Assembly (NCBI GenBank): GCA_016184115.1 | Contig: JACPDH010000028.1 | Location: 1 to 64,000, forward strand | Reading direction: 5' to 3' | Origin: Acidobacteriota bacterium | Lineage (GTDB): Bacteria > Acidobacteriota > Thermoanaerobaculia > Gp7-AA8 | DNA length: 64,000 nucleotides | Shown: piece after piece, positions 1 through 64,000 of the stretch | Layout of the letters: the number at the start of each line of letters is the position of its first letter | Position numbering within the stretch: the stretch's first letter is position 1 | The notes under the pieces: model-generated | Databases searched by the model: none | Told to the model about the DNA's origin: nothing | What the model saw: only the letters and a program-made list of their open reading frames with translations | Made by a program: the position numbers and the translations under genes

Positions 1-1464
1 CAACCGCGTGCCGACGCTGAGTGCGACATCTGCGCAATGCACGCGTGCCTGCGCGCGGAGGAGCTCCGAGCCATTCCTCGCGGCGGCCTCCCAGAGAGCG
101 ACCGCCGTCTCCACGCCGGCCATCGCCAGGGCGAGCTCGAATACCGCGTGTTGCTGGCGCATCAGCTTTCCATGGAACGCAGCAAGCGTGCACTCCGAAA
201 GAAACCGAGCCGCCTTGGCGACGAGGGGACCATTGACCTGTTCCAGTCCTGCCACCTTGTCGGCGAGGCCGTCGTAGAAGCCTCCCTTCCCCCGCACGTT
301 CTCGCGGATTCGAAAGACGCCGATGATGTTCTGCTGGATCTCCGAGGTGCCCTCGTAGATGGTGAGGATCTTCGTGTCGCGCTTGATCTTCTCGACTTCG
401 TATTCGGCGCAGTAGCCGTAGCCGCCGAGCGCCTGGATTGCATCTTCGGCCGCCGCGTTGCCTGCCTCGGTCGCAAAGAGCTTCGCGACCGAGCCTTCGA
501 TCTGGCGGTCGGTCTCGCTCGAGTCGAGCAGCGAGGCGACGTATTCGATGTACGCCTGTGCGGCGGCAAGTCTCACGCTGTGCGGCACGATCAACTTGTG
601 TGTGTAGCCCTGCTTTTCGTAGAGAAACGTGCCGAATTGCTTTCGCTGCTTCGAGTAGGTGATCGCGCGCTCGAGTGCCGCGAGTCCACCTCCCAGACCG
701 AACGCCGCAACCATGAGGCGCGTGAAGCCGAAGACCTCGTTCGATTGTTTGATCCCCGCGCCTTCTTCGGTCCCGACGATGTTCTCCGCCGGAATCACGA
801 CGTCCTCGAGGATCACCTGCGATGTGTTCGAGAGGCGAATACCATGTTTCTCCTCCTGCTTGCCACACGAGAATCCAGGCGTCGTCCGCTCCACGACGAA
901 GAAGGTCGGGCCGTTCTCGGTCTTGGCGAGGATCGTATAGAGGTCGGCGATCGCTCCGTTCGAGATGAATTGCTTGACGCCGTTGAGCTTGTAATGCGTG
1001 ACGCGACCGCTTGCGTCGCAGATGCGCTCCGCCGTCGTTCGAAGATTCTCGACGTTGGAGCCGGCTTCGGGCTCGGTGACGCCGTACGCCACGATCAGCC
1101 CTTCGTTGGCGATTCGCTTCATCCAGCGCTCTTTCTGCTCGTGCGTGCAGCCGACCCGGATCGGATCGGTGCCGAGCGCGACGGCGAGCATCGAGGTCGC
1201 GACGCCGAGATCGATCTTCGCGAACTCGCAGGAGAGGCGGTAGACGTCGTAGGCGCCACCGCCGAGACCGTCGTACTCTGCCGGAATGAAGAGGAGATGC
1301 AACCCGACGTCGCTGCTCATCATCGCGCGAACGACTTCGGCCGGGCATTCGTCGTTGCGATCCCACGCGAGCCTTTTCTCGAACGGCATCTCGCGATCGG
1401 CGAACTCCCGAAGCGTTCCGAGAATCATCTCCAGGTCTGCCGTGTCGAGTCGCTTGAGCTCCAT
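1..1464 (-). CDS. Acyl-CoA dehydrogenase, C-terminally extended (3' end outside window)
   Basis: FAD-dependent alpha,beta-dehydrogenation of a fatty acyl-CoA, first step of beta-oxidation; electrons would pass to ETF. The 488 visible codons show the family signatures: a YGVTEPEAGS loop, a KQFISNG segment and, near residue 370, IYEGTSEIQ, whose Glu is the catalytic base position of medium-chain type enzymes. More than 100 further residues follow this motif, as in VLCAD/ACAD9-like enzymes, and the gene runs off the left edge. ATG at 1464 is chosen because the alignable N-terminus begins there and a GGAAAGG lies just upstream. It is separate from the large fad/etf operon, so it is probably an additional isozyme of unknown chain-length specificity. 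Confidence 0.9.
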   Translation of the reverse strand, partial: MELKRLDTADLEMILGTLREFADREMPFEKRLAWDRNDECPAEVVRAMMSSDVGLHLLFIPAEYDGLGGGAYDVYRLSCEFAKIDLGVATSMLAVALGTDPIRVGCTHEQKERWMKRIANEGLIVAYGVTEPEAGSNVENLRTTAERICDASGRVTHYKLNGVKQFISNGAIADLYTILAKTENGPTFFVVERTTPGFSCGKQEEKHGIRLSNTSQVILEDVVIPAENIVGTEEGAGIKQSNEVFGFTRLMVAAFGLGGGLAALERAITYSKQRKQFGTFLYEKQGYTHKLIVPHSVRLAAAQAYIEYVASLLDSSETDRQIEGSVAKLFATEAGNAAAEDAIQALGGYGYCAEYEVEKIKRDTKILTIYEGTSEIQQNIIGVFRIRENVRGKGGFYDGLADKVAGLEQVNGPLVAKAARFLSECTLAAFHGKLMRQQHAVFELALAMAGVETAVALWEAAARNGSELLRAQARVHCADVALSVGTRL

Positions 1465-1757
1465 GGCGTTACCTTTCCGAAGGCGTCTCTCGGGGAGATC
1501 GCCTGCGCACACGCGGACTGGTGAATGGCACCCTCCGCGAAACCTCCATTTGCAGTCATCAGGGTGCGATCGAGCGGGGTCATGCGACACAGGTGCATGT
1601 GACCCGCCCCACAGACACGTGAAGCGTGCCGCGCGTTGCGGGAAGGAAATCGAGTGCCGTGCCGGTCGAAACCGGCTTCATGGTTCGGCGCGTGAACCTG
1701 CGGGGCTCGATGAAGCACCGGGATGCGAATGGCATCGACCGCCGCTTCGCCATCAGC
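1465..1757. other. Intergenic gap with one short hairpin
   Basis: No convincing gene. It lies between the start of the partial acyl-CoA dehydrogenase and the end of the PEBP gene. The only structure seen is a perfect 6-bp stem with a CGAA loop at 1661-1676 (GCCGGT/ACCGGC). It has no T-run, so it is not a classical terminator. Confidence 0.4.
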
Positions 1758-2402
1758 TCATTCGATGCGTGTGCCGGGCGCAGCGCTCGCATCCGCATTC
1801 AGCGCATAGGTGCCGATGATGGTTGCCTTGTCGAGGATGTGGCCCTCGATCGCGGCGATCGCATCGGGGCCGCGAAACTTCTCTGGCAGAGCGAGCGAAT
1901 CGACGTCGAGCGCGTAGACGGTGAAGTGATAGTGGTGGAGTCGCTCGTCGTTGAACGGAGGCCAGGGGCCGTCGTAACCGCCGTAGTCCCCTCCCATGTC
2001 AGGGTCGTCGCCAAACCACGAGGTGTAGTCGTTGATGCCTCGCACGCCGATCGCGGTTCGCCCGGGCTGCTTTCCCTTCGGCACGATGCCATCAGCGTCG
2101 ATGCCCTCGGTGAGCTCTGTCGTCGTCGGGGCGACGTCGACGAGTACCCAGTGGTAGAAGTCGACGCGTGGGAGGTCGATCGGCACCGTGCGATCGGGTT
2201 TGTTGACGTCGTCGCCGACCGAGGGGACATCGGGATCGTGACAGACGATCGCGAACGACTTTGTTTCCGCGGGGAACTCCGACCATGCGAGATGGGGGCT
2301 CTTGTTAGGCCCGGGTACTGGGCCGTCGGCGCCTGGCGCTCCCATCGCATTCGAAACTGGTATGCGCTGCCCATTCACGATCGATCTGCTCGTGAGCTTC
2401 AT
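1758..2402 (-). CDS. YbhB/YbcL-type PEBP (Raf kinase inhibitor-like) protein
   Basis: Phosphatidylethanolamine-binding-protein fold, cytoplasmic, small-ligand binding; the physiological role of bacterial members is largely unknown. The 214 residues contain the family landmarks: S-P-H-L-W near residue 35, CHDPDVP near residue 54, DFYHWVLVD near residue 80, a GVRGINDYTSWFG-like segment and HHYHFTVYALD near residue 157. The length is somewhat above the usual 150-190 residues. ATG at 2402 is preceded by AAAGGAGA eight bases upstream. No operon partner; the neighbouring dehydrogenase reads the other way. Confidence 0.9.
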   Translation of the reverse strand: MKLTSRSIVNGQRIPVSNAMGAPGADGPVPGPNKSPHLAWSEFPAETKSFAIVCHDPDVPSVGDDVNKPDRTVPIDLPRVDFYHWVLVDVAPTTTELTEGIDADGIVPKGKQPGRTAIGVRGINDYTSWFGDDPDMGGDYGGYDGPWPPFNDERLHHYHFTVYALDVDSLALPEKFRGPDAIAAIEGHILDKATIIGTYALNADASAAPGTRIE

Positions 2403-2616
2403 GGTCGGTATCTCCTTTCGGGGTGCGGCGTCGAGCCTAAAGTATCAAGCTTTTCCGCGCGGTGCGCGTCTGGCGTGGAGGTGGCAGCGACATACCGTGC
2501 GGATATGACTCCGGCCGCACGTCGCCGTGTGATTGCTCGCCTGCATGAGTGTGATGCGTGCCCGAACGAGGTTCGTCGGCCGCGACTCCGTCGTAGACTT
2601 CGCATGGAGGTTCAGC

Positions 2617-4314
2617 ATGATTCTCTTGAATCCGAAGGCGCCCGGCAACTTGCCGCTCGACGCTCGCTCGCGTGAAATCGTGCTTGCGACCATCGACTTC
2701 TTCGAGCGGAAAGGCAAGCGCCGGTTGCGTGAGGACGACCTCAACCGTGTCTGGTACGGCGACTTTCTCGATTTCGTCAAGAAGGAACGGGTCTTCGCCG
2801 ACCTCCTGACTCCACCCGGCCTCGGGGGACCCAACGCGAGGTGGGACAGCTACCGCAACACGTTCTTCAACGAGGTGTTAGGCTTTTATGGTCTCTGCTA
2901 TTGGTACACGTGGCAGGTCTCGATCCTCGGTCTCGGGCCTCTCTGGATGAGTAAGAACGAGGTCATGCGAAAGCGTGCCGCACAAGCTCTCACCGACGGC
3001 GGCATTTTCGCTTTCGGTCTCTCCGAAAAGCAGCATGGCGCCGACATTTACTCGACCGAGACGCTGCTGCGGCAGGCGCCGAATGGCGGATGGCTCGCGA
3101 ATGGGAGCAAGTACTACATCGGCAACGGCAACGAGGCTTCGATCGTTTCGGTATTCGGCCGAATCTCTCCTGACGAGTACGTCTTCTTCGGCGCCGATCC
3201 GAAGCGGGTGGGCTACGAGCTCGTCAAGAACGTCGTCGCAAGCCAGTCGTACGTCGCCGAGTTCAATCTCAAGGATTACTCGGTGAGCGACGACGAGATC
3301 CTACTGCGCGGCTCTGACGCCTGGAACGCGTCCCTCAACACCGTCAACGTAGGGAAGTACAACCTTGGCTGGGCGTCGATCGGAATCTGCACCCACGCGT
3401 TCCACGAGGCGATCAACCATGCTGCAGGACGGCGGCTCTACGGTATGTCGGTAACAGACTTCCCGCACGTTGCACGCATGTTCACGGATGCGTGGGCGCG
3501 GCTCCTGGCGATGAAGATCTTCGCACTGCGCGCGTGCGACTATCAGCGTTCGGCATCGCTCGAGGACAGGCGCTACCTCCTCTATAACCCCGTCGTGAAG
3601 ATGAAGGTGACGACGGAGGGGGAGAAAGTGATCGACCTCATCTGGGACGTCATCGCGGCGAAGGGATTCGAAAAGGACATGGTCTTCGAGATGGCGGCGC
3701 GCGACATTCGCGCCCTGCCGAAGCTCGAAGGAACGGTGCACGTCAACATCGCGCTCATCGTCAAATTCATGGCGAATTATTTTTTTCGGCCGGCGGAGAT
3801 GCCGGTCATCCCGCGGCGCGACGACGCGGCGCACGACGCATTCCTCTTCGACCAGGGCCCGGCGTCGGGGCTCGGCAAGATCCGATTCCACGACCCCGAC
3901 CCGGTCTTCGCTCGCTTCGCCCACCTGCCTAACGTCACACTCTTCCGTGAGCAGATCGCGGCGTTCAAACGGATGCTCGCCGCCGCTGCGCCGACTGACG
4001 AACAGAAGGCCGATGTCGGCCTTCTCCTCGGCCTCGGCGAGATATTTACGCTCATCGTGTATGCGCAGCTCGTGCTCGAAGGCGTACCGCATCACGGAAT
4101 TCCCGACGACGTCGTCGATCAGATGTTCGACGTATTCGTGCGCGATCTATCGAGATATGCCGTCGATCTTCATGCGCAACCTTCGGCGACGCAGGTCCAG
4201 TCGGAGCTTTGCCTCAAGATCGTGCGGCGACCGGCGTACGACGATGCACGATGGTCGATGGTCTGGAAAGAACGGGTCCTTTCGATGCGCGATTCGTACC
4301 AGATGAACGAGTAG
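2617..4314 (+). CDS. Acyl-CoA dehydrogenase family protein (565 aa, divergent)
   Basis: Probable FAD-dependent acyl-CoA dehydrogenase. The usual TEPxAGSD loop is replaced by AFGLSEKQHGAD (about residue 133), followed by ANGSKYYIGNGNEA, the central beta-domain signature. The C-terminal part has KLEGTVHVN, whose Glu371 is the expected catalytic base. This divergent subgroup has a long N-terminal helical region (RKGKRRLREDDLNRVWYGDF). The reading frame is open 28 codons further up, but ATG 2617 has GGAGG six bases upstream and begins the conserved region, so it is preferred. Substrate is unknown. The gene stops 15 bp before the first REP repeat. Confidence 0.85.
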   Translation: MILLNPKAPGNLPLDARSREIVLATIDFFERKGKRRLREDDLNRVWYGDFLDFVKKERVFADLLTPPGLGGPNARWDSYRNTFFNEVLGFYGLCYWYTWQVSILGLGPLWMSKNEVMRKRAAQALTDGGIFAFGLSEKQHGADIYSTETLLRQAPNGGWLANGSKYYIGNGNEASIVSVFGRISPDEYVFFGADPKRVGYELVKNVVASQSYVAEFNLKDYSVSDDEILLRGSDAWNASLNTVNVGKYNLGWASIGICTHAFHEAINHAAGRRLYGMSVTDFPHVARMFTDAWARLLAMKIFALRACDYQRSASLEDRRYLLYNPVVKMKVTTEGEKVIDLIWDVIAAKGFEKDMVFEMAARDIRALPKLEGTVHVNIALIVKFMANYFFRPAEMPVIPRRDDAAHDAFLFDQGPASGLGKIRFHDPDPVFARFAHLPNVTLFREQIAAFKRMLAAAAPTDEQKADVGLLLGLGEIFTLIVYAQLVLEGVPHHGIPDDVVDQMFDVFVRDLSRYAVDLHAQPSATQVQSELCLKIVRRPAYDDARWSMVWKERVLSMRDSYQMNE

Positions 4315-4329
4315 CGGCGATCAGCGATT

Positions 4330-4358
4330 GGGGTCACACCGAAAGTTGAAAGTTTTCG
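4330..4358 (+). repeat. REP-like repeat, copy 1
   Basis: 29-bp unit beginning GGGGTCACAC and continuing CGAAA-GTTGAAAGT-TTTCG, so a 5-bp stem (CGAAA/TTTCG) follows an unpaired GC-rich head. This is the layout of REP sequences recognised by RAYT transposases. It lies 15 bp past the end of the dehydrogenase gene. Confidence 0.85.
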
Positions 4359-4454
4359 ACGCAGTGCTCCGCGGCTAAGTGCCCGTTCGCAAAATTCGGC
4401 TACACAGGCCGTGAGTGCCGAGGCGTCGGATGTGAGTGCGATTCGATTGCGATT

Positions 4455-4483
4455 GGGGTCACACCGAAAGTTGAAAGTTTTCG
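4455..4483 (+). repeat. REP-like repeat, copy 2
   Basis: Identical over the 29-bp unit to copy 1 and in the same orientation, with the same GATT preceding it. Confidence 0.85.
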
Positions 4484-4505
4484 GCGCAGGCGATGGCGAG
4501 CGATT

Positions 4506-4534
4506 GGGGTCACACCGAAAGTTGAAAGTTCTTG
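4506..4534 (+). repeat. REP-like repeat, copy 3 (3' end diverged)
   Basis: Same unit, but the last bases read TTCTTGG instead of TTTTCGG, which breaks the stem. The sequence after it (GCAGGGCTCCGCG then CTAAGG) resembles that after copy 1, so copies 1 and 3 were duplicated with their flank. It lies 60 bp past the transposase stop codon. Confidence 0.8.
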
Positions 4535-4594
4535 GCGCAGGGCTCCGCGCCTAAGGCCAAAATCACCGAATGGTCCGAGGCCGCCCACGGCCAA

Positions 4595-5575
4595 TCAACG
4601 AACGGCGGTGGAGTGGTTGTCCTGAAGTTGCTGTACGAGGCTCCGCAGCGCTTCGGCATAGCCCGGATCGCTGCGAGCGAGCGCTTCGCTGCGGCGCACC
4701 AACTGACCGGCGGCCTGCCCGGTAATACCCAACCAATGTCCGATTGATTCGAGCGGCACCTCGGCTTCCTTCCACGCGAGCTCAGCCAGCGCTTTCCGGG
4801 CGGGGGCATGGGAGCGCTTGCGGAGACGTTCGATGGACAGCGAGAACTCCACCGAAACAAGCGCGATCACGGTTTCAAGCGCGGGTCGCACGAAGATCCG
4901 TTCCTCCCTCGAGTGTTCGCGAATCTCGCGCCGGTCGCCGACCATCGACTGCATCTTGTCGCGGAAGGCGTCACCTCCGAGATAGATCCGGCCTACGAGT
5001 TGTTCCCATGGGTTATACGAGGCTCCGCGTCCGTCGGCGACGAATCGTCGGTACGCCTCGCAACGTTCCGAGAAGGAACCGCTTCCGAACTGCGAGAGCG
5101 TCCACTCGCTGTCCAGCCAGAGTGGGACGGGGCCGAGCCCTGCGGTCGCTCGGTAGTTGCTCCATTGGTAATCGGACGCGTGCGTCACGGCGCCGCAACG
5201 AACGGGATTGAGCACCGTGTAGCGCACCAGCTCGAGCAGATGCGATTCCCGCTCGACGAGGATTCCCTTGAACCGCCCCTGGAACAAATGTCCCACGCGC
5301 CGATGTCTCGCGTTGAACGTCTGCGCCCAGGTTTCGTTGAGGCGTTTGACGCCGTACGAGAGCGTCGGTTCGGGCGTCTCGAGGAGAAGGTGGTAGTGGT
5401 TACGCATCAGAACCCAGGCGTGAAGGCGCCATCGGCTTAGACTGACGACATCGCCGAGGATTTCGGTGAAGAGGCTGCGATCGCGATCGGAACGGACGAT
5501 GTCGCACCGGCCGTTGCCGCGAGCAGTCACGTGCCAGATCGCGCCAGGGTGTTCGAGACGTAGGGGTCTTGCCAT
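4595..5575 (-). CDS. RAYT-like Y1 (IS200-type) transposase, REP-associated
   Basis: Single-strand DNA nuclease/transposase of the HUH Y1 superfamily, inferred to act on the surrounding REP repeats. From the start at 5575 the protein has 326 residues: N-terminal MARPLRLEHPG...HVTARGN, HUH motif as His60-Tyr-His62 in RNHYHLLLETP, and the catalytic tyrosine as Tyr119 in LVRYTVLNPVR. A C-terminal extension of about 150 residues includes a helix-turn-helix-like stretch (LAWKEAEVPLESIGHWLGIT, about 275-295), as seen in longer RAYT-related proteins. The frame is open 26 codons upstream, but homology starts at MARPLR. It appears intact. Direct REP copies lie downstream and an inverted copy lies 90 bp upstream, the arrangement of a RAYT with its REP elements. 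Confidence 0.88.
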   Translation of the reverse strand: MARPLRLEHPGAIWHVTARGNGRCDIVRSDRDRSLFTEILGDVVSLSRWRLHAWVLMRNHYHLLLETPEPTLSYGVKRLNETWAQTFNARHRRVGHLFQGRFKGILVERESHLLELVRYTVLNPVRCGAVTHASDYQWSNYRATAGLGPVPLWLDSEWTLSQFGSGSFSERCEAYRRFVADGRGASYNPWEQLVGRIYLGGDAFRDKMQSMVGDRREIREHSREERIFVRPALETVIALVSVEFSLSIERLRKRSHAPARKALAELAWKEAEVPLESIGHWLGITGQAAGQLVRRSEALARSDPGYAEALRSLVQQLQDNHSTAVR

Positions 5576-5666
5576 TCCGCGGAGGTGAGGCGAGTGCGGA
5601 AGCCGAGGTGTGTGCACGCCGAATGTACCTCGGCCGGGGTTCGAACGCGACAAAAACTTTCACGAT

Positions 5667-5694
5667 GAAAACTTTCAACTTTCGGTGTGACCCC
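5667..5694 (-). repeat. REP-like repeat, inverted copy upstream of the transposase
   Basis: 28 bp identical to the reverse complement of the unit, preceded at 5651-5660 by a partial AAAACTTTC. With copies 1-3 it brackets the transposase gene in inverted orientation. Confidence 0.85.
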
Positions 5695-5706
5695 ACGACA
5701 CGTTCG

Positions 5707-5712
5707 TATAAT
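5707..5712 (+). promoter_or_regulatory. Candidate -10 box (TATAAT) of a leaderless GNAT gene
   Basis: Perfect TATAAT ends 7 bp before ATG 5720, so transcription would begin at or next to the start codon. No clear -35 hexamer; TGTGAC of the REP repeat lies 15 bp upstream. Confidence 0.45.
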
Positions 5713-5719
5713 TCTGCGG

Positions 5720-6241
5720 ATGTTCCGCCTCGAGACCGAACGGCTAGTGATTCGAGAATGGGAGCCTCGTGATCGCGATGCATTCCGCGCGATGGCGCAG
5801 GATACGGTCGTGATGCGTTACATCAACGGCGGCTGTCCTTTGAGTGAGGATGAAATCGACGCAGCGCTTGCGCGCCAGCGTCGCAACGCGTCGGAGCTCG
5901 GCTACTGCATGGGAGCGTTGGTCGAGAAGGCGACGGGCCAGGTAGTGGGCGTGGCCGGCATGCAGCCGCTTGGAACGACGGGCGATCTTGAGATCGGCTG
6001 GTGGCTCGCTCCGCGGGTCTGGGGTCGTGGCTACGCGACAGAGGCGGGTGGCGCCGCGAAGAGTCACGTCTTCGAGTATCTAGGCAGGAAGCGAGTGGTC
6101 GCCATCATCGACCCGCCGAACGAGCCGTCGAAGCGAGTGGCGTTGCGGCTCGGGCTTCGTTTCGAGCGACGCGCGACGGGCGAGGAGCTCGGCCATCGCC
6201 TCCCAGACATCGTGGTCGACTTGTTCGGGCTCGAAACGTGA
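5720..6241 (+). CDS. GNAT-family N-acetyltransferase (RimJ/RimL type)
   Basis: Acetyl-CoA-dependent acetylation of an unknown amine or protein N-terminus. The protein starts with the subfamily N-terminus RLETERLVIREWEPRDRDAF, has EIGWWLAPRVWGRGYATEA (acetyl-CoA pyrophosphate loop region, about residue 95) and the late motif NEPSKRVALRLGLRFE. ATG 5720 is chosen over an in-frame ATG 11 codons earlier, because the earlier codons lie inside the REP repeat and a TATAAT sits just before 5720. 173 aa, normal length. It is followed within 30 bp by the next REP pair. Confidence 0.85.
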   Translation: MFRLETERLVIREWEPRDRDAFRAMAQDTVVMRYINGGCPLSEDEIDAALARQRRNASELGYCMGALVEKATGQVVGVAGMQPLGTTGDLEIGWWLAPRVWGRGYATEAGGAAKSHVFEYLGRKRVVAIIDPPNEPSKRVALRLGLRFERRATGEELGHRLPDIVVDLFGLET

Positions 6242-6250
6242 GCATGCGAG

Positions 6251-6413
6251 CATAAGTGGGGTCATAAGTGGGGTCACACCGAAAGCTGAAAGTTTTCGGT
6301 TCGCGTCTCTGCCCTCACTCTCCTCTCCCGAGCCGCCGTCCCCGCCGAAAACTTTCAACTTTCGGTGTGACCCCGTTGGTGTTCGGTGTGACCCCGTTGG
6401 TGACCCCGTTGGT
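6251..6413. repeat. REPIN A: inverted REP pair with stuttered outer ends
   Basis: A direct REP unit (6270-6299; one loop change, GCTGAAAG) and an inverted unit (6345-6374) face each other across about 45 bp, forming a REPIN. The outer ends are duplicated: a 12-bp unit CATAAGTGGGGT occurs twice (6251-6274) on the left, and GACCCCGTTGGT occurs three times (6369-6380, 6390-6401, 6402-6413) on the right. The element fills the space between the GNAT and patatin gene ends, which converge on it, and ends 6 bp before the patatin stop codon. Confidence 0.85.
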
Positions 6414-6419
6414 GCTCAC

Positions 6420-8648
6420 TCAGAACGTACGGCCTACGAAGAGGTATAGAGCCTGGTCGCCACCTTCGCCGAATCCGGCCGCGAGGTAGAGCGGACCGAA
6501 CGAGGTATCCGCGCCGAGCACGAGACTGCCCGCGTACCGCAGGTCGGACGCGCTCACGTCGTCCGCGGTCTCCCAGAGGTTGCCCGCCTCGACCGAACCG
6601 CCGACGTAGATGCCGTCGCCGAGTCCTAGGGGAAGATCACCGGCGCGGTAGAGGTAGAGCGCGGTCACATTCCCGCCGTATTGGCCGCGGACGCTCCTCG
6701 ATGGAGCGCCGGAAAGCCTGAACAGGCCCCCGAGCGTGAAGGTCTCGGGTGACGAGGAGCCGAGCGCGCTATAAAGATTCGACAAGCCAAGAACCGTGTG
6801 CCGGCCGTGGGTGCCCGCCAGGCCAACGAAACTGGCCAGGCGCTGATAGTCGCCTTCAGCGCCGAGATTCTCGCGCGAATCGAAGTAGTCGGCGACGACG
6901 AAGTACCCTTGGCGAGGGAAGTTCATGTTGTCGAACTGGTCGACGATTGCGCTGGCGTGGATGCCGCCTGAATCGTACTCGAGTTCGCGATCCAGACCTG
7001 CGGGGGGCACCGCGCCAGCACCGCCTCGGATTTCGGCAAGTGTGGTTCCATTGACCAGCCCCAGCCTGAGCTCGGCGTATTCGCCGAGTTGCAGCCCGAG
7101 ATCGAGCTCGAACGCGCCAGTATCGAAACGATACGGCGCGACCGCGCCGGTGGCCGCGGGCACCTGCAAGTACTCCGTCGTTGTGCTCTGGCGCGCTCCT
7201 GCGGAGACGAACCACGTCTGGTGAATGCTCAGCGGCTGATAGAGCTCGGCGGAGATCGCCGGGTTCTCGCCAAGCTGTGCGTGGACTTTCAACTCGCCAC
7301 GACGTCGGTTGAGCCGCGTCATTGTGTAGGAGGTGAGCGCGTCAAAGGAGCTTTCACCTTCGAGATCGGCTACGACATTGAGCCCTAAGCGTAGGATGTT
7401 AGGTCCCCAAGGTTTGTCGATCGCCTCGATGTAGAGCTCGAAATCGTGGTCGATCGGCTTCAGACGGAAGTCGATTCGTTCGTAATCGCCGGTCTCGTAG
7501 AGGCGCTCGAGATCCTGGCGTATCGCCTCCAGGTCCAACGGATCACCGGGTCGGATTCTCACCTGGCGCATCACGAATCTCGAGTCGGCGGTGGAGCTCT
7601 GCGTAAGTTGGATCGACCGCACCTTCGCATCGGAGAACGACCGCTTCCGGCGGATGCGCTCGAGTCGGGCCCGATACACTCCTTCGGGAAGGCTGTACCG
7701 CTCCAGCTCCGGCGCGACGTCCCGTGCCGCGGCCTCGCCGAACGGCACCATCTCGAGCCCCCGTTCGAATTGAGCCGAGCCGAAGCCTGTGAGCCGCGGT
7801 CTGACGATCACGTCGGCGAGCTTTGATTGTGCTCGCGTGTTCGCGGCGATCTGAAACCCCATCACCTGACCGGTGACGCTTCCGATCGACCAGAGTTGCT
7901 TTTCCTCCATTGGTTGGCCGACATCGACCGCGATGATTACCTCGGCGCCCATCTCACGGGCGAGATCGACGGGGAGATTGCGCGCAAGTCCACCATCGAC
8001 GAGAGTGCGACCGTCGATGACGACAGGGGAGAAGATGCCGGGGATCGACATGCTCGCGCGGATTGCCTGGCCAAGGTCCCCTCCGCGCAGCACGACAAGG
8101 TCACCGCTCGCGAGGTCGGTCGCGGCCGCGCGGAATGGAATCGGAAGGAGATCAAAGTCTTCGATACCCGCAGCCTGCAACGCCATCTCCTGGAGAGCGA
8201 ATCCGAGCTGCTGGCCGCTGATGAGTCCGGGCGGGATCTGCACGGATCCGCGGTTGAATCCCGCCTCGAAACGGGTGAGATAAGTCTGATCGTCGACCTT
8301 GCGCCGGTAAGGCAGGTGGCGTCGCGGTGGTCGGTCGTCGAGAAGATTTCGCCAGTCAGTGGTCGCGAGAATCGTCTCCATTTCGGAGGGTGAAACTCCC
8401 GATGCATAAAGGCCGCCGACGATCGCGCCCATGCTGGTCCCCGCGAGGCAGTCGACCGGGATTCGCATTTCCTCCAGAACCTTGAGTGCGCCGACGTGCG
8501 CGCTTCCGAGCGCAGCTCCGCCGCTCAACACGAGTCCGATTCGAGGACGGCGAGGTACTCCCGGCTCGTTAGGCTCCCCGCACGACCCATGCGCCGGGCG
8601 ACAGATGAGTACGGTTGCGGCGACAAGGAGGATGCAAGCTCTCTTCAT
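6420..8648 (-). CDS. Patatin-like phospholipase with POTRA and Omp85 barrel (type Vd, PlpD-like)
   Basis: Predicted outer-membrane protein that exposes or secretes a lipase. Residues 1-22 form a signal peptide. The patatin domain has the oxyanion glycine-rich LSGGAALG (41-48), nucleophile Ser72 in GTSMG and Asp218 in DGG, giving a complete Ser-Asp dyad. About residues 330-420 form a POTRA-like segment (RKRSFSDAKVRSIQL onward). The rest, to the terminal Phe of VGRTF, is a 16-strand-type Omp85 barrel rich in alternating aromatic strands, and the C-terminal Phe fits BAM recognition. The 742-residue length matches PlpD-type proteins. Stand-alone gene. Confidence 0.9.
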   Translation of the reverse strand: MKRACILLVAATVLICRPAHGSCGEPNEPGVPRRPRIGLVLSGGAALGSAHVGALKVLEEMRIPVDCLAGTSMGAIVGGLYASGVSPSEMETILATTDWRNLLDDRPPRRHLPYRRKVDDQTYLTRFEAGFNRGSVQIPPGLISGQQLGFALQEMALQAAGIEDFDLLPIPFRAAATDLASGDLVVLRGGDLGQAIRASMSIPGIFSPVVIDGRTLVDGGLARNLPVDLAREMGAEVIIAVDVGQPMEEKQLWSIGSVTGQVMGFQIAANTRAQSKLADVIVRPRLTGFGSAQFERGLEMVPFGEAAARDVAPELERYSLPEGVYRARLERIRRKRSFSDAKVRSIQLTQSSTADSRFVMRQVRIRPGDPLDLEAIRQDLERLYETGDYERIDFRLKPIDHDFELYIEAIDKPWGPNILRLGLNVVADLEGESSFDALTSYTMTRLNRRRGELKVHAQLGENPAISAELYQPLSIHQTWFVSAGARQSTTTEYLQVPAATGAVAPYRFDTGAFELDLGLQLGEYAELRLGLVNGTTLAEIRGGAGAVPPAGLDRELEYDSGGIHASAIVDQFDNMNFPRQGYFVVADYFDSRENLGAEGDYQRLASFVGLAGTHGRHTVLGLSNLYSALGSSSPETFTLGGLFRLSGAPSRSVRGQYGGNVTALYLYRAGDLPLGLGDGIYVGGSVEAGNLWETADDVSASDLRYAGSLVLGADTSFGPLYLAAGFGEGGDQALYLFVGRTF

Positions 8649-8930
8649 GCAGCATTCCTCGGCGAGGACGACGACGACGGTGTGTGGGATGGGCCTTTCT
8701 GTTGAACGCCCGTCGATGCTAGCGATCGATCGCCGCCGCGTAGGTGTCAGCGGTCACATGGGGAGGGCGGAACGCGTAAGCAGAGCCGGACGGCTGCTGT
8801 TCGTCGTTCATCTCCGTCGGCCGGCCCTCGAGATTGGTATCCTCGCTCGCGGTTCCGTAAACTCGCATCGCAAGCGAGCGAACGGTGACGATGGGACCGG
8901 TGTGCGCGAGCCCGGGACGAGGAGGAGTCG
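8649..8930. other. Divergent intergenic region, patatin / thioesterase
   Basis: 282 bp between two genes reading outward, expected to hold both promoters. I see no persuasive -35/-10 pair, repeat or conserved RNA. GAGGAG lies just before the thioesterase ATG at 8931. Confidence 0.35.
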
Positions 8931-9398
8931 ATGTTCTCGAAGACGCTATTTGCCGGATGGGGCGACATGGATTTCAATTCGCACATGAAGAACACTGCCT
9001 TTCTCGACAAGTCGGCGGACGTGAGGATGATGTTCTTCTCCGAGCGCGGCTTCCCGATGCGAGAGTTCGTTCGCATGAGGCTGGGACCGGTGATCATGAA
9101 GGACGAGCTCGAGTACTTCCTCGAAGTGAATCTACTCGAGGAGCTCACGGTGACCGTCGCGATCGCTGGGCTGGCGGACGATGGAAGCAGGTTCGTCATC
9201 CGTAACGAGTTTCTGAAGGGTGACGGCAAGCTCTGCGCGAGGATTTCGAGCACCGGTGGCTGGCTCGATCTCGACGTGCGAAGGCTGGTCGTCGCTCCAG
9301 ATCCACTGCTCGTGGCGTTGCGGGAACTTCCGCGTTCGGACGATTTCGTCGTCCTGCCGTCGAGCGTTCGAAGCAGGAGGGGTCACACCGAAAGTTGA
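8931..9398 (+). CDS. Hotdog-fold (4HBT-like) acyl-CoA thioesterase
   Basis: Predicted hydrolysis of acyl-CoA to free acid and CoA. The N-terminus has the family motif GWGDMDFNSHMKN, with Asp14 and His18 in the positions of the D-x-N-x-H-x-N signature, then a strongly basic and hydrophobic beta-sheet half. The last residues (GHTES) and the TGA stop codon are encoded by the REP unit that begins at 9379, so the repeat has supplied the present C-terminus. GAGGAGTCG precedes the ATG. 155 aa is normal for the family, so the enzyme is probably functional. It may serve the fatty-acid metabolism encoded in the window. Confidence 0.82.
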   Translation: MFSKTLFAGWGDMDFNSHMKNTAFLDKSADVRMMFFSERGFPMREFVRMRLGPVIMKDELEYFLEVNLLEELTVTVAIAGLADDGSRFVIRNEFLKGDGKLCARISSTGGWLDLDVRRLVVAPDPLLVALRELPRSDDFVVLPSSVRSRRGHTES

Positions 9399-9476
9399 AA
9401 GTTTTCGGCTCTGATAGTCCGTTCAGATTTCCTGGTCGCCGTTCCGGCGAGATCTTTCAACTTTCGGTGTGACCCC
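9379..9476. repeat. REPIN B: inverted REP pair overlapping the thioesterase 3' end
   Basis: Direct REP unit at 9379-9408 and inverted unit at 9451-9476 (inner end changed to GATCTTTC). About 42 bp lie between them. The left unit encodes the end and stop codon of the thioesterase. Confidence 0.85.
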
Positions 9477-9534
9477 TCGGTACTTCTCTGTACTTTTGCG
9501 CCCGTCTCGATCGACTCACGCTTCGGGTGATGCT

Positions 9535-10203
9535 ATGACCGAACACGAGGCGCAGAGCAGAATGGCCGGCTCCTACAGATTGACTTGCTACGAGTGCAAG
9601 AAGATGTTCGATTCCCACGCGGCAGAGTGGTGCGACTGCACGAGCGCGACGCAGACTCTTGCCTGCCCGATGTGCGGATGCTGCTCCTGCGCAGCGCCCG
9701 CCGACTGGAAGATCCGCTTCGGCAGTCTCAGGTTTCGCCAGGTAGCTGATACGTTGCAACCGGTGGTCGAGCGTCGGGCAAGGGGAGTCGACAGGCGGCC
9801 TCTCGTGCTGATCGTCGAGGATCAAGCGATCGTCCAGCGGCTCGCGCTGCAGGCGCTGTCGGAAGATTATCGAGTGATCACCGCGCAGGATGGACTCGAG
9901 GGATTCAAACTGGCGACAACGCATCTCCCCGACGTCATCGTGACCGATGCACTGATGCCGAAGCTCGACGGGCGCGAGCTTTGCCGGAACGTCAAGCTCT
10001 TCCCTGCGACGGCAAACACCAAAGTCGTGATCATGACTGCGCTCTACAAGAGTAACCGGTACGAGAGCGAAGCGCTCGGCGCATTCAAGGCCGACGCGTT
10101 TCTCCGCAAGCCATTCTCCGCGGCGGAATTGAAGGAGACGATTCGGCCCCTGCTGGCCGGCCATCGCTTGGGCCAACTCTCTGCGCAATCGATCGCATCG
10201 TGA
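9535..10203 (+). CDS. Response regulator with N-terminal cysteine-rich zinc finger
   Basis: Single-domain signalling protein with no DNA-binding output. Residues 10-60 hold a Cys-rich module: CYECKKMF, WCDC, then ACPMCGCCSC, eight or more cysteines suited to one or two zinc ions. From about residue 100 a CheY-like REC domain follows (LVLIVEDQ acidic pocket, phospho-acceptor Asp in VIVTDALMPKLDG, VIMTALYK, Lys in FLRKPFS). ATG 9535 is preferred because upstream codons overlap the REPIN; ATG 9562 is an alternative. 222 aa. No sensor kinase is adjacent, so it may take phosphate from a distant kinase. Confidence 0.8.
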   Translation: MTEHEAQSRMAGSYRLTCYECKKMFDSHAAEWCDCTSATQTLACPMCGCCSCAAPADWKIRFGSLRFRQVADTLQPVVERRARGVDRRPLVLIVEDQAIVQRLALQALSEDYRVITAQDGLEGFKLATTHLPDVIVTDALMPKLDGRELCRNVKLFPATANTKVVIMTALYKSNRYESEALGAFKADAFLRKPFSAAELKETIRPLLAGHRLGQLSAQSIAS

Positions 10204-10222
10204 GTAATGGTATCGAGAAGGA

Positions 10223-10327
10223 GGGGTCACACCGAAAGTTGAAAGTTTTCGGCTCCATTCGCAGGAGGCGTCGTCATCGCTCCTGGTCGTCGACTCGGCG
10301 AAAACTTTCAACTTTCGGTGTGACCCC
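10223..10327. repeat. REPIN C: inverted REP pair
   Basis: Direct unit 10223-10252 and inverted unit 10299-10327, both near-perfect, separated by 46 bp. The outer flanks (GAGGGG / CCCCTC) extend the symmetry. It starts about 20 bp after the response-regulator stop codon. Confidence 0.85.
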
Positions 10328-10345
10328 TCGGCACTCAGGCAGTTG

Positions 10346-10477
10346 ATGAAAACGGACGACACGCAAGGTTTCACCCTGTCGAACGACGGGAAACGATTCG
10401 TGCTCGCGATGGAGCCGAAGGGACGCGACGCCGTTCCGACTGCGCTGCTGATCAACCGGCCCGCCGCGGCGCACTAG
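10346..10477 (+). pseudogene. Remnant of a TolB/WD40-type protein C-terminus
   Basis: A 43-codon frame (MKTDDTQGFTLSNDGKRFVL...) ending in TAG. The SNDGKRFVLAMEPKG stretch and the following TALLINRP tail resemble the C-terminal end of the TolB/PD40 beta-propeller proteins common in Acidobacteriota (usually S-x-DGxRFL... then a V-L-N-W tail). Everything upstream has been lost: the frame runs back into REPIN C after 18 bp. The most likely history is deletion of a large gene at the repeat. A functional small protein cannot be excluded. Confidence 0.5.
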
Positions 10478-10587
10478 CTCAGACTCGTAGCGTCCGAGAA
10501 CGCGGTGCGGAATCTAACCTCGGAGACGCTCGGCGCGGATGCAGAATTCGCGGTATCCTCACCGCGCCGAACAATCGGGAGGATCTC

Positions 10588-11073
10588 ATGACCACTCGGG
10601 AGTTTTTCATCAAGCGTTGGAAGGCTGATCGTCGCGCGTTCGCGCGTGTGCTGGGGGCGCTTCCATCCGACAAACTCGACTACAAGCCTCACGAGCGGTC
10701 CACTGCGGCGGGAGATCTCGCCTGGCAGATCGTCGAAGAGGTTCGCGCGCTCGCCCGCACGAACGATGCAAACGAGCTGCCCTGGGAGATGACGGCGCGG
10801 CCGCCCACGACGGCCGGGATCGTCGCCGCGTTCGAGAAAAGCGCGGACGCGTTCGAAGCGTTGCTCGCCTCGCTCGACGATCCGCGCTGGGCGGAACAGG
10901 TGAAGTTCATGATGGACGGCAAGGTGGCGTTCGAGTCGCCGTTCGACGAGATGTATTGGGGGTTCTTCCTCGACCTCATCCACCATCGAGGGCAGCTCAG
11001 CACGTACATCCGTCCGATGGGCGGGAAGGTGCCTTCGATCTACGGACCCTCCGGTGACGATCCGGGCGAATGA
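10588..11073 (+). CDS. DinB-family (metal-dependent four-helix bundle) protein
   Basis: Putative metal-binding four-helix bundle of the DinB/YfiT superfamily, which includes thiol transferases and many uncharacterised stress proteins. Landmarks are YKPHERSTAAGDLAWQI (33-48), the DEMYWGFFLDLIHHRGQLSTYIR helix and GGKVPSIYGPSGDDP at the end. Oddly, the first metal-ligand His of the usual LAWHI motif is Gln47 here, so the metal site may be altered. GGGAGGATCTC precedes the ATG. 161 aa, standard length. It converges with etfA across a terminator hairpin. Confidence 0.88.
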   Translation: MTTREFFIKRWKADRRAFARVLGALPSDKLDYKPHERSTAAGDLAWQIVEEVRALARTNDANELPWEMTARPPTTAGIVAAFEKSADAFEALLASLDDPRWAEQVKFMMDGKVAFESPFDEMYWGFFLDLIHHRGQLSTYIRPMGGKVPSIYGPSGDDPGE

Positions 11074-11155
11074 TCCGGGAACCGGCGCCGTCAAGCGCGC
11101 ATTCGCCGGGAAGCGGCGAAGCTCGGACAGAGAGCTGCAGCGAGTGACGATAGAA

Positions 11156-11179
11156 GAGGGCCGGCTCGCGCCGGCCCTC
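11156..11179. terminator. Bidirectional terminator hairpin between DinB-family gene and etfA
   Basis: Perfect 10-bp stem GAGGGCCGGC / GCCGGCCCTC with a TCGC loop in a 130-bp convergent gap. There is no strong T-run on either side, but it is very stable and sits between two converging gene ends. Confidence 0.6.
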
Positions 11180-11204
11180 GATTCGTATCGGCTGGTCCGT
11201 GAGA

Positions 11205-12170
11205 CTACTTCGCCTTCTGAACCTTCTCCGTCAATACCGGAAGAAACTCCAGCAGATCCGCGATGATGCCGACGGTGGCGACCTGAAAGATCGGCGCCTT
11301 TGGGTTCTTGTTGACGGCCACGAGGAACGGGTTGCCCTTGAGGCCACCGAGGTGCTGGAACGAGCCGCTGATGCCTAACGCGAGGTACACCTTCGGCTTC
11401 ACGGTCTTCCCTGAGGTGCCGACTTGGCGTCCCTTGTCGAGCCATTTCGCGTCGACGATCGGACGGGAGCACGACATCGCTGCGCCCATCGCGTCGGTGA
11501 GCTCCTCGACGAGCCCGATGTTCTCTTTGTCGCCGATGCCGCGGCCGACCGACACGAGCACGTCTTCACGCGTGATGTCGATGTCGCCAGCCTCAGCTTC
11601 GATCACCTCGATGAATGTACGCTTTGCCGTGAGTCCCGCGGCCTCGTCTGACTTGTCGATGACCTGCCCCCCTGGGCTCACTTCGGAGGGCTTGAAGGCG
11701 CCCGAGCGAACGGTGACGACCGCGCCGTTCGCGACGTTTGCATTGACGTGCGCGCTTACCTGACCTGCGAATTCCTGCCGTACGACCTTGAGCGCCGTTC
11801 CGTCGAGTCCGTCGAAGCCGACGACGTCGGGGACGTAGGCCGCGCCGAGCTTCACGGAGAGTCCGGGACCGAGGTCGAAGCCGAAGGTGTCGTGCGCCAG
11901 AAGCAGGACCGACCCCGCGGGAACGACCTCGAGCAGCAGCGGGCGGATCAGCTCGGCGTTCGGATACGCGAGCGCCGACTGGTCGAACTTCCAGACCTCG
12001 GCGAAGAGCTGCGCGGCCTCGGTGGCGACGGCGTCTACACCCGACCCGCAGACAATCGCGGTCGCCGCGCTGCCTGGCAACATCGTTTTCGCAGCGCTTG
12101 CCAACTCGAAGGCGGAGTCGTCCGCCTTACCGTTCCTGTGGGAGACGAATACGAAGAGCTTCGCGTTCAT
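11205..12170 (-). CDS. etfA: Electron transfer flavoprotein alpha subunit
   Basis: FAD-carrying subunit of the ETF heterodimer, which accepts electrons from acyl-CoA dehydrogenases. The 321 residues have the N-terminal alpha/beta fold (LFVFVSHRNGKADDSAFELASAA) and the C-terminal FAD domain with LALGISGSFQHLGGL and VAVNKNPKAPIFQVATVGIIAD, the standard alpha-subunit signature. Its ATG overlaps the etfB stop (TAATG), so the two are translationally coupled. It is the last gene of the fadB-fadA-ACAD-EMO-etfB-etfA operon and is followed by a hairpin terminator. Confidence 0.95.
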   Translation of the reverse strand: MNAKLFVFVSHRNGKADDSAFELASAAKTMLPGSAATAIVCGSGVDAVATEAAQLFAEVWKFDQSALAYPNAELIRPLLLEVVPAGSVLLLAHDTFGFDLGPGLSVKLGAAYVPDVVGFDGLDGTALKVVRQEFAGQVSAHVNANVANGAVVTVRSGAFKPSEVSPGGQVIDKSDEAAGLTAKRTFIEVIEAEAGDIDITREDVLVSVGRGIGDKENIGLVEELTDAMGAAMSCSRPIVDAKWLDKGRQVGTSGKTVKPKVYLALGISGSFQHLGGLKGNPFLVAVNKNPKAPIFQVATVGIIADLLEFLPVLTEKVQKAK

Positions 12171-12961
12171 TACTTGATCCCTCCCTTGGCCTTCAGCAGC
12201 GCGACCAGCTTGTCGGCGAGCTCGTCGTTGCTTCCCGAGAGCATTTCGGCGCCGGCGCCTGCAACCGGTACGAAGTAGTCGACGCGCTTCACGTTCGCGC
12301 TGTCGGCGCCGACCTTGCCTGCGGTCACGCCTAACGCGGCGGCGTCGAGAACGGGGATCTCGACCGAGGCGACTTTGCGGATACCGCGGATACCGACGTA
12401 GCGTGGCTCGTTGATGCCGGTCTGGATCGAGAGGACGCAGGGGAGCTCGATGTCGTTGATTTCCTGTGCGCCTCCCTCGATCTCGCGACCGATGCGGAGC
12501 GACTTGCCGTCCTTCGTCTCGATCTTGTTGACGACCGAGGCGTAGGGGAGGTCGAGGAGTGCGGCGATCATGCCGCCGACCTGCGCGGCGCCGTCGTCGG
12601 CGAGCGCTCCGGTAAGGATGAGGTCGTAGCTCCCTTTCTTCGCGGCGGCGGCGAGGATCGTCGCGATACCGAGACCGTCGGAACCTTCGAATGTGGCATC
12701 GGTCGCGAGGAGACCCTGCTCGGCGCCCATCGCCATCTCGCGGCGGACGATCTCTTCGGCGTCCGAATCGCCGACGGAGATCACGGTGACCTTGCCGCCG
12801 TCACGCTCGACGATCTGGATCGCTTCTTCGACCGCGTAGTTGTCCCATTCGTTCACGGAGTAAACGAGGTCGTCGCGTTTGATGTCTGCGCCGTTGGGCG
12901 CCACGCTGATCTCGTTCTCCGCCGAATCGGGAACGCGTTTGACACATACAAGGATCTCCAT
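12170..12961 (-). CDS. etfB: Electron transfer flavoprotein beta subunit
   Basis: AMP-binding partner of EtfA. The protein begins MEILVCVKRVPD and contains VNEWDNYAVEEAIQI (about 30-45), the beta-subunit signature region IETKDGKSLRIGREIEGG and the recognition-loop stretch GGMIAALLDLPYASVV used for docking to dehydrogenases. ATG 12961 has GGGAGGA upstream and gives 263 aa, normal length; an in-frame earlier start would add 14 unrelated residues. It is separated from the EMO gene by 179 bp holding a heptamer inverted-repeat element. Confidence 0.95.
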   Translation of the reverse strand: MEILVCVKRVPDSAENEISVAPNGADIKRDDLVYSVNEWDNYAVEEAIQIVERDGGKVTVISVGDSDAEEIVRREMAMGAEQGLLATDATFEGSDGLGIATILAAAAKKGSYDLILTGALADDGAAQVGGMIAALLDLPYASVVNKIETKDGKSLRIGREIEGGAQEINDIELPCVLSIQTGINEPRYVGIRGIRKVASVEIPVLDAAALGVTAGKVGADSANVKRVDYFVPVAGAGAEMLSGSNDELADKLVALLKAKGGIK

Positions 12962-13010
12962 GCTGCGGTCCTCCCAATGGTGTTTGATTCCTTCAGAGTG
13001 CAAAGAAACC

Positions 13011-13105
13011 CGAAGTTAGAACGTTGAACGTTGAATTCAGAACCCAGAAAGGAGGCGTTCCCCATTTCAGGATTCCCACTTCAGCGTTCTACGTTCTAAC
13101 TTCAG
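13011..13105. repeat. Heptamer inverted-repeat element HR1 (CGTTGAA family)
   Basis: Left arm 13011-13043 reads in 7-bp steps (GTTAGAA, CGTTGAA, CGTTGAA, TTCAGAA). Right arm 13078-13105 carries the reverse complement (CGTTCTA, CGTTCTA, ACTTCAG). The arms pair over about 23 bp with three mismatches across a ~34-bp core. It lies inside the etf operon, between the EMO stop and etfB. Confidence 0.75.
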
Positions 13106-13140
13106 CCTTTCAATCCCTCACCTGACTCGTGCTTCGCGCG

Positions 13141-15204
13141 TTACTGCTGCATCTGCCGGTCGACCAGCTCGACCAGGTCGATGACTTCCATCTTCCCTTC
13201 GAGGCCGGCGACCTTGATCGCGTCTTCAATGTTCGTCATGCAGAAGGGGCAGGCGGTGACGATGACGTCGGCGCCCGCGTCCTTCGCCTGATTGACGCGC
13301 ACGACGCCCATCCGCTGCTCTTCGTCGGGCTCGTAGAAGAGCATGAGGCCGCCTCCGCCGCAACAGAACGAGCGGTCGCGGCAGTTGCCGGTCATCTCGA
13401 CGCGCTTCATTCCCGGGATCGCGTCGATCGCGGTGCGCGGCGGATCGTACGTCCCGTTGTGACGGCCGAGGTAGCAGGGGTCGTGGAATGTGTAGGTCCT
13501 CGTTGCGTCTGCGAGAGGGTTGAGCTTCAGTTTGCCCCCTTCGATGAGGAGCGCGACGACCTCGCTGACGTGCTGCACGGGTGGCACGTCCTTGTAGTCG
13601 TTGCGAAGTGCGTTGAGGGCGTGCGGGTCGTTGACGACGATCGTCTTCGCCTCCGACGCTTTGATCGCTTCGGTGTTCTGTTCTTTCAGTGTCTGGAAGA
13701 GCATCTCTTCGCCGAAGCGCCGAACGTCATGGCCGCTGTCCTTCTCGTCTTTTCCAATGACGGCGAAGTCGATGCCTCCCTTCGCGAGGACGCGCGCGGT
13801 CGCCTGCGCGATCTTCTGGCTCCGGTCGTCGTAGGACGAGATGCTGTCGACGAAGTAGAGCGTATCGGCGGTGTCGCCCTTCTCGACGCTTTTGACCTCG
13901 ATTCCTTCTCCCACGCCGGCGGTCCACTCGGCGCGCTTCTTCTCGAGCTTGCCCCACGGGTTGCCGCGCTTCTCGAGCGCGCTCATCGGCTTCTGAAGCG
14001 ACTGCGGCACCATTCCCTCGTCGACCATTCCACGCCGGAGATCGACCATCTTGTCGATGTACTCGATACCGACGGGGCACTCTTCTTCACACGCGCCGCA
14101 TGTCGTGCACGACCAGATCTCGTCCTCCGTGTAGATGCCGCCGATCAGGTTAGGCGCATCGCCGGTGGGAGACTTACCAAAGACCGGATAGTGCTCGAAG
14201 GCGTAGTCGCGCGCCTTGATGCTGATGAAACGCGGACTGAGCGGTCGCTTCACCGCATTCGCCGGACAGTGATCCGAGCAGCGGCCACAGTCGACGCAGC
14301 TGTAGAAGTCGAGCATGTGCTTCCACGTGAAGTCCTCGAATTTCTTCACGCCGAACGACTTCAGGTCGTCGAGCTGAGCGTCGGTGATGCCGTGGACCAC
14401 CGGCTTCACGTTTCCAAGCTGAAGGCGCATGAAGTAGACGTTGAAGAGCGAGGTGATGACGTGGAAGTGCTTCCCGAACGGGAGGAAGCAGAGGAAGAAG
14501 AAGAAGGTGAGATCGTGGACGACGTATGCGACCAGATTGACTGCCGCGAGCGTCGACGTCGCGACGCCGGCGAACATCTGCTGGAATGCCCACGCGAGGG
14601 TGAACGCGGTCACGGAATGTCCCGCTTCACGCTGCGCGGCGAGGAGGCTTCCCTCGAAGGCGCTCTCGGAGAGCATCAGCAGGCCGATCATGCCGAGGAC
14701 GAAGAGCGCCTCGGGTGTGTGGTCCTTCCCGTACCTCTCGGGGACGGCGTAGCGTGCCGGCTTGAAGAATGCGCGCCGGATCGCGAGGATCACGACCGCG
14801 ATCAACACGAGCGTCGACGCGACGTCCTTGGCGACGTCGTAGGCTTCGCCTAACGCGCCGCCGAATCCGGGGAGCCGGAATCCGTCGACGAAGCCGAGGA
14901 CGACCATTTCGGTCGAGCGGGCTCCGAGGACGAGGAAGCCGAAGAAGACGACGATGTGCAGCACTCCGGCGAGGAAGTAGCGAGGTTGCCGCCACTGCGC
15001 GAGCCAGAGCTTGAGGACCATCACGATCCTCTCCGGAATCCGATCGAAACGGGGATCCGGCGCGCCCTTGAACAACGGCGCCGCGCGGCGCGCCATGATC
15101 CATGCGAAGCACCCGATCCCGACCAGCGGGATCAGGACGAAGAGTATCCACAACGGGAAGCCCGCAAGTGTCGCGGTCGCGGGTGAGAAGGGCTCATGGA
15201 TCAT
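13141..15204 (-). CDS. EMO-like membrane Fe-S oxidoreductase (ETF:menaquinone oxidoreductase family)
   Basis: Predicted to pass electrons from reduced ETF to the quinone pool, as in the EMO proteins of syntrophic fatty-acid oxidisers and Geobacter. The N-terminal ~270 residues form a NarI-like cytochrome-b domain with several membrane helices and candidate haem histidines (LHIVVFFGF, VVHDLTFFFF, KHFHVI). Next come two [4Fe-4S] motifs, CVDCGRCSDHCP and CTTCGACEEECP. The C-terminus has a CCG domain with CYLG, CCGGGG and CPFC. A preceding CCG-like region keeps the scaffold (SGHDVRRFGEEMLFQ, NDPHALNALRNDY) but has lost its cysteines. ATG 15204 follows GGAGG by five bases. Its place between dehydrogenase and etfBA genes supports the role. 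Confidence 0.88.
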   Translation of the reverse strand: MIHEPFSPATATLAGFPLWILFVLIPLVGIGCFAWIMARRAAPLFKGAPDPRFDRIPERIVMVLKLWLAQWRQPRYFLAGVLHIVVFFGFLVLGARSTEMVVLGFVDGFRLPGFGGALGEAYDVAKDVASTLVLIAVVILAIRRAFFKPARYAVPERYGKDHTPEALFVLGMIGLLMLSESAFEGSLLAAQREAGHSVTAFTLAWAFQQMFAGVATSTLAAVNLVAYVVHDLTFFFFLCFLPFGKHFHVITSLFNVYFMRLQLGNVKPVVHGITDAQLDDLKSFGVKKFEDFTWKHMLDFYSCVDCGRCSDHCPANAVKRPLSPRFISIKARDYAFEHYPVFGKSPTGDAPNLIGGIYTEDEIWSCTTCGACEEECPVGIEYIDKMVDLRRGMVDEGMVPQSLQKPMSALEKRGNPWGKLEKKRAEWTAGVGEGIEVKSVEKGDTADTLYFVDSISSYDDRSQKIAQATARVLAKGGIDFAVIGKDEKDSGHDVRRFGEEMLFQTLKEQNTEAIKASEAKTIVVNDPHALNALRNDYKDVPPVQHVSEVVALLIEGGKLKLNPLADATRTYTFHDPCYLGRHNGTYDPPRTAIDAIPGMKRVEMTGNCRDRSFCCGGGGLMLFYEPDEEQRMGVVRVNQAKDAGADVIVTACPFCMTNIEDAIKVAGLEGKMEVIDLVELVDRQMQQ

Positions 15205-15236
15205 GACGTCCTCCACTCGTGATCAGTTGAGTGCGG

Positions 15237-17054
15237 CTACCTCCCTCCGAAGGCATCCTCGGGGATGTCGACGACGACGCTGCTTGCGGAGAGGATGGCT
15301 TCCATCCTTCCCAGCGTGACTGGCAGCAGGATCTGAGTGTAGAACTCCGCGTTCTTGAGCTGACCCTCGTAGAATGGAATGTCCTTCTCCTTCGCACCAT
15401 TCGCGAGGGCCTCTGCGGCGATGCGCGCGCGCCAGAGAAGCATCCAACCGACGACCACGTCGCCGCAGACTTCGAGGAACGGGTGCGCGTGAGCCGCCGC
15501 GGTCATCAGGTTCCCGTACATGGCAGTCATGCCCATGTGACGGGCGACTTCCTCGAGCTTGAGGAGGGCCTGCTCGAACTTTTCCGCCATCTCCGCGGTG
15601 CGCTCGACTTCGGCGGCCGCTGCCACGGCGCGGCGAATCTCTTCGCCGAGATCGACGATCGGCCGACCGCCATTCTGACCAAGCTTGCGGGCGAGGAGGT
15701 CCATCGCCTGGATGCCGTTCGTCCCTTCGTAGATCGATGTAATACGGCAGTCGCGCAGCAGCTGTTCGACCGGATACTCGCGGCAGTAGCCGTAGCCGCC
15801 GTAGACCTGGACGCCGAGGCTGCAGACGTCGAAGCTGCGCTCCGAGGTGTAGGCCTTCTGGATGGGGATCAGGAAGTCGATGATGCCTTGCAGCCTCGTC
15901 TTCTCTTCGGCGTCGTCAGTCGTTGCGATGGCGTCGAAGCAGTACGAGATGTAGTACGAGAGGCTACGCAGGCTCTCGACGTAGACCTTCATCAGCATCA
16001 GCATGCGGCGGACATCGGGATGCTGGATGATCGGAACGCTGGGGGCGCTCTTGTCCATCATCTGCATCAGGTGGCGGCCCTGGTTGCGCGTGCGGGCGTA
16101 GTTGAGCGCATACGTGAACGAGGCGCTCGCGCAGGAGAGCGCCTGATCGCCGACCATGAGGCGCGCGTCGTTCATCATGAGGAACATCGCGCGCATCCCC
16201 TTGTTGGCCTCACCGAGGAGGAAGCCGCGACACCTGCCCTTGCTGCCGAGCGCGATCGAAGCAGTCGCGTTGCCGTGAATGCCCATCTTCTCTTCGAGTC
16301 CGGTACAGACGGCATCGTTAGGCTCACCGAGGCTTCCGTCATCGTTGACCCAGATCTTCGGGACGAGGAAGAGGGAGATTCCGGCGGTGCCGGCGGGAGC
16401 GCCCTCGATGCGCGCGAGCACGGGATGGATGATGTTTTCAGCCATGTCGTGTTCGCCGCTCGAAATGAAGATCTTGTTGCCGGTGATCGACCACGTCCCA
16501 TCGGGGAGGGGCTTTGCGGTCGTGCTGAGCGCGCCGACGTCCGAGCCGGCTTCCGGTTCGGTGAGGAGCATCGTCCCGGTCCATTCGCCGGTGAAGAGCT
16601 TTTTGAGGAAGAGCTTCTTCAGCTTTTCGGAACCGAACGTCTCGATGAGCTTGCCGGCTCCGTGCGTGAGGCCGCCGTACATCATGAAGGCGAAGCTCGC
16701 TGACATGAGCCATTCCGCGGCGCCGCGAGCCACCGAGCGAGGCATGTTCTGTCCGCCCCACTCGGGGTCTTCGGTCACGGCAAGCCACTCACCTTCGCGG
16801 AGAGCTTTCCACGCCTTGCGGAACGACTCCGGGGTCTTCACTTTGCCGTTATCGAACTCGAGGCCGATGCGGTCGCCGTCAGCCTGTGTCGGCAGGATCT
16901 CCTTGATCGCGAGGTTGCGCGCCTCGGTGATCAGCAGGTCGATGGCTTTGCGCTTGAAGTCGGCGAAGCGTTCGTGTTTCGCGAGCTCCTCGACCTTGAG
17001 TTGTTCGTGAAGGACGAAGTCGATGTCTCTACGGTCTGCAAGGGTCTGCGCCAT
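15237..17054 (-). CDS. Acyl-CoA dehydrogenase with C-terminal extension (FadE-type, 605 aa)
   Basis: FAD enzyme of beta-oxidation donating electrons to the EtfAB encoded downstream. Shows [17 protein letters not shown] (about 160-177), [15 protein letters not shown], the [11 protein letters not shown] helix, the [21 protein letters not shown] signature and [10 protein letters not shown] with the catalytic Glu near residue 440. The last ~130 residues match the acetyl-CoA-dehydrogenase-like C-terminal domain of 600-residue enzymes. ATG 17054 has GGAGG upstream; the frame is open 40 codons earlier but that stretch lies between fadA and this gene. Second-stage gene of the fad/etf operon. Confidence 0.94.
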
Positions 17055-17125
17055 GGTGCCTCCGAAAGAATCAGGAATTTCGTGACGGGCGTGTGCGCCG
17101 CACGGGTATTTGAATACGAAGCGGA

Positions 17126-18289
<1,164 letters not shown>

Positions 18290-20449
18290 TTACCTCGTTT
18301 CGTGGTACGTGGCACCGGCTTCGGCAAGCTGGACCATCTTCGGTGTGGGTTCGTAGAGCTTTCCGAGCGTGGAGAACTTCGTGGCTTTCTCGCAGAGAGC
18401 CTTTAGGCCGACTGCGTCGGCGTAGCGGAACGGACCGCCGCGGAACGGCGGAAAGCCGAGCCCGTAGATCAGTGCGATGTCAACTTCGATCGGAGTGTTG
18501 ACGATCTTGTCCTCGAGGCAGCGCGAGCACTCGATGAGGAGCGGGAGCATCATCCGGTCGACGATGTCCTGATCGGTGATCGAGCCGCTGTTGTCGGCCT
18601 TGACCAGCGGTTTGAGGATCGTCGGCACCTCGGGGTCGACCGTCTTTTTCGGGACGCCCTTCTTGTCGGGGACGTAGGCGTAGAAGCCTTTCCCGTTCTT
18701 CTGCCCGAAGCGCCCCGCTTCGAACATCGTCCCGAGGGCGGTCTTCTCCGTGGCGGCCATGCGATCGGGGAAGCCCGCTGCCATCACTGCGTTCGCATGG
18801 TGGCCGGTGTCGATGCCGACGACGTCGAGCAGGTAGGCGGGGCCCATCGGCCAGCCGAACTTCTCCATGACCTTGTCGATTTTCTGGAAATCGACTCCTT
18901 CGTTGACCAGCATCATGAAGCCGGCGAAGTAGGGGAAGAGGACGCGGTTGACGAGGAAGCCGGGACAGTCGTTGACGACGATCGGCGTCTTGCCCATTGC
19001 GAGCGCGTAGCTGACCGTCGTGGCGATCGCTCGTTCGCCCGATTTCGCGCCGCGGATCACTTCGACCAGCGGCATCTTGTGCACTGGATTGAAGAAGTGC
19101 ATGCCGCAGAAGTTCTCGGGGCGCTTGAGCCCTTCCGAAAGGCGCGTGATCGAGATCGTCGAGGTGTTCGACGCGAGGATCGCTTCGGGCTTCACCTGGT
19201 CTTCGACTTCAGCGAGCACCGACTTCTTTACTTTCTCATTCTCGACGACCGCCTCCACGACGATGTCGACTCCACGAAAGTCGCCGAACGCGAGAGTCGG
19301 GCGGATCTTTGTGAGCACGCCGGCCATCTCTTCTGCGGTCAGCTTTCCACGCTCGACCCGTTTGGCGAGCAGTTTGTTGGCTTCCGAGAGCCCGAGGTCG
19401 ATCGCTTTCTCGGCGATGTCCTTCATGACGATCGGCGTGCCGCGAGAGGCCGACTGATAGGCGATGCCGCCCCCCATGATTCCGGCGCCGAGAACTGCCG
19501 CGGACTGGACTTTCTCGGCTGTCCTGGCCAGCGACTTCGCGACCTTTCCGACGAACTGGTCGCCGAGGAAGATCGTGACGAGGTTCGCGGCGGTGGGGGT
19601 CTTTGCCATCTTCGCGAAGGCGGCAGCCTCGATCTTGATCGCGTCTTCGCGATTGCGACCCGCTCCCTGCTGCATCGCTGTGATTGCTGCGACAGGTGAC
19701 GGATAGTTAGGTCCGGCTTTTCCTGCGACGAAGCCCTTCGCGGTCTCGAAGGCCATCATCGTCTCTGTCGGGTTGAGCTTGAGCGGCGAGATCTTTTCAG
19801 TGCGGCGCGCCTTCCAGTCTCGCCTGCCGTCGATCGCCTGCTGAAGGAGATGAAGTGCAGCGTCGCGGACCTTATCGGGAGCGACCACCGCATCGACGAT
19901 GCCCGTCTTGAGGGCGACGTCGGCCGTGTACTGCTCGCCGCCGGCGATCCATTCGATCGCGTTGTCTGCACCTGTGAGGCGTGAGGCGCGCACGGTGCCT
20001 CCCCAGCCGGGGAAGATGCCGAGCTTCGTTTCAGGGAATCCGATCTTCGTGTCCGACGACATCACGCGATAGCTCGTCGTGAGGGCGAATTCGAGTCCGC
20101 CGCCGAGCGCGAAGCCGTTGATTGCGGTGACGCTGGGAAACGCGAAGTCCTCGACGCCATTGAAGAGCTTGTGTACCTCGAGAATCCACGCGATCAGCTG
20201 CTCTTCGCTGTTCTTGAAGTAGTCGATGAACTCGGTCACGTCGGCGCCGACGATGAAGCACTCTTTAGCGCTCGTCACGAGCAGCCCATTGACGCCGGCG
20301 ACCTCCTTGATGAGAGCGACCGCCTGACCCAGCTCGGCCAGCGTCGCCTTGTTGAACTTGTTGATCGACTCACCCTGCAGATCGAACCGCAACTCGGCGA
20401 TACCGCCGTCCAACATCGAGCACTGGATAGACTGGCCTTCAAATTTCAT
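18290..20449 (-). CDS. fadB: Fatty acid oxidation complex alpha subunit (enoyl-CoA hydratase / 3-hydroxyacyl-CoA dehydrogenase)
   Basis: Hydrates 2-enoyl-CoA and oxidises L-3-hydroxyacyl-CoA with NAD+. The N-terminal hydratase domain has both catalytic glutamates, Glu120 ([10 protein letters not shown]) and Glu140 ([14 protein letters not shown]), at nearly the E. coli numbers. The NAD-binding Rossmann motif is [12 protein letters not shown] near residue 320. The dehydrogenase His is in [15 protein letters not shown], and the C-terminal domain has [16 protein letters not shown]. 719 aa, full length. CGGAGGTCTC precedes the ATG. First gene of the operon; a FadR-type palindrome lies about 100 bp upstream. 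Confidence 0.96.
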
Positions 20450-23426
<2,977 letters not shown>

Positions 23427-23590
23427 GAAACACGCTGAATCGGGGCGCGCGCCGAGTGCACCGTGACTGGGCAGCGGCTGGGACAGTGTTGGCGGTACTG
23501 ACGTCCGAGCGCTGAATGACCTAGCTTATGGATAGACAACTCTCCTTTCGGGTGCGCTCGTTCCGGCATCCGCGTTTCGGAAAGGGGGGG
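23427..23590. other. Short intergenic stretch after icd
   Basis: No repeat or terminator seen. An in-frame upstream ATG (23528) could extend the following small frame by 21 codons. Confidence 0.3.
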
Positions 23591-23692
23591 ATGGACGTGG
23601 TCAGCGCAACCACGATCGCGATCTTTTTGCTCGTCATTCTCGCGTACGGGATCGTGACGAGGCACAGGAAGCAGGCCCACACGCACCGATGA
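23591..23692 (+). CDS. Possible 33-residue single-span membrane protein
   Basis: ATG 23591 follows GGAAAGGGGGGG. The product begins MDVVSATTIAIFLLVILAYG, a single hydrophobic helix of about 17 residues, and ends in a basic, His-rich tail (TRHRKQAHTHR). Its N-out, basic-in layout fits a small membrane protein. No homology is recognised. The composition is unlike random translation of this GC-rich DNA, but the case rests only on that and on the purine-rich leader. Confidence 0.35.
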   Translation: MDVVSATTIAIFLLVILAYGIVTRHRKQAHTHR

Positions 23693-23730
23693 GCGGCGTT
23701 CGCTCCGCGGCTTCGATGGGAAGGCGTCGA

Positions 23731-26406
23731 TCAGCTGATCGACGGCCGCCTCGACGCAAGGGATGCGATTCGTGCGCGTGCGAGGGCTCCGGCGTCGGTG
23801 GCCCATTCGGCAAGCACCTCGCGTCCTCGTTGGCCGAGCCGGGTGGCTGCGGCCCGATCGGCGGCGAGCTCGCGCATCTGTTCCGCCGCGGTCTCGACGC
23901 AGGGGTCGGCCCAGATCGCGGTCGCGGGATAGGGCCCGATGTCGAGCCCCACGGGCACCCGGCGGAAAGGTACGAGCTTTGCCGAGCCTGGACGGAGGAA
24001 GTCGGCGCAGCCACCGTACGCCGTTGCGATCACAGGTTTGCCGCACCCCATCGCCTCGAGGAGCGTGAGCCCCAGCCCTTCGCTTCGGTGCATGGAGACA
24101 CAAACATCCGAAGATGCGTGGAGCGAGAGAATCTCCTCGCGGCTCGCATAGCCGTTCATGATCCGGACCCGGCTTCGGCCAGCGGATCGCTGGAGCTCCC
24201 TGAGTTGTTCGGGGGTCGCGTTTACGGTCTTCAGGAGCAGTACTTCGTGGCCAGGCTCGGGGAATGCCCGCCGGAACGCCGCGATGGCGGCTTCCGGGTT
24301 CTTCCTCGGCATGAACGAAGCGGCGTCGAAGATGTGGAGGAACACGATGTCGCTGGCGCGCAGGCCGAATCGTGCGCGGTCGCCGCGAGGCAGCGACGAC
24401 GTGTCGATCGTCGGGGGGATGCAGACGACCGGAACCGCCGCGCGGCTCGAGATCGAACGCTGACAGAAGGTCGATGCGACCCAGACTTCGTCCACGGCCC
24501 CCAGAGCCGCCTCGAAACGCGCGGGGAACTCCTCGAGCTCCCAGAACCAGTAGCCTACGCTTCGCCGGCCATCGAGCAAGGCACGGCGACTCGCCAGTAC
24601 GTTAGGCAGCTGGTCCGCGTTGACGAAGAAGAGGTTTACGGGGAACGGGGTCGTCGTCGCGGTCGAGGCGACCGAGTGGTCTTCGCGTCGAAGCCATTCC
24701 TGCGGCACCGTGATCGGCGCGACCGGAACTCCTTCTGCCTTCAACATCCGGATGAAGCATCGTGCAACCTCCGCGACGCCGCTTTCGGTATCGAGGTAAC
24801 CGAATAGGTTGACGCCGAAGGGAGCTTCGATCGGCGTGATCCGCGCCTCGACCGTGGCGGCTGTGACGGACGTTTCGTGGAGATTGGGTGCTGAGCCGTC
24901 GTCGGTACCGGCGGCAGGGAAGCGCGCGCGCTCCGGCTGGAACCGGCCGCACCAGTATCTGAATCGCGATCTCCTGTATCGAATCTCGCCTAACAGGCGC
25001 TCGATGGCTTTCGTCAACGGAGATCCCGCCGGGACGCTGTATCCGTGACGCTCCCACGGGAACAAGGGCGGATCGTGAAAGAAGAAATCCCACGGACGTT
25101 CCGGACGCCCGGGCGGAACGGACGACGCAGTTCCAAGGTTCGCGGACGTCGGCTCGGCGGGCGGCGGCGTGGCGACGACGGCCACCGGAGACGCGAGGCG
25201 CCCAAGGCCTGCCTTCACCTCGGAGCCAAGCCCGGCCTCCGATGCCCCTGGACCCGCGAGCCACTCCAGGTAGCCATCCGCCTGGTCTGTGAGGCCGAGC
25301 GGAAACACCGCGCGCACGTCGGATCTCGACTCCCACACCACGCGCGCGAGAGGCGGTACCGCGCAGTGGCCGTTCTTCGAGCTCGTCGCCCAGTCGCGGA
25401 ACGATCCCGGGCCCGTCCGAAATGGATCGGACCAGGCGTGCCCCGACGCGACTCCAGCCCGATATGCCGCCCGGAGTGCGGCGACGATCGGCTCGCCATC
25501 GTCGAATCTCCCGTACGAGTAAGCGAGATCTCGGACCGTGTCGTGCCCTGCCTCGGCGATCGATCTCGCGTAGATCTCGAATAGCTCGCGAGCTGCAGCA
25601 GACAGGTCTTCCAGGCCAAATCGGTCCTGGTGCTTCGAGACGATCCCGGGCCTGCCAGGTACGAAGCCGCTGAAGTGGAAGAATCGAATGGGAGCGCCGC
25701 CGACGAGGAAGCGATCGTCGACGCGCGTGATGTCTCCACGTTCGTGGAGATTCCAGTACGCCAGATTGAGCGTGGGGTCGCGAACGATCGCGACGCCGTC
25801 GAAGAACGACGGCACGAGGTCGATCCACTTTTGATCGGTGAACAGCCCCTTCTCCGGAGCCGACGCTCCGCCGGCGATGAGTCGCGCCTTCCACCACGAG
25901 AGCATCCTTGCGGTCTCCGCTGAACGGCGCACTCCGATGAACCCCAGGTTGTAGGCTCCAGACACGAGGAATGCCGCCTCGCTCGGTCGCCGTCCATCGA
26001 CAGGGATGGGCGACAGCGAATGCGGAGTTAGGGCGATGTTCTCGTTGCCGAGTTTTTCAACGACTGATTCGATGTCGGAGAGGACGAGGATGTCGGGGTC
26101 GAAGTAGAACGCGAGGTCGGCGCCGTCTTCCAGTAGTCGCTCGAGAAACGCTGGCTTGACTGCCGTACTCAGCTCCATGACGTCGTAGCGGAACGCCATC
26201 TCGAGAAACGAGTCGATGCCGATCGCCTCAGCCTCGATGACCTCGAACGGTTCGTTCGCCGGGTCGATCGTGCCGTCATTGCGGTCAGTAAGAAGAACGA
26301 CAACGCGCGCCTCTGGATGGTGTGCTCGGAACGACTTTGCCCACACCCTTGCATAGGCGATGTAGTTCTTCGCGACGATCGTACCTGCGGCAATCCGCCG
26401 GCTCAT
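23731..26406 (-). CDS. Two-domain glycosyltransferase (GT-A-like + GT4), 891 aa
   Basis: Likely adds two sugars, or one sugar via two sites, to a surface glycan. The N-terminal half (about 1-300) is a GT-A-like nucleotide-sugar domain: LAFYFDPDILVL with a D-x-D, YNLGFIGVRR, FTDQKWIDLVPSFF, NLAYWNLHERG and RFFHFSGF. A Pro-rich linker precedes the GT-B/GT4 domain (about 530-890) with FGYLDTESGVAEVARC, VNADQLPNVL, MPRKNPEAAIAAFRRAFP and the donor-binding SMHRSEGLGLTLLEAMGCGKPVIAT (E-x7-E). ATG 26406 has GAGGAG upstream. It is a paralogue, with the same domain order, of the divergent gene at 26878. Confidence 0.85.
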   Translation of the reverse strand: MSRRIAAGTIVAKNYIAYARVWAKSFRAHHPEARVVVLLTDRNDGTIDPANEPFEVIEAEAIGIDSFLEMAFRYDVMELSTAVKPAFLERLLEDGADLAFYFDPDILVLSDIESVVEKLGNENIALTPHSLSPIPVDGRRPSEAAFLVSGAYNLGFIGVRRSAETARMLSWWKARLIAGGASAPEKGLFTDQKWIDLVPSFFDGVAIVRDPTLNLAYWNLHERGDITRVDDRFLVGGAPIRFFHFSGFVPGRPGIVSKHQDRFGLEDLSAAARELFEIYARSIAEAGHDTVRDLAYSYGRFDDGEPIVAALRAAYRAGVASGHAWSDPFRTGPGSFRDWATSSKNGHCAVPPLARVVWESRSDVRAVFPLGLTDQADGYLEWLAGPGASEAGLGSEVKAGLGRLASPVAVVATPPPAEPTSANLGTASSVPPGRPERPWDFFFHDPPLFPWERHGYSVPAGSPLTKAIERLLGEIRYRRSRFRYWCGRFQPERARFPAAGTDDGSAPNLHETSVTAATVEARITPIEAPFGVNLFGYLDTESGVAEVARCFIRMLKAEGVPVAPITVPQEWLRREDHSVASTATTTPFPVNLFFVNADQLPNVLASRRALLDGRRSVGYWFWELEEFPARFEAALGAVDEVWVASTFCQRSISSRAAVPVVCIPPTIDTSSLPRGDRARFGLRASDIVFLHIFDAASFMPRKNPEAAIAAFRRAFPEPGHEVLLLKTVNATPEQLRELQRSAGRSRVRIMNGYASREEILSLHASSDVCVSMHRSEGLGLTLLEAMGCGKPVIATAYGGCADFLRPGSAKLVPFRRVPVGLDIGPYPATAIWADPCVETAAEQMRELAADRAAATRLGQRGREVLAEWATDAGALARARIASLASRRPSIS

Positions 26407-26877
26407 GGATGCTCTCTCCTCACCTTGGCGCACGCCTTTTCAGAGGCATCCGAGCTTGCACCTTCCTCGCCGTCCGTCGTTTCGAACAGGTCCTCACACC
26501 GAGTGCCAACCACGATTTCCCTGTTCTCCTTTATACCGGCGGGGACAATCCCTGCCAGGTCGGGCTACGACACAGAGTCAGCTCTCGCTCGAACGCCGAC
26601 GCGTCGGCGTTCATTCAATGGAGCGAAAAATCGATGCGCGACTCCTTGTACCCGATAGGGAAGCGCATGTCTACCCTCTGAGACCGGTAGTCAGGGCGTA
26701 TACAACGAAGCTCGAGCGCCGGTCAACGGTTCAACCGCTCGCGTCCGCATCTGTTTCCCGAATCCGCCGGTAGGTTGTGGTTTGGAAGTTGGTCCGTGTG
26801 CAAGTCTGGGGCGACGGAGCGAGTCACTGTGAAACGAGGGTGCGGCGCTCCGAGCCGACACGCCTGTGAGGCTTCAC
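26407..26877. promoter_or_regulatory. Divergent promoter region of the paired glycosyltransferases, with 22-bp palindrome
   Basis: 471 bp without a gene. A perfect 22-bp palindrome (half-site GAACGCCGACG) lies at 26591-26612, near the middle, a good position for an operator shared by both genes. An imperfect hairpin (GGCGGGGA/TCCCTGCC) lies about 50 bp to its left. No -10/-35 pair was clear. Confidence 0.5.
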
Positions 26878-29196
26878 ATGCCGGAGCCGATCGGCTACTC
26901 TTCCGGCGCATCCGAAAGCCCCGAGGTCAGCAGCCGCGTGCGCACCGCCCTATTCTCCATCGTCTCGCCGAACTATCGCGCCTTTGCGAGAGTGCTCATG
27001 GCTTCCGCGAAGCGGCATCAACCCGATTGGGACCGGTTCGTCCTGTTTGTCGATTCGGGGAGTGATTTCACGCTGCCGGCCGGCGAGCCATTCACTGCCG
27101 TGCCCCTCGCGGACCTGGCGCTTCCGAACCGGCAGCAGTTCTGTTTCAAGTACACGATCCTCGAGCTCAACACGGCAGTGAAGCCCTGGATGTTCGAGCA
27201 TCTGTTCGCCAAGGGTTACGACCGTGTCGTCTACCTCGATCCCGACATCGCAATCTTCAGCCCCCTCGTCGAGCTCGACGGAGGCCCGGCCGAGACGTTT
27301 CTCACGCTGACCCCGCACCTGACCGGGCCGATCGGCGGGGATGACCATCCAAGCGAACGAAGCATCCTCCAGGCGGGCACCTACAACCTCGGGTTTCTCG
27401 CCGCGCGGCGACAACCATCTCTCGGTGCGTTTCTCTCCTGGTGGCAGGACCGGTTGGAGCATCAGTGCGTAGTGGAGATCGAGCGGGGCCTCTTCGTTGA
27501 TCAGAAATGGATCGACCTTGCGCCGGGCCTCTTTCCGGGAGTCTCGGTGCTGCGGCACGAAGGATATAACGTCGCTTACTGGAACCTCGCGCAGCGCACC
27601 GTGAAAACGGATGGGCGCGGGTATTCGGTGAACGGCCAGCCGCTACGGTTCTTCCATTTCAGCGGCTACGACCCCGGCCTTACCGGGAGAGTGTCGAAGC
27701 ACCATCATTCGCTCCGCCTGGTCGACGTCGGCGATGCGCGCGAAGTGATCGACGCCTACGGCGATGCGCTCCTTGCGTCGGGTTACGACGAGTTCCGGGG
27801 GCTCCCTTACGGCTACGGCTTTTTTTCGAATGGCGCCCGGGTCTCAGACACCGCGCGCCATGCATACCGCAATTCACCGGACCTTCGCGCCGAAGCGGGG
27901 GAAAACCCCTTCGAACACCCCGAGCTCTTTAGCGGATATCGGGACGCGAGGCGGCGCGCGTCGTTCGTAGCGCGTGCGGGGCTAGCTTCGTACCAGATGC
28001 TCTCGAAGGCGCGTCCGCTCGTGAAGCTCCTCCCCGAGCCGATACGCCGATCGATGCGCGAGACGCTGCTCGGCCGCAAAGAGCAGGGGCCGGGGTCTCC
28101 CGTTCGAGGGAAGACGTCGAGCCGCGGACTCACGGTCGTCGGGTACCTCTCGAGAAATACCGGTGTGGGGGAGTCCGCGCGACTCTGCGCAGCGGCCTGT
28201 GAGGCGGCGGGGCTGACGACGCAATCGATCGATGTCGACGCCTCCGACGCTGCAGAGCTTGGGACGGTCCACGCCGCGACGATCTTTCACGTCAATGCCG
28301 ATCAGGCGCCGGTCATCCGGGGTGCGCTTCCGAGAATCTTCGCGGCCGACACGTACCGGATCGGGTGCTGGCATTGGGAGCTCTCCGAATTGCCTGATGA
28401 GTGGATCGAATCCGCAGTTGGTCTCGACGAGATCTGGGCGCCGAGCTCGTTTGTTCAGAGTACGTTGAGCCGCAAGTTGACGATTCCCGTCGTGCACATG
28501 CCACACGGAGTCGCCGTTAAGGAGATCGAGCAGTGTTCTCCCCAGGAGTTCGGGGTTCCGCAGAGGCAGTTCACGATGCTCTGCATGTTCGATCTCGCAA
28601 GCGTTCCAGAACGGAAGAACCCTGGCGCGGCCATCGAGGCGTTTCGTCGGGCGTTCCCGACGCGGACAGCCGCGGCATTGCTCGTCAAGGTCAACCAATC
28701 GGAAAGTCACCCGGACGAGTTGCGCGCACTTCAGGAGACTCTCCGGGACATTCCCGGCGTCTACCTGACGGATAGCGTTCTTCCCCGCGCGAGGGTGAAC
28801 GGACTCATCGCTGCCTGCGATGGCGTGATCTCGCTCCACCGATCGGAAGGCTTTGGTCTGATTCTCGCGGAGGCGATGTGCCTCGGAAAGCCGGTCGTCG
28901 CGACGGGGTGGTCCGGGAACATGGACTTCATGAATGTGAGTAACTCATGCGTCGTCGGCTACGAGCTCGTCACGCTCGACCGCGACCACGGACCCTACCG
29001 CGCAGGGCAGACGTGGGCCGAGCCCGACATCGATCACGCGGCGAGCCTGCTGCGTCGTCTCGCGGAGGACGCCGCGTTTCGTGCGAGGATCGGAGCGAGC
29101 GCGGCGGCGACGATCGGTTCACAGTTCAGCCCGGTCGCGGCGGGACTGCGCTACGCGGCCCGATTGAAACGGGTTGGGGCGGATGCGCGGTCGTGA
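26878..29196 (+). CDS. Two-domain glycosyltransferase (GT-A-like + GT4), 772 aa
   Basis: Same architecture as the divergent 891-residue protein. N-terminal domain: VVYLDPDIAIFSPL (D-x-D), YNLGFLAARR, FVDQKWIDLAPGLFPG, VAYWNLAQR and RFFHFSGYDPG. GT4 domain from about residue 420: GYLSRNTGVGESARLC, FHVNADQAPV, PERKNPGAAIEAFRRAFP, SLHRSEGFGLILAEAMCLGKPVVATGWSGNMDFM. The linker is about 120 residues shorter than in the paralogue. A frame-open GTG lies four codons up; ATG 26878 sits behind GTGAGG. Probably acts in the same cell-surface polysaccharide pathway as the genes to its right. Confidence 0.85.
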   Translation: MPEPIGYSSGASESPEVSSRVRTALFSIVSPNYRAFARVLMASAKRHQPDWDRFVLFVDSGSDFTLPAGEPFTAVPLADLALPNRQQFCFKYTILELNTAVKPWMFEHLFAKGYDRVVYLDPDIAIFSPLVELDGGPAETFLTLTPHLTGPIGGDDHPSERSILQAGTYNLGFLAARRQPSLGAFLSWWQDRLEHQCVVEIERGLFVDQKWIDLAPGLFPGVSVLRHEGYNVAYWNLAQRTVKTDGRGYSVNGQPLRFFHFSGYDPGLTGRVSKHHHSLRLVDVGDAREVIDAYGDALLASGYDEFRGLPYGYGFFSNGARVSDTARHAYRNSPDLRAEAGENPFEHPELFSGYRDARRRASFVARAGLASYQMLSKARPLVKLLPEPIRRSMRETLLGRKEQGPGSPVRGKTSSRGLTVVGYLSRNTGVGESARLCAAACEAAGLTTQSIDVDASDAAELGTVHAATIFHVNADQAPVIRGALPRIFAADTYRIGCWHWELSELPDEWIESAVGLDEIWAPSSFVQSTLSRKLTIPVVHMPHGVAVKEIEQCSPQEFGVPQRQFTMLCMFDLASVPERKNPGAAIEAFRRAFPTRTAAALLVKVNQSESHPDELRALQETLRDIPGVYLTDSVLPRARVNGLIAACDGVISLHRSEGFGLILAEAMCLGKPVVATGWSGNMDFMNVSNSCVVGYELVTLDRDHGPYRAGQTWAEPDIDHAASLLRRLAEDAAFRARIGASAAATIGSQFSPVAAGLRYAARLKRVGADARS

Positions 29197-29278
29197 CGTC
29201 ATCCTGCATTCTTACTTCGAGTCCGTCGTCCTTGACTGAAGTCCATCCTAACTGGGGAGTTAGGAAGTGGAGGGCCCT

Positions 29279-30019
29279 TTGACGATTGACGTTCAACGCA
29301 TTCGCGACAGTCGCCTCGAATCGACGCCTTACCGATGGGCCGCGATCGACCGGCTATTCTCTCCCGATGACGCAACTCTGCTCGCGCAGAGCTTTCCGAC
29401 CGACCGCTTCAAGCGGCTCTGGGAGTACGGCGGGAAGAAGGACTACGAGTTCCATGCGCGGGAGCTCGTCGGCATGGGTGCTAGTGCAGTGTCGGCCCGA
29501 GGAAGCCTGAGCCCCGCGTGGCGGGCGCTCTCCGAGGATCTCCTCTCGCCGGAGTACCGTGAGGCGATCGCGGCCCTTACCGGCCTTGATCTCCGCGAGG
29601 CGCCGCTCGAGGTGAACGCGTTTCACTACCCGCCCGGCAGCGTCCATGGCCCACATCCCGATCTTCGAGACAAGCTCGTGACGCACGTGCTCTACTTCAA
29701 TGAGCCATGGGGCGATGACGACGGGGGTTGCCTTGCGATCCTGCGCTCCTCGGACGCCGCAGACATCGCCCACGAAGTCGCGCCCCGCGTTGGAAACTCC
29801 GCCGTCCTCGTCCGCTCGGACGACTCGTGGCACGCCGTGACTCCCGTCGCGAAGAACAGCCGCATCTCGAGGCGAAGCGTGACCGCCGTGTTCTATCGTC
29901 CGGGCTCGGTGAGCACGATGTGGCCACCCGGCGACGCAACCCCGTTACACGACTACGGCGTCACGCGGTCGTCGGGCTGGTTAAGGCGGGCGATTCGCGG
30001 GTTGCTGCGTACGGGCTGA
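29279..30019 (+). CDS. 2-oxoglutarate/Fe(II)-dependent oxygenase family protein
   Basis: Putative hydroxylase using 2-oxoglutarate, O2 and Fe(II). The jelly-roll core shows HGPHPDLRDKLVTHVLYFNEPW, giving His-x-Asp iron ligands, then DDGGCLAIL, and the distal ligand in DDSWHAVTPV, followed by RISRRSVTAVFYRP where the 2-oxoglutarate-binding Arg is expected. This resembles prolyl-4-hydroxylase-like proteins found in glycan and methyltransferase clusters. A TTG start at 29279 is preferred because GGAGG lies five bases before it; GTG 29267 is the alternative. It may modify the glycan or a carrier protein. Converges with the pyruvyl-transferase gene nine bases away. Confidence 0.75.
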   Translation: MTIDVQRIRDSRLESTPYRWAAIDRLFSPDDATLLAQSFPTDRFKRLWEYGGKKDYEFHARELVGMGASAVSARGSLSPAWRALSEDLLSPEYREAIAALTGLDLREAPLEVNAFHYPPGSVHGPHPDLRDKLVTHVLYFNEPWGDDDGGCLAILRSSDAADIAHEVAPRVGNSAVLVRSDDSWHAVTPVAKNSRISRRSVTAVFYRPGSVSTMWPPGDATPLHDYGVTRSSGWLRRAIRGLLRTG

Positions 30020-30028
30020 GCGCCCGGA

Positions 30029-31468
30029 TCACTCGTGTCGCCGGAAGGTTCGATAGACTCTCGACGCGAAGCGTCTCGCGGCGAGCCATGGGCGCGCCAT
30101 CCTCTCGAGTGCGATGGCGATTCGGGTGACATCCTCGAGTCTTCGCTCGAGTCGCACGCTTGCGGCGCGGCCGCATTCGATCGTCGCGAGGAGCTGCGGG
30201 ACGAGCTCCGAGGGCTGCCGACCCAGAAGCGATCCCTCTTCCGGTCGCTCGCTCGTAGTGCCGTCCACGATTGCGTGGCGCACGGCGAGCCACCGTCGCT
30301 GCGATTCGTCTCTCCACCTGGCGCGCAGCGCGCCAGCCTCATGGTCGCTTGCCTTGCCACTTCGTAGCAGACGCCGGCCGAGGTCCAGCACTGCGCCACG
30401 GATGACATCGTCGTAGGACAACGCATTCGCAAGAAGTCCCGCGTGCGCGAGCGCCCCCTCGATCTTGATCCTGCAGTATTCGTTGCCGTAGATGCCGATA
30501 CATGGCGTGCCCGAGGCGACTGCGAAGACGATCGGGTGGTACCGGCTGCTCACGACGAGGGTTGCGGTGCGGGTGAGTCGCGCCGCGTCGCGCGCCTGAA
30601 GACCAGTGGCGATGACGGTCGAACGCAACCCGATCTCCTCGGCGAGCAGCGCTGCCTCCGCCGAATCTGACGAGCCTGCGCCGGAATCGGTTCCGAACGC
30701 ATGGGGCACGAGCACGCACGTGGCGCCACTCTCTTCGGCGAGCTGGCGCAATTGCCGCGCGAGGGACCTAACGCGTCCTGTGCCGATCGCGCGGAACTGC
30801 GGGTCGATCGTCACGACGATCGATGGTTCGGATCCGTTCGTAGCGTGCGAGCCTTCGAGCAGTTCTCCAAGCTTCAGCGCATCGTCGGCCTGATACCAGA
30901 TTCTCCGCGGAGATACGCCGAGCGCGACGGCAAGGGCTGCCGACGGGAGGTCGCGGACACCGACGAAAGCCGCGGTCGCGAGCGCATCGCCGAGCGCGAC
31001 GCGCTCGAGGTCTTCCAGGTGAGGGCCGAGCGTCTGTCCGAGCACGATGGCCGGTTTGCCGAGGAGTTTCGCGAGTGCGAGCGCCGCGATCCTCTCCCAC
31101 AGAAGATCTGGCCAGCTCGACGACAGGTTTCCACCTCCCGAGATCACGACGGCGTCCGCGCTTCGCAAAGCCTCGAGCGCGGGATGCGAAGGGTGGACCG
31201 ACGGTGCGGCGGCTTTGAGTCGCGTGAGCAGCGCCTCACGCTCGTCCGTGGCGTCCTTCGCTTCGGGGAAACCGAACAGTGGTACCGCATCGACGCCGTA
31301 TCGCGTGGAGATCCATTTCGGATCGCGGGACATCACGACGATCTCGACCCGTTCGAAGCTGTCGCGCAATCCCTCGATGTTCGCTTCGAGCATCGCCTCG
31401 TCGCCGATGTGGCGCGTCGTGTCGCCACCGACGTCCGCGATGACGAGAAGCCTGCGAGGCGGCGTCAC
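30029..31468 (-). CDS. Polysaccharide pyruvyl transferase family protein
   Basis: Predicted transfer of pyruvate from PEP onto a sugar, as in CsaB/WcaK-type enzymes. The 479 residues begin with ADVGGDTTRHIGDEAMLEA (the GN-x-GDEA-like nucleophile loop), then AVVISGGGNLSSSWPDLLWER, KPAIVLGQTLGPH and, near residue 300, VVSSRYHPIVFAVASGTPCIGI, the conserved S-x-R-x-H motif of the family. The C-terminal 100 residues are variable. It overlaps the preceding GT2 gene by 4 bp (ATGA), indicating translational coupling. Confidence 0.88.
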   Translation of the reverse strand: MTPPRRLLVIADVGGDTTRHIGDEAMLEANIEGLRDSFERVEIVVMSRDPKWISTRYGVDAVPLFGFPEAKDATDEREALLTRLKAAAPSVHPSHPALEALRSADAVVISGGGNLSSSWPDLLWERIAALALAKLLGKPAIVLGQTLGPHLEDLERVALGDALATAAFVGVRDLPSAALAVALGVSPRRIWYQADDALKLGELLEGSHATNGSEPSIVVTIDPQFRAIGTGRVRSLARQLRQLAEESGATCVLVPHAFGTDSGAGSSDSAEAALLAEEIGLRSTVIATGLQARDAARLTRTATLVVSSRYHPIVFAVASGTPCIGIYGNEYCRIKIEGALAHAGLLANALSYDDVIRGAVLDLGRRLLRSGKASDHEAGALRARWRDESQRRWLAVRHAIVDGTTSERPEEGSLLGRQPSELVPQLLATIECGRAASVRLERRLEDVTRIAIALERMARPWLAARRFASRVYRTFRRHE

Positions 31469-32376
31469 CGCTTCCGTGCCTCATCGCTTGGCGAGCTTGT
31501 GGCGAGCGCGCGGGCTGCGCGGACGAGATTACCCGCTTCGGGGTCGCGCCCCTTCAGCGCCCGCGCGCCGATCCGCGCCCACGCAGCCGCAACGAGGACT
31601 GGCCGCGCGATTGCGCCCCAGGATGCGCCGTATCGCCTTGTACCCCAATCGAGTAAGTCGGGCCAGAGCCTTACAGGGTCGTGTCGCAGCTCTCCCTCGC
31701 CGACCAGCGTGACGCCCATGCCGTGGATGACCTCCGCGTGCGAGACGAGGCGCACGTTCCATCCGGCAGCTCGGGCGCGCTCGCAGATCTCGATGTCCTG
31801 GCAATAGAAGCGAAAGTTTTCGTCGAGCGGCCCCGCGGCGTCCCACGTCTCCCGCCGGATTGCCATTGCGGCACCGCTCACCCAGTCGACTGGGCGACTT
31901 CGGGAGGCGCTGCTGCCGGTGCGAAGTAGTCGCGTGAATCGTCCTGCACCGCTGACGACGCCGATCATCCACGCGAGCGTCGGCGTCGGGCCGCCGCTCC
32001 ACTGCGGTGATCCGTCCTGGTTAAGCAGAGTCGCGCCGGCGACGCCGAGCTTCGGATCTGCGTCGAACGCATCGACGATCGCGCGCAGCGCACCTCCCTT
32101 TGGCACGGCGTCACTGTTGAGCAGTAGGACGATACGCCCCGTCGTGGCGCGGATGCCGGCATTCGCCGCCGGTGCGAATCCGCGGTTCGTAGGCAGCCTA
32201 ACAACTCTAACCGAGGGGAGCTCGCGGGTGATGGTCTCCGCGGTTGCGTCGGTCGAGCCGTCGTCGGCGACGATGACCTCAGCCGAGTCGGGCATCGATG
32301 CGAGGACTGCGCGACAGGTGCCGAGCGTCATTCCCGCCGTCTGGTACGTCGGAATTACGATCGAGAGGTCGACCAT
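31465..32376 (-). CDS. Family 2 glycosyltransferase
   Basis: Inverting GT-A transferase of surface polysaccharide synthesis (rhamnosyltransferase-like). Motifs: LSIVIPTYQTAG at the N-terminus, VIVADDGSTDAT, RGFAPAANAGIRATTG, LLLNSDAVP (the D-x-D equivalent), and the acceptor region VDWVSGAAMAIRRETWDAAGPLDENFRFYCQDIEICERARAAGW with the ED-type catalytic residues. 303 aa, normal length. It lies downstream of the ABC exporter genes in the same direction and overlaps the pyruvyl transferase start. Confidence 0.92.
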   Translation of the reverse strand: MVDLSIVIPTYQTAGMTLGTCRAVLASMPDSAEVIVADDGSTDATAETITRELPSVRVVRLPTNRGFAPAANAGIRATTGRIVLLLNSDAVPKGGALRAIVDAFDADPKLGVAGATLLNQDGSPQWSGGPTPTLAWMIGVVSGAGRFTRLLRTGSSASRSRPVDWVSGAAMAIRRETWDAAGPLDENFRFYCQDIEICERARAAGWNVRLVSHAEVIHGMGVTLVGEGELRHDPVRLWPDLLDWGTRRYGASWGAIARPVLVAAAWARIGARALKGRDPEAGNLVRAARALATSSPSDEARKR

Positions 32377-32379
32377 CGA

Positions 32380-33210
32380 TTACCTGCGAAGCGGATGGTG
32401 CCGGGACCGGCGGAGCCGTCGTCGCTCCGCCGCCAAAGCGGCCGCTGAGGCTTTTGGTGCGGATGCGCGAGCCTTGGAAGCGGGTGGTGCGATCGATGCC
32501 TTGTACGCCGCGATCGCTGCGGCCGGATCGCCGTCAAACCTGACTTCACCGCCGCCAATCCAGATCACCCTCGTGCAAAGGGCTTCGAGCGAGTCGAGGT
32601 CGTGGGACACGACGATGACGGTCGAGCCGGCGTGAACGTAGCGGTCGACGCGTGCCGCGCACTGTGTGCGGAACGAGGCGTCGCCAACGGCCATGATCTC
32701 GTCGAGGAGGATCGTATCGGCATCGATCGACGTCGCCACCGCGAAGGCGAGTCGGGCGATCATGCCGGTCGAGTATGTCCGTAGCGGCTGATCGATGAAC
32801 TGTTCGAGGCGCGAGAACGCGATGATGTCGTCAACGCGCCGGTTCATGTACTCGCGAGGGCAACCGAGTAATGCCCCGTTGAAAAAAATGTTCTCGAGGC
32901 CCGAGAGCTCGGCGTCGAATCCGGTGCCGAGCTCCATGACGGGAGCGACCGTTCCGCGTGACACGATCGTGCCAAGAGACGGAGAGATGATGCCCGCCGC
33001 GACCCGCAAAAGCGTCGACTTCCCGGCGCCATTCGGTCCGATGATTCCTACCGCTTCGCCGTGATGAATTGAAAGCGATACGTTCTTAAGCCCGTAGAAC
33101 CACTCCGGCGTATTCCGCGACGTGAGGCTCCTCACGACCGCCTCTTTCAGGCTTCGGATTCGCGTCTTCCGGTAGCGGACGCTCACATCATGGAGCTCGA
33201 CGACGTTCAT
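32380..33210 (-). CDS. ABC polysaccharide exporter ATP-binding subunit (Wzt/TagH-like)
   Basis: ATPase of a two-gene ABC-2 exporter. It has Walker A GPNGAGKST (about residue 62), the TagH/Wzt-type GTVAPVMELGTGFDAELSGLENIF stretch, signature YSTGMIARLAFA, Walker B TILLDEIMAVGD and the switch His in VVSHD. At 276 aa it stops soon after the nucleotide-binding domain, with an Ala/Arg-rich tail. So it lacks the carbohydrate-binding domain that lets some Wzt proteins recognise capped chains. ATG 33210 lies 2 bp beyond the permease stop codon. Confidence 0.92.
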   Translation of the reverse strand: MNVVELHDVSVRYRKTRIRSLKEAVVRSLTSRNTPEWFYGLKNVSLSIHHGEAVGIIGPNGAGKSTLLRVAAGIISPSLGTIVSRGTVAPVMELGTGFDAELSGLENIFFNGALLGCPREYMNRRVDDIIAFSRLEQFIDQPLRTYSTGMIARLAFAVATSIDADTILLDEIMAVGDASFRTQCAARVDRYVHAGSTVIVVSHDLDSLEALCTRVIWIGGGEVRFDGDPAAAIAAYKASIAPPASKARASAPKASAAALAAERRRLRRSRHHPLRR

Positions 33211-33212
33211 GA

Positions 33213-34103
33213 TCAGAGGTGTGCGTAGAAGCGCGTCGCGCCGTAACGGAAGATCAACCAGCCGATTACCAGCGACCCGATCGCAAAGATGATCGAGAGC
33301 GACAGCGTCGCAGGCGACGGGAGGATTCCGTAGTAAACCGGGTCGCGGACAATTTCGACGATGTAAGTCATCGGATTGAATCGGATGAACCAGCGAAACT
33401 TGTCGGGAACGATCGTGACCGGGTAGATGACCGGCGTGAGGTACATGAGCGCGGGCATTCCTGCCTGGACCATCTCGCGCACGTCTCCGAAAAACACGGA
33501 GACCGTCGTGAGCGCGAGCGACACCCCGAGCGTGAAGATGCCGACGATCACCAGACTGACGGGGAGAAAGGCGAGGCGTGGCGAGATCGGCGATCCGACG
33601 AAGATCATGATGCCGAACAGCACCGCGAGCGAGAGCCCCAGGTTGACGAGCCCCGAAACGGTCGACGCAATCGTAAAGATCGACTGCGGAACCCGCACGC
33701 GCTTCATGAGCGGGCCATTCCACGCGATCCCATTCATCGAGTTCATCAGCGTCTGCGAGAAAAAGTTCCAGGCGATGTACGCCGACAGGAAGTAGGTCTC
33801 GTAGTGCGGAGTCTGGAAGCGAAAGAGGTGCGAGAAGACGCCGAGAAAGATGAGCATCAGCAGAAGCGGATGCAACATGGTCCAAAGGAAACCGAGCGCC
33901 GAACGCTTATAGCGGACGGTGAGGTCGCGGTGAACGAGCTCGCGAAGGAGCGAGCGGTTGCGGATGAGGTCACGCAATTCGCGCCGGAGGCTGAGCGGCA
34001 CTCCTCCAACGACTCGGCGCTCCTCCACTTGGCGGGGCGTCGCCGCCGCTTGCGCTGGGTTTGTCACCGCGCACTTTGTACGCGAGGAGCGCCTGAGATT
34101 CAA
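33213..34103 (-). CDS. ABC-2 type polysaccharide exporter permease (Wzm-like)
   Basis: Membrane subunit forming the channel for a lipid-linked glycan. Six hydrophobic segments follow an amphipathic LVHRDLTVRYKRSALGFLWTMLHPL region, the ABC-2 (TagG/Wzm) entry signature, and LTPVIYPV and RFNPMTYIVEIVRD lie before the last helices. The start is uncertain: a TTG at 34103 has GGAGG eleven bases upstream; a GTG at 34067 is possible. The homologous part starts near residue 45, so the N-terminal ~40 residues are family-variable. Confidence 0.9.
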   Translation of the reverse strand: MNLRRSSRTKCAVTNPAQAAATPRQVEERRVVGGVPLSLRRELRDLIRNRSLLRELVHRDLTVRYKRSALGFLWTMLHPLLLMLIFLGVFSHLFRFQTPHYETYFLSAYIAWNFFSQTLMNSMNGIAWNGPLMKRVRVPQSIFTIASTVSGLVNLGLSLAVLFGIMIFVGSPISPRLAFLPVSLVIVGIFTLGVSLALTTVSVFFGDVREMVQAGMPALMYLTPVIYPVTIVPDKFRWFIRFNPMTYIVEIVRDPVYYGILPSPATLSLSIIFAIGSLVIGWLIFRYGATRFYAHL

Positions 34104-34174
34104 CAGTCAAAGTGCCTCCGGCACCCGTAGCGAGCCGGAGAGCGAATGCCCAACACGCGCAAGTCGGAAGTCTG

Positions 34175-34180
34175 CATAAT
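34175..34180 (+). promoter_or_regulatory. Candidate -10 box (CATAAT) directly before a start codon
   Basis: CATAAT ends 8 bp before ATG 34189 and no Shine-Dalgarno is present, so the glycosyltransferase mRNA may be leaderless. Confidence 0.35.
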
Positions 34181-34188
34181 CCCCGTGC

Positions 34189-36366
34189 ATGGACCCGCGC
34201 GCCTCAATCCGCCGGCTTCTCGGCCGGCAACCGATCGACTGGCGCCACGGTGCGGGGCGCGCTCCAGCGTTCCGCCCGGTAGCGGTTGACGTGGTCGTCC
34301 CCGTCTACCAGGCCGCTGCGGAGCTCGACGCTTGCATCGAAAGCGTGCGTCGGGAGACCAACCTGACGCGTCACCGGCTGCTGCTCGTCGTCGACGGGCC
34401 GCAGCCCGCTGACGTGGATGCAGTTGTCGAGCGGCATGCCTCGGCGCTCCCTGAGTGCGTTCGCGTCATCAGAAACGCTCAACGCCTGGGGTTCGTGGGT
34501 ACGGCCAACCGAGGGATGCGCGAGACGGCTGGGGACGTCGTGCTGCTCAACAGCGACACCATCGTGACTGCCGGCTGGATCGAGCGGATGATCGACGCCG
34601 TCTGCTCGTCGCCCGACATCGGAACGGTGACGCCGCTCTCGAACCACGCGACGATCTGTTCAGTCCCACGCGCATATGAGGAGAATCTCGTTCCTGCGGG
34701 GCATGATGTCGCGTCGTTCGGCGCGCTCGTCGAGCGAGTGTCGGCGCGGACGTATCCACGCGTACCGACGGGAGTCGGCGTCTGCCTCTACATACGCCGC
34801 GCTCTCATCGACGATATCGGCACTTTCGACGAGGAACGCTTCGGCCTGGGCTATGGCGAAGAGAACGATTTCTGCATGCGCGCGATCGAGCGCGGATGGG
34901 TCAACGTAGTCGACGACGCCACGTTCGTCTATCACGCGGGGCACCGGAGTTTCGGCGGCACGCGGAGCGCGCTCGAACGGCGCGGCGCCTCGGCGCTGCA
35001 AGCGAGGCACCCCGGTTACCGCGCGACGATCGCGGAGGCGATGCGGAGCGATCCGCTCGCCGGCGCGCGCTCGCGAATCGTGATCGCGTTAGGCTGGATT
35101 CCGGACGGAGAGAGGCCCCGCAGGATCGTTCATCTGGTCCACGGGTGGCCCCCGTTTCAGCAGGCGGGGACGGAGCTGTACGCCTGGTGGCTCGCCCGGC
35201 GGCAACGAGGGAGCTGTCACGTCGCGGTATACGCGCGCGGCGCGGACCCGACGCGTGCCGACGGTGAAGCTATCGAGCTCGTCGACGGGGGGATTCGCGT
35301 ACGCATCGTCACGAACAACTTCACTGCCCGCGATCCGTTTCGACGAAATGCGATCCGTAATGCGTCGGTCGAGCGCGATTTCGCGCGCTTCCTCCGCGAC
35401 GAGCGCCCTGACATCCTCCACGTTCACCATCTCGCGGGGCACGCCTTTTCACTTGCACGCGTCGCGCGGCGCCTCGGGATTCCTGTCGTGATGCAGATTC
35501 AGGACTGGTGGTTTCTCTGCGCTCGCGTGAACTTCTTCGACCGCGATGGCAAACGGTGTACGGGCCCGGCGCCGCGAAAATGCGCTTGGTGCATGACATT
35601 GACGAAGGTGCCACCCGCTGCCCTGACGAATCGTCTCGTGCATGCCACTCGGCGATCCGCGGCTCGCGCCGCTCTCGCGATTGCAGATGCGTTCGTGGCC
35701 GGCTCGAAGGCGATCCGTGACGACTATCTCCGCTGGGGCTCCGTGTCACGTTCGACTCCATTTCACGTGCTCCCGTACGGGGTTGCGATCGAGCAAGCGC
35801 CCACCACGCGGAGGGACGTGCAGCACCCTGTCCGATTCGGTTATGTAGGCTCCATCTCTCCGCACAAGGGGCTTCATCTTGCGGTCGATGCGATGCGCGA
35901 TCTCGATCCGTCGTCGGCACGCCTTCACATCTGGGGAAATGCCGCGGCGTATCCCGACTACGTTTCCGAGCTCGAGCGGCGCCGAGGAACGGCTGCCGTG
36001 GTGTTCGAAGGACGATTCCGCGAAGAGGACAAGGCGAAGGTTTTTGCCGCGATGGACGTGCTCATCATCCCGTCGATCGCGCTCGAATCGTTCGGGATTG
36101 CGCCTCGCGAGGCGATGGCGTGCGGCGTGCCGGTCGTGGCGTCGGCCGGGGGTGCATTCGACGAGATGTTCGAGGGGCGCGATTGTGGCGCGCTCTTTCC
36201 AGTCGGAGACGCGGCCGCGCTCGCGACGATCATGCGAAAGATCGTCGACGACCCGTCGATCATCGCGCGCTGGGCGAACGAGGTTCCGGCACCGAAGCGA
36301 GAAGCAGATCACGCGCGCGAGATCGAGCAGGTCTACGAGCAGGTACTGGCGGAGCGTTCGCGATGA
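34189..36366 (+). CDS. GT2-GT4 fusion glycosyltransferase, 725 aa
   Basis: Bifunctional surface-glycan transferase. Residues 30-300 form a GT2 domain (VDVVVPVYQAAAELDACIESV, LLLVVDGPQP, LGFVGTANRGMRE, VVLLNSDTIVTAGW, VGVCLYIRRALIDDIGTFDEERFGLGYGEENDFCMRA). From about 305 a GT4 domain follows (HLVHGWPPFQQAGTELYAW, DILHVHHLAG, RFGYVGSISPHKGLHLAVDAM, PSIALESFGIAPREAMACGVPVVAS). A short Cys cluster (CTGPAPRKCAWCM, near 465) lies between the GT4 lobes, typical of GT4 enzymes that read a Cys-rich loop. Its stop overlaps the next ATG (ATGA). Confidence 0.9.
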   Translation: MDPRASIRRLLGRQPIDWRHGAGRAPAFRPVAVDVVVPVYQAAAELDACIESVRRETNLTRHRLLLVVDGPQPADVDAVVERHASALPECVRVIRNAQRLGFVGTANRGMRETAGDVVLLNSDTIVTAGWIERMIDAVCSSPDIGTVTPLSNHATICSVPRAYEENLVPAGHDVASFGALVERVSARTYPRVPTGVGVCLYIRRALIDDIGTFDEERFGLGYGEENDFCMRAIERGWVNVVDDATFVYHAGHRSFGGTRSALERRGASALQARHPGYRATIAEAMRSDPLAGARSRIVIALGWIPDGERPRRIVHLVHGWPPFQQAGTELYAWWLARRQRGSCHVAVYARGADPTRADGEAIELVDGGIRVRIVTNNFTARDPFRRNAIRNASVERDFARFLRDERPDILHVHHLAGHAFSLARVARRLGIPVVMQIQDWWFLCARVNFFDRDGKRCTGPAPRKCAWCMTLTKVPPAALTNRLVHATRRSAARAALAIADAFVAGSKAIRDDYLRWGSVSRSTPFHVLPYGVAIEQAPTTRRDVQHPVRFGYVGSISPHKGLHLAVDAMRDLDPSSARLHIWGNAAAYPDYVSELERRRGTAAVVFEGRFREEDKAKVFAAMDVLIIPSIALESFGIAPREAMACGVPVVASAGGAFDEMFEGRDCGALFPVGDAAALATIMRKIVDDPSIIARWANEVPAPKREADHAREIEQVYEQVLAERSR

Positions 36367-37628
36367 TTCGCACGATCGCCTCGGTCGTGCGGGGGGAGGG
36401 AGTGCGGTCGGCTGCGCGACGGACGAGCGAGCGCATCTCCGAGGCGGCGCGTGCGATTTCACTCCGCGCTGCCGGGCTGTTCGTGGGAGATGCGAGGGCG
36501 TCCGTACTCAATGTCATCGCCGCGGGCGCTGCGCCACGACTCGGCGGTGTGCAGCAGCAGCTCGACGCACGACTCGATGCGGAGCGTTCGTTCCGCGCAG
36601 TCTCGGTTCTGACACCGGGAATGCTCGACTGCTCGTCGAGCCGGCGCCACACCCGGCGCGTTTCGCGCGATCTCGAAGCGGCAATTCGCGAGGCACTCGC
36701 GCTCTCAGGAGCGCGAGCGGTGCACTTCGAGGGCACGGCCGGCGTTCCACTCCCGCTGATCGCGAGCCTAACCGCTTCGGGCATCGCATCGATTCTCAGC
36801 GTCCACGATTTCTCGCTCTTCTGCGCGCGGCCCCATCTCATGGAGGAGCCGTCGGGAGAATTCTGCGAGTTCTCCACCGACTTTGCGCGCTGCCACCGCT
36901 GTCTGCGCGAGACCTGGGACGTCGTCGCCGGAGAGCAGCAGCAGCGACGAGCGCTCGCACGCGAAATCCTCGGCCGGGCCACGGCCGTGGTCTTTCCCTC
37001 GCGCTACATGCTCGATCGCCACCGAGAGCTCTTCGCTCTGCCGCGGCTCGCCGGCGTCGTGATCGAGCCGTCGCCGCGTTTCACGACTCTTCGCAGGAAG
37101 GACTCCTGCGGTGGTCGGGCGATCGCCGTCGCCGGAAGTGTGAAGCGGCACAAAGGGGGGCACCTCCTTCCCGAGATCGCGCGGCTCGCCGGCGGCGTGA
37201 GGTTGCACGTGTTCGGCGGAGGCGATGAAACGCTTCTCCGGGATCTTCGGGCCAGCGGACTTGGAGTGGTGCACGGCTACTACCGCGGCGGGGATCTCCC
37301 GGCGCTGCTGCGGCGTCACGATGTGGGGCTGGTGGTCCTGCCTTCGATCGTGCCCGAGAGCTACGGCCTCACGATCTCGGAGTCGTGGCATGCGGGCGCT
37401 GCGGTCGTAGCGTTCGATCTCGGTGCGCAGGGAGAACGGATTCGCGAGCGAGGAGGAGGATGGCTCGCATCTCCCTCGAGCGGCGCCGCGGGTATCGCGT
37501 CAATCGTCGCGCGCTGGAAGGCAGGCGACATCGCGACCGCGGTTCCTGGATCGTTGTCGGCGCCGCGCGATGCAGCGCGGGCCCACATCGAGCTCTATCG
37601 TGCGGCCGGCCTCATCGTCGGAAGTTAG
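36363..37628 (+). CDS. Family 4 glycosyltransferase
   Basis: GT-B transferase of the same pathway. The N-terminal lobe has GGVQQQLDARLDAE (nucleotide/acceptor loop), VHFEGTAGVPLPLIA, SVHDFSLFCARPHLM and the Cys-rich CEFSTDFARCHRCLRE. The C-terminal lobe has AIAVAGSVKRHKGGHLLPEIA and VLPSIVPESYGLTISESWHAGAAVVAFD, the E-x7-E donor motif. 421 aa. ATG 36363 overlaps the stop of the GT2-GT4 gene by 4 bp; the frame is open upstream inside that gene but is not coding. Last gene of the glycan cluster. Confidence 0.88.
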   Translation: MIRTIASVVRGEGVRSAARRTSERISEAARAISLRAAGLFVGDARASVLNVIAAGAAPRLGGVQQQLDARLDAERSFRAVSVLTPGMLDCSSSRRHTRRVSRDLEAAIREALALSGARAVHFEGTAGVPLPLIASLTASGIASILSVHDFSLFCARPHLMEEPSGEFCEFSTDFARCHRCLRETWDVVAGEQQQRRALAREILGRATAVVFPSRYMLDRHRELFALPRLAGVVIEPSPRFTTLRRKDSCGGRAIAVAGSVKRHKGGHLLPEIARLAGGVRLHVFGGGDETLLRDLRASGLGVVHGYYRGGDLPALLRRHDVGLVVLPSIVPESYGLTISESWHAGAAVVAFDLGAQGERIRERGGGWLASPSSGAAGIASIVARWKAGDIATAVPGSLSAPRDAARAHIELYRAAGLIVGS

Positions 37629-37848
37629 GCGAACCAGGATATCTCGACGGGAGGTGTTCGACGGATCGCGCTGCGACCGCAGGCGCGCCGGCGTGAGGAA
37701 GGGCGAGGGTCGGGGACTCCTTCGTCGTTGCGTGCGGTACGGGATCGCCCGCAGGGAGTCTCACCGGCAGCGACCTTCTTCGTGCTCATGTGCGCTCCTG
37801 CGCTCCGGGCGCGCACGTCATGGTAGAGTGGCGCTCGAAAGCGCACCC

Positions 37849-38643
37849 ATGGTTCGAGTCCTGATCGTCGACGACAACGCCACGTTCCGCAGTCAGGCGA
37901 GGCGTCTCTGTGAGGCCGAAGGCTTCGAGGCGGTCGCGGTGGGAACGCTCGAGGAGTTGCATCTTGCACTCGAAGGGCCGGCTCCCGACATCGTTCTCAT
38001 GGACGTCGATCTCCCGACGATCCCGGGCCACCGACTCGGCTCGCTCGTACGGTCGCGGCATCAGGTGCCGATCTGCCTCGTGTCGGCGTTTCCCGAAGAC
38101 AAGCTGAGGAAGATGTTCGAGCAGTCCGACGCCAACGGTTGGATCCCGAAACCGCTGACTCGCGACAAGCTCATCGGCGTCGTGACACGTCTCGTCGGGC
38201 GCGACAAGCTGACCGACCGTGCGGTGAAAGTGGTCGCCGCCGCGCCGGCTCTGGAGACTGCGGCGACGGACGGCGGTCGCCCGAAGATACTCGTGGTCGA
38301 AGATGACCCGCTCCTCTCGGATCGGATCGAGCTCGTGCTGCAGTCGCTCGGAAGCGTGAAGACGGTCGTCGACGGCGAGGGTGCGATCTCCGAGCTCTTT
38401 ACGGGATTCTTCGACGCGATCGTACTCGACTTGATGCTTCCGCGACTTTCCGGCTTCGACGTGATCAGGCACCTGATGATGCGCCGGCCCGACCTGCTGA
38501 AGTCGACGATCATCGTCACCGGAGCGCAGGACTCGACCCTGCAGTTCATCGACGCGAACGAGCTCTATGCCGTTCTCCACAAGCCGTTCGACTTCAACGA
38601 GCTTCCCAGGCTCGTGAGCGAGTTGATCGGCCCGAAGGGTTGA
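37849..38643 (+). CDS. Double receiver-domain response regulator
   Basis: Two CheY-like REC domains and nothing else, so probably a phosphorelay or protein-interaction module. REC1: VLIVDDNATF (DD pocket), DIVLMDVDLPTIPG (phospho-Asp near 54), VSAFPE and Lys in WIPKPLTRDK. REC2 from about 143: KILVVEDDPLL, DAIVLDLMLPRLSG, IIVTGAQD and Lys in LHKPFDFNE. Both domains keep all key residues. 264 aa. A perfect GCGCT-CGAA-AGCGC hairpin (37831-37844) ends 4 bp before the ATG and could restrict ribosome access; no Shine-Dalgarno is visible. Confidence 0.85.
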   Translation: MVRVLIVDDNATFRSQARRLCEAEGFEAVAVGTLEELHLALEGPAPDIVLMDVDLPTIPGHRLGSLVRSRHQVPICLVSAFPEDKLRKMFEQSDANGWIPKPLTRDKLIGVVTRLVGRDKLTDRAVKVVAAAPALETAATDGGRPKILVVEDDPLLSDRIELVLQSLGSVKTVVDGEGAISELFTGFFDAIVLDLMLPRLSGFDVIRHLMMRRPDLLKSTIIVTGAQDSTLQFIDANELYAVLHKPFDFNELPRLVSELIGPKG

Positions 38644-38678
38644 GCTCGACTCCTTTGGCCTCTGGCCTGCCTCTCGCC
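38644..38678. repeat. Short heptamer tract (CCTTTGG/CTCGCCT type)
   Basis: The 35 bp between two converging stop codons read in 7-bp steps (CTTTGGC, CTCTGGC, CTGCCTC, TCGCCTC). It resembles the tract at 47739-47770 near proC. The stop codon of the minus-strand gene lies at its edge. Confidence 0.4.
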
Positions 38679-39668
38679 TCACTCCCGATATCCGACCGCG
38701 ATGTCGTCCATCGAGAGAAGACCTGGGCGACATGCGAGGATTCGCGGGATCGCATTCACCACCATCGCCGCCGTGGCGCGATCGCCATGGATGCCGCCTC
38801 GGATCGTCGCCGAAACGTCGGGCAACCCGTGAATCTCGATGCTGTCGGACGGATCCTCCGCACCGACGTACATCGAGATCTCGAGCCGGAGCTCGACGCC
38901 CGTCGACGAGGTGGCCGATAGCGTCTGCGTCACCCCGGCCACGTCTCCCGGTTCGACGGTCAGAAACTCGGTGAGGACGCGCTTCGCGGCGATGACCGGC
39001 TCAATCGTTTCCTCGGAGGTCGACGCGAGCTCGAGGTCCATTCCGTTCGCGAGCATGGCGAGCGACTCGCGAAGTCCCGTGTGCCTGATCCTACCTTCCT
39101 CCGCAAGCTTCGTGAACGCGGAGCGTTGAAGCCCCGCGCCGATCTTCCTTTGGAGCGGTTCGCGGCGCGCCGATGCGTCGACTACGCGCCTAACCGTGAC
39201 CGAGCTGACGGTCTGGCACGCAGCGCTGAGCGTGAGCGGAAGCTTGTCCATGACGAACCCGGGATTCACTCCCGTGCCGAGAAGCACGACATCGCGCGAG
39301 CGCGCGACGAGCTGAAGCGTCTCCCGAATCGCCGCGTCGAGAGGGAATGCGAGCTCTTCGCACGTGGAGATCACGTGACAGCCGTGCTCCATGAGGCCGC
39401 GCAGCTGCGGCACGACCGCGATCAGGAGCGATCCAGTCGAGTGGCAGACGACGTCAGGGTGTCCCACGAGCTCTGGAGTCACTGTGATCCCGGTCAGTCT
39501 GCCGAGCCCGATCAGCTCCCCGACGTCGTGTCCGATTTTCGAGGGATCGTTGTCGACCGCGGCGACTACATGGATCCACGGCTTCTCGAACATGAGCCGG
39601 AGAATCTCGGCGCCGATCGGACCAACTCCGTACTGGGCGACCGTGATCCTCTGCATGTGGTGGTGCAT
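38679..39668 (-). CDS. Dihydrodipicolinate-reductase-like dehydrogenase (2,4-diaminopentanoate dehydrogenase type)
   Basis: NAD(P)-dependent oxidoreductase with a DapB-like N-terminal Rossmann domain. It begins RITVAQYGVGPIGAEILRL (dinucleotide loop), has AAVDNDPSKIGHDVGEL, VVCHSTGSLL, GCHVISTCEELAFP and LGTGVNPGFVMDKLP. These fit the group that includes 2,4-diaminopentanoate dehydrogenase of ornithine fermentation better than true DapB, which is shorter. The substrate is not settled by sequence; no ornithine-degradation gene is nearby. ATG 39668 has GGAGA eight bases upstream; ATG 39656 is an alternative. 329 aa. Confidence 0.75.
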   Translation of the reverse strand: MHHHMQRITVAQYGVGPIGAEILRLMFEKPWIHVVAAVDNDPSKIGHDVGELIGLGRLTGITVTPELVGHPDVVCHSTGSLLIAVVPQLRGLMEHGCHVISTCEELAFPLDAAIRETLQLVARSRDVVLLGTGVNPGFVMDKLPLTLSAACQTVSSVTVRRVVDASARREPLQRKIGAGLQRSAFTKLAEEGRIRHTGLRESLAMLANGMDLELASTSEETIEPVIAAKRVLTEFLTVEPGDVAGVTQTLSATSSTGVELRLEISMYVGAEDPSDSIEIHGLPDVSATIRGGIHGDRATAAMVVNAIPRILACRPGLLSMDDIAVGYRE

Positions 39669-39976
39669 GGGGCGTATCTCCGGATGCAGATTCTAGCCGT
39701 GAACTCGGCGAGGGGGAGCGACGGCAATCACAGTGTGGCGTGGCGTCGTGGAATTGTGGACTGCGCGTGGCGTTCCATCCCGTGATCGGGCGACTGCGGC
39801 GAGCGACCGCCGAACGCAGGGGGAGGCTTGTGCCTCACTTTCGGGAGTAGCGGCGAATCGGCACTCGTGGCAGGGTCGGGACGTGTCGGCCGATGCCGGT
39901 CCGATTGCATCGGATTTGCACCGAGTGCAGCCGGTGACTCGCCGCGGACACGTTTCGAGCCGAGGAGAAGAATTGC
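39669..39976. other. Divergent intergenic region
   Basis: 308 bp between the DapB-like gene and the XRE regulator, which read outward. No repeat, hairpin of note or clear promoter seen. A GAGGAG precedes the regulator ATG. Confidence 0.3.
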
Positions 39977-40264
39977 ATGGCAACGAGGTTTGGTGGACAG
40001 GGGCGCGTCTCGACGAAGGCGAAGCTTGCCGACGAGCTGATCGCCATGGGTAAGGTGCTCGTTCGCGTCCGCGAAGGGGCGAGAATCAAGCAGTCCGACG
40101 TGGCTGCGAAGCTCGGAGTACCCCCGTCCTGGCTCTCGAAGGTGGAGAGCGGAACCCGCCGGCTCGACGTGATCGAACTGATTCGCATTGCCGAAGCGAT
40201 GGGGCACGAGCCGGGCCACCTGATCGAACAGATCAGGCTTGCGCTTGATTCTGACGGTCGCTGA
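39977..40264 (+). CDS. XRE-family helix-turn-helix regulator
   Basis: 95-residue DNA-binding protein consisting almost entirely of one Cro/C1-type domain: ELIAMGKVLVRVREGARIKQSDVAAKLGVPPSWLSKVESGTRRLDVIELIRIAEAMG, with the helix-turn-helix at IKQSDVAAKLGVPPSWLSKVE. No ligand or dimerisation domain beyond the short C-terminal helix. GAGGAG lies nine bases before the ATG. No obvious target; it converges with the Pol IV gene. Confidence 0.88.
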   Translation: MATRFGGQGRVSTKAKLADELIAMGKVLVRVREGARIKQSDVAAKLGVPPSWLSKVESGTRRLDVIELIRIAEAMGHEPGHLIEQIRLALDSDGR

Positions 40265-40332
40265 GAGGCAACGCTGGCGGCGGGACGCTGGGATGTGCGA
40301 CGCGTGTCGAATCTGACGTCGAGCCTGCCGGA

Positions 40333-41427
40333 CTAGCCGAAGAGCTCGCGCTGTGGCGGCTCGTCGACTGGTCCGAAATTCGACAGTCCGATCCCCACGA
40401 GCCTGTAGAGCGTTCCCTCTCCGAACTCGAATCTGCCGAGCAGTTCCGCTCCCGCGGCGAATAGCTCATCTCCCGACGCCGGCGGACATGGCAGCGTCAT
40501 CCGGCGCGTGGCCGTTCGGAAATCGGCTGCGCGAAGCTTGACGGTCACCGTTCTTCCGATGAGCCCCTTCCGGCTCATCCGTTCCCAGAAGCGCGGGATC
40601 GCCGAGCGCAACTCCTCGGAGATCTCCTCGAGCGTCAGGTCGCGGGAGAAGGTGTTCTCGATCGACACCGACTTCGTCTCGTGCTCCGCGACGACGGGGC
40701 TTCGGTCGATTCCTCGGGCGAGCTCGCAGAGCCGGTGGCCGAACGTGCCGAGGCGCTTCACGAGCGATTCCTCGCTTCGCTCGCGGACGTCGCCGATCGT
40801 TGCGATTCCCATCTCGGCGAGGATCGCTTCGGTCGCCTTGCCGACACCCGGGATCTTGCCGACGGGTAAGGGGACGAGGAACGCGTCGACCTGCATCGGC
40901 CGGATCACGAAGAGCCCGTCGGGTTTCTTCCAGTCCGAGGCGATCTTCGCGAGAAACTTGTTAGGCGCTACTCCTGCGGACGCGGTGAGGCCCGTCTCGT
41001 CACGGATCTCGCGGCGGATCACCGTGGCAGTCTCCGTTGCCGACGGGAGGCCGGTCAGCTCGACGGTCACGTCGAGGTATGCCTCGTCGAGGGAAAGAAA
41101 CTCGACGAGGGGCGTATGCCGGCGGAAGATCTCGCCAACCTGGCTCGAAACGGCGCGGTACTTCTCGAAGTGAGGGGGCACGAAGACCCCTTCGGGGCAG
41201 AGCTTGCGTGCGCGCAGGGCGGGGATGGCCGAGCGGACCCCGAACTTGCGCGCCTCGTAGGATGCCGCACAGACGACACTTCGAGGTCCCTCCCACGCGA
41301 CGATCACCGGGCGGCCGCGAAGTGCGGGGTCGTCGCGCTGCTCGACCGACGCGTAGAACGCGTCCATGTCGACGTGGATGATCTTCCGTGCCGGCGCCTC
41401 CGCCGCGTCTTCGCGATGCTCGACCAT
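40333..41427 (-). CDS. dinB: DNA polymerase IV (Y-family)
   Basis: Error-prone translesion polymerase. Contains IIHVDMDAFYASVE with the first catalytic Asp, the nucleotide contact SYEARKFGVRS, FLSLDEAYLDV with the catalytic Asp-Glu pair, SAGVAPNKFLAKIASDWKKPDG, the helix-hairpin-helix KIPGVGKATEAILAEMGI, and a little-finger domain (SVSIENTFSRDL). It ends with a RELFG tail, which may be a short beta-clamp-binding motif. ATG 41427 gives 364 aa; upstream frame codons overlap the divergent gene and are not homologous. Confidence 0.95.
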   Translation of the reverse strand: MVEHREDAAEAPARKIIHVDMDAFYASVEQRDDPALRGRPVIVAWEGPRSVVCAASYEARKFGVRSAIPALRARKLCPEGVFVPPHFEKYRAVSSQVGEIFRRHTPLVEFLSLDEAYLDVTVELTGLPSATETATVIRREIRDETGLTASAGVAPNKFLAKIASDWKKPDGLFVIRPMQVDAFLVPLPVGKIPGVGKATEAILAEMGIATIGDVRERSEESLVKRLGTFGHRLCELARGIDRSPVVAEHETKSVSIENTFSRDLTLEEISEELRSAIPRFWERMSRKGLIGRTVTVKLRAADFRTATRRMTLPCPPASGDELFAAGAELLGRFEFGEGTLYRLVGIGLSNFGPVDEPPQRELFG

Positions 41428-41472
41428 CGTCCTGCTGCCTCTACTGTATCCTCTCCCGGGACACTCCCGCCG

Positions 41473-42585
41473 ATGACCGCGCTTTCCGAGATCTCGACTC
41501 CCGCATTCGTCGTCGATCGAGCCATCGCCAAGGCGAACTGTGACCGAATGCGGGCGAAGGCACAGATGGCGGGAGTCACCTTTCGCCCTCACGTGAAGAC
41601 GCACAAGACGCTCGAGGGAGCGCGCCTGCAGCACGGCGGGCCGAAAGGGCCGATTACAGTCTCGACCCTCGCCGAGGCGGAGTTCTTCGCCGAAGCGGGG
41701 TTTGATGACATCACCTGGGCGGTGCCGGTGGCTCCGTCGAAGCTCGAGCGCGCGCTCGGAATTGCGCGAAAGTCGCGGCTGATCCTGCTCGTCGATCATC
41801 CCGACGCGTTTGCGGCGCTCGAGGAATTCGCGGCGTCGCACGATGCGAGCTTTGACGTGATGCTCAAAGTCGACTGCGGCTATCACCGCGCGGGAGTCGA
41901 CCCCGACGCGCGGTCGAGCGTCGAGCTCGCGCTTTCGATCGCGCGGTCGAATCGGCTTCGACTGCACGGTCTGCTGACGCATGCGGGGCACTCGTACCAT
42001 GCTCGAGACGTTGACGAAATTGTCGCCATCGCAAACGAGGAACGCGATGCAGTCGCTCGACTTGGCGCCGTGCTCGCGGATGAAGGGGTCCATGATCTCG
42101 TGTGCAGCGTCGGCTCGACACCGACCATGTCGGTCGCTCCGATCGGCGGAGTCGGCGAGATCCGGCCCGGCAATTACATTTTCTACGACGCGTTCCAGGC
42201 CGCGATCGGCTCATGCCGGCTCTCCGATTGCGCCGCATTCGTGGTGGCGACCGTCATCGGAGTCCACGACGAACGGGGAGAGTGCATCGTCGATGCTGGC
42301 GCGCTTGCGCTGTCGAAAGACGCAGGCCCGGTGCACGTCGATCCGGAGACCGGCTACGGCGTAGTTTGTACGCTCGACGGTGCGCCGCTTCCGGCGCGCC
42401 TCGTTTCGCTCTCGCAGGAGCATGGAATCGTTCGCTGGCGAGGCACGAACGCGCGCCCGCGGATCGGCGATCGCGTACGCATCGTGCCGAATCATTCCTG
42501 CCTCACAGCGGCACTTTACGGAAGCTATCTCGTGCTCGACGAAGGGGCGATCGTCGAGGAATGGCATCCCTGTCGCGGATGGTAG
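41473..42585 (+). CDS. D-threonine aldolase / D-serine dehydratase-like PLP enzyme
   Basis: Fold-type III PLP enzyme with a metal site. The PLP lysine lies in RPHVKTHK (38-45); GYHRAGVD, LTHAGHSYH and SVGSTPTMS (phosphate-binding region) follow. The C-terminal beta domain has VPNHSC with His341 and Cys343, the zinc-ligand pair of D-serine dehydratases and D-threonine aldolases. Substrate (D-Thr, D-Ser or 3-hydroxy-Asp) cannot be decided here. 370 aa. Divergent from dinB with only 45 bp between start codons. Confidence 0.85.
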   Translation: MTALSEISTPAFVVDRAIAKANCDRMRAKAQMAGVTFRPHVKTHKTLEGARLQHGGPKGPITVSTLAEAEFFAEAGFDDITWAVPVAPSKLERALGIARKSRLILLVDHPDAFAALEEFAASHDASFDVMLKVDCGYHRAGVDPDARSSVELALSIARSNRLRLHGLLTHAGHSYHARDVDEIVAIANEERDAVARLGAVLADEGVHDLVCSVGSTPTMSVAPIGGVGEIRPGNYIFYDAFQAAIGSCRLSDCAAFVVATVIGVHDERGECIVDAGALALSKDAGPVHVDPETGYGVVCTLDGAPLPARLVSLSQEHGIVRWRGTNARPRIGDRVRIVPNHSCLTAALYGSYLVLDEGAIVEEWHPCRGW

Positions 42586-42634
42586 CGAGCCACTCGCCCC
42601 CCTCATGTATGATTTGAACTGCCCCGACGCGCGC

Positions 42635-43678
42635 ATGCACGCTCCACGCCCCGACGACGAAACCGAACGACTCAAGTCGCTCCATCATCTGAGGGTGCTC
42701 GACACCTCGAAGGAGGAGCGATTCGACCGGATCACGCGGCTCGCCTGCCGCATTTTCGACACCCCGGTCTCGACGATCGGATTCATTGATGCGGACCGGC
42801 TCTGGTTCAAGTCGTCGACCGGCTTTGCGCTCCGCGAGGTCGCGCGCGATGGCGCGTTCTGCGCATACACGATCCTCGGCGACGATCCGATGGTCATCCC
42901 CGATGCGAAATCGGACCCGAGGTGGCAAGACCACCCGACGGTTGCTGGTGAGCCTCACATCAGGTTCTACATGGGACACCCGATTCACGCCGTCGACGGG
43001 CGTCGCGTCGGTAGCTTCTGCGTGGTCGATTATCGACCGCACTCGGTCAGTTCTGCCGATCTGCAAGCGTTCCACGATCTGTCGGGATGGGTGCAGACCG
43101 AGCTGCTGTTGCCTCGCTCGCGCGCGTCGCAACTCGAAGTCGTCTTCGAGCGCGAGAGACTCGATTCACACCCGCGGGTCGACTCGATCACGCGTTTCTG
43201 GCGCGCGGCGGCGATTCGCGAGATTCTCGAGCGCGAGCTCGCGCGGTCGAAGCCGGAGCGCCAGCCGGTCGGTGTGATGCTCATCGGCATCGACGGCGTC
43301 GAGCGTGCGCCGGAGAAGACGGGACGCATTCGCGGAGATCTCGTGCTCGCCGAGGTCTCCCACGCCGTCAGTATGGCCGTTAGGCCGTATGACTCCCTGG
43401 GGCGATGGGGTGAGAACGAGTTTCTCGTCGTACTTCCGGGGGCCGATCTCGCGCGCTCCGCGGTCGCGGCCGAGCGAATACGCCAGGCACGGTCGCTCTC
43501 GCGCGTCGAAACGTCGTCGGGTCCGGTGCGCGCGACGATTACGATCGCCGTCGGCTCATCGTCCGACGACGAATCGGCATCGGGTGACGATCTCCTCGCG
43601 GCGATCACCGAGGCGCTTCGCCTCGCACGCGAAGGGGGCGGCAACCGGACGCGGCTTGCGTCGCTCCTCCGCCGTTAG
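42635..43678 (+). CDS. GAF-GGDEF protein with degenerate active site
   Basis: Signalling protein resembling diguanylate cyclases. The N-terminal GAF domain (ERLKSLHHLRVLDTSKEERFDRITRLACRIF, then a VSTIGFIDADRLWFKS core and GSFCVVDYRPHSV) is of the type often fused to cyclases. In the GGDEF domain the signature is GENEF (RWGENEFLVVLPG), and the first metal/substrate segment reads GIDGVERAPEKTGRIRGD instead of the usual D-x-D-x-F-K-x-x-N-D-x-x-G-H-x-x-G-D. Catalysis is therefore doubtful. An earlier ATG (42605) is possible; a TATGAT at 42608-42613 between them suggests transcription starts later, so ATG 42635 is preferred. Confidence 0.8.
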   Translation: MHAPRPDDETERLKSLHHLRVLDTSKEERFDRITRLACRIFDTPVSTIGFIDADRLWFKSSTGFALREVARDGAFCAYTILGDDPMVIPDAKSDPRWQDHPTVAGEPHIRFYMGHPIHAVDGRRVGSFCVVDYRPHSVSSADLQAFHDLSGWVQTELLLPRSRASQLEVVFERERLDSHPRVDSITRFWRAAAIREILERELARSKPERQPVGVMLIGIDGVERAPEKTGRIRGDLVLAEVSHAVSMAVRPYDSLGRWGENEFLVVLPGADLARSAVAAERIRQARSLSRVETSSGPVRATITIAVGSSSDDESASGDDLLAAITEALRLAREGGGNRTRLASLLRR

Positions 43679-43802
43679 GCGAACTGCCGGATGTACGCTG
43701 AAATAGGGGCGGGGATGAGAGATCTGCGTTAGGGAGCGCGAGTCGCCGAGGATTGGAGAATTGCAGGGTCGAGCGAGCGGGTGGCCGGAACAGGAGAAGG
43801 GG

Positions 43803-44765
43803 ATGAAGACGAACGAATTCACACTCGTGGCAATCGCATTGTCGCTGTTTCTGTCGTGCGCGAAAACGGAAGCGCCTGCTCCGGTCGCAGATTCCGCGGC
43901 ACCCGCGACGCAGGCCGAAACGGCGCCCGCGAAGCCGCAAACGCATGCTGAAGAGGTGGAGGCGTGGCGTGCGCGTCGCATCGCGAACCTGACGAGAGAG
44001 GACGGCTGGCTCACTCTCGTCGGCCTCGCCTGGCTTCGGGAGGGGGCGAACAGTGTGGGTTCCGACCCGAAGAGCATCGTCGCGCTCCCGGAAGGGAAGG
44101 GGGCGGCGATCGCGGGAACGATTCAGCTCGCGAACGGGGTCGCGACCTTCGTTCCTGCAGAGGGAGCGACGATCACCTTCGAAGGAAAGCCGGTGACCGC
44201 CGCGATCGCGATGAAGCCCGACACTTCGGAATCACCGACGGTACTTCACAGCGGCCCGGTGAGGTTCTACATCATTGAACGCGGAGGAAAGCTCGGAGTC
44301 CGCATCAAAGACAGCGAGAGTGAGGCGCGAACCCACTTCACCGGCATCGACAGCTATCCGCTCGACTCGAAGTGGCGCATCGAGGCGCGGTTCGAGAAGT
44401 ACGACCCGCCGAAGCAGATTGCGATCACGAATGTGCTGGGGCAGACCGAACCGCAGCCGTGCCCGGGAGCGATCGTCTTCGAAGTCGACGGAACGAGTTA
44501 CCGTCTCGAACCGATCCTCGAGGGGGACGATCCCGACTTGTTCATCATCTTTGGCGACAGCACGAATCGAACGACAACGTACGGAGCGGGGCGCTTTCTC
44601 TATGCGACTCCTCCGGGCCCCGATGGAAAAGTCATCGTCGATTTCAACAAGGCATACAACCCGCCGTGCGTATTCTCGCCATTTGCGACCTGCCCTCTGC
44701 CGCCGAAGCAAAACAAGCTCCCGATCGCAATCGAGGCTGGAGAGAAGCGGTGGGGGGAGCATTGA
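43803..44765 (+). CDS. DUF1684 lipoprotein
   Basis: Secreted protein of unknown function. N-terminal signal ends in a lipobox-like LFLSCAK (Cys19), then a Pro/Ala-rich linker. The DUF1684 domain shows EEVEAWRARRIANLTREDGWLTLVGLAWLREG, then VKxxESEAR-like IKDSESEARTHFTGIDSYP, and the hallmark NPPCVFSPFATCPLPPKQNKL at the C-terminus. The family is widespread in Acidobacteriota and Bacteroidota with no assigned reaction. ATG 43803 has AGGAGAAGGGG upstream. The stop codon sits 3 bp before the heptamer element HR2. Confidence 0.88.
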   Translation: MKTNEFTLVAIALSLFLSCAKTEAPAPVADSAAPATQAETAPAKPQTHAEEVEAWRARRIANLTREDGWLTLVGLAWLREGANSVGSDPKSIVALPEGKGAAIAGTIQLANGVATFVPAEGATITFEGKPVTAAIAMKPDTSESPTVLHSGPVRFYIIERGGKLGVRIKDSESEARTHFTGIDSYPLDSKWRIEARFEKYDPPKQIAITNVLGQTEPQPCPGAIVFEVDGTSYRLEPILEGDDPDLFIIFGDSTNRTTTYGAGRFLYATPPGPDGKVIVDFNKAYNPPCVFSPFATCPLPPKQNKLPIAIEAGEKRWGEH

Positions 44766-44767
44766 AG

Positions 44768-45060
44768 TAGTCCTTAGTCCTCAGTCCTGAGTGCTCAGTC
44801 CTTAGTGCTGAGTCCTTAGTCCTTAGTCCTGAGTCCTAAGTGGGGAGATGCGAGTACGGAGGCCCTAACGGCCCACACTCTCCTGAGCACAGTCAACACC
44901 CACGGCTGAGGGCTTCCACTGAGGGCTCAGGACTGAGGACTCAAGACTCAGGACTGAGGACTAAGGACTAAGGACTCAGGACTAAGGACTAAGGACTCAG
45001 GACTGAGGACTCAGGACTAAGGACTCAGGACTGAGGACTCAGGACTAAGAACGAAGAACT
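44768..45060. repeat. Heptamer inverted-repeat element HR2 (GTCCTGA family) with 75-bp core
   Basis: Left array 44768-44840: about ten 7-bp units of the form GTCCTTA/GTCCTGA/GTGCTCA. Core 44841-44920. Right array 44921-45060: about nineteen units in inverse orientation (GACTGAG, GACTAAG, GACTCAG). The core matches, in reverse complement and at about 68 of 75 positions by eye, the core of HR4 (54631-54711). The whole gap between the DUF1684 stop and EamA start is this element; the right array forms the EamA 5' leader. Confidence 0.85.
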
Positions 45061-45063
45061 CGT

Positions 45064-45912
45064 ATGACGTCACGCACCGGCACCTGGCTGATCATTGTCG
45101 CGGCGATCCTCTGGTCGACCGGGGGCATCGGCATCAAGGCGATCACGAATGGACCGCTCGAGGTCGCGTGTGTCCGATCGATCGTCGCGGCGGTGACCCT
45201 CTTCGCGATCTTCCGGCCGAAGGTTCCGAAGCTGACGCCCGCATTCTTCGTGGCGCTGGTCAGTTACGCTGGCTGCCTCACATGTTTCGTTACCGCGACG
45301 AAGTGGACGACGGCAGCGAATGCGATCTTCATTCAGTACAGTGGGATCATCTGGGTGATTCTCCTCTCGCCGCGTGTTCTGGGGGAGAAACTGCGTCGGA
45401 GCGATGTCGTCACCGCGCTCATCGCCTTCGTAGGGATGGGGCTCTTCTTCGCTGGGGACGTCGACATGCGTGGCATGGCGGGAAATCTCGTCGCGCTTCT
45501 TTCGTCGATCTTCTTCGCCGGAATCTACCTCGGCCTACGTCGCGAGCGCGACAACGGGGCTGAGGCCGCGGTCTGCTGGGGAAACGTCCTCGCCGCGGCC
45601 CTGCTCGCGCCGCTCGCACTGCCAGGAATCGAGGTCACGCCTAAAGCTGGTGCCGTGCTTCTCTTTCTCGGGATCTTTCCGATCGCCGTACCGTACGCCC
45701 TCTTTGTTCGCGGAATCCGCACGGTGCCTGCGGTGCAGGCGTCATTACTCGGCATGCTCGAGCCCGTCACGAATCCCGTCTGGGTGCTGCTTCTCCTCGG
45801 GGAGCGCCCGAGCGTTCAGGCGGTGATTGGAGCGTCGATCGTGCTCGGAGCGCTGGGGTGGCGGACGGTGAAGAGCGGAAGCGGCAGCGAGGCGATCACC
45901 GAGGTTCGATGA
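45064..45912 (+). CDS. EamA/DMT-superfamily transporter
   Basis: Inner-membrane drug/metabolite exporter. Ten hydrophobic helices in two EamA halves: GTWLIIVAAILWSTGGIGIKAI...VACVRSIVAAVTLFAIF and, in the second half, ALLSSIFFAGIYLGLRRERD...FPIAVPYALFVRGIRTVPAVQASLLGMLEPVTNPVWVLLLLGERPS. 282 aa, normal. No Shine-Dalgarno: the heptamer array runs to within a few bases of the ATG, so its start signals have been replaced or lie in the array. Substrate unknown. Confidence 0.88.
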   Translation: MTSRTGTWLIIVAAILWSTGGIGIKAITNGPLEVACVRSIVAAVTLFAIFRPKVPKLTPAFFVALVSYAGCLTCFVTATKWTTAANAIFIQYSGIIWVILLSPRVLGEKLRRSDVVTALIAFVGMGLFFAGDVDMRGMAGNLVALLSSIFFAGIYLGLRRERDNGAEAAVCWGNVLAAALLAPLALPGIEVTPKAGAVLLFLGIFPIAVPYALFVRGIRTVPAVQASLLGMLEPVTNPVWVLLLLGERPSVQAVIGASIVLGALGWRTVKSGSGSEAITEVR

Positions 45913-45989
45913 AAGTGGTTAGGCCGGATCGCCTGTGAGAAGGGGAGGTGGAGGGAGCGAGGCGAAGTGCCGGGAGACGCTGGGACGTG

Positions 45990-46051
45990 CTAGTGGCCTG
46001 TATTGAAGGAATTGGTACGGCGGGACCAATTCCTCCAGTACAGGCCACTAG
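45990..46051. repeat. 62-bp palindrome adjoining the MITE
   Basis: 27-bp arms (CTAGTGGCCTGTA... / ...TACAGGCCACTAG) pair at 25 of 27 positions across an 8-base loop (ACGGCGGG). It overlaps the first bases of the MITE terminal repeat, which begins with a similar ACTAGTG. It may be a second, smaller non-autonomous element inserted at the same CTAG site, or a terminator of the EamA gene. Confidence 0.75.
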
Positions 46052-46319
46052 TGTAGTGTTTCGTTAATCCCTTGCCTTTCGTTGCGGCGGAATGGAGCCG
46101 ATTTCGCGAAGCGACGACGAGTCGATGTGGTTCATCGGCGAGGAGGAGCGACAAAGAAAGCGGCTCCATTCCGCCGCAACCCGGAGGGCAGAGCAGAAAC
46201 GGGGCGATCTCCGCGTCGCTCGTCGTCGACGATGAACCACATCGCCTCCTCCTCGCTCCTTGAGCTCGCCCCGTTTGTGCTCTGCGAAAGGCAACGGATT
46301 AATGAAACACTACACTAGT
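46047..46319. mobile_element. MITE-like element with 35-bp terminal inverted repeats and two internal hairpins
   Basis: Terminal repeats 46047-46081 and 46285-46319 match at 33 of 35 positions and start ACTAGTGTAGTG. Inside are two consecutive stem-loops: a perfect 20-bp stem (46081-46100 / 46161-46180) and a ~20-bp stem (46188-46207 / 46265-46285). Each loop holds a CGATG-5nt-CATCG mini-stem whose 5-nt tips are TGGTT and AACCA, complementary to each other. There is no coding capacity. TA lies at each end (cTAg), in keeping with IS630/Tc1-like targets. The right end supplies the apaG stop codon. Confidence 0.82.
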
Positions 46320-46698
46320 TGACCGCGTTCGGTGTTTCGAGAGAGAAGGGAGCGATGACGGCGTCGAAGCTCTCGCCGCCCGGTCGAACCATCCGATAGG
46401 TTCCGTGCATCGTGCCGAACTCAGTGCGCAAAGGGCAGAACGAGGTGTACTCGAACGACTGTCCAGGTGCGAGCAGTGGCTGTTCGCCGACCACGCCCGG
46501 ACCCTCCACCCGCTCTTCGTCTCCCTGCGAGTCGGTGATGATCCAGACGCGGCTGATCAATTGTGCAGGCTGATCGCCAACGTTCGAGATCGTCACGCGA
46601 TAAGCGAAGAAATAGTAGTTGTCGCGCGGGTTGCTCCGCTCTTCGACGTACTCGCTCTCGACGTGTACGTGGATTCCTTCGGTGGTGGCGTCGCTCAT
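46315..46698 (-). CDS. apaG: ApaG domain protein
   Basis: Small beta-sandwich protein linked to Co2+/Mg2+ homeostasis and Ap4A metabolism in other bacteria; molecular role unsettled. The 127 residues contain YFFAYRVTISNVGDQPAQLISRVWIITDSQGD, the VVGEQPLLAPGQSFEYTSFCPL segment (P-G-x-x-F-x-Y-x-S) and the TEFGTMHGTYRM loop, all family hallmarks. The last residues (NAVN) run into the end of the MITE, which provides the TAG, so the native C-terminus may have been slightly changed. Downstream of proC in the same direction, with element HR3 in between. Confidence 0.92.
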   Translation of the reverse strand: MSDATTEGIHVHVESEYVEERSNPRDNYYFFAYRVTISNVGDQPAQLISRVWIITDSQGDEERVEGPGVVGEQPLLAPGQSFEYTSFCPLRTEFGTMHGTYRMVRPGGESFDAVIAPFSLETPNAVN

Positions 46699-46705
46699 GG
46701 GTGAT

Positions 46706-46835
46706 TAGAGTGCTGAGTGCTGAGTCCTAAGCGCTGAGTTGCGAGTCCTGAGTCCTGAGTTGTGAGTCCTGAGTTGTGAGTCCTGAGTGCGCAGCCCTAT
46801 CTACTCAGCACTCAGGACTCAGGACTCAGCACTGA
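46706..46835. repeat. Heptamer inverted-repeat element HR3 (GTCCTGA family, short loop)
   Basis: Left array 46706-46788 (GTGCTGA, GTCCTAA, GTCCTGA, GTTGTGA units), loop of about 14 bases, right array 46803-46835 (CTCAGCA, CTCAGGA, CTCAGGA, CTCAGCA). It fills the proC-apaG gap and ends 3 bp from the proC stop codon. Unlike HR2/HR4 it has no long core. Confidence 0.8.
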
Positions 46836-46838
46836 TTT

Positions 46839-47672
46839 CTATCCTTCCGCCGACAGCATCGCCTTCCCAAGCTCCTTCGAACGGTTCGTGGCGACTTCAA
46901 CCGCGTTCATCAGCGTCGTACGCAAGCCCCCCTCCTCGAGAGTGTGAAGCCCCGCGATCGCTGTGCCTCCAGGAGAAGTGACCATGTCCTTGAGTAGTCC
47001 AGGGTGGTAGTTCGTCTCGAGCAGGAGCTTTGCCGATCCGAGTACGGTCTGCGCCGCCAGCTGCTGCGCGTTGCGGCGCGAGAGGCCGACCTTGACACCG
47101 GCGTCGCTCAACGCCTCGAGGATGAGGAAGATGTATGCGGGACCCGATCCCGAGAGCCCGGTGACCGCGTCGAGGTGAATCTCCTCGAGGACGACAGTTA
47201 GGCCCACGGCGTCGAAAATCTGCTTCGCGAGTGCGACGTCTCGTTCGGTGGCGTGCGCGCCGCGAGCGATCGCCGTGGCGCCGGCATCGACGAGCGCAGG
47301 AGTGTTCGGCATCGCTCGGACGATCCGCACTTCGCGGCGAAGACGAGCTTCGATCGTCGCGATCGGCACACCGGCGGCGATCGAAATGACGAGCGCATCG
47401 TCGCGCAACGTCTCCGCGATCTCCGTCAGGACACGCCTCATGATCTGGGGCTTCACCGAGAGCACGACGATCTGCGACCGCGCCACGACCTCCCGGTTGT
47501 CGATCGTCGTGTGAACCCCGAACCGCTCCCGGAGCTCGTCGACACGTTCCGCACGCGGCCCCGAGGCCGAGATTTGCGATGCCTCGACATGCCCCCCGTT
47601 GAGAAGCCCGCGGACGAGAGCCTCCGCCATGTTGCCGGCCCCCACGAAGCCGATCGTTCCGTCGATGTGCAT
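46839..47672 (-). CDS. proC: Pyrroline-5-carboxylate reductase
   Basis: NAD(P)H-dependent last step of proline synthesis. Begins with [18 protein letters not shown] (Rossmann loop), has [49 protein letters not shown] and the signature [47 protein letters not shown], then [23 protein letters not shown] 47672 has GGAGGA upstream and gives 277 aa; longer frames run into the intergenic repeat. Followed by apaG. Confidence 0.95.
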
Positions 47673-47721
47673 CGATGTCCTCCACCTGATTCCGTTGCGA
47701 CGGGATGATACGGCAGGCGAG

Positions 47722-47748
47722 AGTCCAAAGGCCAAAGGCCTTTGGACT
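47722..47748. repeat. 27-bp perfect inverted repeat in the proC/glucosidase promoter gap
   Basis: Arms AGTCCAAAGGCC and GGCCTTTGGACT with an AAA centre, perfect over 12 bp. The left arm contains tandem CCAAAGG heptamers, and the following bases (TTCGCCT, CTCGCCT) continue in 7-bp steps. It could be an operator, or a small member of the heptamer family. It lies about 60 bp before the glucosidase ATG and 50 bp before proC. Confidence 0.6.
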
Positions 47749-47808
47749 GCGTTTCGCCTCTCGCCTTCGTGTACACTTTCCATCTCCTCGTACAAATCAA
47801 GGAAGACG

Positions 47809-50514
47809 ATGGCGCAGAACGAGCAGTCGACTGCCGAGTATCTTCGTATTCACGGCCCGGAGGTCTCCCGCTGGCGCAAGTGGGGGCCCTACCTCTCCGA
47901 TCGCGCCTGGGGAACGGTGCGCGAGGATTACAGCGAGAGCGGAGACGCCTGGAGCCACCTTCCTCACGATCTCGCACGGTCCAAGACATACCGTTGGGGA
48001 GAGGACGGGATCGCCGGCTTCACCGACCGCTACCAGATTCTCTGCTGGTCGATGGCACTCTGGAACGAGCGTGACCCGATTCTGAAGGAGCGCCTCTTCG
48101 GGCTCGTGCCGACCGAAGGGAACCACGGCGAGGACGTGAAGGAGTACTACTTCCATGCCGACGCCCTTCCAAGCCACTCCTACATGCGGATGGTCTACAA
48201 GTACCCGCATGCCGAGTATCCCTACGCCTGGCTGATCGACGAGAACCGGCGGCGCGGAGGACGCGGTCCAGAGTTCGAGTTGATCGATACCGGTCTCTTC
48301 GACGACGACCGGTACTTCGACGTTGAGATCGAGATTGCGAAGGATGGACCCGATGTCGTCGTCTTTCGTGTGACTGCACATAACCGAGGCCCCGAGCCGG
48401 CCGCGATCCATTTCGTGCCGAACCTCTGGTTTCGAAACGTCTGGTCGTGGAGTGGAGAGGGAAGGCAGCAACCGCGCATCGCACTCGACCACCGCCGTGA
48501 CGGTGGCCTGTCTCTCCTTGCCGACGACTCCAACGCGCCGCCGATCGACGGACTCCTCGCGGACGCGCGCCTCGGCCCTCATCGCCTCGACTTGGAGGGG
48601 GGCGTCGACGTCTTCTTCACGAACAACGAGACGAACGGCCCGCGGGTCTATGGTTCCGGGGCGCAATCGCGAAGCCACTTCGTCAAGGATGCGTTTCATC
48701 GCGCGCTCATCGGTGGCGACGCATCCGCGGCAAACCCTGCGATGGAAGGGACGAAGGCGTGTGCACGGATGCGCGCCGTCGTGCCACCAGGCGGTTCCTC
48801 GGTGATGCGGATGCGCCTCTGCCCTTCGGCGGTCGAGTGGACTCCGCTCGAAAGCGTCGATCGCGTCGTCGCGGCGCGCCGCACCGAGGCCGACGAGTTC
48901 TACGAGTCGATCCATCCGCCGAAGGCGTCGATCGAGGAGCGGCGCGTACAGCGTCAGGCCTGGGCGGGGATGATCTGGTCGAAGCAGAGCTACCTGTTCG
49001 ACGTCGAACAGTGGCTCGAAGGCGACGATCCGTCGATTCCGCCGCCCGATTCACGCAAGCGGGGACGAAACCGCCACTGGCGGCATCTCAATTCAATGCG
49101 TGTCCTCTCGATGCCCGACAAGTGGGAGTACCCATGGTTCGCGGCGTGGGATCTCGCCTTCCACATGATCCCATTTGCGCGGATCGACTCCGAGTTCGCG
49201 AAAGAGCAGCTCTGGCTCATGCTCTTCGAACAGTTTCAGCATCCGAACGGACAGATCCCAGCCTACGAATGGGAGTTCTCCGACCTCAACCCGCCCGTTC
49301 ATCCGTGGGCCGTCTGGCGTGTCTACAACATGGACCGGCTTCAGAACGGTAAGGCCGACGTCGAGTTCCTCGAGCGATGCTTTCACAAGCTGATGCTCAA
49401 CTTCACCTGGTGGGTGAACAAAGTCGATAAGGAAGGGAACAACGTCTTCGAGGGAGGGTTCCTGGGGCTCGACAACATCACCGTCGTCGATCGGAGCGAG
49501 AAGCTTCCCGATGGAGCTGCGCTCGAGCAGAGCGACGCGACGGGGTGGATGGGGATGTTTTGCCTCGTGATGATGCGGATCGCGCTCGAGCTTGCGAAGA
49601 CGAACGCGGTCTACGAGGGGCTCGCGACGAAGTTCTTCGAGCACTACGTCTACATCGGCGCGGCGATGAAGATGGAACGGTTCGGCCGCACGCTTTGGGA
49701 CGAGGAGGATGGCTTCTTCTACGACCTCCTCCGATTCCCTGATGGACACGCGATTCCGTTCCGCGTCCGTTCGCTCGTCGGACTCATCCCGCTCTACGCG
49801 ATCGAGCGCCTCGAGGAGAAGTGGATCGAGCCGTTCCCCGTTTTCGCTGAGAATTTCCGTTGGTTCATGAAGTTCAGGCCCGGGATCACGTCGCGCACGG
49901 TCATGACCGTCGGCGATGGCGATGGGAAGACGCACGTGCTGTCGGTCGTCGACCGGCATCAGCTCGAAAAGCTGCTCGCGCGCGTCGCAGACCCCGCCGA
50001 GTTCCTCGGGCCCTTCGGCCTGCGAAGCCTCTCGAAGCATCACGAGAACGAGCCGTTCGTTTTCGGCCGGGCGGTCGTGCATTACGAGCCAGCGGAAGCA
50101 ATCAGCAAGCTCAAGGGAGGGAACAGCAACTGGCGCGGCCCGGTCTGGTTCCCAACGAGCTTCCTGATGATCGAGTCGCTGCGCAAGCTCGAGCGCGCCG
50201 TAGGATCCCGCATCGAGATCGAAGTGCCCGATCACGAGACCCACGAACTTCGCCACGTCACGCTTTCGGGGCTCGCGGGAAACCTCGCGAACCGGATGAT
50301 CAACATGTTCATCCCCGACGCGCGAGGCTACAGGCCGATCCACGGCGAGCCGGGATCGCGCCGGGCGGAACGCTTCGCGAACGACCCGCACTGGAAGGAT
50401 CTCCTTCTCTTCTACGAATACTTCCACGCCGATAGCGGCGAAGGGCTCGGCGCGAACCATCAAACCGGGTGGACCGGGCTGATCGCGAGCCTGATCGATG
50501 AATGGAGGAAATGA
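47809..50514 (+). CDS. GH63-like glucosidase (mannosyl-oligosaccharide-glucosidase fold)
   Basis: Predicted cytoplasmic alpha-glucosidase releasing glucose. No signal peptide. The (alpha/alpha)6 catalytic part shows [75 protein letters not shown] and the C-terminal [15 protein letters not shown], the GH63 pattern. Asp/Glu residues in the WDLAFH and [10 protein letters not shown] segments are the candidate catalytic pair. 901 aa from ATG 47809 (AAGGAAG upstream). A ROK glucokinase follows 3 bp after the stop, implying that released glucose is phosphorylated at once. Substrate (glycogen-like, mannosylglycan, glucosylglycerate) is unknown. Confidence 0.85.
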
Positions 50515-50517
50515 GCC

Positions 50518-51486
50518 ATGGGGAAGAAACGATACGTAGGCGTCGATCTGGGCGGCACGAGCATGATGGCCGTCGTCGCGAACGAGAAGGGGAAAGTCCT
50601 CGGCGAGAGCGATTCGGCGACCGACCGTTCCTCGCCGCAGGCAACGATCGACCAGATCATCGCGCAGATTGACGGCGCGCTCGCTGATGCGAAGCTCAAG
50701 GCCTCGAAAATCGAAGCGATTGGCGTCGGCGCGCCAGGTGCCGCCGATCCGAAGACTGGAGTCATCGCGAAGGCGCCTAACCTCGGCTGGACCGATGTTC
50801 CTCTGGGCCCGATCCTCGAGGATCGTTACGGCGTTCCGGTCGCCATCGGCAACGACGTCCAGGTGGCGATTCTAGGAGAGCACGCGTTCGGCGCGGCGAA
50901 AGGGGCAAAGCGTGCGGTCGGGATCTGGGTCGGCACCGGAATCGGAGGCGGACTGATCGCGGACGGTGAGCTCGAGCGCGGCGCCCGCGGTGCGGCTGGA
51001 GAGATCGGGCACATGGTCCTCGACGAGAATGGGCCGGTTTGCGGCTGTGGACGCAAGGGGTGCGCGGAGGCGTACGCGAGCCGTACGTCGATGGAGCGCG
51101 ACGTGATGCTGCGCATTGCGGCCGGTCGCGCGAGCGTCGTCCCCGACATCATGAAAGAACGGCAAAAGACGCGAATGACGAGCAGCGTGATGAAGCGCGC
51201 GCTCGCGGCGAACGACGAGGTGATGAAGGAGGTCGTCGCCGCCGCGCAGCGATATCTCGGCCTGCTCGCTGGCAATGTCGTCAACATGTACGACCCTGAA
51301 GTGATCGTCATTGGGGGAGGCGTCGCACAGCGTCTCGGCGAGGAGTTCGTCGGCCCGATCCGCGAGACCGCACGCAGCCGCTTCCTGCGCCCCGATCCCG
51401 ACGAGAGGGTCCGCATCGTGCACGCCGGGCTCGATGACTATTCGGGAGCTCTCGGAGCCTCGGTGCTCGCGCGCAGGAACGCATGA
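50518..51486 (+). CDS. ROK-family glucokinase
   Basis: ATP-dependent phosphorylation of glucose. Motifs: YVGVDLGGTSMMAVV (phosphate loop), APGAADPKTG, GNDVQVAILGEHAFGAAKG, GIWVGTGIGGGLIADG and the ROK zinc signature GHMVLDENGPVCGCGRKGCAEAYAS (His165 with the Cys triplet). No helix-turn-helix domain, so a kinase and not a repressor. 322 aa. GGAGG lies before the ATG within the end of the glucosidase gene; the two are clearly one operon. Confidence 0.92.
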   Translation: MGKKRYVGVDLGGTSMMAVVANEKGKVLGESDSATDRSSPQATIDQIIAQIDGALADAKLKASKIEAIGVGAPGAADPKTGVIAKAPNLGWTDVPLGPILEDRYGVPVAIGNDVQVAILGEHAFGAAKGAKRAVGIWVGTGIGGGLIADGELERGARGAAGEIGHMVLDENGPVCGCGRKGCAEAYASRTSMERDVMLRIAAGRASVVPDIMKERQKTRMTSSVMKRALAANDEVMKEVVAAAQRYLGLLAGNVVNMYDPEVIVIGGGVAQRLGEEFVGPIRETARSRFLRPDPDERVRIVHAGLDDYSGALGASVLARRNA

Positions 51487-51625
51487 CACATTGCATCGTG
51501 ATGGTTCGCACGACGCCTCACTGAGGGGTCGACGCAGGCTCGTTTCGAAGGCGTCACGGCGCTTTGGCCAGCCACGGGGAAGGTGTTATTCTCCGCTCGC
51601 GTCAAATCTCGGGAGGACCATTCGG

Positions 51626-53038
51626 ATGCGCGTCGACGAGGTGAAATCGGAAGTTGGGCGGTTCTGGGACGACGAGGTCATCCCGACGATCAGCAAGTAC
51701 ATCGAGATCCCGAATCAGTCGCCTCTGTTCGACCCCAGCTGGCGTCAGACCGGGCACATGGCCAAAGCCGTCGAGCTCGTGCGGCGCTGGGTCCTGGCGC
51801 AGAACATCGCCGGAAGCCGGCTCGAGGTATTCCAGGACGGCGAACGGACCCCTGTCCTACTCCTCGAAGTCGATGGTGCGAGCAGCGACACGGTGCTTCT
51901 CTACGGACATCTCGACAAGCAGCCGGCGATGATCGGATGGGAGGAGGGACTCGGTCCCTGGACTCCGGTCCTTCGCGACGGCAGGCTTTACGGTCGCGGC
52001 TCGTCCGACGACGGCTACGCGATCTTCTCGGTCGTCTCCGCGATCAAGGCGCTGCAGACGCAGAAGACGCCGCACGCTCGTCTCGTCGTACTCATCGAGT
52101 GCTGCGAAGAAAGCGGCTCGCTCGACCTTCCGTACTACGTCGAGAAGCTTGCCGACAGGATCGGCACACCGTCGCTCGTCGTTTGCCTCGACAGCGGGTG
52201 CGGAGATTACGACGCCCTCTGGTGCACCACCTCTCTCCGCGGATCGATTGTCGGCAACCTGACGGTCGAGATTCTGAGAGAAGGTGTTCACTCTGGAGAC
52301 GCGAGTGGCGTCGTGCCGTCGAGCTTTCGCATCCTCCGCATCCTTCTCGATCGCCTCGAAGAAGCGTCGACCGGCAAGATCATTCCCGAGTGGCTGTGGG
52401 TCGACGTGCCTAACGATCGGATGAGTGAGGTTCGCCGTGCGGCCGAGGTTCTCGGATCTCATATGCTCGAGCACTACCCGTTCGTTTCCGGCGCGAAGCC
52501 GGTGACGAATGACGTCGTCGAGATGATCCTGAACCGGACGTGGAGGCCGATGCTCGCCTACACCGGACAGGAAGGGCTTCCCGACCTTCTTCAGGGCGGA
52601 AACGTCCTTCGGCCTCGTACCGCGCTCAAGCTTTCGCTCCGCGTCCCGCCGACACTCGAGGCGACCGATCTCGACACGAGGCTCAAGAAGCTGTTCGAGT
52701 CCGATCCTCCCTACGGCGCAAGAGTCTCGTTCGAGCCGGAAAAAGGTGGAGCAGGCTGGAACTGTCCGAAGCTCGCGCCGTGGCTCGAAACCTCGATCAA
52801 CGAGGCGTCGCGCGCCTTTTTCGGCCGCGACGCGCTCTCGTTCGGCGAGGGCGGCTCGATACCGTTCATGGGGATGCTCTCGGAGAAGTTCCCCGAGGCG
52901 CAGTTCCTCGTTACCGGTGTACTCGGGCCTCACAGCAACGCCCACGGGCCGAACGAGTTCCTGCACATCCAGATGGGCAAGAGCCTGACGGGCTGCGTGG
53001 CGCGTGTGATCTCCGACCACTACAAGCGCGGCGCCTGA
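51626..53038 (+). CDS. M20-family metallopeptidase
   Basis: Cytoplasmic di-zinc exopeptidase or amidohydrolase (CNDP dipeptidase-like branch). The zinc ligands are visible: His in LLYGHLDKQP, bridging Asp in GRGSSDDGYA, catalytic Glu-Glu in ECCEESGS, Asp in VCLDSG and a C-terminal His in VLGPHSNAHGPNE. A dimerisation domain is inserted in the middle (GIVxN-like SIVGNLTVEILREGVHSGDASG). 470 aa. ATG 51626 has GGGAGGA upstream. It may be co-transcribed with the glucokinase, although 139 bp separate them. Substrate is unknown. Confidence 0.9.
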   Translation: MRVDEVKSEVGRFWDDEVIPTISKYIEIPNQSPLFDPSWRQTGHMAKAVELVRRWVLAQNIAGSRLEVFQDGERTPVLLLEVDGASSDTVLLYGHLDKQPAMIGWEEGLGPWTPVLRDGRLYGRGSSDDGYAIFSVVSAIKALQTQKTPHARLVVLIECCEESGSLDLPYYVEKLADRIGTPSLVVCLDSGCGDYDALWCTTSLRGSIVGNLTVEILREGVHSGDASGVVPSSFRILRILLDRLEEASTGKIIPEWLWVDVPNDRMSEVRRAAEVLGSHMLEHYPFVSGAKPVTNDVVEMILNRTWRPMLAYTGQEGLPDLLQGGNVLRPRTALKLSLRVPPTLEATDLDTRLKKLFESDPPYGARVSFEPEKGGAGWNCPKLAPWLETSINEASRAFFGRDALSFGEGGSIPFMGMLSEKFPEAQFLVTGVLGPHSNAHGPNEFLHIQMGKSLTGCVARVISDHYKRGA

Positions 53039-53041
53039 CCC

Positions 53042-53884
53042 TCACACCAGGCGCTTGAGCATTTCGAACTGCCTGACGATCTCGGTCGCGCCCGCTGCGG
53101 CGAGGAATGCATTCGTTCCGTCATCGCGCGCGTCGACGTTCAGGATGCGGAGCGGCTTGTCGCAGCGTTCCCGCGCTGCAGCGAGAAGGGCAGTGCCGAA
53201 TCCCCGCCTTCGCGCGCGTGGCGCCACGGCGAGTTGGGCGAGGTCGTTCGTCATGGGGAAGAGCACAGCGGTGGCGGCGACACCCATGTCATCGCGCACG
53301 GTGAATGTCACGTGCGGATCTCCCGCCCTCGCGATCGACTCGTCGTCGTTCTGCCACGACGGTTCGCAGTCGCGCATCGACGCCATGGTCGCAGCATCGA
53401 ACGGGGCGTTGTCCTCGATGGCGATCGTGGACGATGCCGGCCGCGACAGCTCCTCGAGCTGCCAGCAGCGCAACTCCCGGGACGTTCCGAATCCGGCTCC
53501 GCGATAGGCACGAATCGCTTTTTCGTTCGCCTGGATAACTTCGAGAAGGTATTGCGTCGCTCCTTCGGCGCGAAGCAGCTCGACCGTCTTCGCCAGCATC
53601 AGCGACGTAAGTCTTCGGCCGCGATAGGCGGGGATCACCCCCGTCCCACAGTCGTACGCCGTGAGCTCGCCTTGCCAGCGACCCAGACCGTTGAGTGTGA
53701 ACGCGACGAGGCGATCTCCTTCACGCACGCCGACCGAGAGATCGAATCGCACTCCTCGACGGCGCGTCATCTCTCCGAGAAAGGAAGCACTCGGCGAAAA
53801 CGACACGGCATAGTCGCCAAACGCGACATCGAAGGCGTCACATATCGTTTCGAAGGAGGTTGTTGCGAGCGTGTCGGCGTTCAT
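53042..53884 (-). CDS. Tandem GNAT acetyltransferase-like protein
   Basis: Two GNAT folds in one chain. First half: LVAFTLNGLGRW, GTGVIPAYRGRRLTSLMLAKTVELLRAEGATQYLLEVIQANEKAIRAYRGAGF, a complete acetyl-CoA-binding block. Second half: AVLFPMTNDLAQLAVAPRARRRGFGTALLAAARERC, also with the R/Q-x-x-G-x-G/A loop, then NVDARDDGTNAFLAAAG. Such double-GNAT proteins usually have one catalytic and one structural domain. 280 aa from ATG 53884; the upstream frame overlaps the divergent tag gene. Ends 3 bp from the peptidase stop codon. Confidence 0.82.
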   Translation of the reverse strand: MNADTLATTSFETICDAFDVAFGDYAVSFSPSASFLGEMTRRRGVRFDLSVGVREGDRLVAFTLNGLGRWQGELTAYDCGTGVIPAYRGRRLTSLMLAKTVELLRAEGATQYLLEVIQANEKAIRAYRGAGFGTSRELRCWQLEELSRPASSTIAIEDNAPFDAATMASMRDCEPSWQNDDESIARAGDPHVTFTVRDDMGVAATAVLFPMTNDLAQLAVAPRARRRGFGTALLAAARERCDKPLRILNVDARDDGTNAFLAAAGATEIVRQFEMLKRLV

Positions 53885-53961
53885 CTCACGGGAAGTATCG
53901 GACACGAAGAGGATTGCCGGGAAGTCACACCTCGGGAACGCAGATCCGCCGTCGTGGCCTG

Positions 53962-53967
53962 TACAAT
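53962..53967 (+). promoter_or_regulatory. Candidate -10 box (TACAAT) of tag
   Basis: TACAAT ends 13 bp before the tag ATG in a 96-bp divergent gap. No Shine-Dalgarno seen, so the leader would be very short or absent. Confidence 0.35.
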
Positions 53968-53980
53968 CTGTCCTACTGAC

Positions 53981-54520
53981 ATGAGCTACTGCAAGGCAGC
54001 CCGAGGGCACGACTACCACGGCCCCTACCACGACAATGAGTACGGCTTTCCGATCGCGAGCGACGACGCGCTGTTCGAACGATTGGTGCTCGAGATCAAC
54101 CAGGCGGGGCTGAGCTGGCTTACGATCCTAAAGAAACGCGAAGGCTTTCGGCGCGCCTATGACGGCTTCGATCTCGTCAAGGTTTCGCGTTATGGCAACC
54201 GCCAGCGTGCGCGCCTGCTCGCCGATGAATCGATCATTCGCAACCGGCTCAAGGTCGACGCAGCGATCGAGAACGCGAAACGAATCCTCTCGATCCGGGA
54301 GTCTCACCGTTCGTTCCGCGGCTGGCTCGACGAGCACCATCCGCGTGAGAAGGCCGACTGGATCAAGCTGTTCAAGAAGACGTTCGTCTTTACCGGCGGA
54401 GAAATCACGGGCGAGTTTCTGCTCAGCACCGGCTACCTTCCAGGCGCTCACGACGTCGAGTGCCCGGTGTACCGAAAGATCCTGAAGCTGGGGCCGGCGT
54501 GGCGGAGGCGCCGGTCCTGA
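53981..54520 (+). CDS. tag: DNA-3-methyladenine glycosylase I
   Basis: Base-excision repair enzyme removing 3-methyladenine. It keeps the zinc-snap ligands Cys4 and His17 (YHDNEYG) and the C-terminal His-x3-Cys (AHDVEC), together with QAGLSWLTILKKREGFRRAYDGFD, where the catalytic Glu is expected. 179 aa. The final codons and the TGA are at the edge of heptamer element HR4 (the stop lies in its first GTCCTGA), so the residues after the zinc site may be a replaced tail. Confidence 0.93.
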   Translation: MSYCKAARGHDYHGPYHDNEYGFPIASDDALFERLVLEINQAGLSWLTILKKREGFRRAYDGFDLVKVSRYGNRQRARLLADESIIRNRLKVDAAIENAKRILSIRESHRSFRGWLDEHHPREKADWIKLFKKTFVFTGGEITGEFLLSTGYLPGAHDVECPVYRKILKLGPAWRRRRS

Positions 54521-54778
54521 GTCCTTAGTCCTGAGTCCTTAGTCCTTAGTCCTGAGTCCTTAGTCCTCAGTCCTGAGTCGTTAGTCCTCAGTCCTGAGTC
54601 CTGGGCCCGGAGTCCTCAGTCCTGAGTCTTCACTGGAAGCGCTCAGCTGTGGGTGTTGACTGTGCTCAGGAGAGTGTGGAACGTTAGGACGTTCGTACTC
54701 GCATCTCCCGTCTCAGGACTGAGCACTAAGGACTGAGGACTGAGGACTGAGGACTGAGGACTGAGGACTCAGGACTCA
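54514..54778. repeat. Heptamer inverted-repeat element HR4 (GTCCTGA family) with the same core as HR2
   Basis: Left array 54514-54630 (about sixteen GTCCTGA/GTCCTTA/GTCCTCA units), core 54631-54711, right array 54712-54778 (GACTGAG units). The core is the reverse complement of the HR2 core with about seven differences in 75 bp, several of them within one small central hairpin (GAACGT-TAGG-ACGTTC here). It lies between the converging ends of tag and the PilZ gene and could act as a two-way terminator. Confidence 0.85.
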
Positions 54779-54786
54779 AAAAGGTG

Positions 54787-55119
54787 TCACTTCGTTTCCG
54801 TGACTTCGAGCAGGAGCTGAATCTTCTCGCGATCGATCTCTGGGAGGCCAATGAACTCCACACCGATCTCCTGCTTCCCGGAAGGGAGCAGCTGGGTGTA
54901 GACGACGCGAGCCTTGGCCGAGATCACCTCGGGGCGAGCCGAGATCAGGATCTCGAGCACTTCTCCGATCGACAGCCGTTCGTCGGAGGTGAAGCCGCAC
55001 CCGCCCAGGCCTACGGTCGTCGTCGCTGCGAACTCCTCGATCTCTGCGCCGCCGAGCCTCTTCACGAGGACGGCATGCTGCGAGGAGATACGTGGGAATC
55101 GACGTAGCTCTTTGTCCAT
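54787..55119 (-). CDS. PilZ-domain protein
   Basis: Putative cyclic-di-GMP receptor of 110 residues. The first motif R-x-x-x-R is present (Arg6 and Arg10 in LRRFPRI). The second, D/N-x-S-x-x-G, reads TTVGLGG here, with the Asp and Ser missing, so c-di-GMP binding is uncertain. The beta-barrel strands (EILISARPEVISAKARVVYTQ, QEIGVEFIGL) are clear. GGAGG lies before the ATG on the minus strand. Divergent from arfB. Confidence 0.78.
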   Translation of the reverse strand: MDKELRRFPRISSQHAVLVKRLGGAEIEEFAATTTVGLGGCGFTSDERLSIGEVLEILISARPEVISAKARVVYTQLLPSGKQEIGVEFIGLPEIDREKIQLLLEVTETK

Positions 55120-55242
55120 TCAGGGCCTCCCTCGCGGCGGCAAGTGCTGCGATCCAGACAATTTACGCGATTCGATGAGCGTCCTTCAAGTCCACGGCCG
55201 TCCGATGTGAATCTCCGGGCGCTTCCGGCGGTTACGCCGAAG

Positions 55243-55662
55243 ATGATCGTCATCGACGAGAAGCTATCGATACCCGAGGACGAGCTCCGGTTTGAAGCGA
55301 GCCGTAGCGGCGGCCCTGGCGGGCAGCACGTGAACACCTCGAGCACGCGCGTCACGCTCGTGTTCGACCTTGAGGCGAGCCGGGCGCTCGATGAGACAGC
55401 CAAGTCTGCAATCGAGAAGCGCCTTTCGACTCGCATCAGCGCCGAGGGCCTCTTGCGCGTCTCTGTGCAGAAGCATCGGAGCCAGCGGATGAATCGAGAC
55501 GAGGCGATCGAACGCTTCGCCTCCCTTTTGCGCGCGGCGCTCGAGGAGCAGAAACCGCGACGGAAGACACGACCGACCGCGGGGGCGAAGGCGAGGAGGG
55601 TCGATGAGAAGAAGAAGAGGGGTGGCATCAAGAAGATGCGCACGTCGAGGTACGATGAGTGA
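55243..55662 (+). CDS. arfB: Alternative ribosome-rescue factor ArfB (peptidyl-tRNA hydrolase)
   Basis: Release-factor-like protein that hydrolyses peptidyl-tRNA on stalled ribosomes. It has the GGQ motif at residues 26-28 (SGGPGGQHVNT) and the basic tail typical of ArfB/YaeJ (KPRRKTRPTAGAKARRVDEKKKRGGIKKMRTSRYDE), which enters the empty mRNA channel. No codon-recognition domain. 139 aa from ATG 55243, normal length. Its last 8 bp overlap the next gene. Confidence 0.95.
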   Translation: MIVIDEKLSIPEDELRFEASRSGGPGGQHVNTSSTRVTLVFDLEASRALDETAKSAIEKRLSTRISAEGLLRVSVQKHRSQRMNRDEAIERFASLLRAALEEQKPRRKTRPTAGAKARRVDEKKKRGGIKKMRTSRYDE

Positions 55663-55936
55663 GGAGTCAACAAACTCCTCCACGATGACCCTCCTCGCGT
55701 TCTTCCAGTCGACCAACATGACCGAGGAGGAATTTCGGGCGCTGATTACGAAGGTTGTCGTCTCTGGCACCCTGGCGATGGGCATCGCCGCGGTCCTGCT
55801 TTGGCTCTTCTGGAGAAATCTCGGCAAGGAGTCGGAGGGCGGGGAGAGCGAGACGAGAGTCTCAACCTGGCTGTTGCTCGTCAGCCTCGTCGTCGTGCTT
55901 CTGGCGCTCTCATTCGTCGTCTACTCGCTCGCGTAA
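55655..55936 (+). CDS. Small two-span membrane protein of unknown function
   Basis: 93 residues with a polar N-terminus (EESTNSST...TEEEFRALITK), a first membrane helix (VVVSGTLAMGIAAVLLWLFW), a charged loop (RNLGKESEGGESETR) and a second helix (STWLLLVSLVVVLLALSFVVYS). The start codon overlaps the end of arfB by 8 bp, so it is probably translated by coupling. No family recognised. Confidence 0.65.
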   Translation: MSEESTNSSTMTLLAFFQSTNMTEEEFRALITKVVVSGTLAMGIAAVLLWLFWRNLGKESEGGESETRVSTWLLLVSLVVVLLALSFVVYSLA

Positions 55937-55948
55937 GGCGGGGACGGC

Positions 55949-57634
55949 TCACTTCACGTCGACCTTTGTGCGGGAGTAGGCCTTCATGTTCGTCACGTTG
56001 TCGAGAACCGCGACTGCAATGATGTTCTCTCCCTTCTCCATCAGCAGGTCGACCGAGTAAGTGAAGTGCTTCCCGTCGAGCTTCGCCGCTTCCTTCACCG
56101 GGACACTGACCGCTTGTGACTTCTGCTCGATGCGCGAGATTCCGCCACGGCCGTCGCTCACTCCGACGAACACGGAGAACTTTCCCGCGAGCCGATCGCC
56201 GTTCGGAAGAAGCGTCAGCGACGACGACGGGATCTGCACGTCGAGCGGTACCGAGAAACGCCCGCGACCCTGTTTCTTAGGTGGTTTCGACACGGTGCGA
56301 ATCTCGAAGTCTCCCGGACCGCCGTCGTAGTAGAGCATCGCAACGACGCGGTCGATCATCTGTTCGCGCGTCGTCTTCGAGTAGAAGGTCGTGCGCGTGC
56401 GTACCGAGATGCCGGGTCGTTTCGCACGGACGGTGAGGCGCCGTTCGCCAGGGGCCGCCTGGTTAGTCGCGCGATACCCGAGGGAGTAGTAGGTGTCGAA
56501 GTCGCGCTCGATCCTGTCGAAGACGCCGTCAATGTTCTGCGTCTGTGCGAAGGCGAGCCCCCCTGTTTTCGCGGCAACGAGCTGGAACGCTGTAATCCGG
56601 TCGACCGTCTCCATGAACTGTCTATCGGCGGTGGTCAGCTCCTGGCGCTCGACCGGCGTGTCGGAAAGATCGGCGCCGGTCGATGCGCTCAACATGTAAA
56701 CGGTCACGCCGTTCGCGTTGGCGGCGCGGCTCACGATGTCGAACAGATTCGTCTCCGCATACGCCTGAGTCTCCGGCGAGGGCATGGGGATCAACTCGCG
56801 CGACATCTGAATCCGCGGCGCGAAGATCTCGTTCGTGTACTGGAACATCTCGATTCCGGGGCGCAACGGGAACTCCTCACCGACGAAGATCATCGCCTTT
56901 TTCCCTTCGACGCCCGCGAGCGTAGCGAGAAGGCCGTTCATGGCTGAGATCTTCGCGCGTGTCTCGACGCGCACCTGTTCGGCATAGATCCGCGCCTGCG
57001 AAAGCGAGTTCCGGTAAGCATCCGCGAGCGAGATGCCGCTTCGAGGTTGCGTGGCAAGGTCGAGCTCCGTACGGATTCGCTGCTCGGCCTCCCTGCGCCG
57101 GATCACGAGCGGTCCCCTCCCCGTGCCTTCGCCGGAGAGACGTACGAGCGCGCGCTCGAATTCACTCACGAGCGAGGTGAACGGAACTTCGACATGAAGC
57201 CCCTTGCGCCATATCGCGAGCATCGCCTGGTCGCCTGGGCGAAGCATTGTTCCCGTGAAGCCGCGAATCTGCTCGAAGACGCGGTTGCGGTTGAACGGAT
57301 GGAGCGTTTCCGCGTCGACATAGAAGATCAGCTTTCGGCTCCGCTCTTCCGGAATGGCGGCGAGCGGTGTCGGCGCCTCGGTTGGAAGTGGTTTCGGAGC
57401 GACCTCTGCGCGTACTTCGCTGAAGTTCGTGATCTCCTGCGGGCGTCCCGCTTCGGCGATCTCGAAATCTTCGCGCGTGAGTCCGTAGACCGGCTCTCCT
57501 TTCGAGTCGGTTGCGAACACGTCGATGCTGACGACGTTGACTTCGACCGTCTCGACGTAGAGCTCCTCCTGCGACTGCGCGGCCGCAGACGCGGTGAGTG
57601 CGAGCGCGATCAAAGTCGTGATCGTCGATCTCAT
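55949..57634 (-). CDS. VWFA-related secreted protein (Acidobacterial type)
   Basis: Exported protein of a family expanded in Acidobacteriota. Signal peptide at residues 1-19 (ends SAAAQ). Then an N-terminal beta segment (VEVNVVSIDVFATDSKGEPVYGLTREDFEIAEAG), which is the family's diagnostic module, and a von Willebrand A-like region (KLIFYVDAETLHPFNR...VEGKKAMIFVGEEFPL). The metal-ion site D-x-S-x-S is replaced by DAETLH, so metal-dependent adhesion is unlikely. The C-terminal third is beta-rich (SLTLLPNGDRLAGKFSVFVGV). 561 aa. Function unknown. Converges with the small membrane protein gene. Confidence 0.85.
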   Translation of the reverse strand: MRSTITTLIALALTASAAAQSQEELYVETVEVNVVSIDVFATDSKGEPVYGLTREDFEIAEAGRPQEITNFSEVRAEVAPKPLPTEAPTPLAAIPEERSRKLIFYVDAETLHPFNRNRVFEQIRGFTGTMLRPGDQAMLAIWRKGLHVEVPFTSLVSEFERALVRLSGEGTGRGPLVIRRREAEQRIRTELDLATQPRSGISLADAYRNSLSQARIYAEQVRVETRAKISAMNGLLATLAGVEGKKAMIFVGEEFPLRPGIEMFQYTNEIFAPRIQMSRELIPMPSPETQAYAETNLFDIVSRAANANGVTVYMLSASTGADLSDTPVERQELTTADRQFMETVDRITAFQLVAAKTGGLAFAQTQNIDGVFDRIERDFDTYYSLGYRATNQAAPGERRLTVRAKRPGISVRTRTTFYSKTTREQMIDRVVAMLYYDGGPGDFEIRTVSKPPKKQGRGRFSVPLDVQIPSSSLTLLPNGDRLAGKFSVFVGVSDGRGGISRIEQKSQAVSVPVKEAAKLDGKHFTYSVDLLMEKGENIIAVAVLDNVTNMKAYSRTKVDVK

Positions 57635-57778
57635 TCGAGGCTACCTTCCATCTCAGTGTAGGGTTGAGCGGACCAGCTCATTTGTTACGAAGGAGTGATC
57701 GTTTCCCATCTTCCGCCCTCCACGGGCGGAACACCGGGGAGGCGCTACGCAGTGCACGACGCGCGAGCGGGCATCCGT

Positions 57779-57784
57779 TAGAAT
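57779..57784 (+). promoter_or_regulatory. Candidate -10 box (TAGAAT) of pntA
   Basis: TAGAAT ends 10 bp before the pntA ATG and no Shine-Dalgarno is present, giving a third or fourth possible leaderless gene in the window. Confidence 0.3.
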
Positions 57785-57794
57785 TGCGACCGTC

Positions 57795-58928
57795 ATGGCA
57801 AAACTGTTCGTTCCGAAAGAGCGCTCCGGAGGCGAGCGGCGCGTTGCCGCCACGCCCGAGACGGTGAAGAAGTTCGTCAAGGCGGGACTCGTCGTCGAGG
57901 TCGAAGCGGGAGCCGGCGAGGGATCCTCGATCTCCGATCAACGTTTCGCCGATGCTGGCGCCGCGATTGTTTCCGACGCTTCGGCGTCGTGGTCGAGCGC
58001 CGACATCGTCGCGAAGGTCGCCGTCCCGTCGCCCGACGAAGCGGGGCGCCTGAAGCCGGGCGCAGTGCTCGTCTCGTTCATGGCGCCTCACCGGAATCTC
58101 GATGCGGTGCGGGTGCTCGAGCGACGGGGCGTCACGACGCTCGCGATGGAGCTCGTGCCGCGCACGACGCGAGCGCAGACGATGGATGCGCTTTCCTCGC
58201 AGGCGAACATCGCGGGCTACAAGTCGGTGCTGATCGCCGCCGCACGACTCGGAAAGTATTTCCCTCTCCTGATGACTGCGGCTGGAACCGTACCGCCGGC
58301 GCGAGTCGTGATCATGGGAGCCGGCGTAGCGGGACTCCAGGCGATCGCGACGGCGAAGCGGCTCGGCGCGGTCGTCGAGGTATCCGATGTGCGCGCGGCC
58401 GCCAAGGAGCAGGTCGAGTCGCTCGGTGCGAAGTTCATCGAGCTTCCGATGCAGGAGTCGGGCGAAGGAACCGGCGGTTACGCGAAGGAGATGAGCGAGG
58501 ACTTTCTCCGCAAGCAGCGCGAGATCGTGATGCAGCACCTCGCGAAAGCCGACGTGGTGATCTGCACTGCACTCGTCCCTGGCAAGAAGGCTCCCGTCCT
58601 CATCAACGATGAAGCGCTGAAGGTGATGCGCGCAGGGGCGATCGTCGTCGATCTGGCGATCACGGAGGGAGGGAACTGCACGCAGTCGAAGGCGGACGAG
58701 GACGTGACCTGGAATGGAGTGCACATCCTCGCCCCATCGAATCTCGCGGCGACGATGGCGGAGGACGCGAGCGTCGTCTACTCGCGCAATGTCCACGCCC
58801 TCGTGATGAACTTCGTGAAGGACGGCAACGTCGTACTCGACCTCGGCGACGAGATCAACGCCGGTTCCCTTCTCACGCACGAAGGTAAGGTGACCCACGC
58901 GCCGACGGCGGCGCTGGTTCAGTCCTGA
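57795..58928 (+). CDS. pntA: NAD(P) transhydrogenase alpha subunit, NAD(H)-binding domain I only (orphan)
   Basis: Domain I of proton-translocating transhydrogenase, structurally close to alanine dehydrogenase. Signatures: FVPKERSGGERRVAATPETVKKFVKAGLVV, the RxxTRAQTMDALSSQANIAGY segment (the mobile-loop/Gln region), VIMGAGVAGLQAIATAKRLGAVVEVSDVR (NAD fold) and ITEGGNCTQSKADE. 377 aa equals a split PntAA subunit. The membrane subunits PntAB and PntB that normally follow are absent: heptamer element HR5 begins at the stop codon (the TGA lies in GTCCTGA) and the next gene converges. Confidence 0.9.
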   Translation: MAKLFVPKERSGGERRVAATPETVKKFVKAGLVVEVEAGAGEGSSISDQRFADAGAAIVSDASASWSSADIVAKVAVPSPDEAGRLKPGAVLVSFMAPHRNLDAVRVLERRGVTTLAMELVPRTTRAQTMDALSSQANIAGYKSVLIAAARLGKYFPLLMTAAGTVPPARVVIMGAGVAGLQAIATAKRLGAVVEVSDVRAAAKEQVESLGAKFIELPMQESGEGTGGYAKEMSEDFLRKQREIVMQHLAKADVVICTALVPGKKAPVLINDEALKVMRAGAIVVDLAITEGGNCTQSKADEDVTWNGVHILAPSNLAATMAEDASVVYSRNVHALVMNFVKDGNVVLDLGDEINAGSLLTHEGKVTHAPTAALVQS

Positions 58929-59342
58929 GTCCTGAGTCCTGAGTGCTCAGTCCTGAGTCCTGAGTCCTGAGTGCTCAGTCCTGAGTCCTCAGTCCTTGGT
59001 CTTTAGTCGTGCGTCCTCAGTCCTGAGTTGAGAGCCCCGCGAACTTTCGTACCATCCGCGCTGTCCATGTTTTCGTGTCGGCCGAATCGAAGCGCGACCC
59101 GGCGTAGGCACTCACGAAGGCTTCAATTGGGCGCAAAACTCCTCGCGAGAGCTTAGAGCTTACGACTCGGGACTCGGGACTCGGGACTCGGGACTCGGGA
59201 CTCGGGACTCGGGACTGAGGACTGATCGATGAGGACTTAGCACTTAGGACTCAGGACTGAGGACGAAGGACTAAGGACTGAGGACTAAGGACTAAGGACT
59301 GAGGACTAAGCACTCAGGACTGAGGACTGAGCACTCAGCACT
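58921..59342. repeat. Heptamer inverted-repeat element HR5 with 130-bp core and exact GACTCGG run
   Basis: Left array 58921-59030 (GTCCTGA, GTGCTCA, GTCCTCA units), core 59031-59160, right array 59161-59342. The right array opens with seven exact tandem copies of GACTCGG and continues with GACTGAG/GACTAAG variants. The core is unrelated to that of HR2/HR4. It fills the space between the converging pntA and TauE/SafE genes and provides the pntA stop codon. Confidence 0.83.
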
Positions 59343-59346
59343 CGCC

Positions 59347-60132
59347 TCACACCACCCCCACCACCAGCGCGACGCCTATCAGAACCAGCATCACGCCGAC
59401 GACGAGCTGGAGCGAGTGGAGCGTCACTTTCTTCACGAGCTTCGTTCCCGCGTACGAGCCGATGAATGCGGCCACGGTCGACAGGGCGACGAGCCGCCAC
59501 GCGTCAGAGGGGAGTGTCGCGAATTTCGCGTTCCAGAATGCGGCGCCGTAGACGGTAAGCCGCGCGATGTCGACGATGATGGCGCAAACGACTCCGGTTC
59601 CGATGAACGCCTCCTTCGGCAAGCCCGACTTGATGAGGAACGCGGCGCGCAACGCCCCCTGGTTTCCTGACAAGCCGCCGAAGAATCCCGAGAGCAGGCC
59701 CCCCACCGGGAGGTACTTCGGATCGAACGAGAGCTTCTGAAAGCGCGGAAGCAAGTCGAACAACGCGAAGGCAACGATCACGACGCCGATCACGACTCCC
59801 TCCGTCGTGACGTTGAATGTGCGCTCGCCGGCGCTCCAGCGCGCGAGCGGCGAAACCCCTTCGATTGCCGTCAGCGCAAACGCTCCCGCGAACGATGCCA
59901 CCGCCGCCGGAATCCCGAACTTCGCGACGACCCGGGCGTCGGCGTAGCGCCCGACGAGGCCGAGCTTGAAAATGTTGTTTGCGATGTGGACGACGGCCGT
60001 CGCCGCAACGGCGACCGGAATCGGGAAGAGAACGGCGAATGCCGGCATGAGAATCGTGCCGAGACCGAAGCCGGAGAAGAGAGTGAGCCCTGCGACCAGG
60101 AACGCGACGAGCGGTATCAGGAGGGAGGCCAT
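59347..60132 (-). CDS. TauE/SafE-family sulfite/organosulfonate exporter-like permease
   Basis: Inner-membrane transporter with about eight hydrophobic helices in two related halves (LIPLVAFLVAGLTLFSGFGLGTILMPAFAVLFPIPVAVAATAVVHIANN... and GGLLSGFFGGLSGNQGALRAAFLIKSGL...). The G-x-G-x-x-x-x-P and GGxxGxxGN-type loops are those of the family. 261 aa. Substrate unknown; members export sulfite, sulfoacetate or related anions. Its stop codon is 4 bp from HR5. Confidence 0.88.
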   Translation of the reverse strand: MASLLIPLVAFLVAGLTLFSGFGLGTILMPAFAVLFPIPVAVAATAVVHIANNIFKLGLVGRYADARVVAKFGIPAAVASFAGAFALTAIEGVSPLARWSAGERTFNVTTEGVVIGVVIVAFALFDLLPRFQKLSFDPKYLPVGGLLSGFFGGLSGNQGALRAAFLIKSGLPKEAFIGTGVVCAIIVDIARLTVYGAAFWNAKFATLPSDAWRLVALSTVAAFIGSYAGTKLVKKVTLHSLQLVVGVMLVLIGVALVVGVV

Positions 60133-60300
60133 CGCCCGGCATTATCGCCGACCGGGCTCGAATCCCGGGTCGGATTTTGAATCGTCGCCGCGCGTTCCGA
60201 TGCGCGGCGTGCCGCGAGAGCGGCAAGGGGAAACGCGTCGCGCATCGGCGAGCCCGGCCACCAGGCACCTCGCACAATTTCCTGAAACCCGCGAATAAAA

Positions 60301-60334
60301 TGACCGTAGAGTCAGTTTGGTGACCAGTCGGTCA
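60301..60334. promoter_or_regulatory. Candidate TetR operator before the efflux operon
   Basis: Two overlapping-style dyads, TGAC-6nt-GTCA (60301-60314) and TGACC-AGTC-GGTCA (60321-60334), lie 20-53 bp before the TetR ATG. The sequence GAATAAAATG just upstream may hold the -10 box. The layout fits autorepression. Confidence 0.5.
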
Positions 60335-60353
60335 GAAAGCCCGGTCCAGCAAC

Positions 60354-60968
60354 ATGGCAAGAACAACTCGAAGACACGCCATCGAAGAATTCCGACTCCA
60401 GACGATCCGTGAGGCGGCGACTCGCGTCATCGGCCGAAAAGGGTTTGACGGCTCGACGATGCAGCAGATTGCTGACGAGGCAGGGATTGCGAAGGGGACC
60501 CTCTACCTCTACTTCAAGGACAAGGAAGATCTGCTCGCGAGCGTTGCCGATTCGGAGCTCGACAAGCTGCGGGCTGAGATCGACCGGGCGTTCCTCGAGG
60601 AGACGGGTCTGGAGGAGACGCTCCGGCACATTGTCGCCGCGCAGTTCACGTTTTTCGAAGAGCACAGCGAGATCTTTCGCGTCTATCACGAAGTCGCGGG
60701 CGTCGGGCGCATGAAACACAAGCGCGACTGCCATCCGCGCTTTCAGGCGTTTCTCGATCGCCTTGCCGGCCTTTTCCGCCGCGCGATGGCGAAAGGAGAG
60801 CTGCGTAAGGCGAATCCGGAGGGGCTTGCGATCTTCATGGTCGAAGGGACGTTCGGGATCATCGTGCGGCGCATCGCGGGGGCAAGGAAGGGATCGCTCA
60901 AGGACGAGGTCGAGCTCGTCGTCGGGACCATTCTTCGCGGCATGCAGGCCGGAAGGAGCAGGAGATGA
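60354..60968 (+). CDS. TetR/AcrR-family transcriptional regulator
   Basis: Likely repressor of the efflux operon it heads. Helix-turn-helix in the N-terminal 50 residues: TIREAATRVIGRKGFDGSTMQQIADEAGIAKGTLYLYFKDKEDLLASV, the standard TetR block. The C-terminal ligand domain has FFEEHSEIFRVYHEVAGVG and a TetR_C-type helix GLAIFMVEGTFGIIVRRIAG. 204 aa. Its stop overlaps the TolC start by 4 bp (ATGA). It could alternatively be the fatty-acid-responsive FadR-like regulator for the site upstream of fadB, but its position argues for local control. Confidence 0.92.
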   Translation: MARTTRRHAIEEFRLQTIREAATRVIGRKGFDGSTMQQIADEAGIAKGTLYLYFKDKEDLLASVADSELDKLRAEIDRAFLEETGLEETLRHIVAAQFTFFEEHSEIFRVYHEVAGVGRMKHKRDCHPRFQAFLDRLAGLFRRAMAKGELRKANPEGLAIFMVEGTFGIIVRRIAGARKGSLKDEVELVVGTILRGMQAGRSRR

Positions 60969-62269
60969 GAATCATCGCATTGGCGATGCTGGCGGCGATC
61001 GCCGCCCCCGCATTCGCGCAGACCGAGGGTCCGGCGACACTGACGCTCTCCGAAGCATTCCGGCGCGCGCTCGAGGTGAATCCATCGGTCGGTCGCGCGC
61101 GTGCCGAAGTCGGCGTGGCGCAAGCACAGAAGAACTTTTATCTCTCGGCGATCATGCCGAAGATCGGTGTGAGCGGCCGACTCACGCGAAACAGCGACGA
61201 AGTGATGTTCAGCGGCGGCGAAGGCGAGCCGGAGCGCACGATCCTCGCCGAGAACGACTGGGTGTACCGAGTCACGCTGTCGCAGCCCTTGTTTGCTGGG
61301 AATCGCGAACGTCGCGCGTTCCAGCAGGCGAAGATCGGTATTCAGAATGCCCTCGAGGGGGTCGCGCTGACCGAAGAAGGAATCCTCCTCCGGGTCGCTG
61401 CGGCATATCTGGGAGTCGTCCAGGGGGACGAGCTCATCAATGTCGAGAGGAAGAACGTCGAGATCGCCGGCCGGCGACGGCAGCAGGCGCAGGCGTTCTT
61501 CGACGCCGGCGAGGTGACGAAAGTCGAAACGCTTCGCGCAGAATCGGACGTGAAGGCCGCGGAACGGCGCCTCACACGTGCCGTTCAGCTGCGCGAAGGA
61601 TCGGCGAGCCGGCTCCGTCTCGTGCTCGACAGCGACGAGTCGTTCGTCGTGGCGTCTCCCTCAATCGGCGGCGAGACTCTCCCCGGTGAAGCGGCGTTGA
61701 TCGACCTGGCTCGCGGCCATCGCTCCGATCTCAAGCAGGCATCGAACGACCTGCAGATCGCGAAGCTCGAGGTGAGTAAGCAGCGCGGCTTCGCGCTTCC
61801 GACGCTCACCTTCGATGCAGCACTCATCGAGCAGAAGGTCTCGTTTCCGATCGACTCTTACAGCCAGGCATCGATCAACTTCAGCATTCCGATCTTCCAG
61901 TCGGGTGAAGTCGCGGCGCGTGTTCGCGGCGCGAAGGAGCGCGAAACGCAGGCGATGCTCGCGCTCGACGAAGCGGAGCGTCGCGTCGTCGAAGACATAC
62001 GCCTCGCAATGCTCGACCTCGACTCCACCGAGAAGGCGCTGGCGCTCGCTCGCGAACAACGCGCGGCGGCGGAAGCCGAGTACGAGCAGCTCTTCGAGCT
62101 CTACCGCGCGCAGGAGGCGACGTCGCTCGATCTGCAGTCGTCGGAGAGCTCGCTCGCCGACGCACGACGTGCGGAAGTCGTTGGAGCTCTCGACCGCGAT
62201 CTCGCGCGCCTCGGAGTCTGGTATGCCGCGGGAATGCTCAAGGAATCAGTAGTGACGGAGGTGCGCTAG
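60965..62269 (+). CDS. TolC-family outer-membrane efflux protein
   Basis: Outer-membrane channel of a tripartite pump. Signal peptide MRIIALAMLAAIAAPAFA (cut after AFA). Two OEP repeats: LTLSEAFRRALEVNPSVGRARAEVGVAQAQKNFYLSAIMPKIGVSG and GHRSDLKQASNDLQIAKLEVSKQRGFALPTLTFDAAL, with long coiled coils (AEAEYEQLFELYRAQEATSLDLQSSESSLADARRAEV). 434 aa. Overlaps the regulator upstream and the adaptor downstream (1 bp), so all three are coupled. Confidence 0.92.
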   Translation: MRIIALAMLAAIAAPAFAQTEGPATLTLSEAFRRALEVNPSVGRARAEVGVAQAQKNFYLSAIMPKIGVSGRLTRNSDEVMFSGGEGEPERTILAENDWVYRVTLSQPLFAGNRERRAFQQAKIGIQNALEGVALTEEGILLRVAAAYLGVVQGDELINVERKNVEIAGRRRQQAQAFFDAGEVTKVETLRAESDVKAAERRLTRAVQLREGSASRLRLVLDSDESFVVASPSIGGETLPGEAALIDLARGHRSDLKQASNDLQIAKLEVSKQRGFALPTLTFDAALIEQKVSFPIDSYSQASINFSIPIFQSGEVAARVRGAKERETQAMLALDEAERRVVEDIRLAMLDLDSTEKALALAREQRAAAEAEYEQLFELYRAQEATSLDLQSSESSLADARRAEVVGALDRDLARLGVWYAAGMLKESVVTEVR

Positions 62270-63189
62270 TGCGCGTGAGAACGATCGGATTCATCTTGGT
62301 GCTCACTGCGGCGATCGCCGCGATGGCGTGCAGCCCGAAGGAGCAGCCCTCGGCCGTATCGTCGGCGGAGCTTCCCAACGACGTCGCGAACCTCGAGGCC
62401 GTTGCGACCGCGGCGAGGGAAACTGCCGCAACGGCGACGACACCCGGGAGCGTCGAGTTGAACGACGCGAAACTCGAGGACAAAGTCGCCGTGACCGGCG
62501 AGTTCGAGTCCCCCGAGGTTTCGAACGTCGCTGTTGCGATCACCGGACGCGTAGCGAAGGTCACGGCGGACAAGGGCGATCGCGTTCGCGCGGGTCAACC
62601 GCTGTTGATGCTCGAGACGCAGTACCTCGAGCTCGACGTGCGAAAGGCGAAGGCTGAAGTTGCGCGCGCGAAAGCTGTGCTCGACGACGCAAAGCGCGAG
62701 CTCGACCGCAAGGAGATGCTGCGCGCGAAGGAGTCGGTGCCGCAAGCGACACTCGACAAGACTCGCGCGGCGTACGAGCAGGCGCTGGCGAACCTCGACG
62801 TCGCGAACGCGGCGCTTGGAACTGCCTCGCAAAGACTAACGGATTCGGTGCTGCGCGCGCCGTTCGACGGCGTCGTCATGGAGCGAAAGACCGCGGCCGG
62901 CGAACGTCTCAGCGAGCGCCAGGATGTGGCGTTCGTCCTCGCGCGCACGACGCCGCTGCTTCTCCGTTTCGACGTTCCTGAGCGCTATCTCTCTGCGGTG
63001 AAAGAAGGACAGACGGTCAGAGCGCTGGCTGATCCGTTCCCAGGCGAGTCGTTCGACGGGAAGGTGAGCGTCATCGGCCAGACGATCGATTCGGAAACCC
63101 GCACGTTCTTTGTCGAAGCTCGATTCCCTAACCAGAGCGGCAAGCTCCGTCCGGGGCTGTTTGCCAGGGTGGAGCTGGAGCTGAAGTAA
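62269..63189 (+). CDS. RND efflux periplasmic adaptor (membrane fusion protein), lipoprotein
   Basis: HlyD/AcrA-type adaptor. GTG start overlaps the TolC stop (TAGTG). N-terminal lipoprotein signal with lipobox AAMACSP (Cys near 21). Then lipoyl half-motifs (VAITGRVAKVTADKGDRVRAGQPLLMLE and APFDGVVMERKTAAGERLSERQDVAFVLA) flank a short coiled coil (KAEVARAKAVLDDAKRELDRKEML). The beta-barrel ends LRPGLFARVELELK. 306 aa, somewhat short for the family because it lacks a long C-terminal membrane-proximal domain. The RND pump gene follows after heptamer element HR6. Confidence 0.9.
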   Translation: MRVRTIGFILVLTAAIAAMACSPKEQPSAVSSAELPNDVANLEAVATAARETAATATTPGSVELNDAKLEDKVAVTGEFESPEVSNVAVAITGRVAKVTADKGDRVRAGQPLLMLETQYLELDVRKAKAEVARAKAVLDDAKRELDRKEMLRAKESVPQATLDKTRAAYEQALANLDVANAALGTASQRLTDSVLRAPFDGVVMERKTAAGERLSERQDVAFVLARTTPLLLRFDVPERYLSAVKEGQTVRALADPFPGESFDGKVSVIGQTIDSETRTFFVEARFPNQSGKLRPGLFARVELELK

Positions 63190-63479
63190 GAACGCGAAAC
63201 GCGAAACGCGAAACGCGAAACGCGGAATGCGGAACGCGGAACGCGGAATGCGGAATGCGGAACGCGGAATGCGGAATGCGGAATGCGGAATGCGGAACGC
63301 GGAACGCGGAATGCGGAATGCAACGACGGTTACCGTCGAGAAGACGTCCGGAGGGGTTGGATGGATCGCGGAATGGACGAAATGACGACCCGAGAAATCA
63401 ACCTTGGCGGCGTTCCCCGTCGCGGGCCATGTGCGTGCGTGACCGCAGTTTCGCGTTTCGCGTTCCGCATTTAGCGTTT
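63190..63479. repeat. Heptamer inverted-repeat element HR6 (GCGGAAT/GCGAAAC family) inside the efflux operon
   Basis: Left array 63190-63321: about nineteen 7-bp units (GCGAAAC then GCGGAAT/GCGGAAC). Core 63322-63447, holding a perfect CGACGGT-T-ACCGTCG dyad at 63324-63338. Right array 63448-63479 in inverse orientation (TTTCGCG, TTTCGCG, TTCCGCA). It starts directly after the adaptor TAA and ends about 11 bp before the RND ATG. Same architecture as HR1-HR5, with an unrelated unit sequence. Confidence 0.83.
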
Positions 63480-63490
63480 GGAGATACCCC

Positions 63491-64000
63491 ATGCAAAAAC
63501 TTGCAGAGATCTGCGTGCGCCGTCCCGTATTCGCGTCGGTGATCATCCTGTCGCTCGTCGTCGTCGGGTTGTTCTCGATGCAGCGGCTCGGCGTCGACCG
63601 CTTCCCGAAGGTCGATTTCCCGTGGGTCACGATCACGACCGTGCAGCCCGGCGCTGCGCCGGAGGAGATCGAGACCGAGATCACCGACAAGATCGAGGAG
63701 TCGGTCAACACGATCAGCGGCGTCGACCAGTTGATGTCGATCTCCTCCGAAGGCGTTTCGGTCGTGACGATCCAGTTCGACCTCGAGAAGGATCCCGACG
63801 TCGCGTCGCAGGAAGTGCGCGACCGCGTCAACACGATCCTTCGCGACCTGCCGCGTGACGCCGATCCTCCGGTCATCCAGAAGATCGACCCCGACGCGAT
63901 TCCGGTCATCGCCGTCGCGCTCTCGGGGCCGGCACCGATCCGCGAGATCACCGAGTACGCCGACAAGACGTTCCGCCGCCGGCTCGAATCCGTGCTCGGT
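63491..64000 (+). CDS. RND efflux pump transporter subunit (AcrB/HAE1 family; 3' end outside window)
   Basis: Inner-membrane proton/drug antiporter. The 170 visible residues begin MQKLAEICVRRPVFASVIILSLVVVGLFSMQRLGVDRFPKVDFPWVTITTVQPGAAPEEIETEITDKIEESVNTISGVDQL, the first transmembrane helix and start of the porter domain. The residues after TM1 match RND family signatures (A-P-E-E-I-E, I-S-x-x-G-x-S). GGAGATACCCC precedes the ATG at 63491. Transcription from the TetR promoter must pass HR6 to reach it, or a promoter lies inside HR6. Confidence 0.93.
   Translation, partial: MQKLAEICVRRPVFASVIILSLVVVGLFSMQRLGVDRFPKVDFPWVTITTVQPGAAPEEIETEITDKIEESVNTISGVDQLMSISSEGVSVVTIQFDLEKDPDVASQEVRDRVNTILRDLPRDADPPVIQKIDPDAIPVIAVALSGPAPIREITEYADKTFRRRLESVLG

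Follow-up and report, generated by a model that had tools for sequence, protein, structure and literature searches.

The window, a 64,000-nucleotide stretch of a genome from an Acidobacteriota bacterium, contains a single-copy gene for a Y1/HUH tyrosine transposase of 326 amino acids (4595-5575, minus strand), surrounded by copies of a 29-bp unit that we call U1. The conserved start of the protein is MARPLRLEHPG at position 5575; the longest open frame begins at 5653. The protein matches Pfam Y1_Tnp above the cut-off of that family and carries the motifs NHYH and YTVLNP. All 62 homologues compared keep H60, H62 and Y119, and the set N59-H60-Y61-H62 plus Y119 is invariant or nearly so. The NCBIfam model REP_Tyr_transpos scores the window protein at 74 bits and a paralogue on contig C19 at 85, with a cut-off of 80, and the NCBIfam IS200 model gave no match to the window protein.

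The AlphaFold2 model of the transposase has a mean pLDDT of 91.8 and aligns to E. coli TnpAREP (4er8) with a TMt of 0.74. About 94 residues of the C-terminal part take the fold of the DnaA DNA-binding domain in Foldseek (3pvp, TMt 0.87, rmsd 1.4), and a Pfam sequence search of this region returned no domain. The DnaA-like domain would probably aid recognition of the duplex terminal inverted repeat (TIR).

Terminal repeats and inverted pairs

A search with 23 nt that allowed up to three mismatches located ten copies of U1 (GGGGTCACACCGAAAGTTGAAAGTTTTCG) in the window, all between 4330 and 10,327. Nine of the ten copies are exact over these 23 nt and one has a single mismatch; the same search found none in the rest of the 64 kb, and 100 dinucleotide shuffles also gave no copies. 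The GGGG heads lie at 4330+, 4455+, 4506+, 5694-, 6270+, 6374-, 9379+, 9476-, 10223+ and 10327-. Two copies are solo units on the plus strand, at 4330-4358 and 4455-4483, and the second has the flank GCGATT in common with those at 4330 and 4506. Two more serve as terminal repeats of the transposase gene, at 4506-4534 (plus) downstream and 5666-5694 (minus) upstream, with their heads facing outward. A bracket search that used no motif recovered these arms of about 29 bp independently, with a score of 29 where the 99% level of the null was 20. Together, the gene and its nearest outward-facing terminal repeats make up the element at 4506-5694.

The remaining six copies form three inverted pairs. 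Pair 1 (6270-6374) joins units at 6270-6298 (plus) and 6346-6374 (minus), pair 2 (9379-9476) units at 9379-9407 (plus) and 9448-9476 (minus), and pair 3 (10223-10327) units at 10223-10251 (plus) and 10299-10327 (minus). The inverted-repeat arms run 6270-6299/6345-6374, 9377-9407/9448-9478 and 10221-10251/10299-10329. All this agrees with an earlier sequence-only reading, which had proposed ten copies confined to 4.3-10.4 kb with none in the remaining 53 kb, inverted pairs at 6270/6345, 9379/9451 and 10223/10299, and an inverted bracket around the HUH/Tyr119 gene. The CGAAA/TTTCG stem it had assigned to the single unit did not hold: the 29-mer folds at -2.2 kcal/mol, no better than shuffled sequence (z +0.23).

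Folding belongs instead to the pairs. Fold z-scores are -9.4, -11.4 and -11.5 for pairs 1 to 3 and range from -9.4 to -12.2 for inverted pairs generally, and two-unit hairpins of this kind occur at five further loci beyond the three in the window. Past the common core, the arms agree within one pair and vary between pairs, as in TTTACGG/CCGTAAA on contig C78 and TTTAGCG/CGCTAAA on C112. Because the arms match within but not between pairs, we suggest that a pair is copied or corrected as one unit. Inverted pairs may be mobile as small non-autonomous elements, the moving form probably being a single-strand hairpin.

Unit families, insertion and class

The sequence-only reading had called for a count of the unit in the complete genome (4.42 Mb). 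There are 25 U1 copies on eight contigs, arranged as solo copies, inverted pairs and clusters, and 10 of them (40%) lie within 6 kb of the one Y1/HUH transposase gene. That reading had also named an even spread of copies, or the same repeats in genomes lacking the gene, as outcomes that would speak against a tie between unit and gene. Neither was seen, because the full U1 core is absent from all 60 relatives' genomes searched, beside the clustering at the gene. The nearest sequences among these relatives are GGGGTCAGGTCGAAAGTTGAAAG pairs in genome G004 and one degenerate copy in G001, a member of the same genus whose TIRYT relatives are 36-39% identical to the window transposase. The GGGGTCA repeats are probably moved by the transposase whose gene they cluster around. 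Identity of 20 of the 25 copies over 23 nt supports an apparently recent spread.

The genome search listed eight Y1_Tnp genes. Three of them are about 61% identical to each other, and each is bracketed by a different GGGGTCA unit, with families of 25 copies (the window gene, on C34), 21 (C19) and 16 (C59). From this pattern we infer that one enzyme would act in trans on its own cognate unit, and three paralogous enzyme/unit pairs in one genome make a natural set for studying repeat recognition. A point against this reading is that one solo U1 copy adjoins a different transposase on C94 (locus L037, 5690-5744), where it lies with a three-step ladder of the kind described below just upstream of the gene. 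That transposase was set aside as a partner of U1, being 36% identical to the window enzyme with U1 on one side only. On C19 (locus L044), two segments of about 500 bp (8299-8802 and 12613-13144) have U2 at both ends and similar interiors; they have different left flanks and lie about 4.3 kb apart. They are likely copies of a non-autonomous element of the C19 transposase.

Evidence for insertion comes from pair 2, which supplies the last codons (GHTES) and the stop of a 4HBT thioesterase-like gene (8931-9398, plus strand). The thioesterase orthologues in G001 and G008 have their own end codons and stop, and no such repeat downstream. The pair looks to have inserted at the gene end, at a site that looks empty in these two relatives, as judged by orthology at this one site and not to the base. 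The relatives' DNA is only about 70% identical, too little for insertion boundaries to be read to the base. In the comparison with relatives the thioesterase gene end alone was informative, and the Nitrospira sequences compared were too diverged. The stop codon supplied by pair 2, the strong pair hairpins near gene ends and the single-copy gene could also be expected of a domesticated system, in which the protein would serve the host by binding its TIRs (in gene regulation, termination or strand repair), with selection keeping the repeats and little or no transposition now. We consider domestication improbable: the units are near identical and confined to the source genome among those searched, and selfish spread fits this better than conserved host use.

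The window region is a TIRtron with its TIRYT gene, and not a GTAG REPIN-RAYT system. U1 begins GGGGTCACACC and has no GT[AG]G tetranucleotide at its foot; GGGGTCAC within it matches GGGGWSAS, the motif known from TIRs on either side of TIRYT genes (PMC3733652). We class U1 as a GGGGWSAS-type terminal inverted repeat rather than a REP. A DnaA-box-like reading of GGGGTCACA was dropped; most relatives carry GGGGTCAGG instead. The sequence-only reading is supported as regards an HUH transposase resembling RAYTs and a unit particular to it, the unit occurring in inverted pairs and clustered at the gene, but the REP/REPIN label falls, with neither GTAG nor a hairpin in the single unit. Nor is the phylum a new host: TIRYTs and TIRtrons, the class to which the system belongs, were first described in 2013 with Acidobacteria already among the hosts (Di Nocera et al. 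2013, PMC3733652).

Like the TIRtrons of that report, the window has an HUH/Tyr gene between long inverted repeats of a kind other than GTAG REPs, the GGGGWSAS motif, TIR families present as singles, dimers and groups, and an acidobacterial host. It differs in having three cognate gene/unit families in one genome and truncated re-copies at unit edges, which go without mention in the text of PMC3733652. Quentin et al. (2018, PMC6006769) assigned most TIRYTs to TnpA-Y1 subclass 2.1, which has Y--LNP motifs and a C-terminal HTH or DnaA-C domain and ranks second in size among the groups of Y1 transposases (14.9% coverage). The window protein fits this subclass by its NHYH motif (NH[YF]H in the subclass), YTVLNP and DnaA-like C-terminal fold. 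That survey reported no REP-like sequences near subclass 2.1 genes, a point against our reading of the locus, whereas here we find dispersed TIR pairs in families of 16-25 copies.

The Y1 fold is also shared with IS200/IS605 elements (IS608, ISDra2), but here the gene is single copy, the protein has an extra C-terminal domain like the DnaA DNA-binding domain and Y---NP (YTVLNP) in place of Y---Q, and the ends are inverted terminal repeats rather than subterminal hairpins. REPIN-RAYT systems or REPtrons (Bertels and Rainey 2011, PMC3116915; TnpAREP 4er8) have in common with the window the Y1 fold, inverted pairs, clusters beside the gene and tandem repeats that take in flanking DNA. A canonical REPIN-RAYT system, with GTAG-type REP hairpins mobilised by a TnpAREP, would account for those pairs and that clustering, and for a score near the REP_Tyr_transpos cut-off. 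We nevertheless regard it as highly improbable, since the units have neither a GTAG nor a GTGG foot, the single unit is not self-complementary (z +0.23), the protein has a DnaA-like domain, and copies number tens and not hundreds. The edge tandem copies also differ from those of REPIN-RAYT systems in being truncated rather than whole-unit.

Truncated re-copies at unit edges

Outer edges of the units often carry what we call ladders, tandem truncated re-copies of 5-11 bp of flank plus GGGGTCA and following bases, to varied depth. Left of pair 1 (6252-6269, plus), ATAAGTGGGGTC is repeated with a period of 12 and reads ATAAGTGGGGTC-ATAAGTGGGGTCACACC. Right of the same pair (6375-6414, minus), the flank CACCAAC is used three times, at depths GGGGT, GGGGTCACACCGAA and full; from 6414 the minus strand reads CACCAACGGGGT-CACCAACGGGGTCACACCGAA-CACCAACGGGGTCACACCGAAAGTTG. 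The longest ladder seen lies beside a U3 pair on C120 (locus L267, about 4680-4910), where the flank GCCGA is used at least five times at depths of 7, 14 and about 30 nt.

In the source genome, the 5-nt flank of 23 of 58 units, followed by GGGGT, is present a second time in the 75 bp upstream; when flanks were swapped between units in 1000 trials, this number averaged 0.29 and never exceeded 3. The 299 kb of background from that genome contained no ladders. Across 1.32 Mb of loci, the left-flank match of 111 neighbouring same-strand GGGGTC pairs, 9-60 bp apart, is two-humped, at 0-3 nt or at 5 nt and more. At least 4 nt of left flank match in 64 of these pairs, compared with a mean of 1.8 for 29 hexamers of the same composition (the highest control, 17, was the overlapping CGGGGT). 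General repeat bias was rejected as a cause, as same-composition hexamers and random 6-mers lack the pattern. Assembly artefact was likewise rejected; ladders are also present in the isolate genomes of Desulfospira joergensenii (L146) and Undibacterium flavidum (L189).

The collection comprises 62 ladders in 34 loci from many phyla, 40 without filler and 22 with it. Joins in the filler-free set are mostly blunt, with no overlapping base in 21 of 40 and one base in 5. Thirteen of the 21 unambiguous blunt junctions fall exactly after GGGGTCA, with 5-11 nt of flank. These properties bear on whether an enzyme is needed at all. Replication slippage or template switching could make ladders at a stable hairpin, the polymerase stalling at the hairpin base and the nascent end re-priming a few bases back, with the transposase moving units only. 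The very stable hairpins of inverted pairs, the position of the re-copies just outside the hairpin base, and the fillers and variable depth all suit such an origin. Ordinary slippage is disfavoured because the joins are blunt, slippage usually using microhomology, and a sequence-specific cut is favoured because the join site is fixed after GGGGTCA. Solo units, which do not fold into a hairpin by themselves, have ladders too (C94, C61 and C10). Slippage is on balance unlikely, if still worth weighing.

The ladders are best read as a footprint of HUH cleavage and rejoining. The enzyme would cleave after GGGGTCA and leave a 3'-OH. A second cut, in the flank of another site copy on the sister strand and 5-11 nt upstream, would provide the 5'-phosphotyrosine end to which this 3'-OH is joined. 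Alternatively, the enzyme might nick the flank, a polymerase copy a short stretch, and the strand be rejoined. Either route would add flank plus GGGGTCA outside an intact unit. A cut at GGGGTC/A or GGGGTCA/ (the slash marking the cut) is plausible chemistry because related TnpAREP enzymes cleave at CT or CA near their REPs in vitro (PMC8266576). One fixed cut would not account for a flank breakpoint that varies (5-11 nt and more), nor for the filler in 22 of the 62 ladders. In its general form, the proposal takes ladders as in vivo traces, widespread for subclass 2.1 HUH enzymes, of a cut directly 3' of GGGGTCA and a blunt join to a 5' end made 5-11 nt upstream; it is tentative, and we hold it with slightly more doubt than belief.

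For the locus as a whole, we put a probability of roughly 70% on a TIRtron with a single-copy subclass 2.1 TIRYT, bracketed by 29-bp TIRs headed by GGGGTCA, in which enzyme and units are cognate, pairs act as non-autonomous elements and edge ladders arise from cut-and-join chemistry.

Tandem arrays in which entire REPs or REPINs recur together with DNA from their flanks have been described (PMC3116915, PMC3733652). Truncated ladders joined after GGGGTCA and spread over phyla were not found in the literature searched, which comprised text without figures or supplements and left many subscription journals outside; that no earlier report was found is not proof of novelty. If the footprint reading is true, the cleavage site of a large enzyme class could be read from genome sequence alone, and the cut-and-re-copy chemistry would be one not described for TnpAREP or IS200/IS605 in that literature. 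The ladders give a precise, testable prediction of the position at which subclass 2.1 enzymes cut.

Distribution among homologues

We surveyed 300 bp of flank at 112 homologous genes with enough flanking sequence, from Acidobacteriota and many other phyla. An outward-facing GGGGTC lay upstream of 89 genes and downstream of 74, and 62 had it on both sides; control hexamers of the same composition gave means of 7.8, 10.3 and 0.6. In the motif-free search, brackets at 51 of 124 loci exceeded the 99% level of a cross-locus null, and GGGGWSAS is present in 40 of them. Through the brackets and ladders, subclass 2.1 is linked in many phyla to GGGGTCA as a definite DNA motif.

Double sites of the form GGGGTCA-N5-15-GGGGTCA number 23 in the source genome, where the reversed control gave 0. 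By our own count, the 21 genomes with the gene average about 4 such sites each, and the 22 that lack it about 1. Some genomes with the gene have none and some without it have a few, which weighs against our reading of the locus; several of the latter sites are one shared sequence. A plasmid search gave four weak matches and a phage search none.

Two further repeats were seen in other genomes. On contig C81 of G004, positions 22360-22576 hold a regular 21-bp tandem array, GGGGTCAACCTCGAGATTCTT, possibly an edge re-copy grown into a long array. Upstream of a Nitrospira TIRYT gene (L128, 5550-5850) lies a stretch that recurs many times in several Nitrospira genomes.

Follow-up and report, generated by a model that had tools for sequence, protein, structure and literature searches.

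A 273-bp element at positions 46047-46319 of the window, the whole 64,000-nt stretch of DNA that was analysed, is probably a non-autonomous transposon of CTAG sites moved by an IS630/Tc1-type transposase, and it would belong to an old lineage of ~277-bp elements with replaceable ends and a hairpin module that, as a single strand, aids spread. MITEs are usually viewed as leftovers of a single transposon, bound to one transposase and to a single lineage; in this case, the ends are outlived by a body that retains its length, layout, and non-canonical hairpin in Acidobacteriota and in the phylum of a Gemmatimonadetes record as the ends come to suit other transposases. Should the hairpin favour mobility or tolerance, it would offer a direct handle on the success of small non-autonomous elements, and the layout with one hairpin per strand, together with a ladder of G.A mismatches in each hairpin, makes structural predictions that are testable in DNA or RNA.

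The element, its copies and its probable transposase

CTAG flanks the element on both sides (46048-46051 and 46315-46318), and most sister copies have the same CTAG...CTAG limits. The terminal repeats are 35 bp long and 94% complementary (33 of 35), and the stems of the two hairpins are 24 to 25 bp each. The features are as follows.

46047-46319, no strand: whole element; TA-to-TA extent 46049-46317
46047-46081, + strand: left terminal inverted repeat (TAGTGTAGTGTTTCGTTAATC...), from arm complementarity
46285-46319, - strand: right terminal inverted repeat, from arm complementarity and a terminal-repeat pattern search
46081-46180, + strand: hairpin 1, purine-rich on the + strand; outer stem 46081-46105/46156-46180, 96%
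46111-46121, + strand: hairpin 1 ladder, 5' side (GCGACGACGAG), pairs with 46139-46149
46139-46149, + strand: hairpin 1 ladder, 3' side (CGAGGAGGAGC), pairs with 46111-46121
46123-46137, + strand: hairpin 1 apical stem-loop, CGATG-TGGTT-CATCG
46180-46188, + strand: inter-hairpin junction, CCC-GGA-GGG (CCCnnnGGG in most relatives)
46188-46285, - strand: hairpin 2, inverted paralogue of hairpin 1, purine-rich on the - strand; outer stem 46188-46211/46262-46285, 92%
46219-46256, - strand: hairpin 2 ladder (GCGAGGAGGAG ... CGACGACGAG), with separators G-C, not C-G; encloses the apical stem-loop CGATG-AACCA-CATCG at 46230-46244
45990-46051, no strand: 62-bp palindrome (TAGTGGCCTGTATTG...) with 93% arms, an element that belongs to a different terminal-repeat family, lacks a core, and abuts the window element

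The original prediction of a MITE-like element with these 35-bp repeats and two long hairpins was borne out, and the element is present in multiple copies in its genome. The window element folded with z = -12.9 as DNA and z = -13.9 as RNA, surpassing shuffled sequences by about 13 standard deviations, and none of 200 shuffles folded as well in either case. Open reading frames of 63-78 amino acids are present in the element, and a coding body was considered and rejected: the ladder spacing falls in all three frames (22, 54, and 21 of 97), and the GAN frame contains a stop in 33 of 97.

A search for further copies in the element's own genome (4.42 Mb, 126 contigs) returned 74 BLAST pieces, and a hand count of the listed places gave about 37 sites with at least one hairpin. 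Ten copies of 166 to 273 bp belong to the same terminal-repeat family with both ends present; the short ones, down to 166 bp, are without one hairpin. Body-only relatives in the same genome have the ends TAGTGGCCTGTAA, TTAGTACTGCTCCCCGG, or TAGTGTTCCGTCCG. The terminal-repeat pattern of the window element gave 33 matches in its own genome and 4 in a congener; the remaining 18 of the 20 genomes had none. With respect to gene context, 25 of 29 own-genome elements have a called gene on each side (10 convergent, 9 tandem, and 6 divergent), 1 lies within a gene, and 3 were undecided; this tally rests on crude gene calls, and we build no claim on its slight convergent excess.

One neighbour is a gene that we take to be of EamA type, which ends at 45912, and on the opposite strand the other neighbour is presumably an apaG-like gene, whose TAG stop coincides with the terminal CTAG of the element (46315-46317). 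Two other own-genome copies (L004 and L015) have the same 4-base overlap with the end of a called gene. The palindrome at 45990-46051 and the window element have the CTAG at 46048-46051 in common, and in L033 and L035 the ends of the palindrome recur on either side of a core. Similar abutting pairs were seen in L008, in L010/L025, and beside an IS630 element in L201. Insertion of elements at each other's CTAG may be a route by which ends are exchanged.

An IS630 transposase (DDE_3) was not found in the element's own assembly, and such transposases were present in 4 of the 20 genomes of the relatives search. In another genome of the phylum, L116 is a 1233-bp IS630 element with ends TAGTATAGCGTTTCGTTAA (window element, TAGTGTAGTGTTTCGTTAA) and CTAG flanks, and its two reading frames match HTH_32 and DDE_3; a 1143-bp IS630 element with ends CTAGTGTAGTGTCTCC was found, also in another genome of the phylum, at L186/L201. 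Their NCBIfam IS630 scores are 113.8 and 270 bits, respectively (cut-off, 100). These two transposons, from two other genomes of the phylum, both have CTAG flanks and ends nearly identical to those of the window element; this supports the interpretation of the window element as an IS630-moved MITE, and a mover of IS630/Tc1 type acting in trans, as originally proposed, is likely. We suggest that insertion takes place at the TA within CTAG and that, most likely, an IS630/Tc1-family transposase binds the terminal repeats in trans. An IS630-family transposon reportedly prefers CTAG, according to the title of one paper in a reference list. The CTAG flanks and the CTAG common to abutting elements point to a probable duplication of the TA target, and IS630 insertion into TA is established (PMC2170065). 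No autonomous parent carrying the hairpins was found in loci of up to 8 kb, and among the places listed for the terminal-repeat patterns in seven genome entries (G062 and G160 being one genome), no opposed pair ~1-3 kb apart was acceptable as an autonomous element.

A ladder of G.A mismatches in two inverted hairpins

The original prediction had pointed to CGATG..CATCG mini-stems in the loops, with TGGTT in one and AACCA in the other, and to inverted blocks (GACGACGAG/GAGGAGGAG and their complements) in swapped order, all of which are present. Within one hairpin, GACGACGAG and GAGGAGGAG pair as C-G, G.A, A.G, C-G, G.A, A.G, C-G, G.A, A.G, and the pairing of 46111-46121 with 46139-46149 reads G-C, C-G, GA/AG, C-G, GA/AG, C-G, GA/AG, G-C. 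From these pairings, the loop blocks are predicted to form a ladder in which tandem G.A mismatches alternate with single Watson-Crick pairs as separators.

Loop 1 is a collinear homologue of the reverse complement of loop 2. Over 76 nt, the two halves of the element show 72% complementarity, which is explained by the origin of hairpin 2 as an inverted paralogue of hairpin 1, and the swapped order of the blocks likewise follows from an inverted paralogue with flipped separators: with the blocks exchanged on the purine strand of hairpin 2, the separators become G-C and the G.A steps are unchanged. We therefore picture the body as two inverted copies of one hairpin, which would place one purine-rich copy on each DNA strand, each consisting of a stem that is broken by the G.A ladder and capped by a small variable stem-loop.

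Conservation of the ladder was assessed in 58 diverse elements (150 of 195 matches kept, 94 after removal of second-strand matches, and 58 after thinning). All three tandem G.A steps of hairpin 2 are present in 43 of the 58, with a mean of 2.67 steps compared to 1.15 in letter shuffles (first 20 elements). Hairpin 1 has three steps in 9 elements, two in 11, one in 30, and none in 8 (mean, 1.36 versus 0.71 shuffled), and its third step is often Watson-Crick instead. Over all loci, 99 distinct perfect ladder hairpins were found, compared to 2 in a backwards-read control; in these 99, one of the two inner separators is G-C in 62 and C-G in 23, and the other is G-C in 69 and C-G in 21. Separators are Watson-Crick in 59.5% of cases (37 distinct arm pairs), whereas 2000 shuffles averaged 38.9% and did not exceed 52.0%. 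The split between C-G and G-C separators largely tracks hairpin 1 versus hairpin 2, and the mixed separators in L258 and L272 indicate that there was at least one more change. The ladder is retained in single-hairpin elements (L266-L268 and L275, of 167 bp, and L277).

Several variants of the body were also observed. The 167-bp single-hairpin elements L266-L268 have the ends CTAGTGTGGTGTCGCC, and G358 contains at least five such places. In the nzgw75 genome (L150, L155, L156, L157, L169, and L173), many elements carry an additional small hairpin of the ATCTGGGTCCGAAGGCCCAG type, inserted at the junction and within hairpin 2. L272, L273, and L279 (~308 bp) have ~35 other bases in place of the CCCnnnGGG junction.

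Distribution of the body and proposed replacement of its ends

A covariance model built from 27 cores, whose E-values are rough and whose per-genome counts are minima, detected the ~277-bp body in 74 of 297 Acidobacteriota genomes, representing 39 of 167 genera, and in 29 of 200 genomes from the phylum to which a Gemmatimonadetes record belongs; in 17 of these 29, the match was below 1e-10. There were single-record matches in Sphingomonas lenta (99 bits) and a Planctomycetaceae bacterium (113 bits). The cores came from loop-2 matches (n=91), from which those without loop 1 were dropped to give 49 cores and 28 representatives; the alignment contained 27 sequences, with L158 left out. TA-bounded repeats were found at 63 of 119 element places, with a median length of 276 bp and 26 of the 63 at 275-279 bp. 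The ends of these 63 elements fell into 23 crude clusters, some of which represent internal TA choices. The body occurs with some 20 different terminal repeats.

Ends of other transposase families were also encountered. Those of a G015 element (GGAACCTCTGCACAAGTCGG) have 19 nt in common with the end beside an IS5-family transposase in G009 (272 bits; cut-off, 140), a match to one end of a contig-truncated element. Those of a G012 element (AGAGGCTGTGAAAAAATCC) resemble, over only the ~10 terminal bases, the ends (AGAGGCTGTGCAGAAAT) of an IS1182-family transposon in the same genome, whose transposase scored 322 bits (cut-off, 270). Since ends match IS630 and IS5, and weakly IS1182, one body appears with the ends of two, perhaps three, transposase families. 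The DUF772 domain (IS5/IS1182 type) was present in 2 of the 20 relatives and was not found in the element's own genome. In L198:1258-3153 (-), one open frame combines an IS5 transposase with a REP-associated tyrosine transposase domain, either by fusion or by stop-free read-through.

We propose that the ~277-bp body has stayed constant while terminal repeats were replaced, coming to match those of IS630, IS5, and perhaps IS1182. A host or common factor would recognise the hairpin, which would aid spread whichever transposase serves. Since the copies in one genome descend from active masters and the body is kept over a wide span, a role in propagation that is independent of the transposase would be the simplest explanation. 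More tentatively, the body could be a transposase-independent parasite of fixed length, present in at least two phyla and trading ends among IS630, IS5, and IS1182, with the ladder as a real recognition device read in single-stranded form by a conserved host protein; we consider this stronger version possible, though on balance doubtful.

A literature search, with subscription journals mostly outside its scope, found no paper on this element, and known systems resemble it in part. Parvovirus-type terminal hairpins are stems with two internal hairpins side by side, as in the window element; this likeness is one of shape only, as the element is not a replication origin and has no sequence in common with them. 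RUP of Streptococcus pneumoniae, associated with IS630-Spn1, is likewise non-coding, with IS630-like terminal repeats, a TA target, and many intergenic copies, but it is 107 bp long and confined to one species, and no two-hairpin body, G.A ladder, or end exchange is described in the available portion of the source (PMC2229807). The same portion presents CIR of Caulobacter and Brucella as two long arms with a linker, conserved between genera and with a conserved motif near the loop; CIR differs in its length of about 110 bp, its GANTC motif, terminal repeats marked absent, and arms that are not described there as inverted paralogues (PMC2229807). The apical loops of the window element, TGGTT and AACCA, contain no GANTC. 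REP/BIME elements with RAYT also form paired hairpins in many intergenic copies, but, in the part of the account available, they consist of units of 20-40 bp that are tagged by GTAG or CGTC and have no terminal inverted repeats with a TA target (PMC3733652), unlike the 273-bp window element with its terminal repeats. The IS630 transposons (ISY100 and IS630) resemble it in TA insertion, according to the accessible part of the source (PMC2170065), and differ in being autonomous and, here, about 1.1-1.2 kb long; only the ends are common to the window element.

Strand preference and the proposed working form of the hairpin

Changes on both sides were seen in 40 of 60 stem pairs (27 sequences), and in model-aligned counts two-sided pair differences outnumbered one-sided ones by 25,993 to 3,328. 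Wobble pairs are rare, at about 2% of stem pairs. These were compared in 76 pooled elements, with the stems measured in 66 and 65; model-aligned counts, which are biased towards G.T, were excluded. On the purine strand of each hairpin, G.T exceeded A.C by 60 to 29 (p = 0.001), whereas on one common strand the counts were 42 and 47, with no bias; the polarity of the hairpins was already known when it was decided to divide the counts by purine strand. After thinning, the purine-strand ratios were 33:14 at <80% identity (p = 0.008) and 20:8 at <75% identity (p = 0.036), and no bias was found at <70% identity (7:9, 12 elements). Earlier, smaller tests on one common strand gave no bias (8:9, 9:16, and 41:35). 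Because the G.T excess appears per purine strand and not on a common strand, we read this as selection on each hairpin's own purine strand, that is, probably one hairpin per DNA strand. The original suggestion of a structure formed in the single strand finds support, its conservation being seen in the G.A ladder and the strand-specific wobble.

The hairpin would act as a folded single strand, more likely in single-stranded DNA at replication than in RNA. We prefer single-stranded DNA at forks because the arms change together, as in hairpin-templated repair, and because this form serves both strands. As the working form, RNA is a close rival: transcription in either direction would yield one ladder hairpin that acts in termination, stabilisation, or protein recruitment and so lets insertions be tolerated or become useful. 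The location of 25 of 29 own-genome elements between two called genes is consistent with such a module, as are the tolerance of purine-strand G.T twice as often as A.C and, in the available part of the source, the action of known MITE hairpins in transcripts (PMC2229807). We nonetheless regard it as rather unlikely, since wobble pairs are so rare, two-sided changes dominate in a manner unlike drift through G.U, and Rfam gave no family at threshold, its matches lying far below gathering scores and being mostly to long-hairpin microRNA models.

The joint change of the arms is also what template switching would yield if the body were functionless baggage, its stems paired only because hairpin-templated repair copies arm to arm, and deletion derivatives without one hairpin do exist. 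This would leave unexplained why the ladder persists in two phyla even as the stems, apices, and ends vary, as well as the compensatory separators, the constant length, and the purine-strand wobble, and we judge it improbable. The wobble places the two hairpins on opposite strands, and there is therefore no need for both in one folded molecule.

The original prediction had suggested such a molecule, a single folded strand in which kissing loops and pairing between the hairpins hold the two together, as the possible unit of selection; the TGGTT/AACCA match is indeed perfect in the window copy, but we now consider this highly improbable, since the match is missing in most sister copies, the blocks pair inside each hairpin, single-hairpin elements keep the blocks without a partner, and the wobble sets the hairpins on opposite strands. 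Kissing loops were rejected as not conserved, first in 28 and then in 54 elements (4 of the 58 with long apices having been removed). Fully complementary apices occur in 5 of the 54, the window element included, and the pairing score of own apices exceeded that of swapped ones only weakly or not at all (8.67 versus 8.02 +/- 0.30, with 2.3% of swaps reaching the own score in the 54 elements and 10% in the first 28). Among the other own-genome members of this terminal-repeat family, the hairpin-1 apex is readable in 12; it is TGGTA, not TGGTT, in 11 of them and TGGTT in one degenerate copy (L032), as it is in a congener copy (L076).
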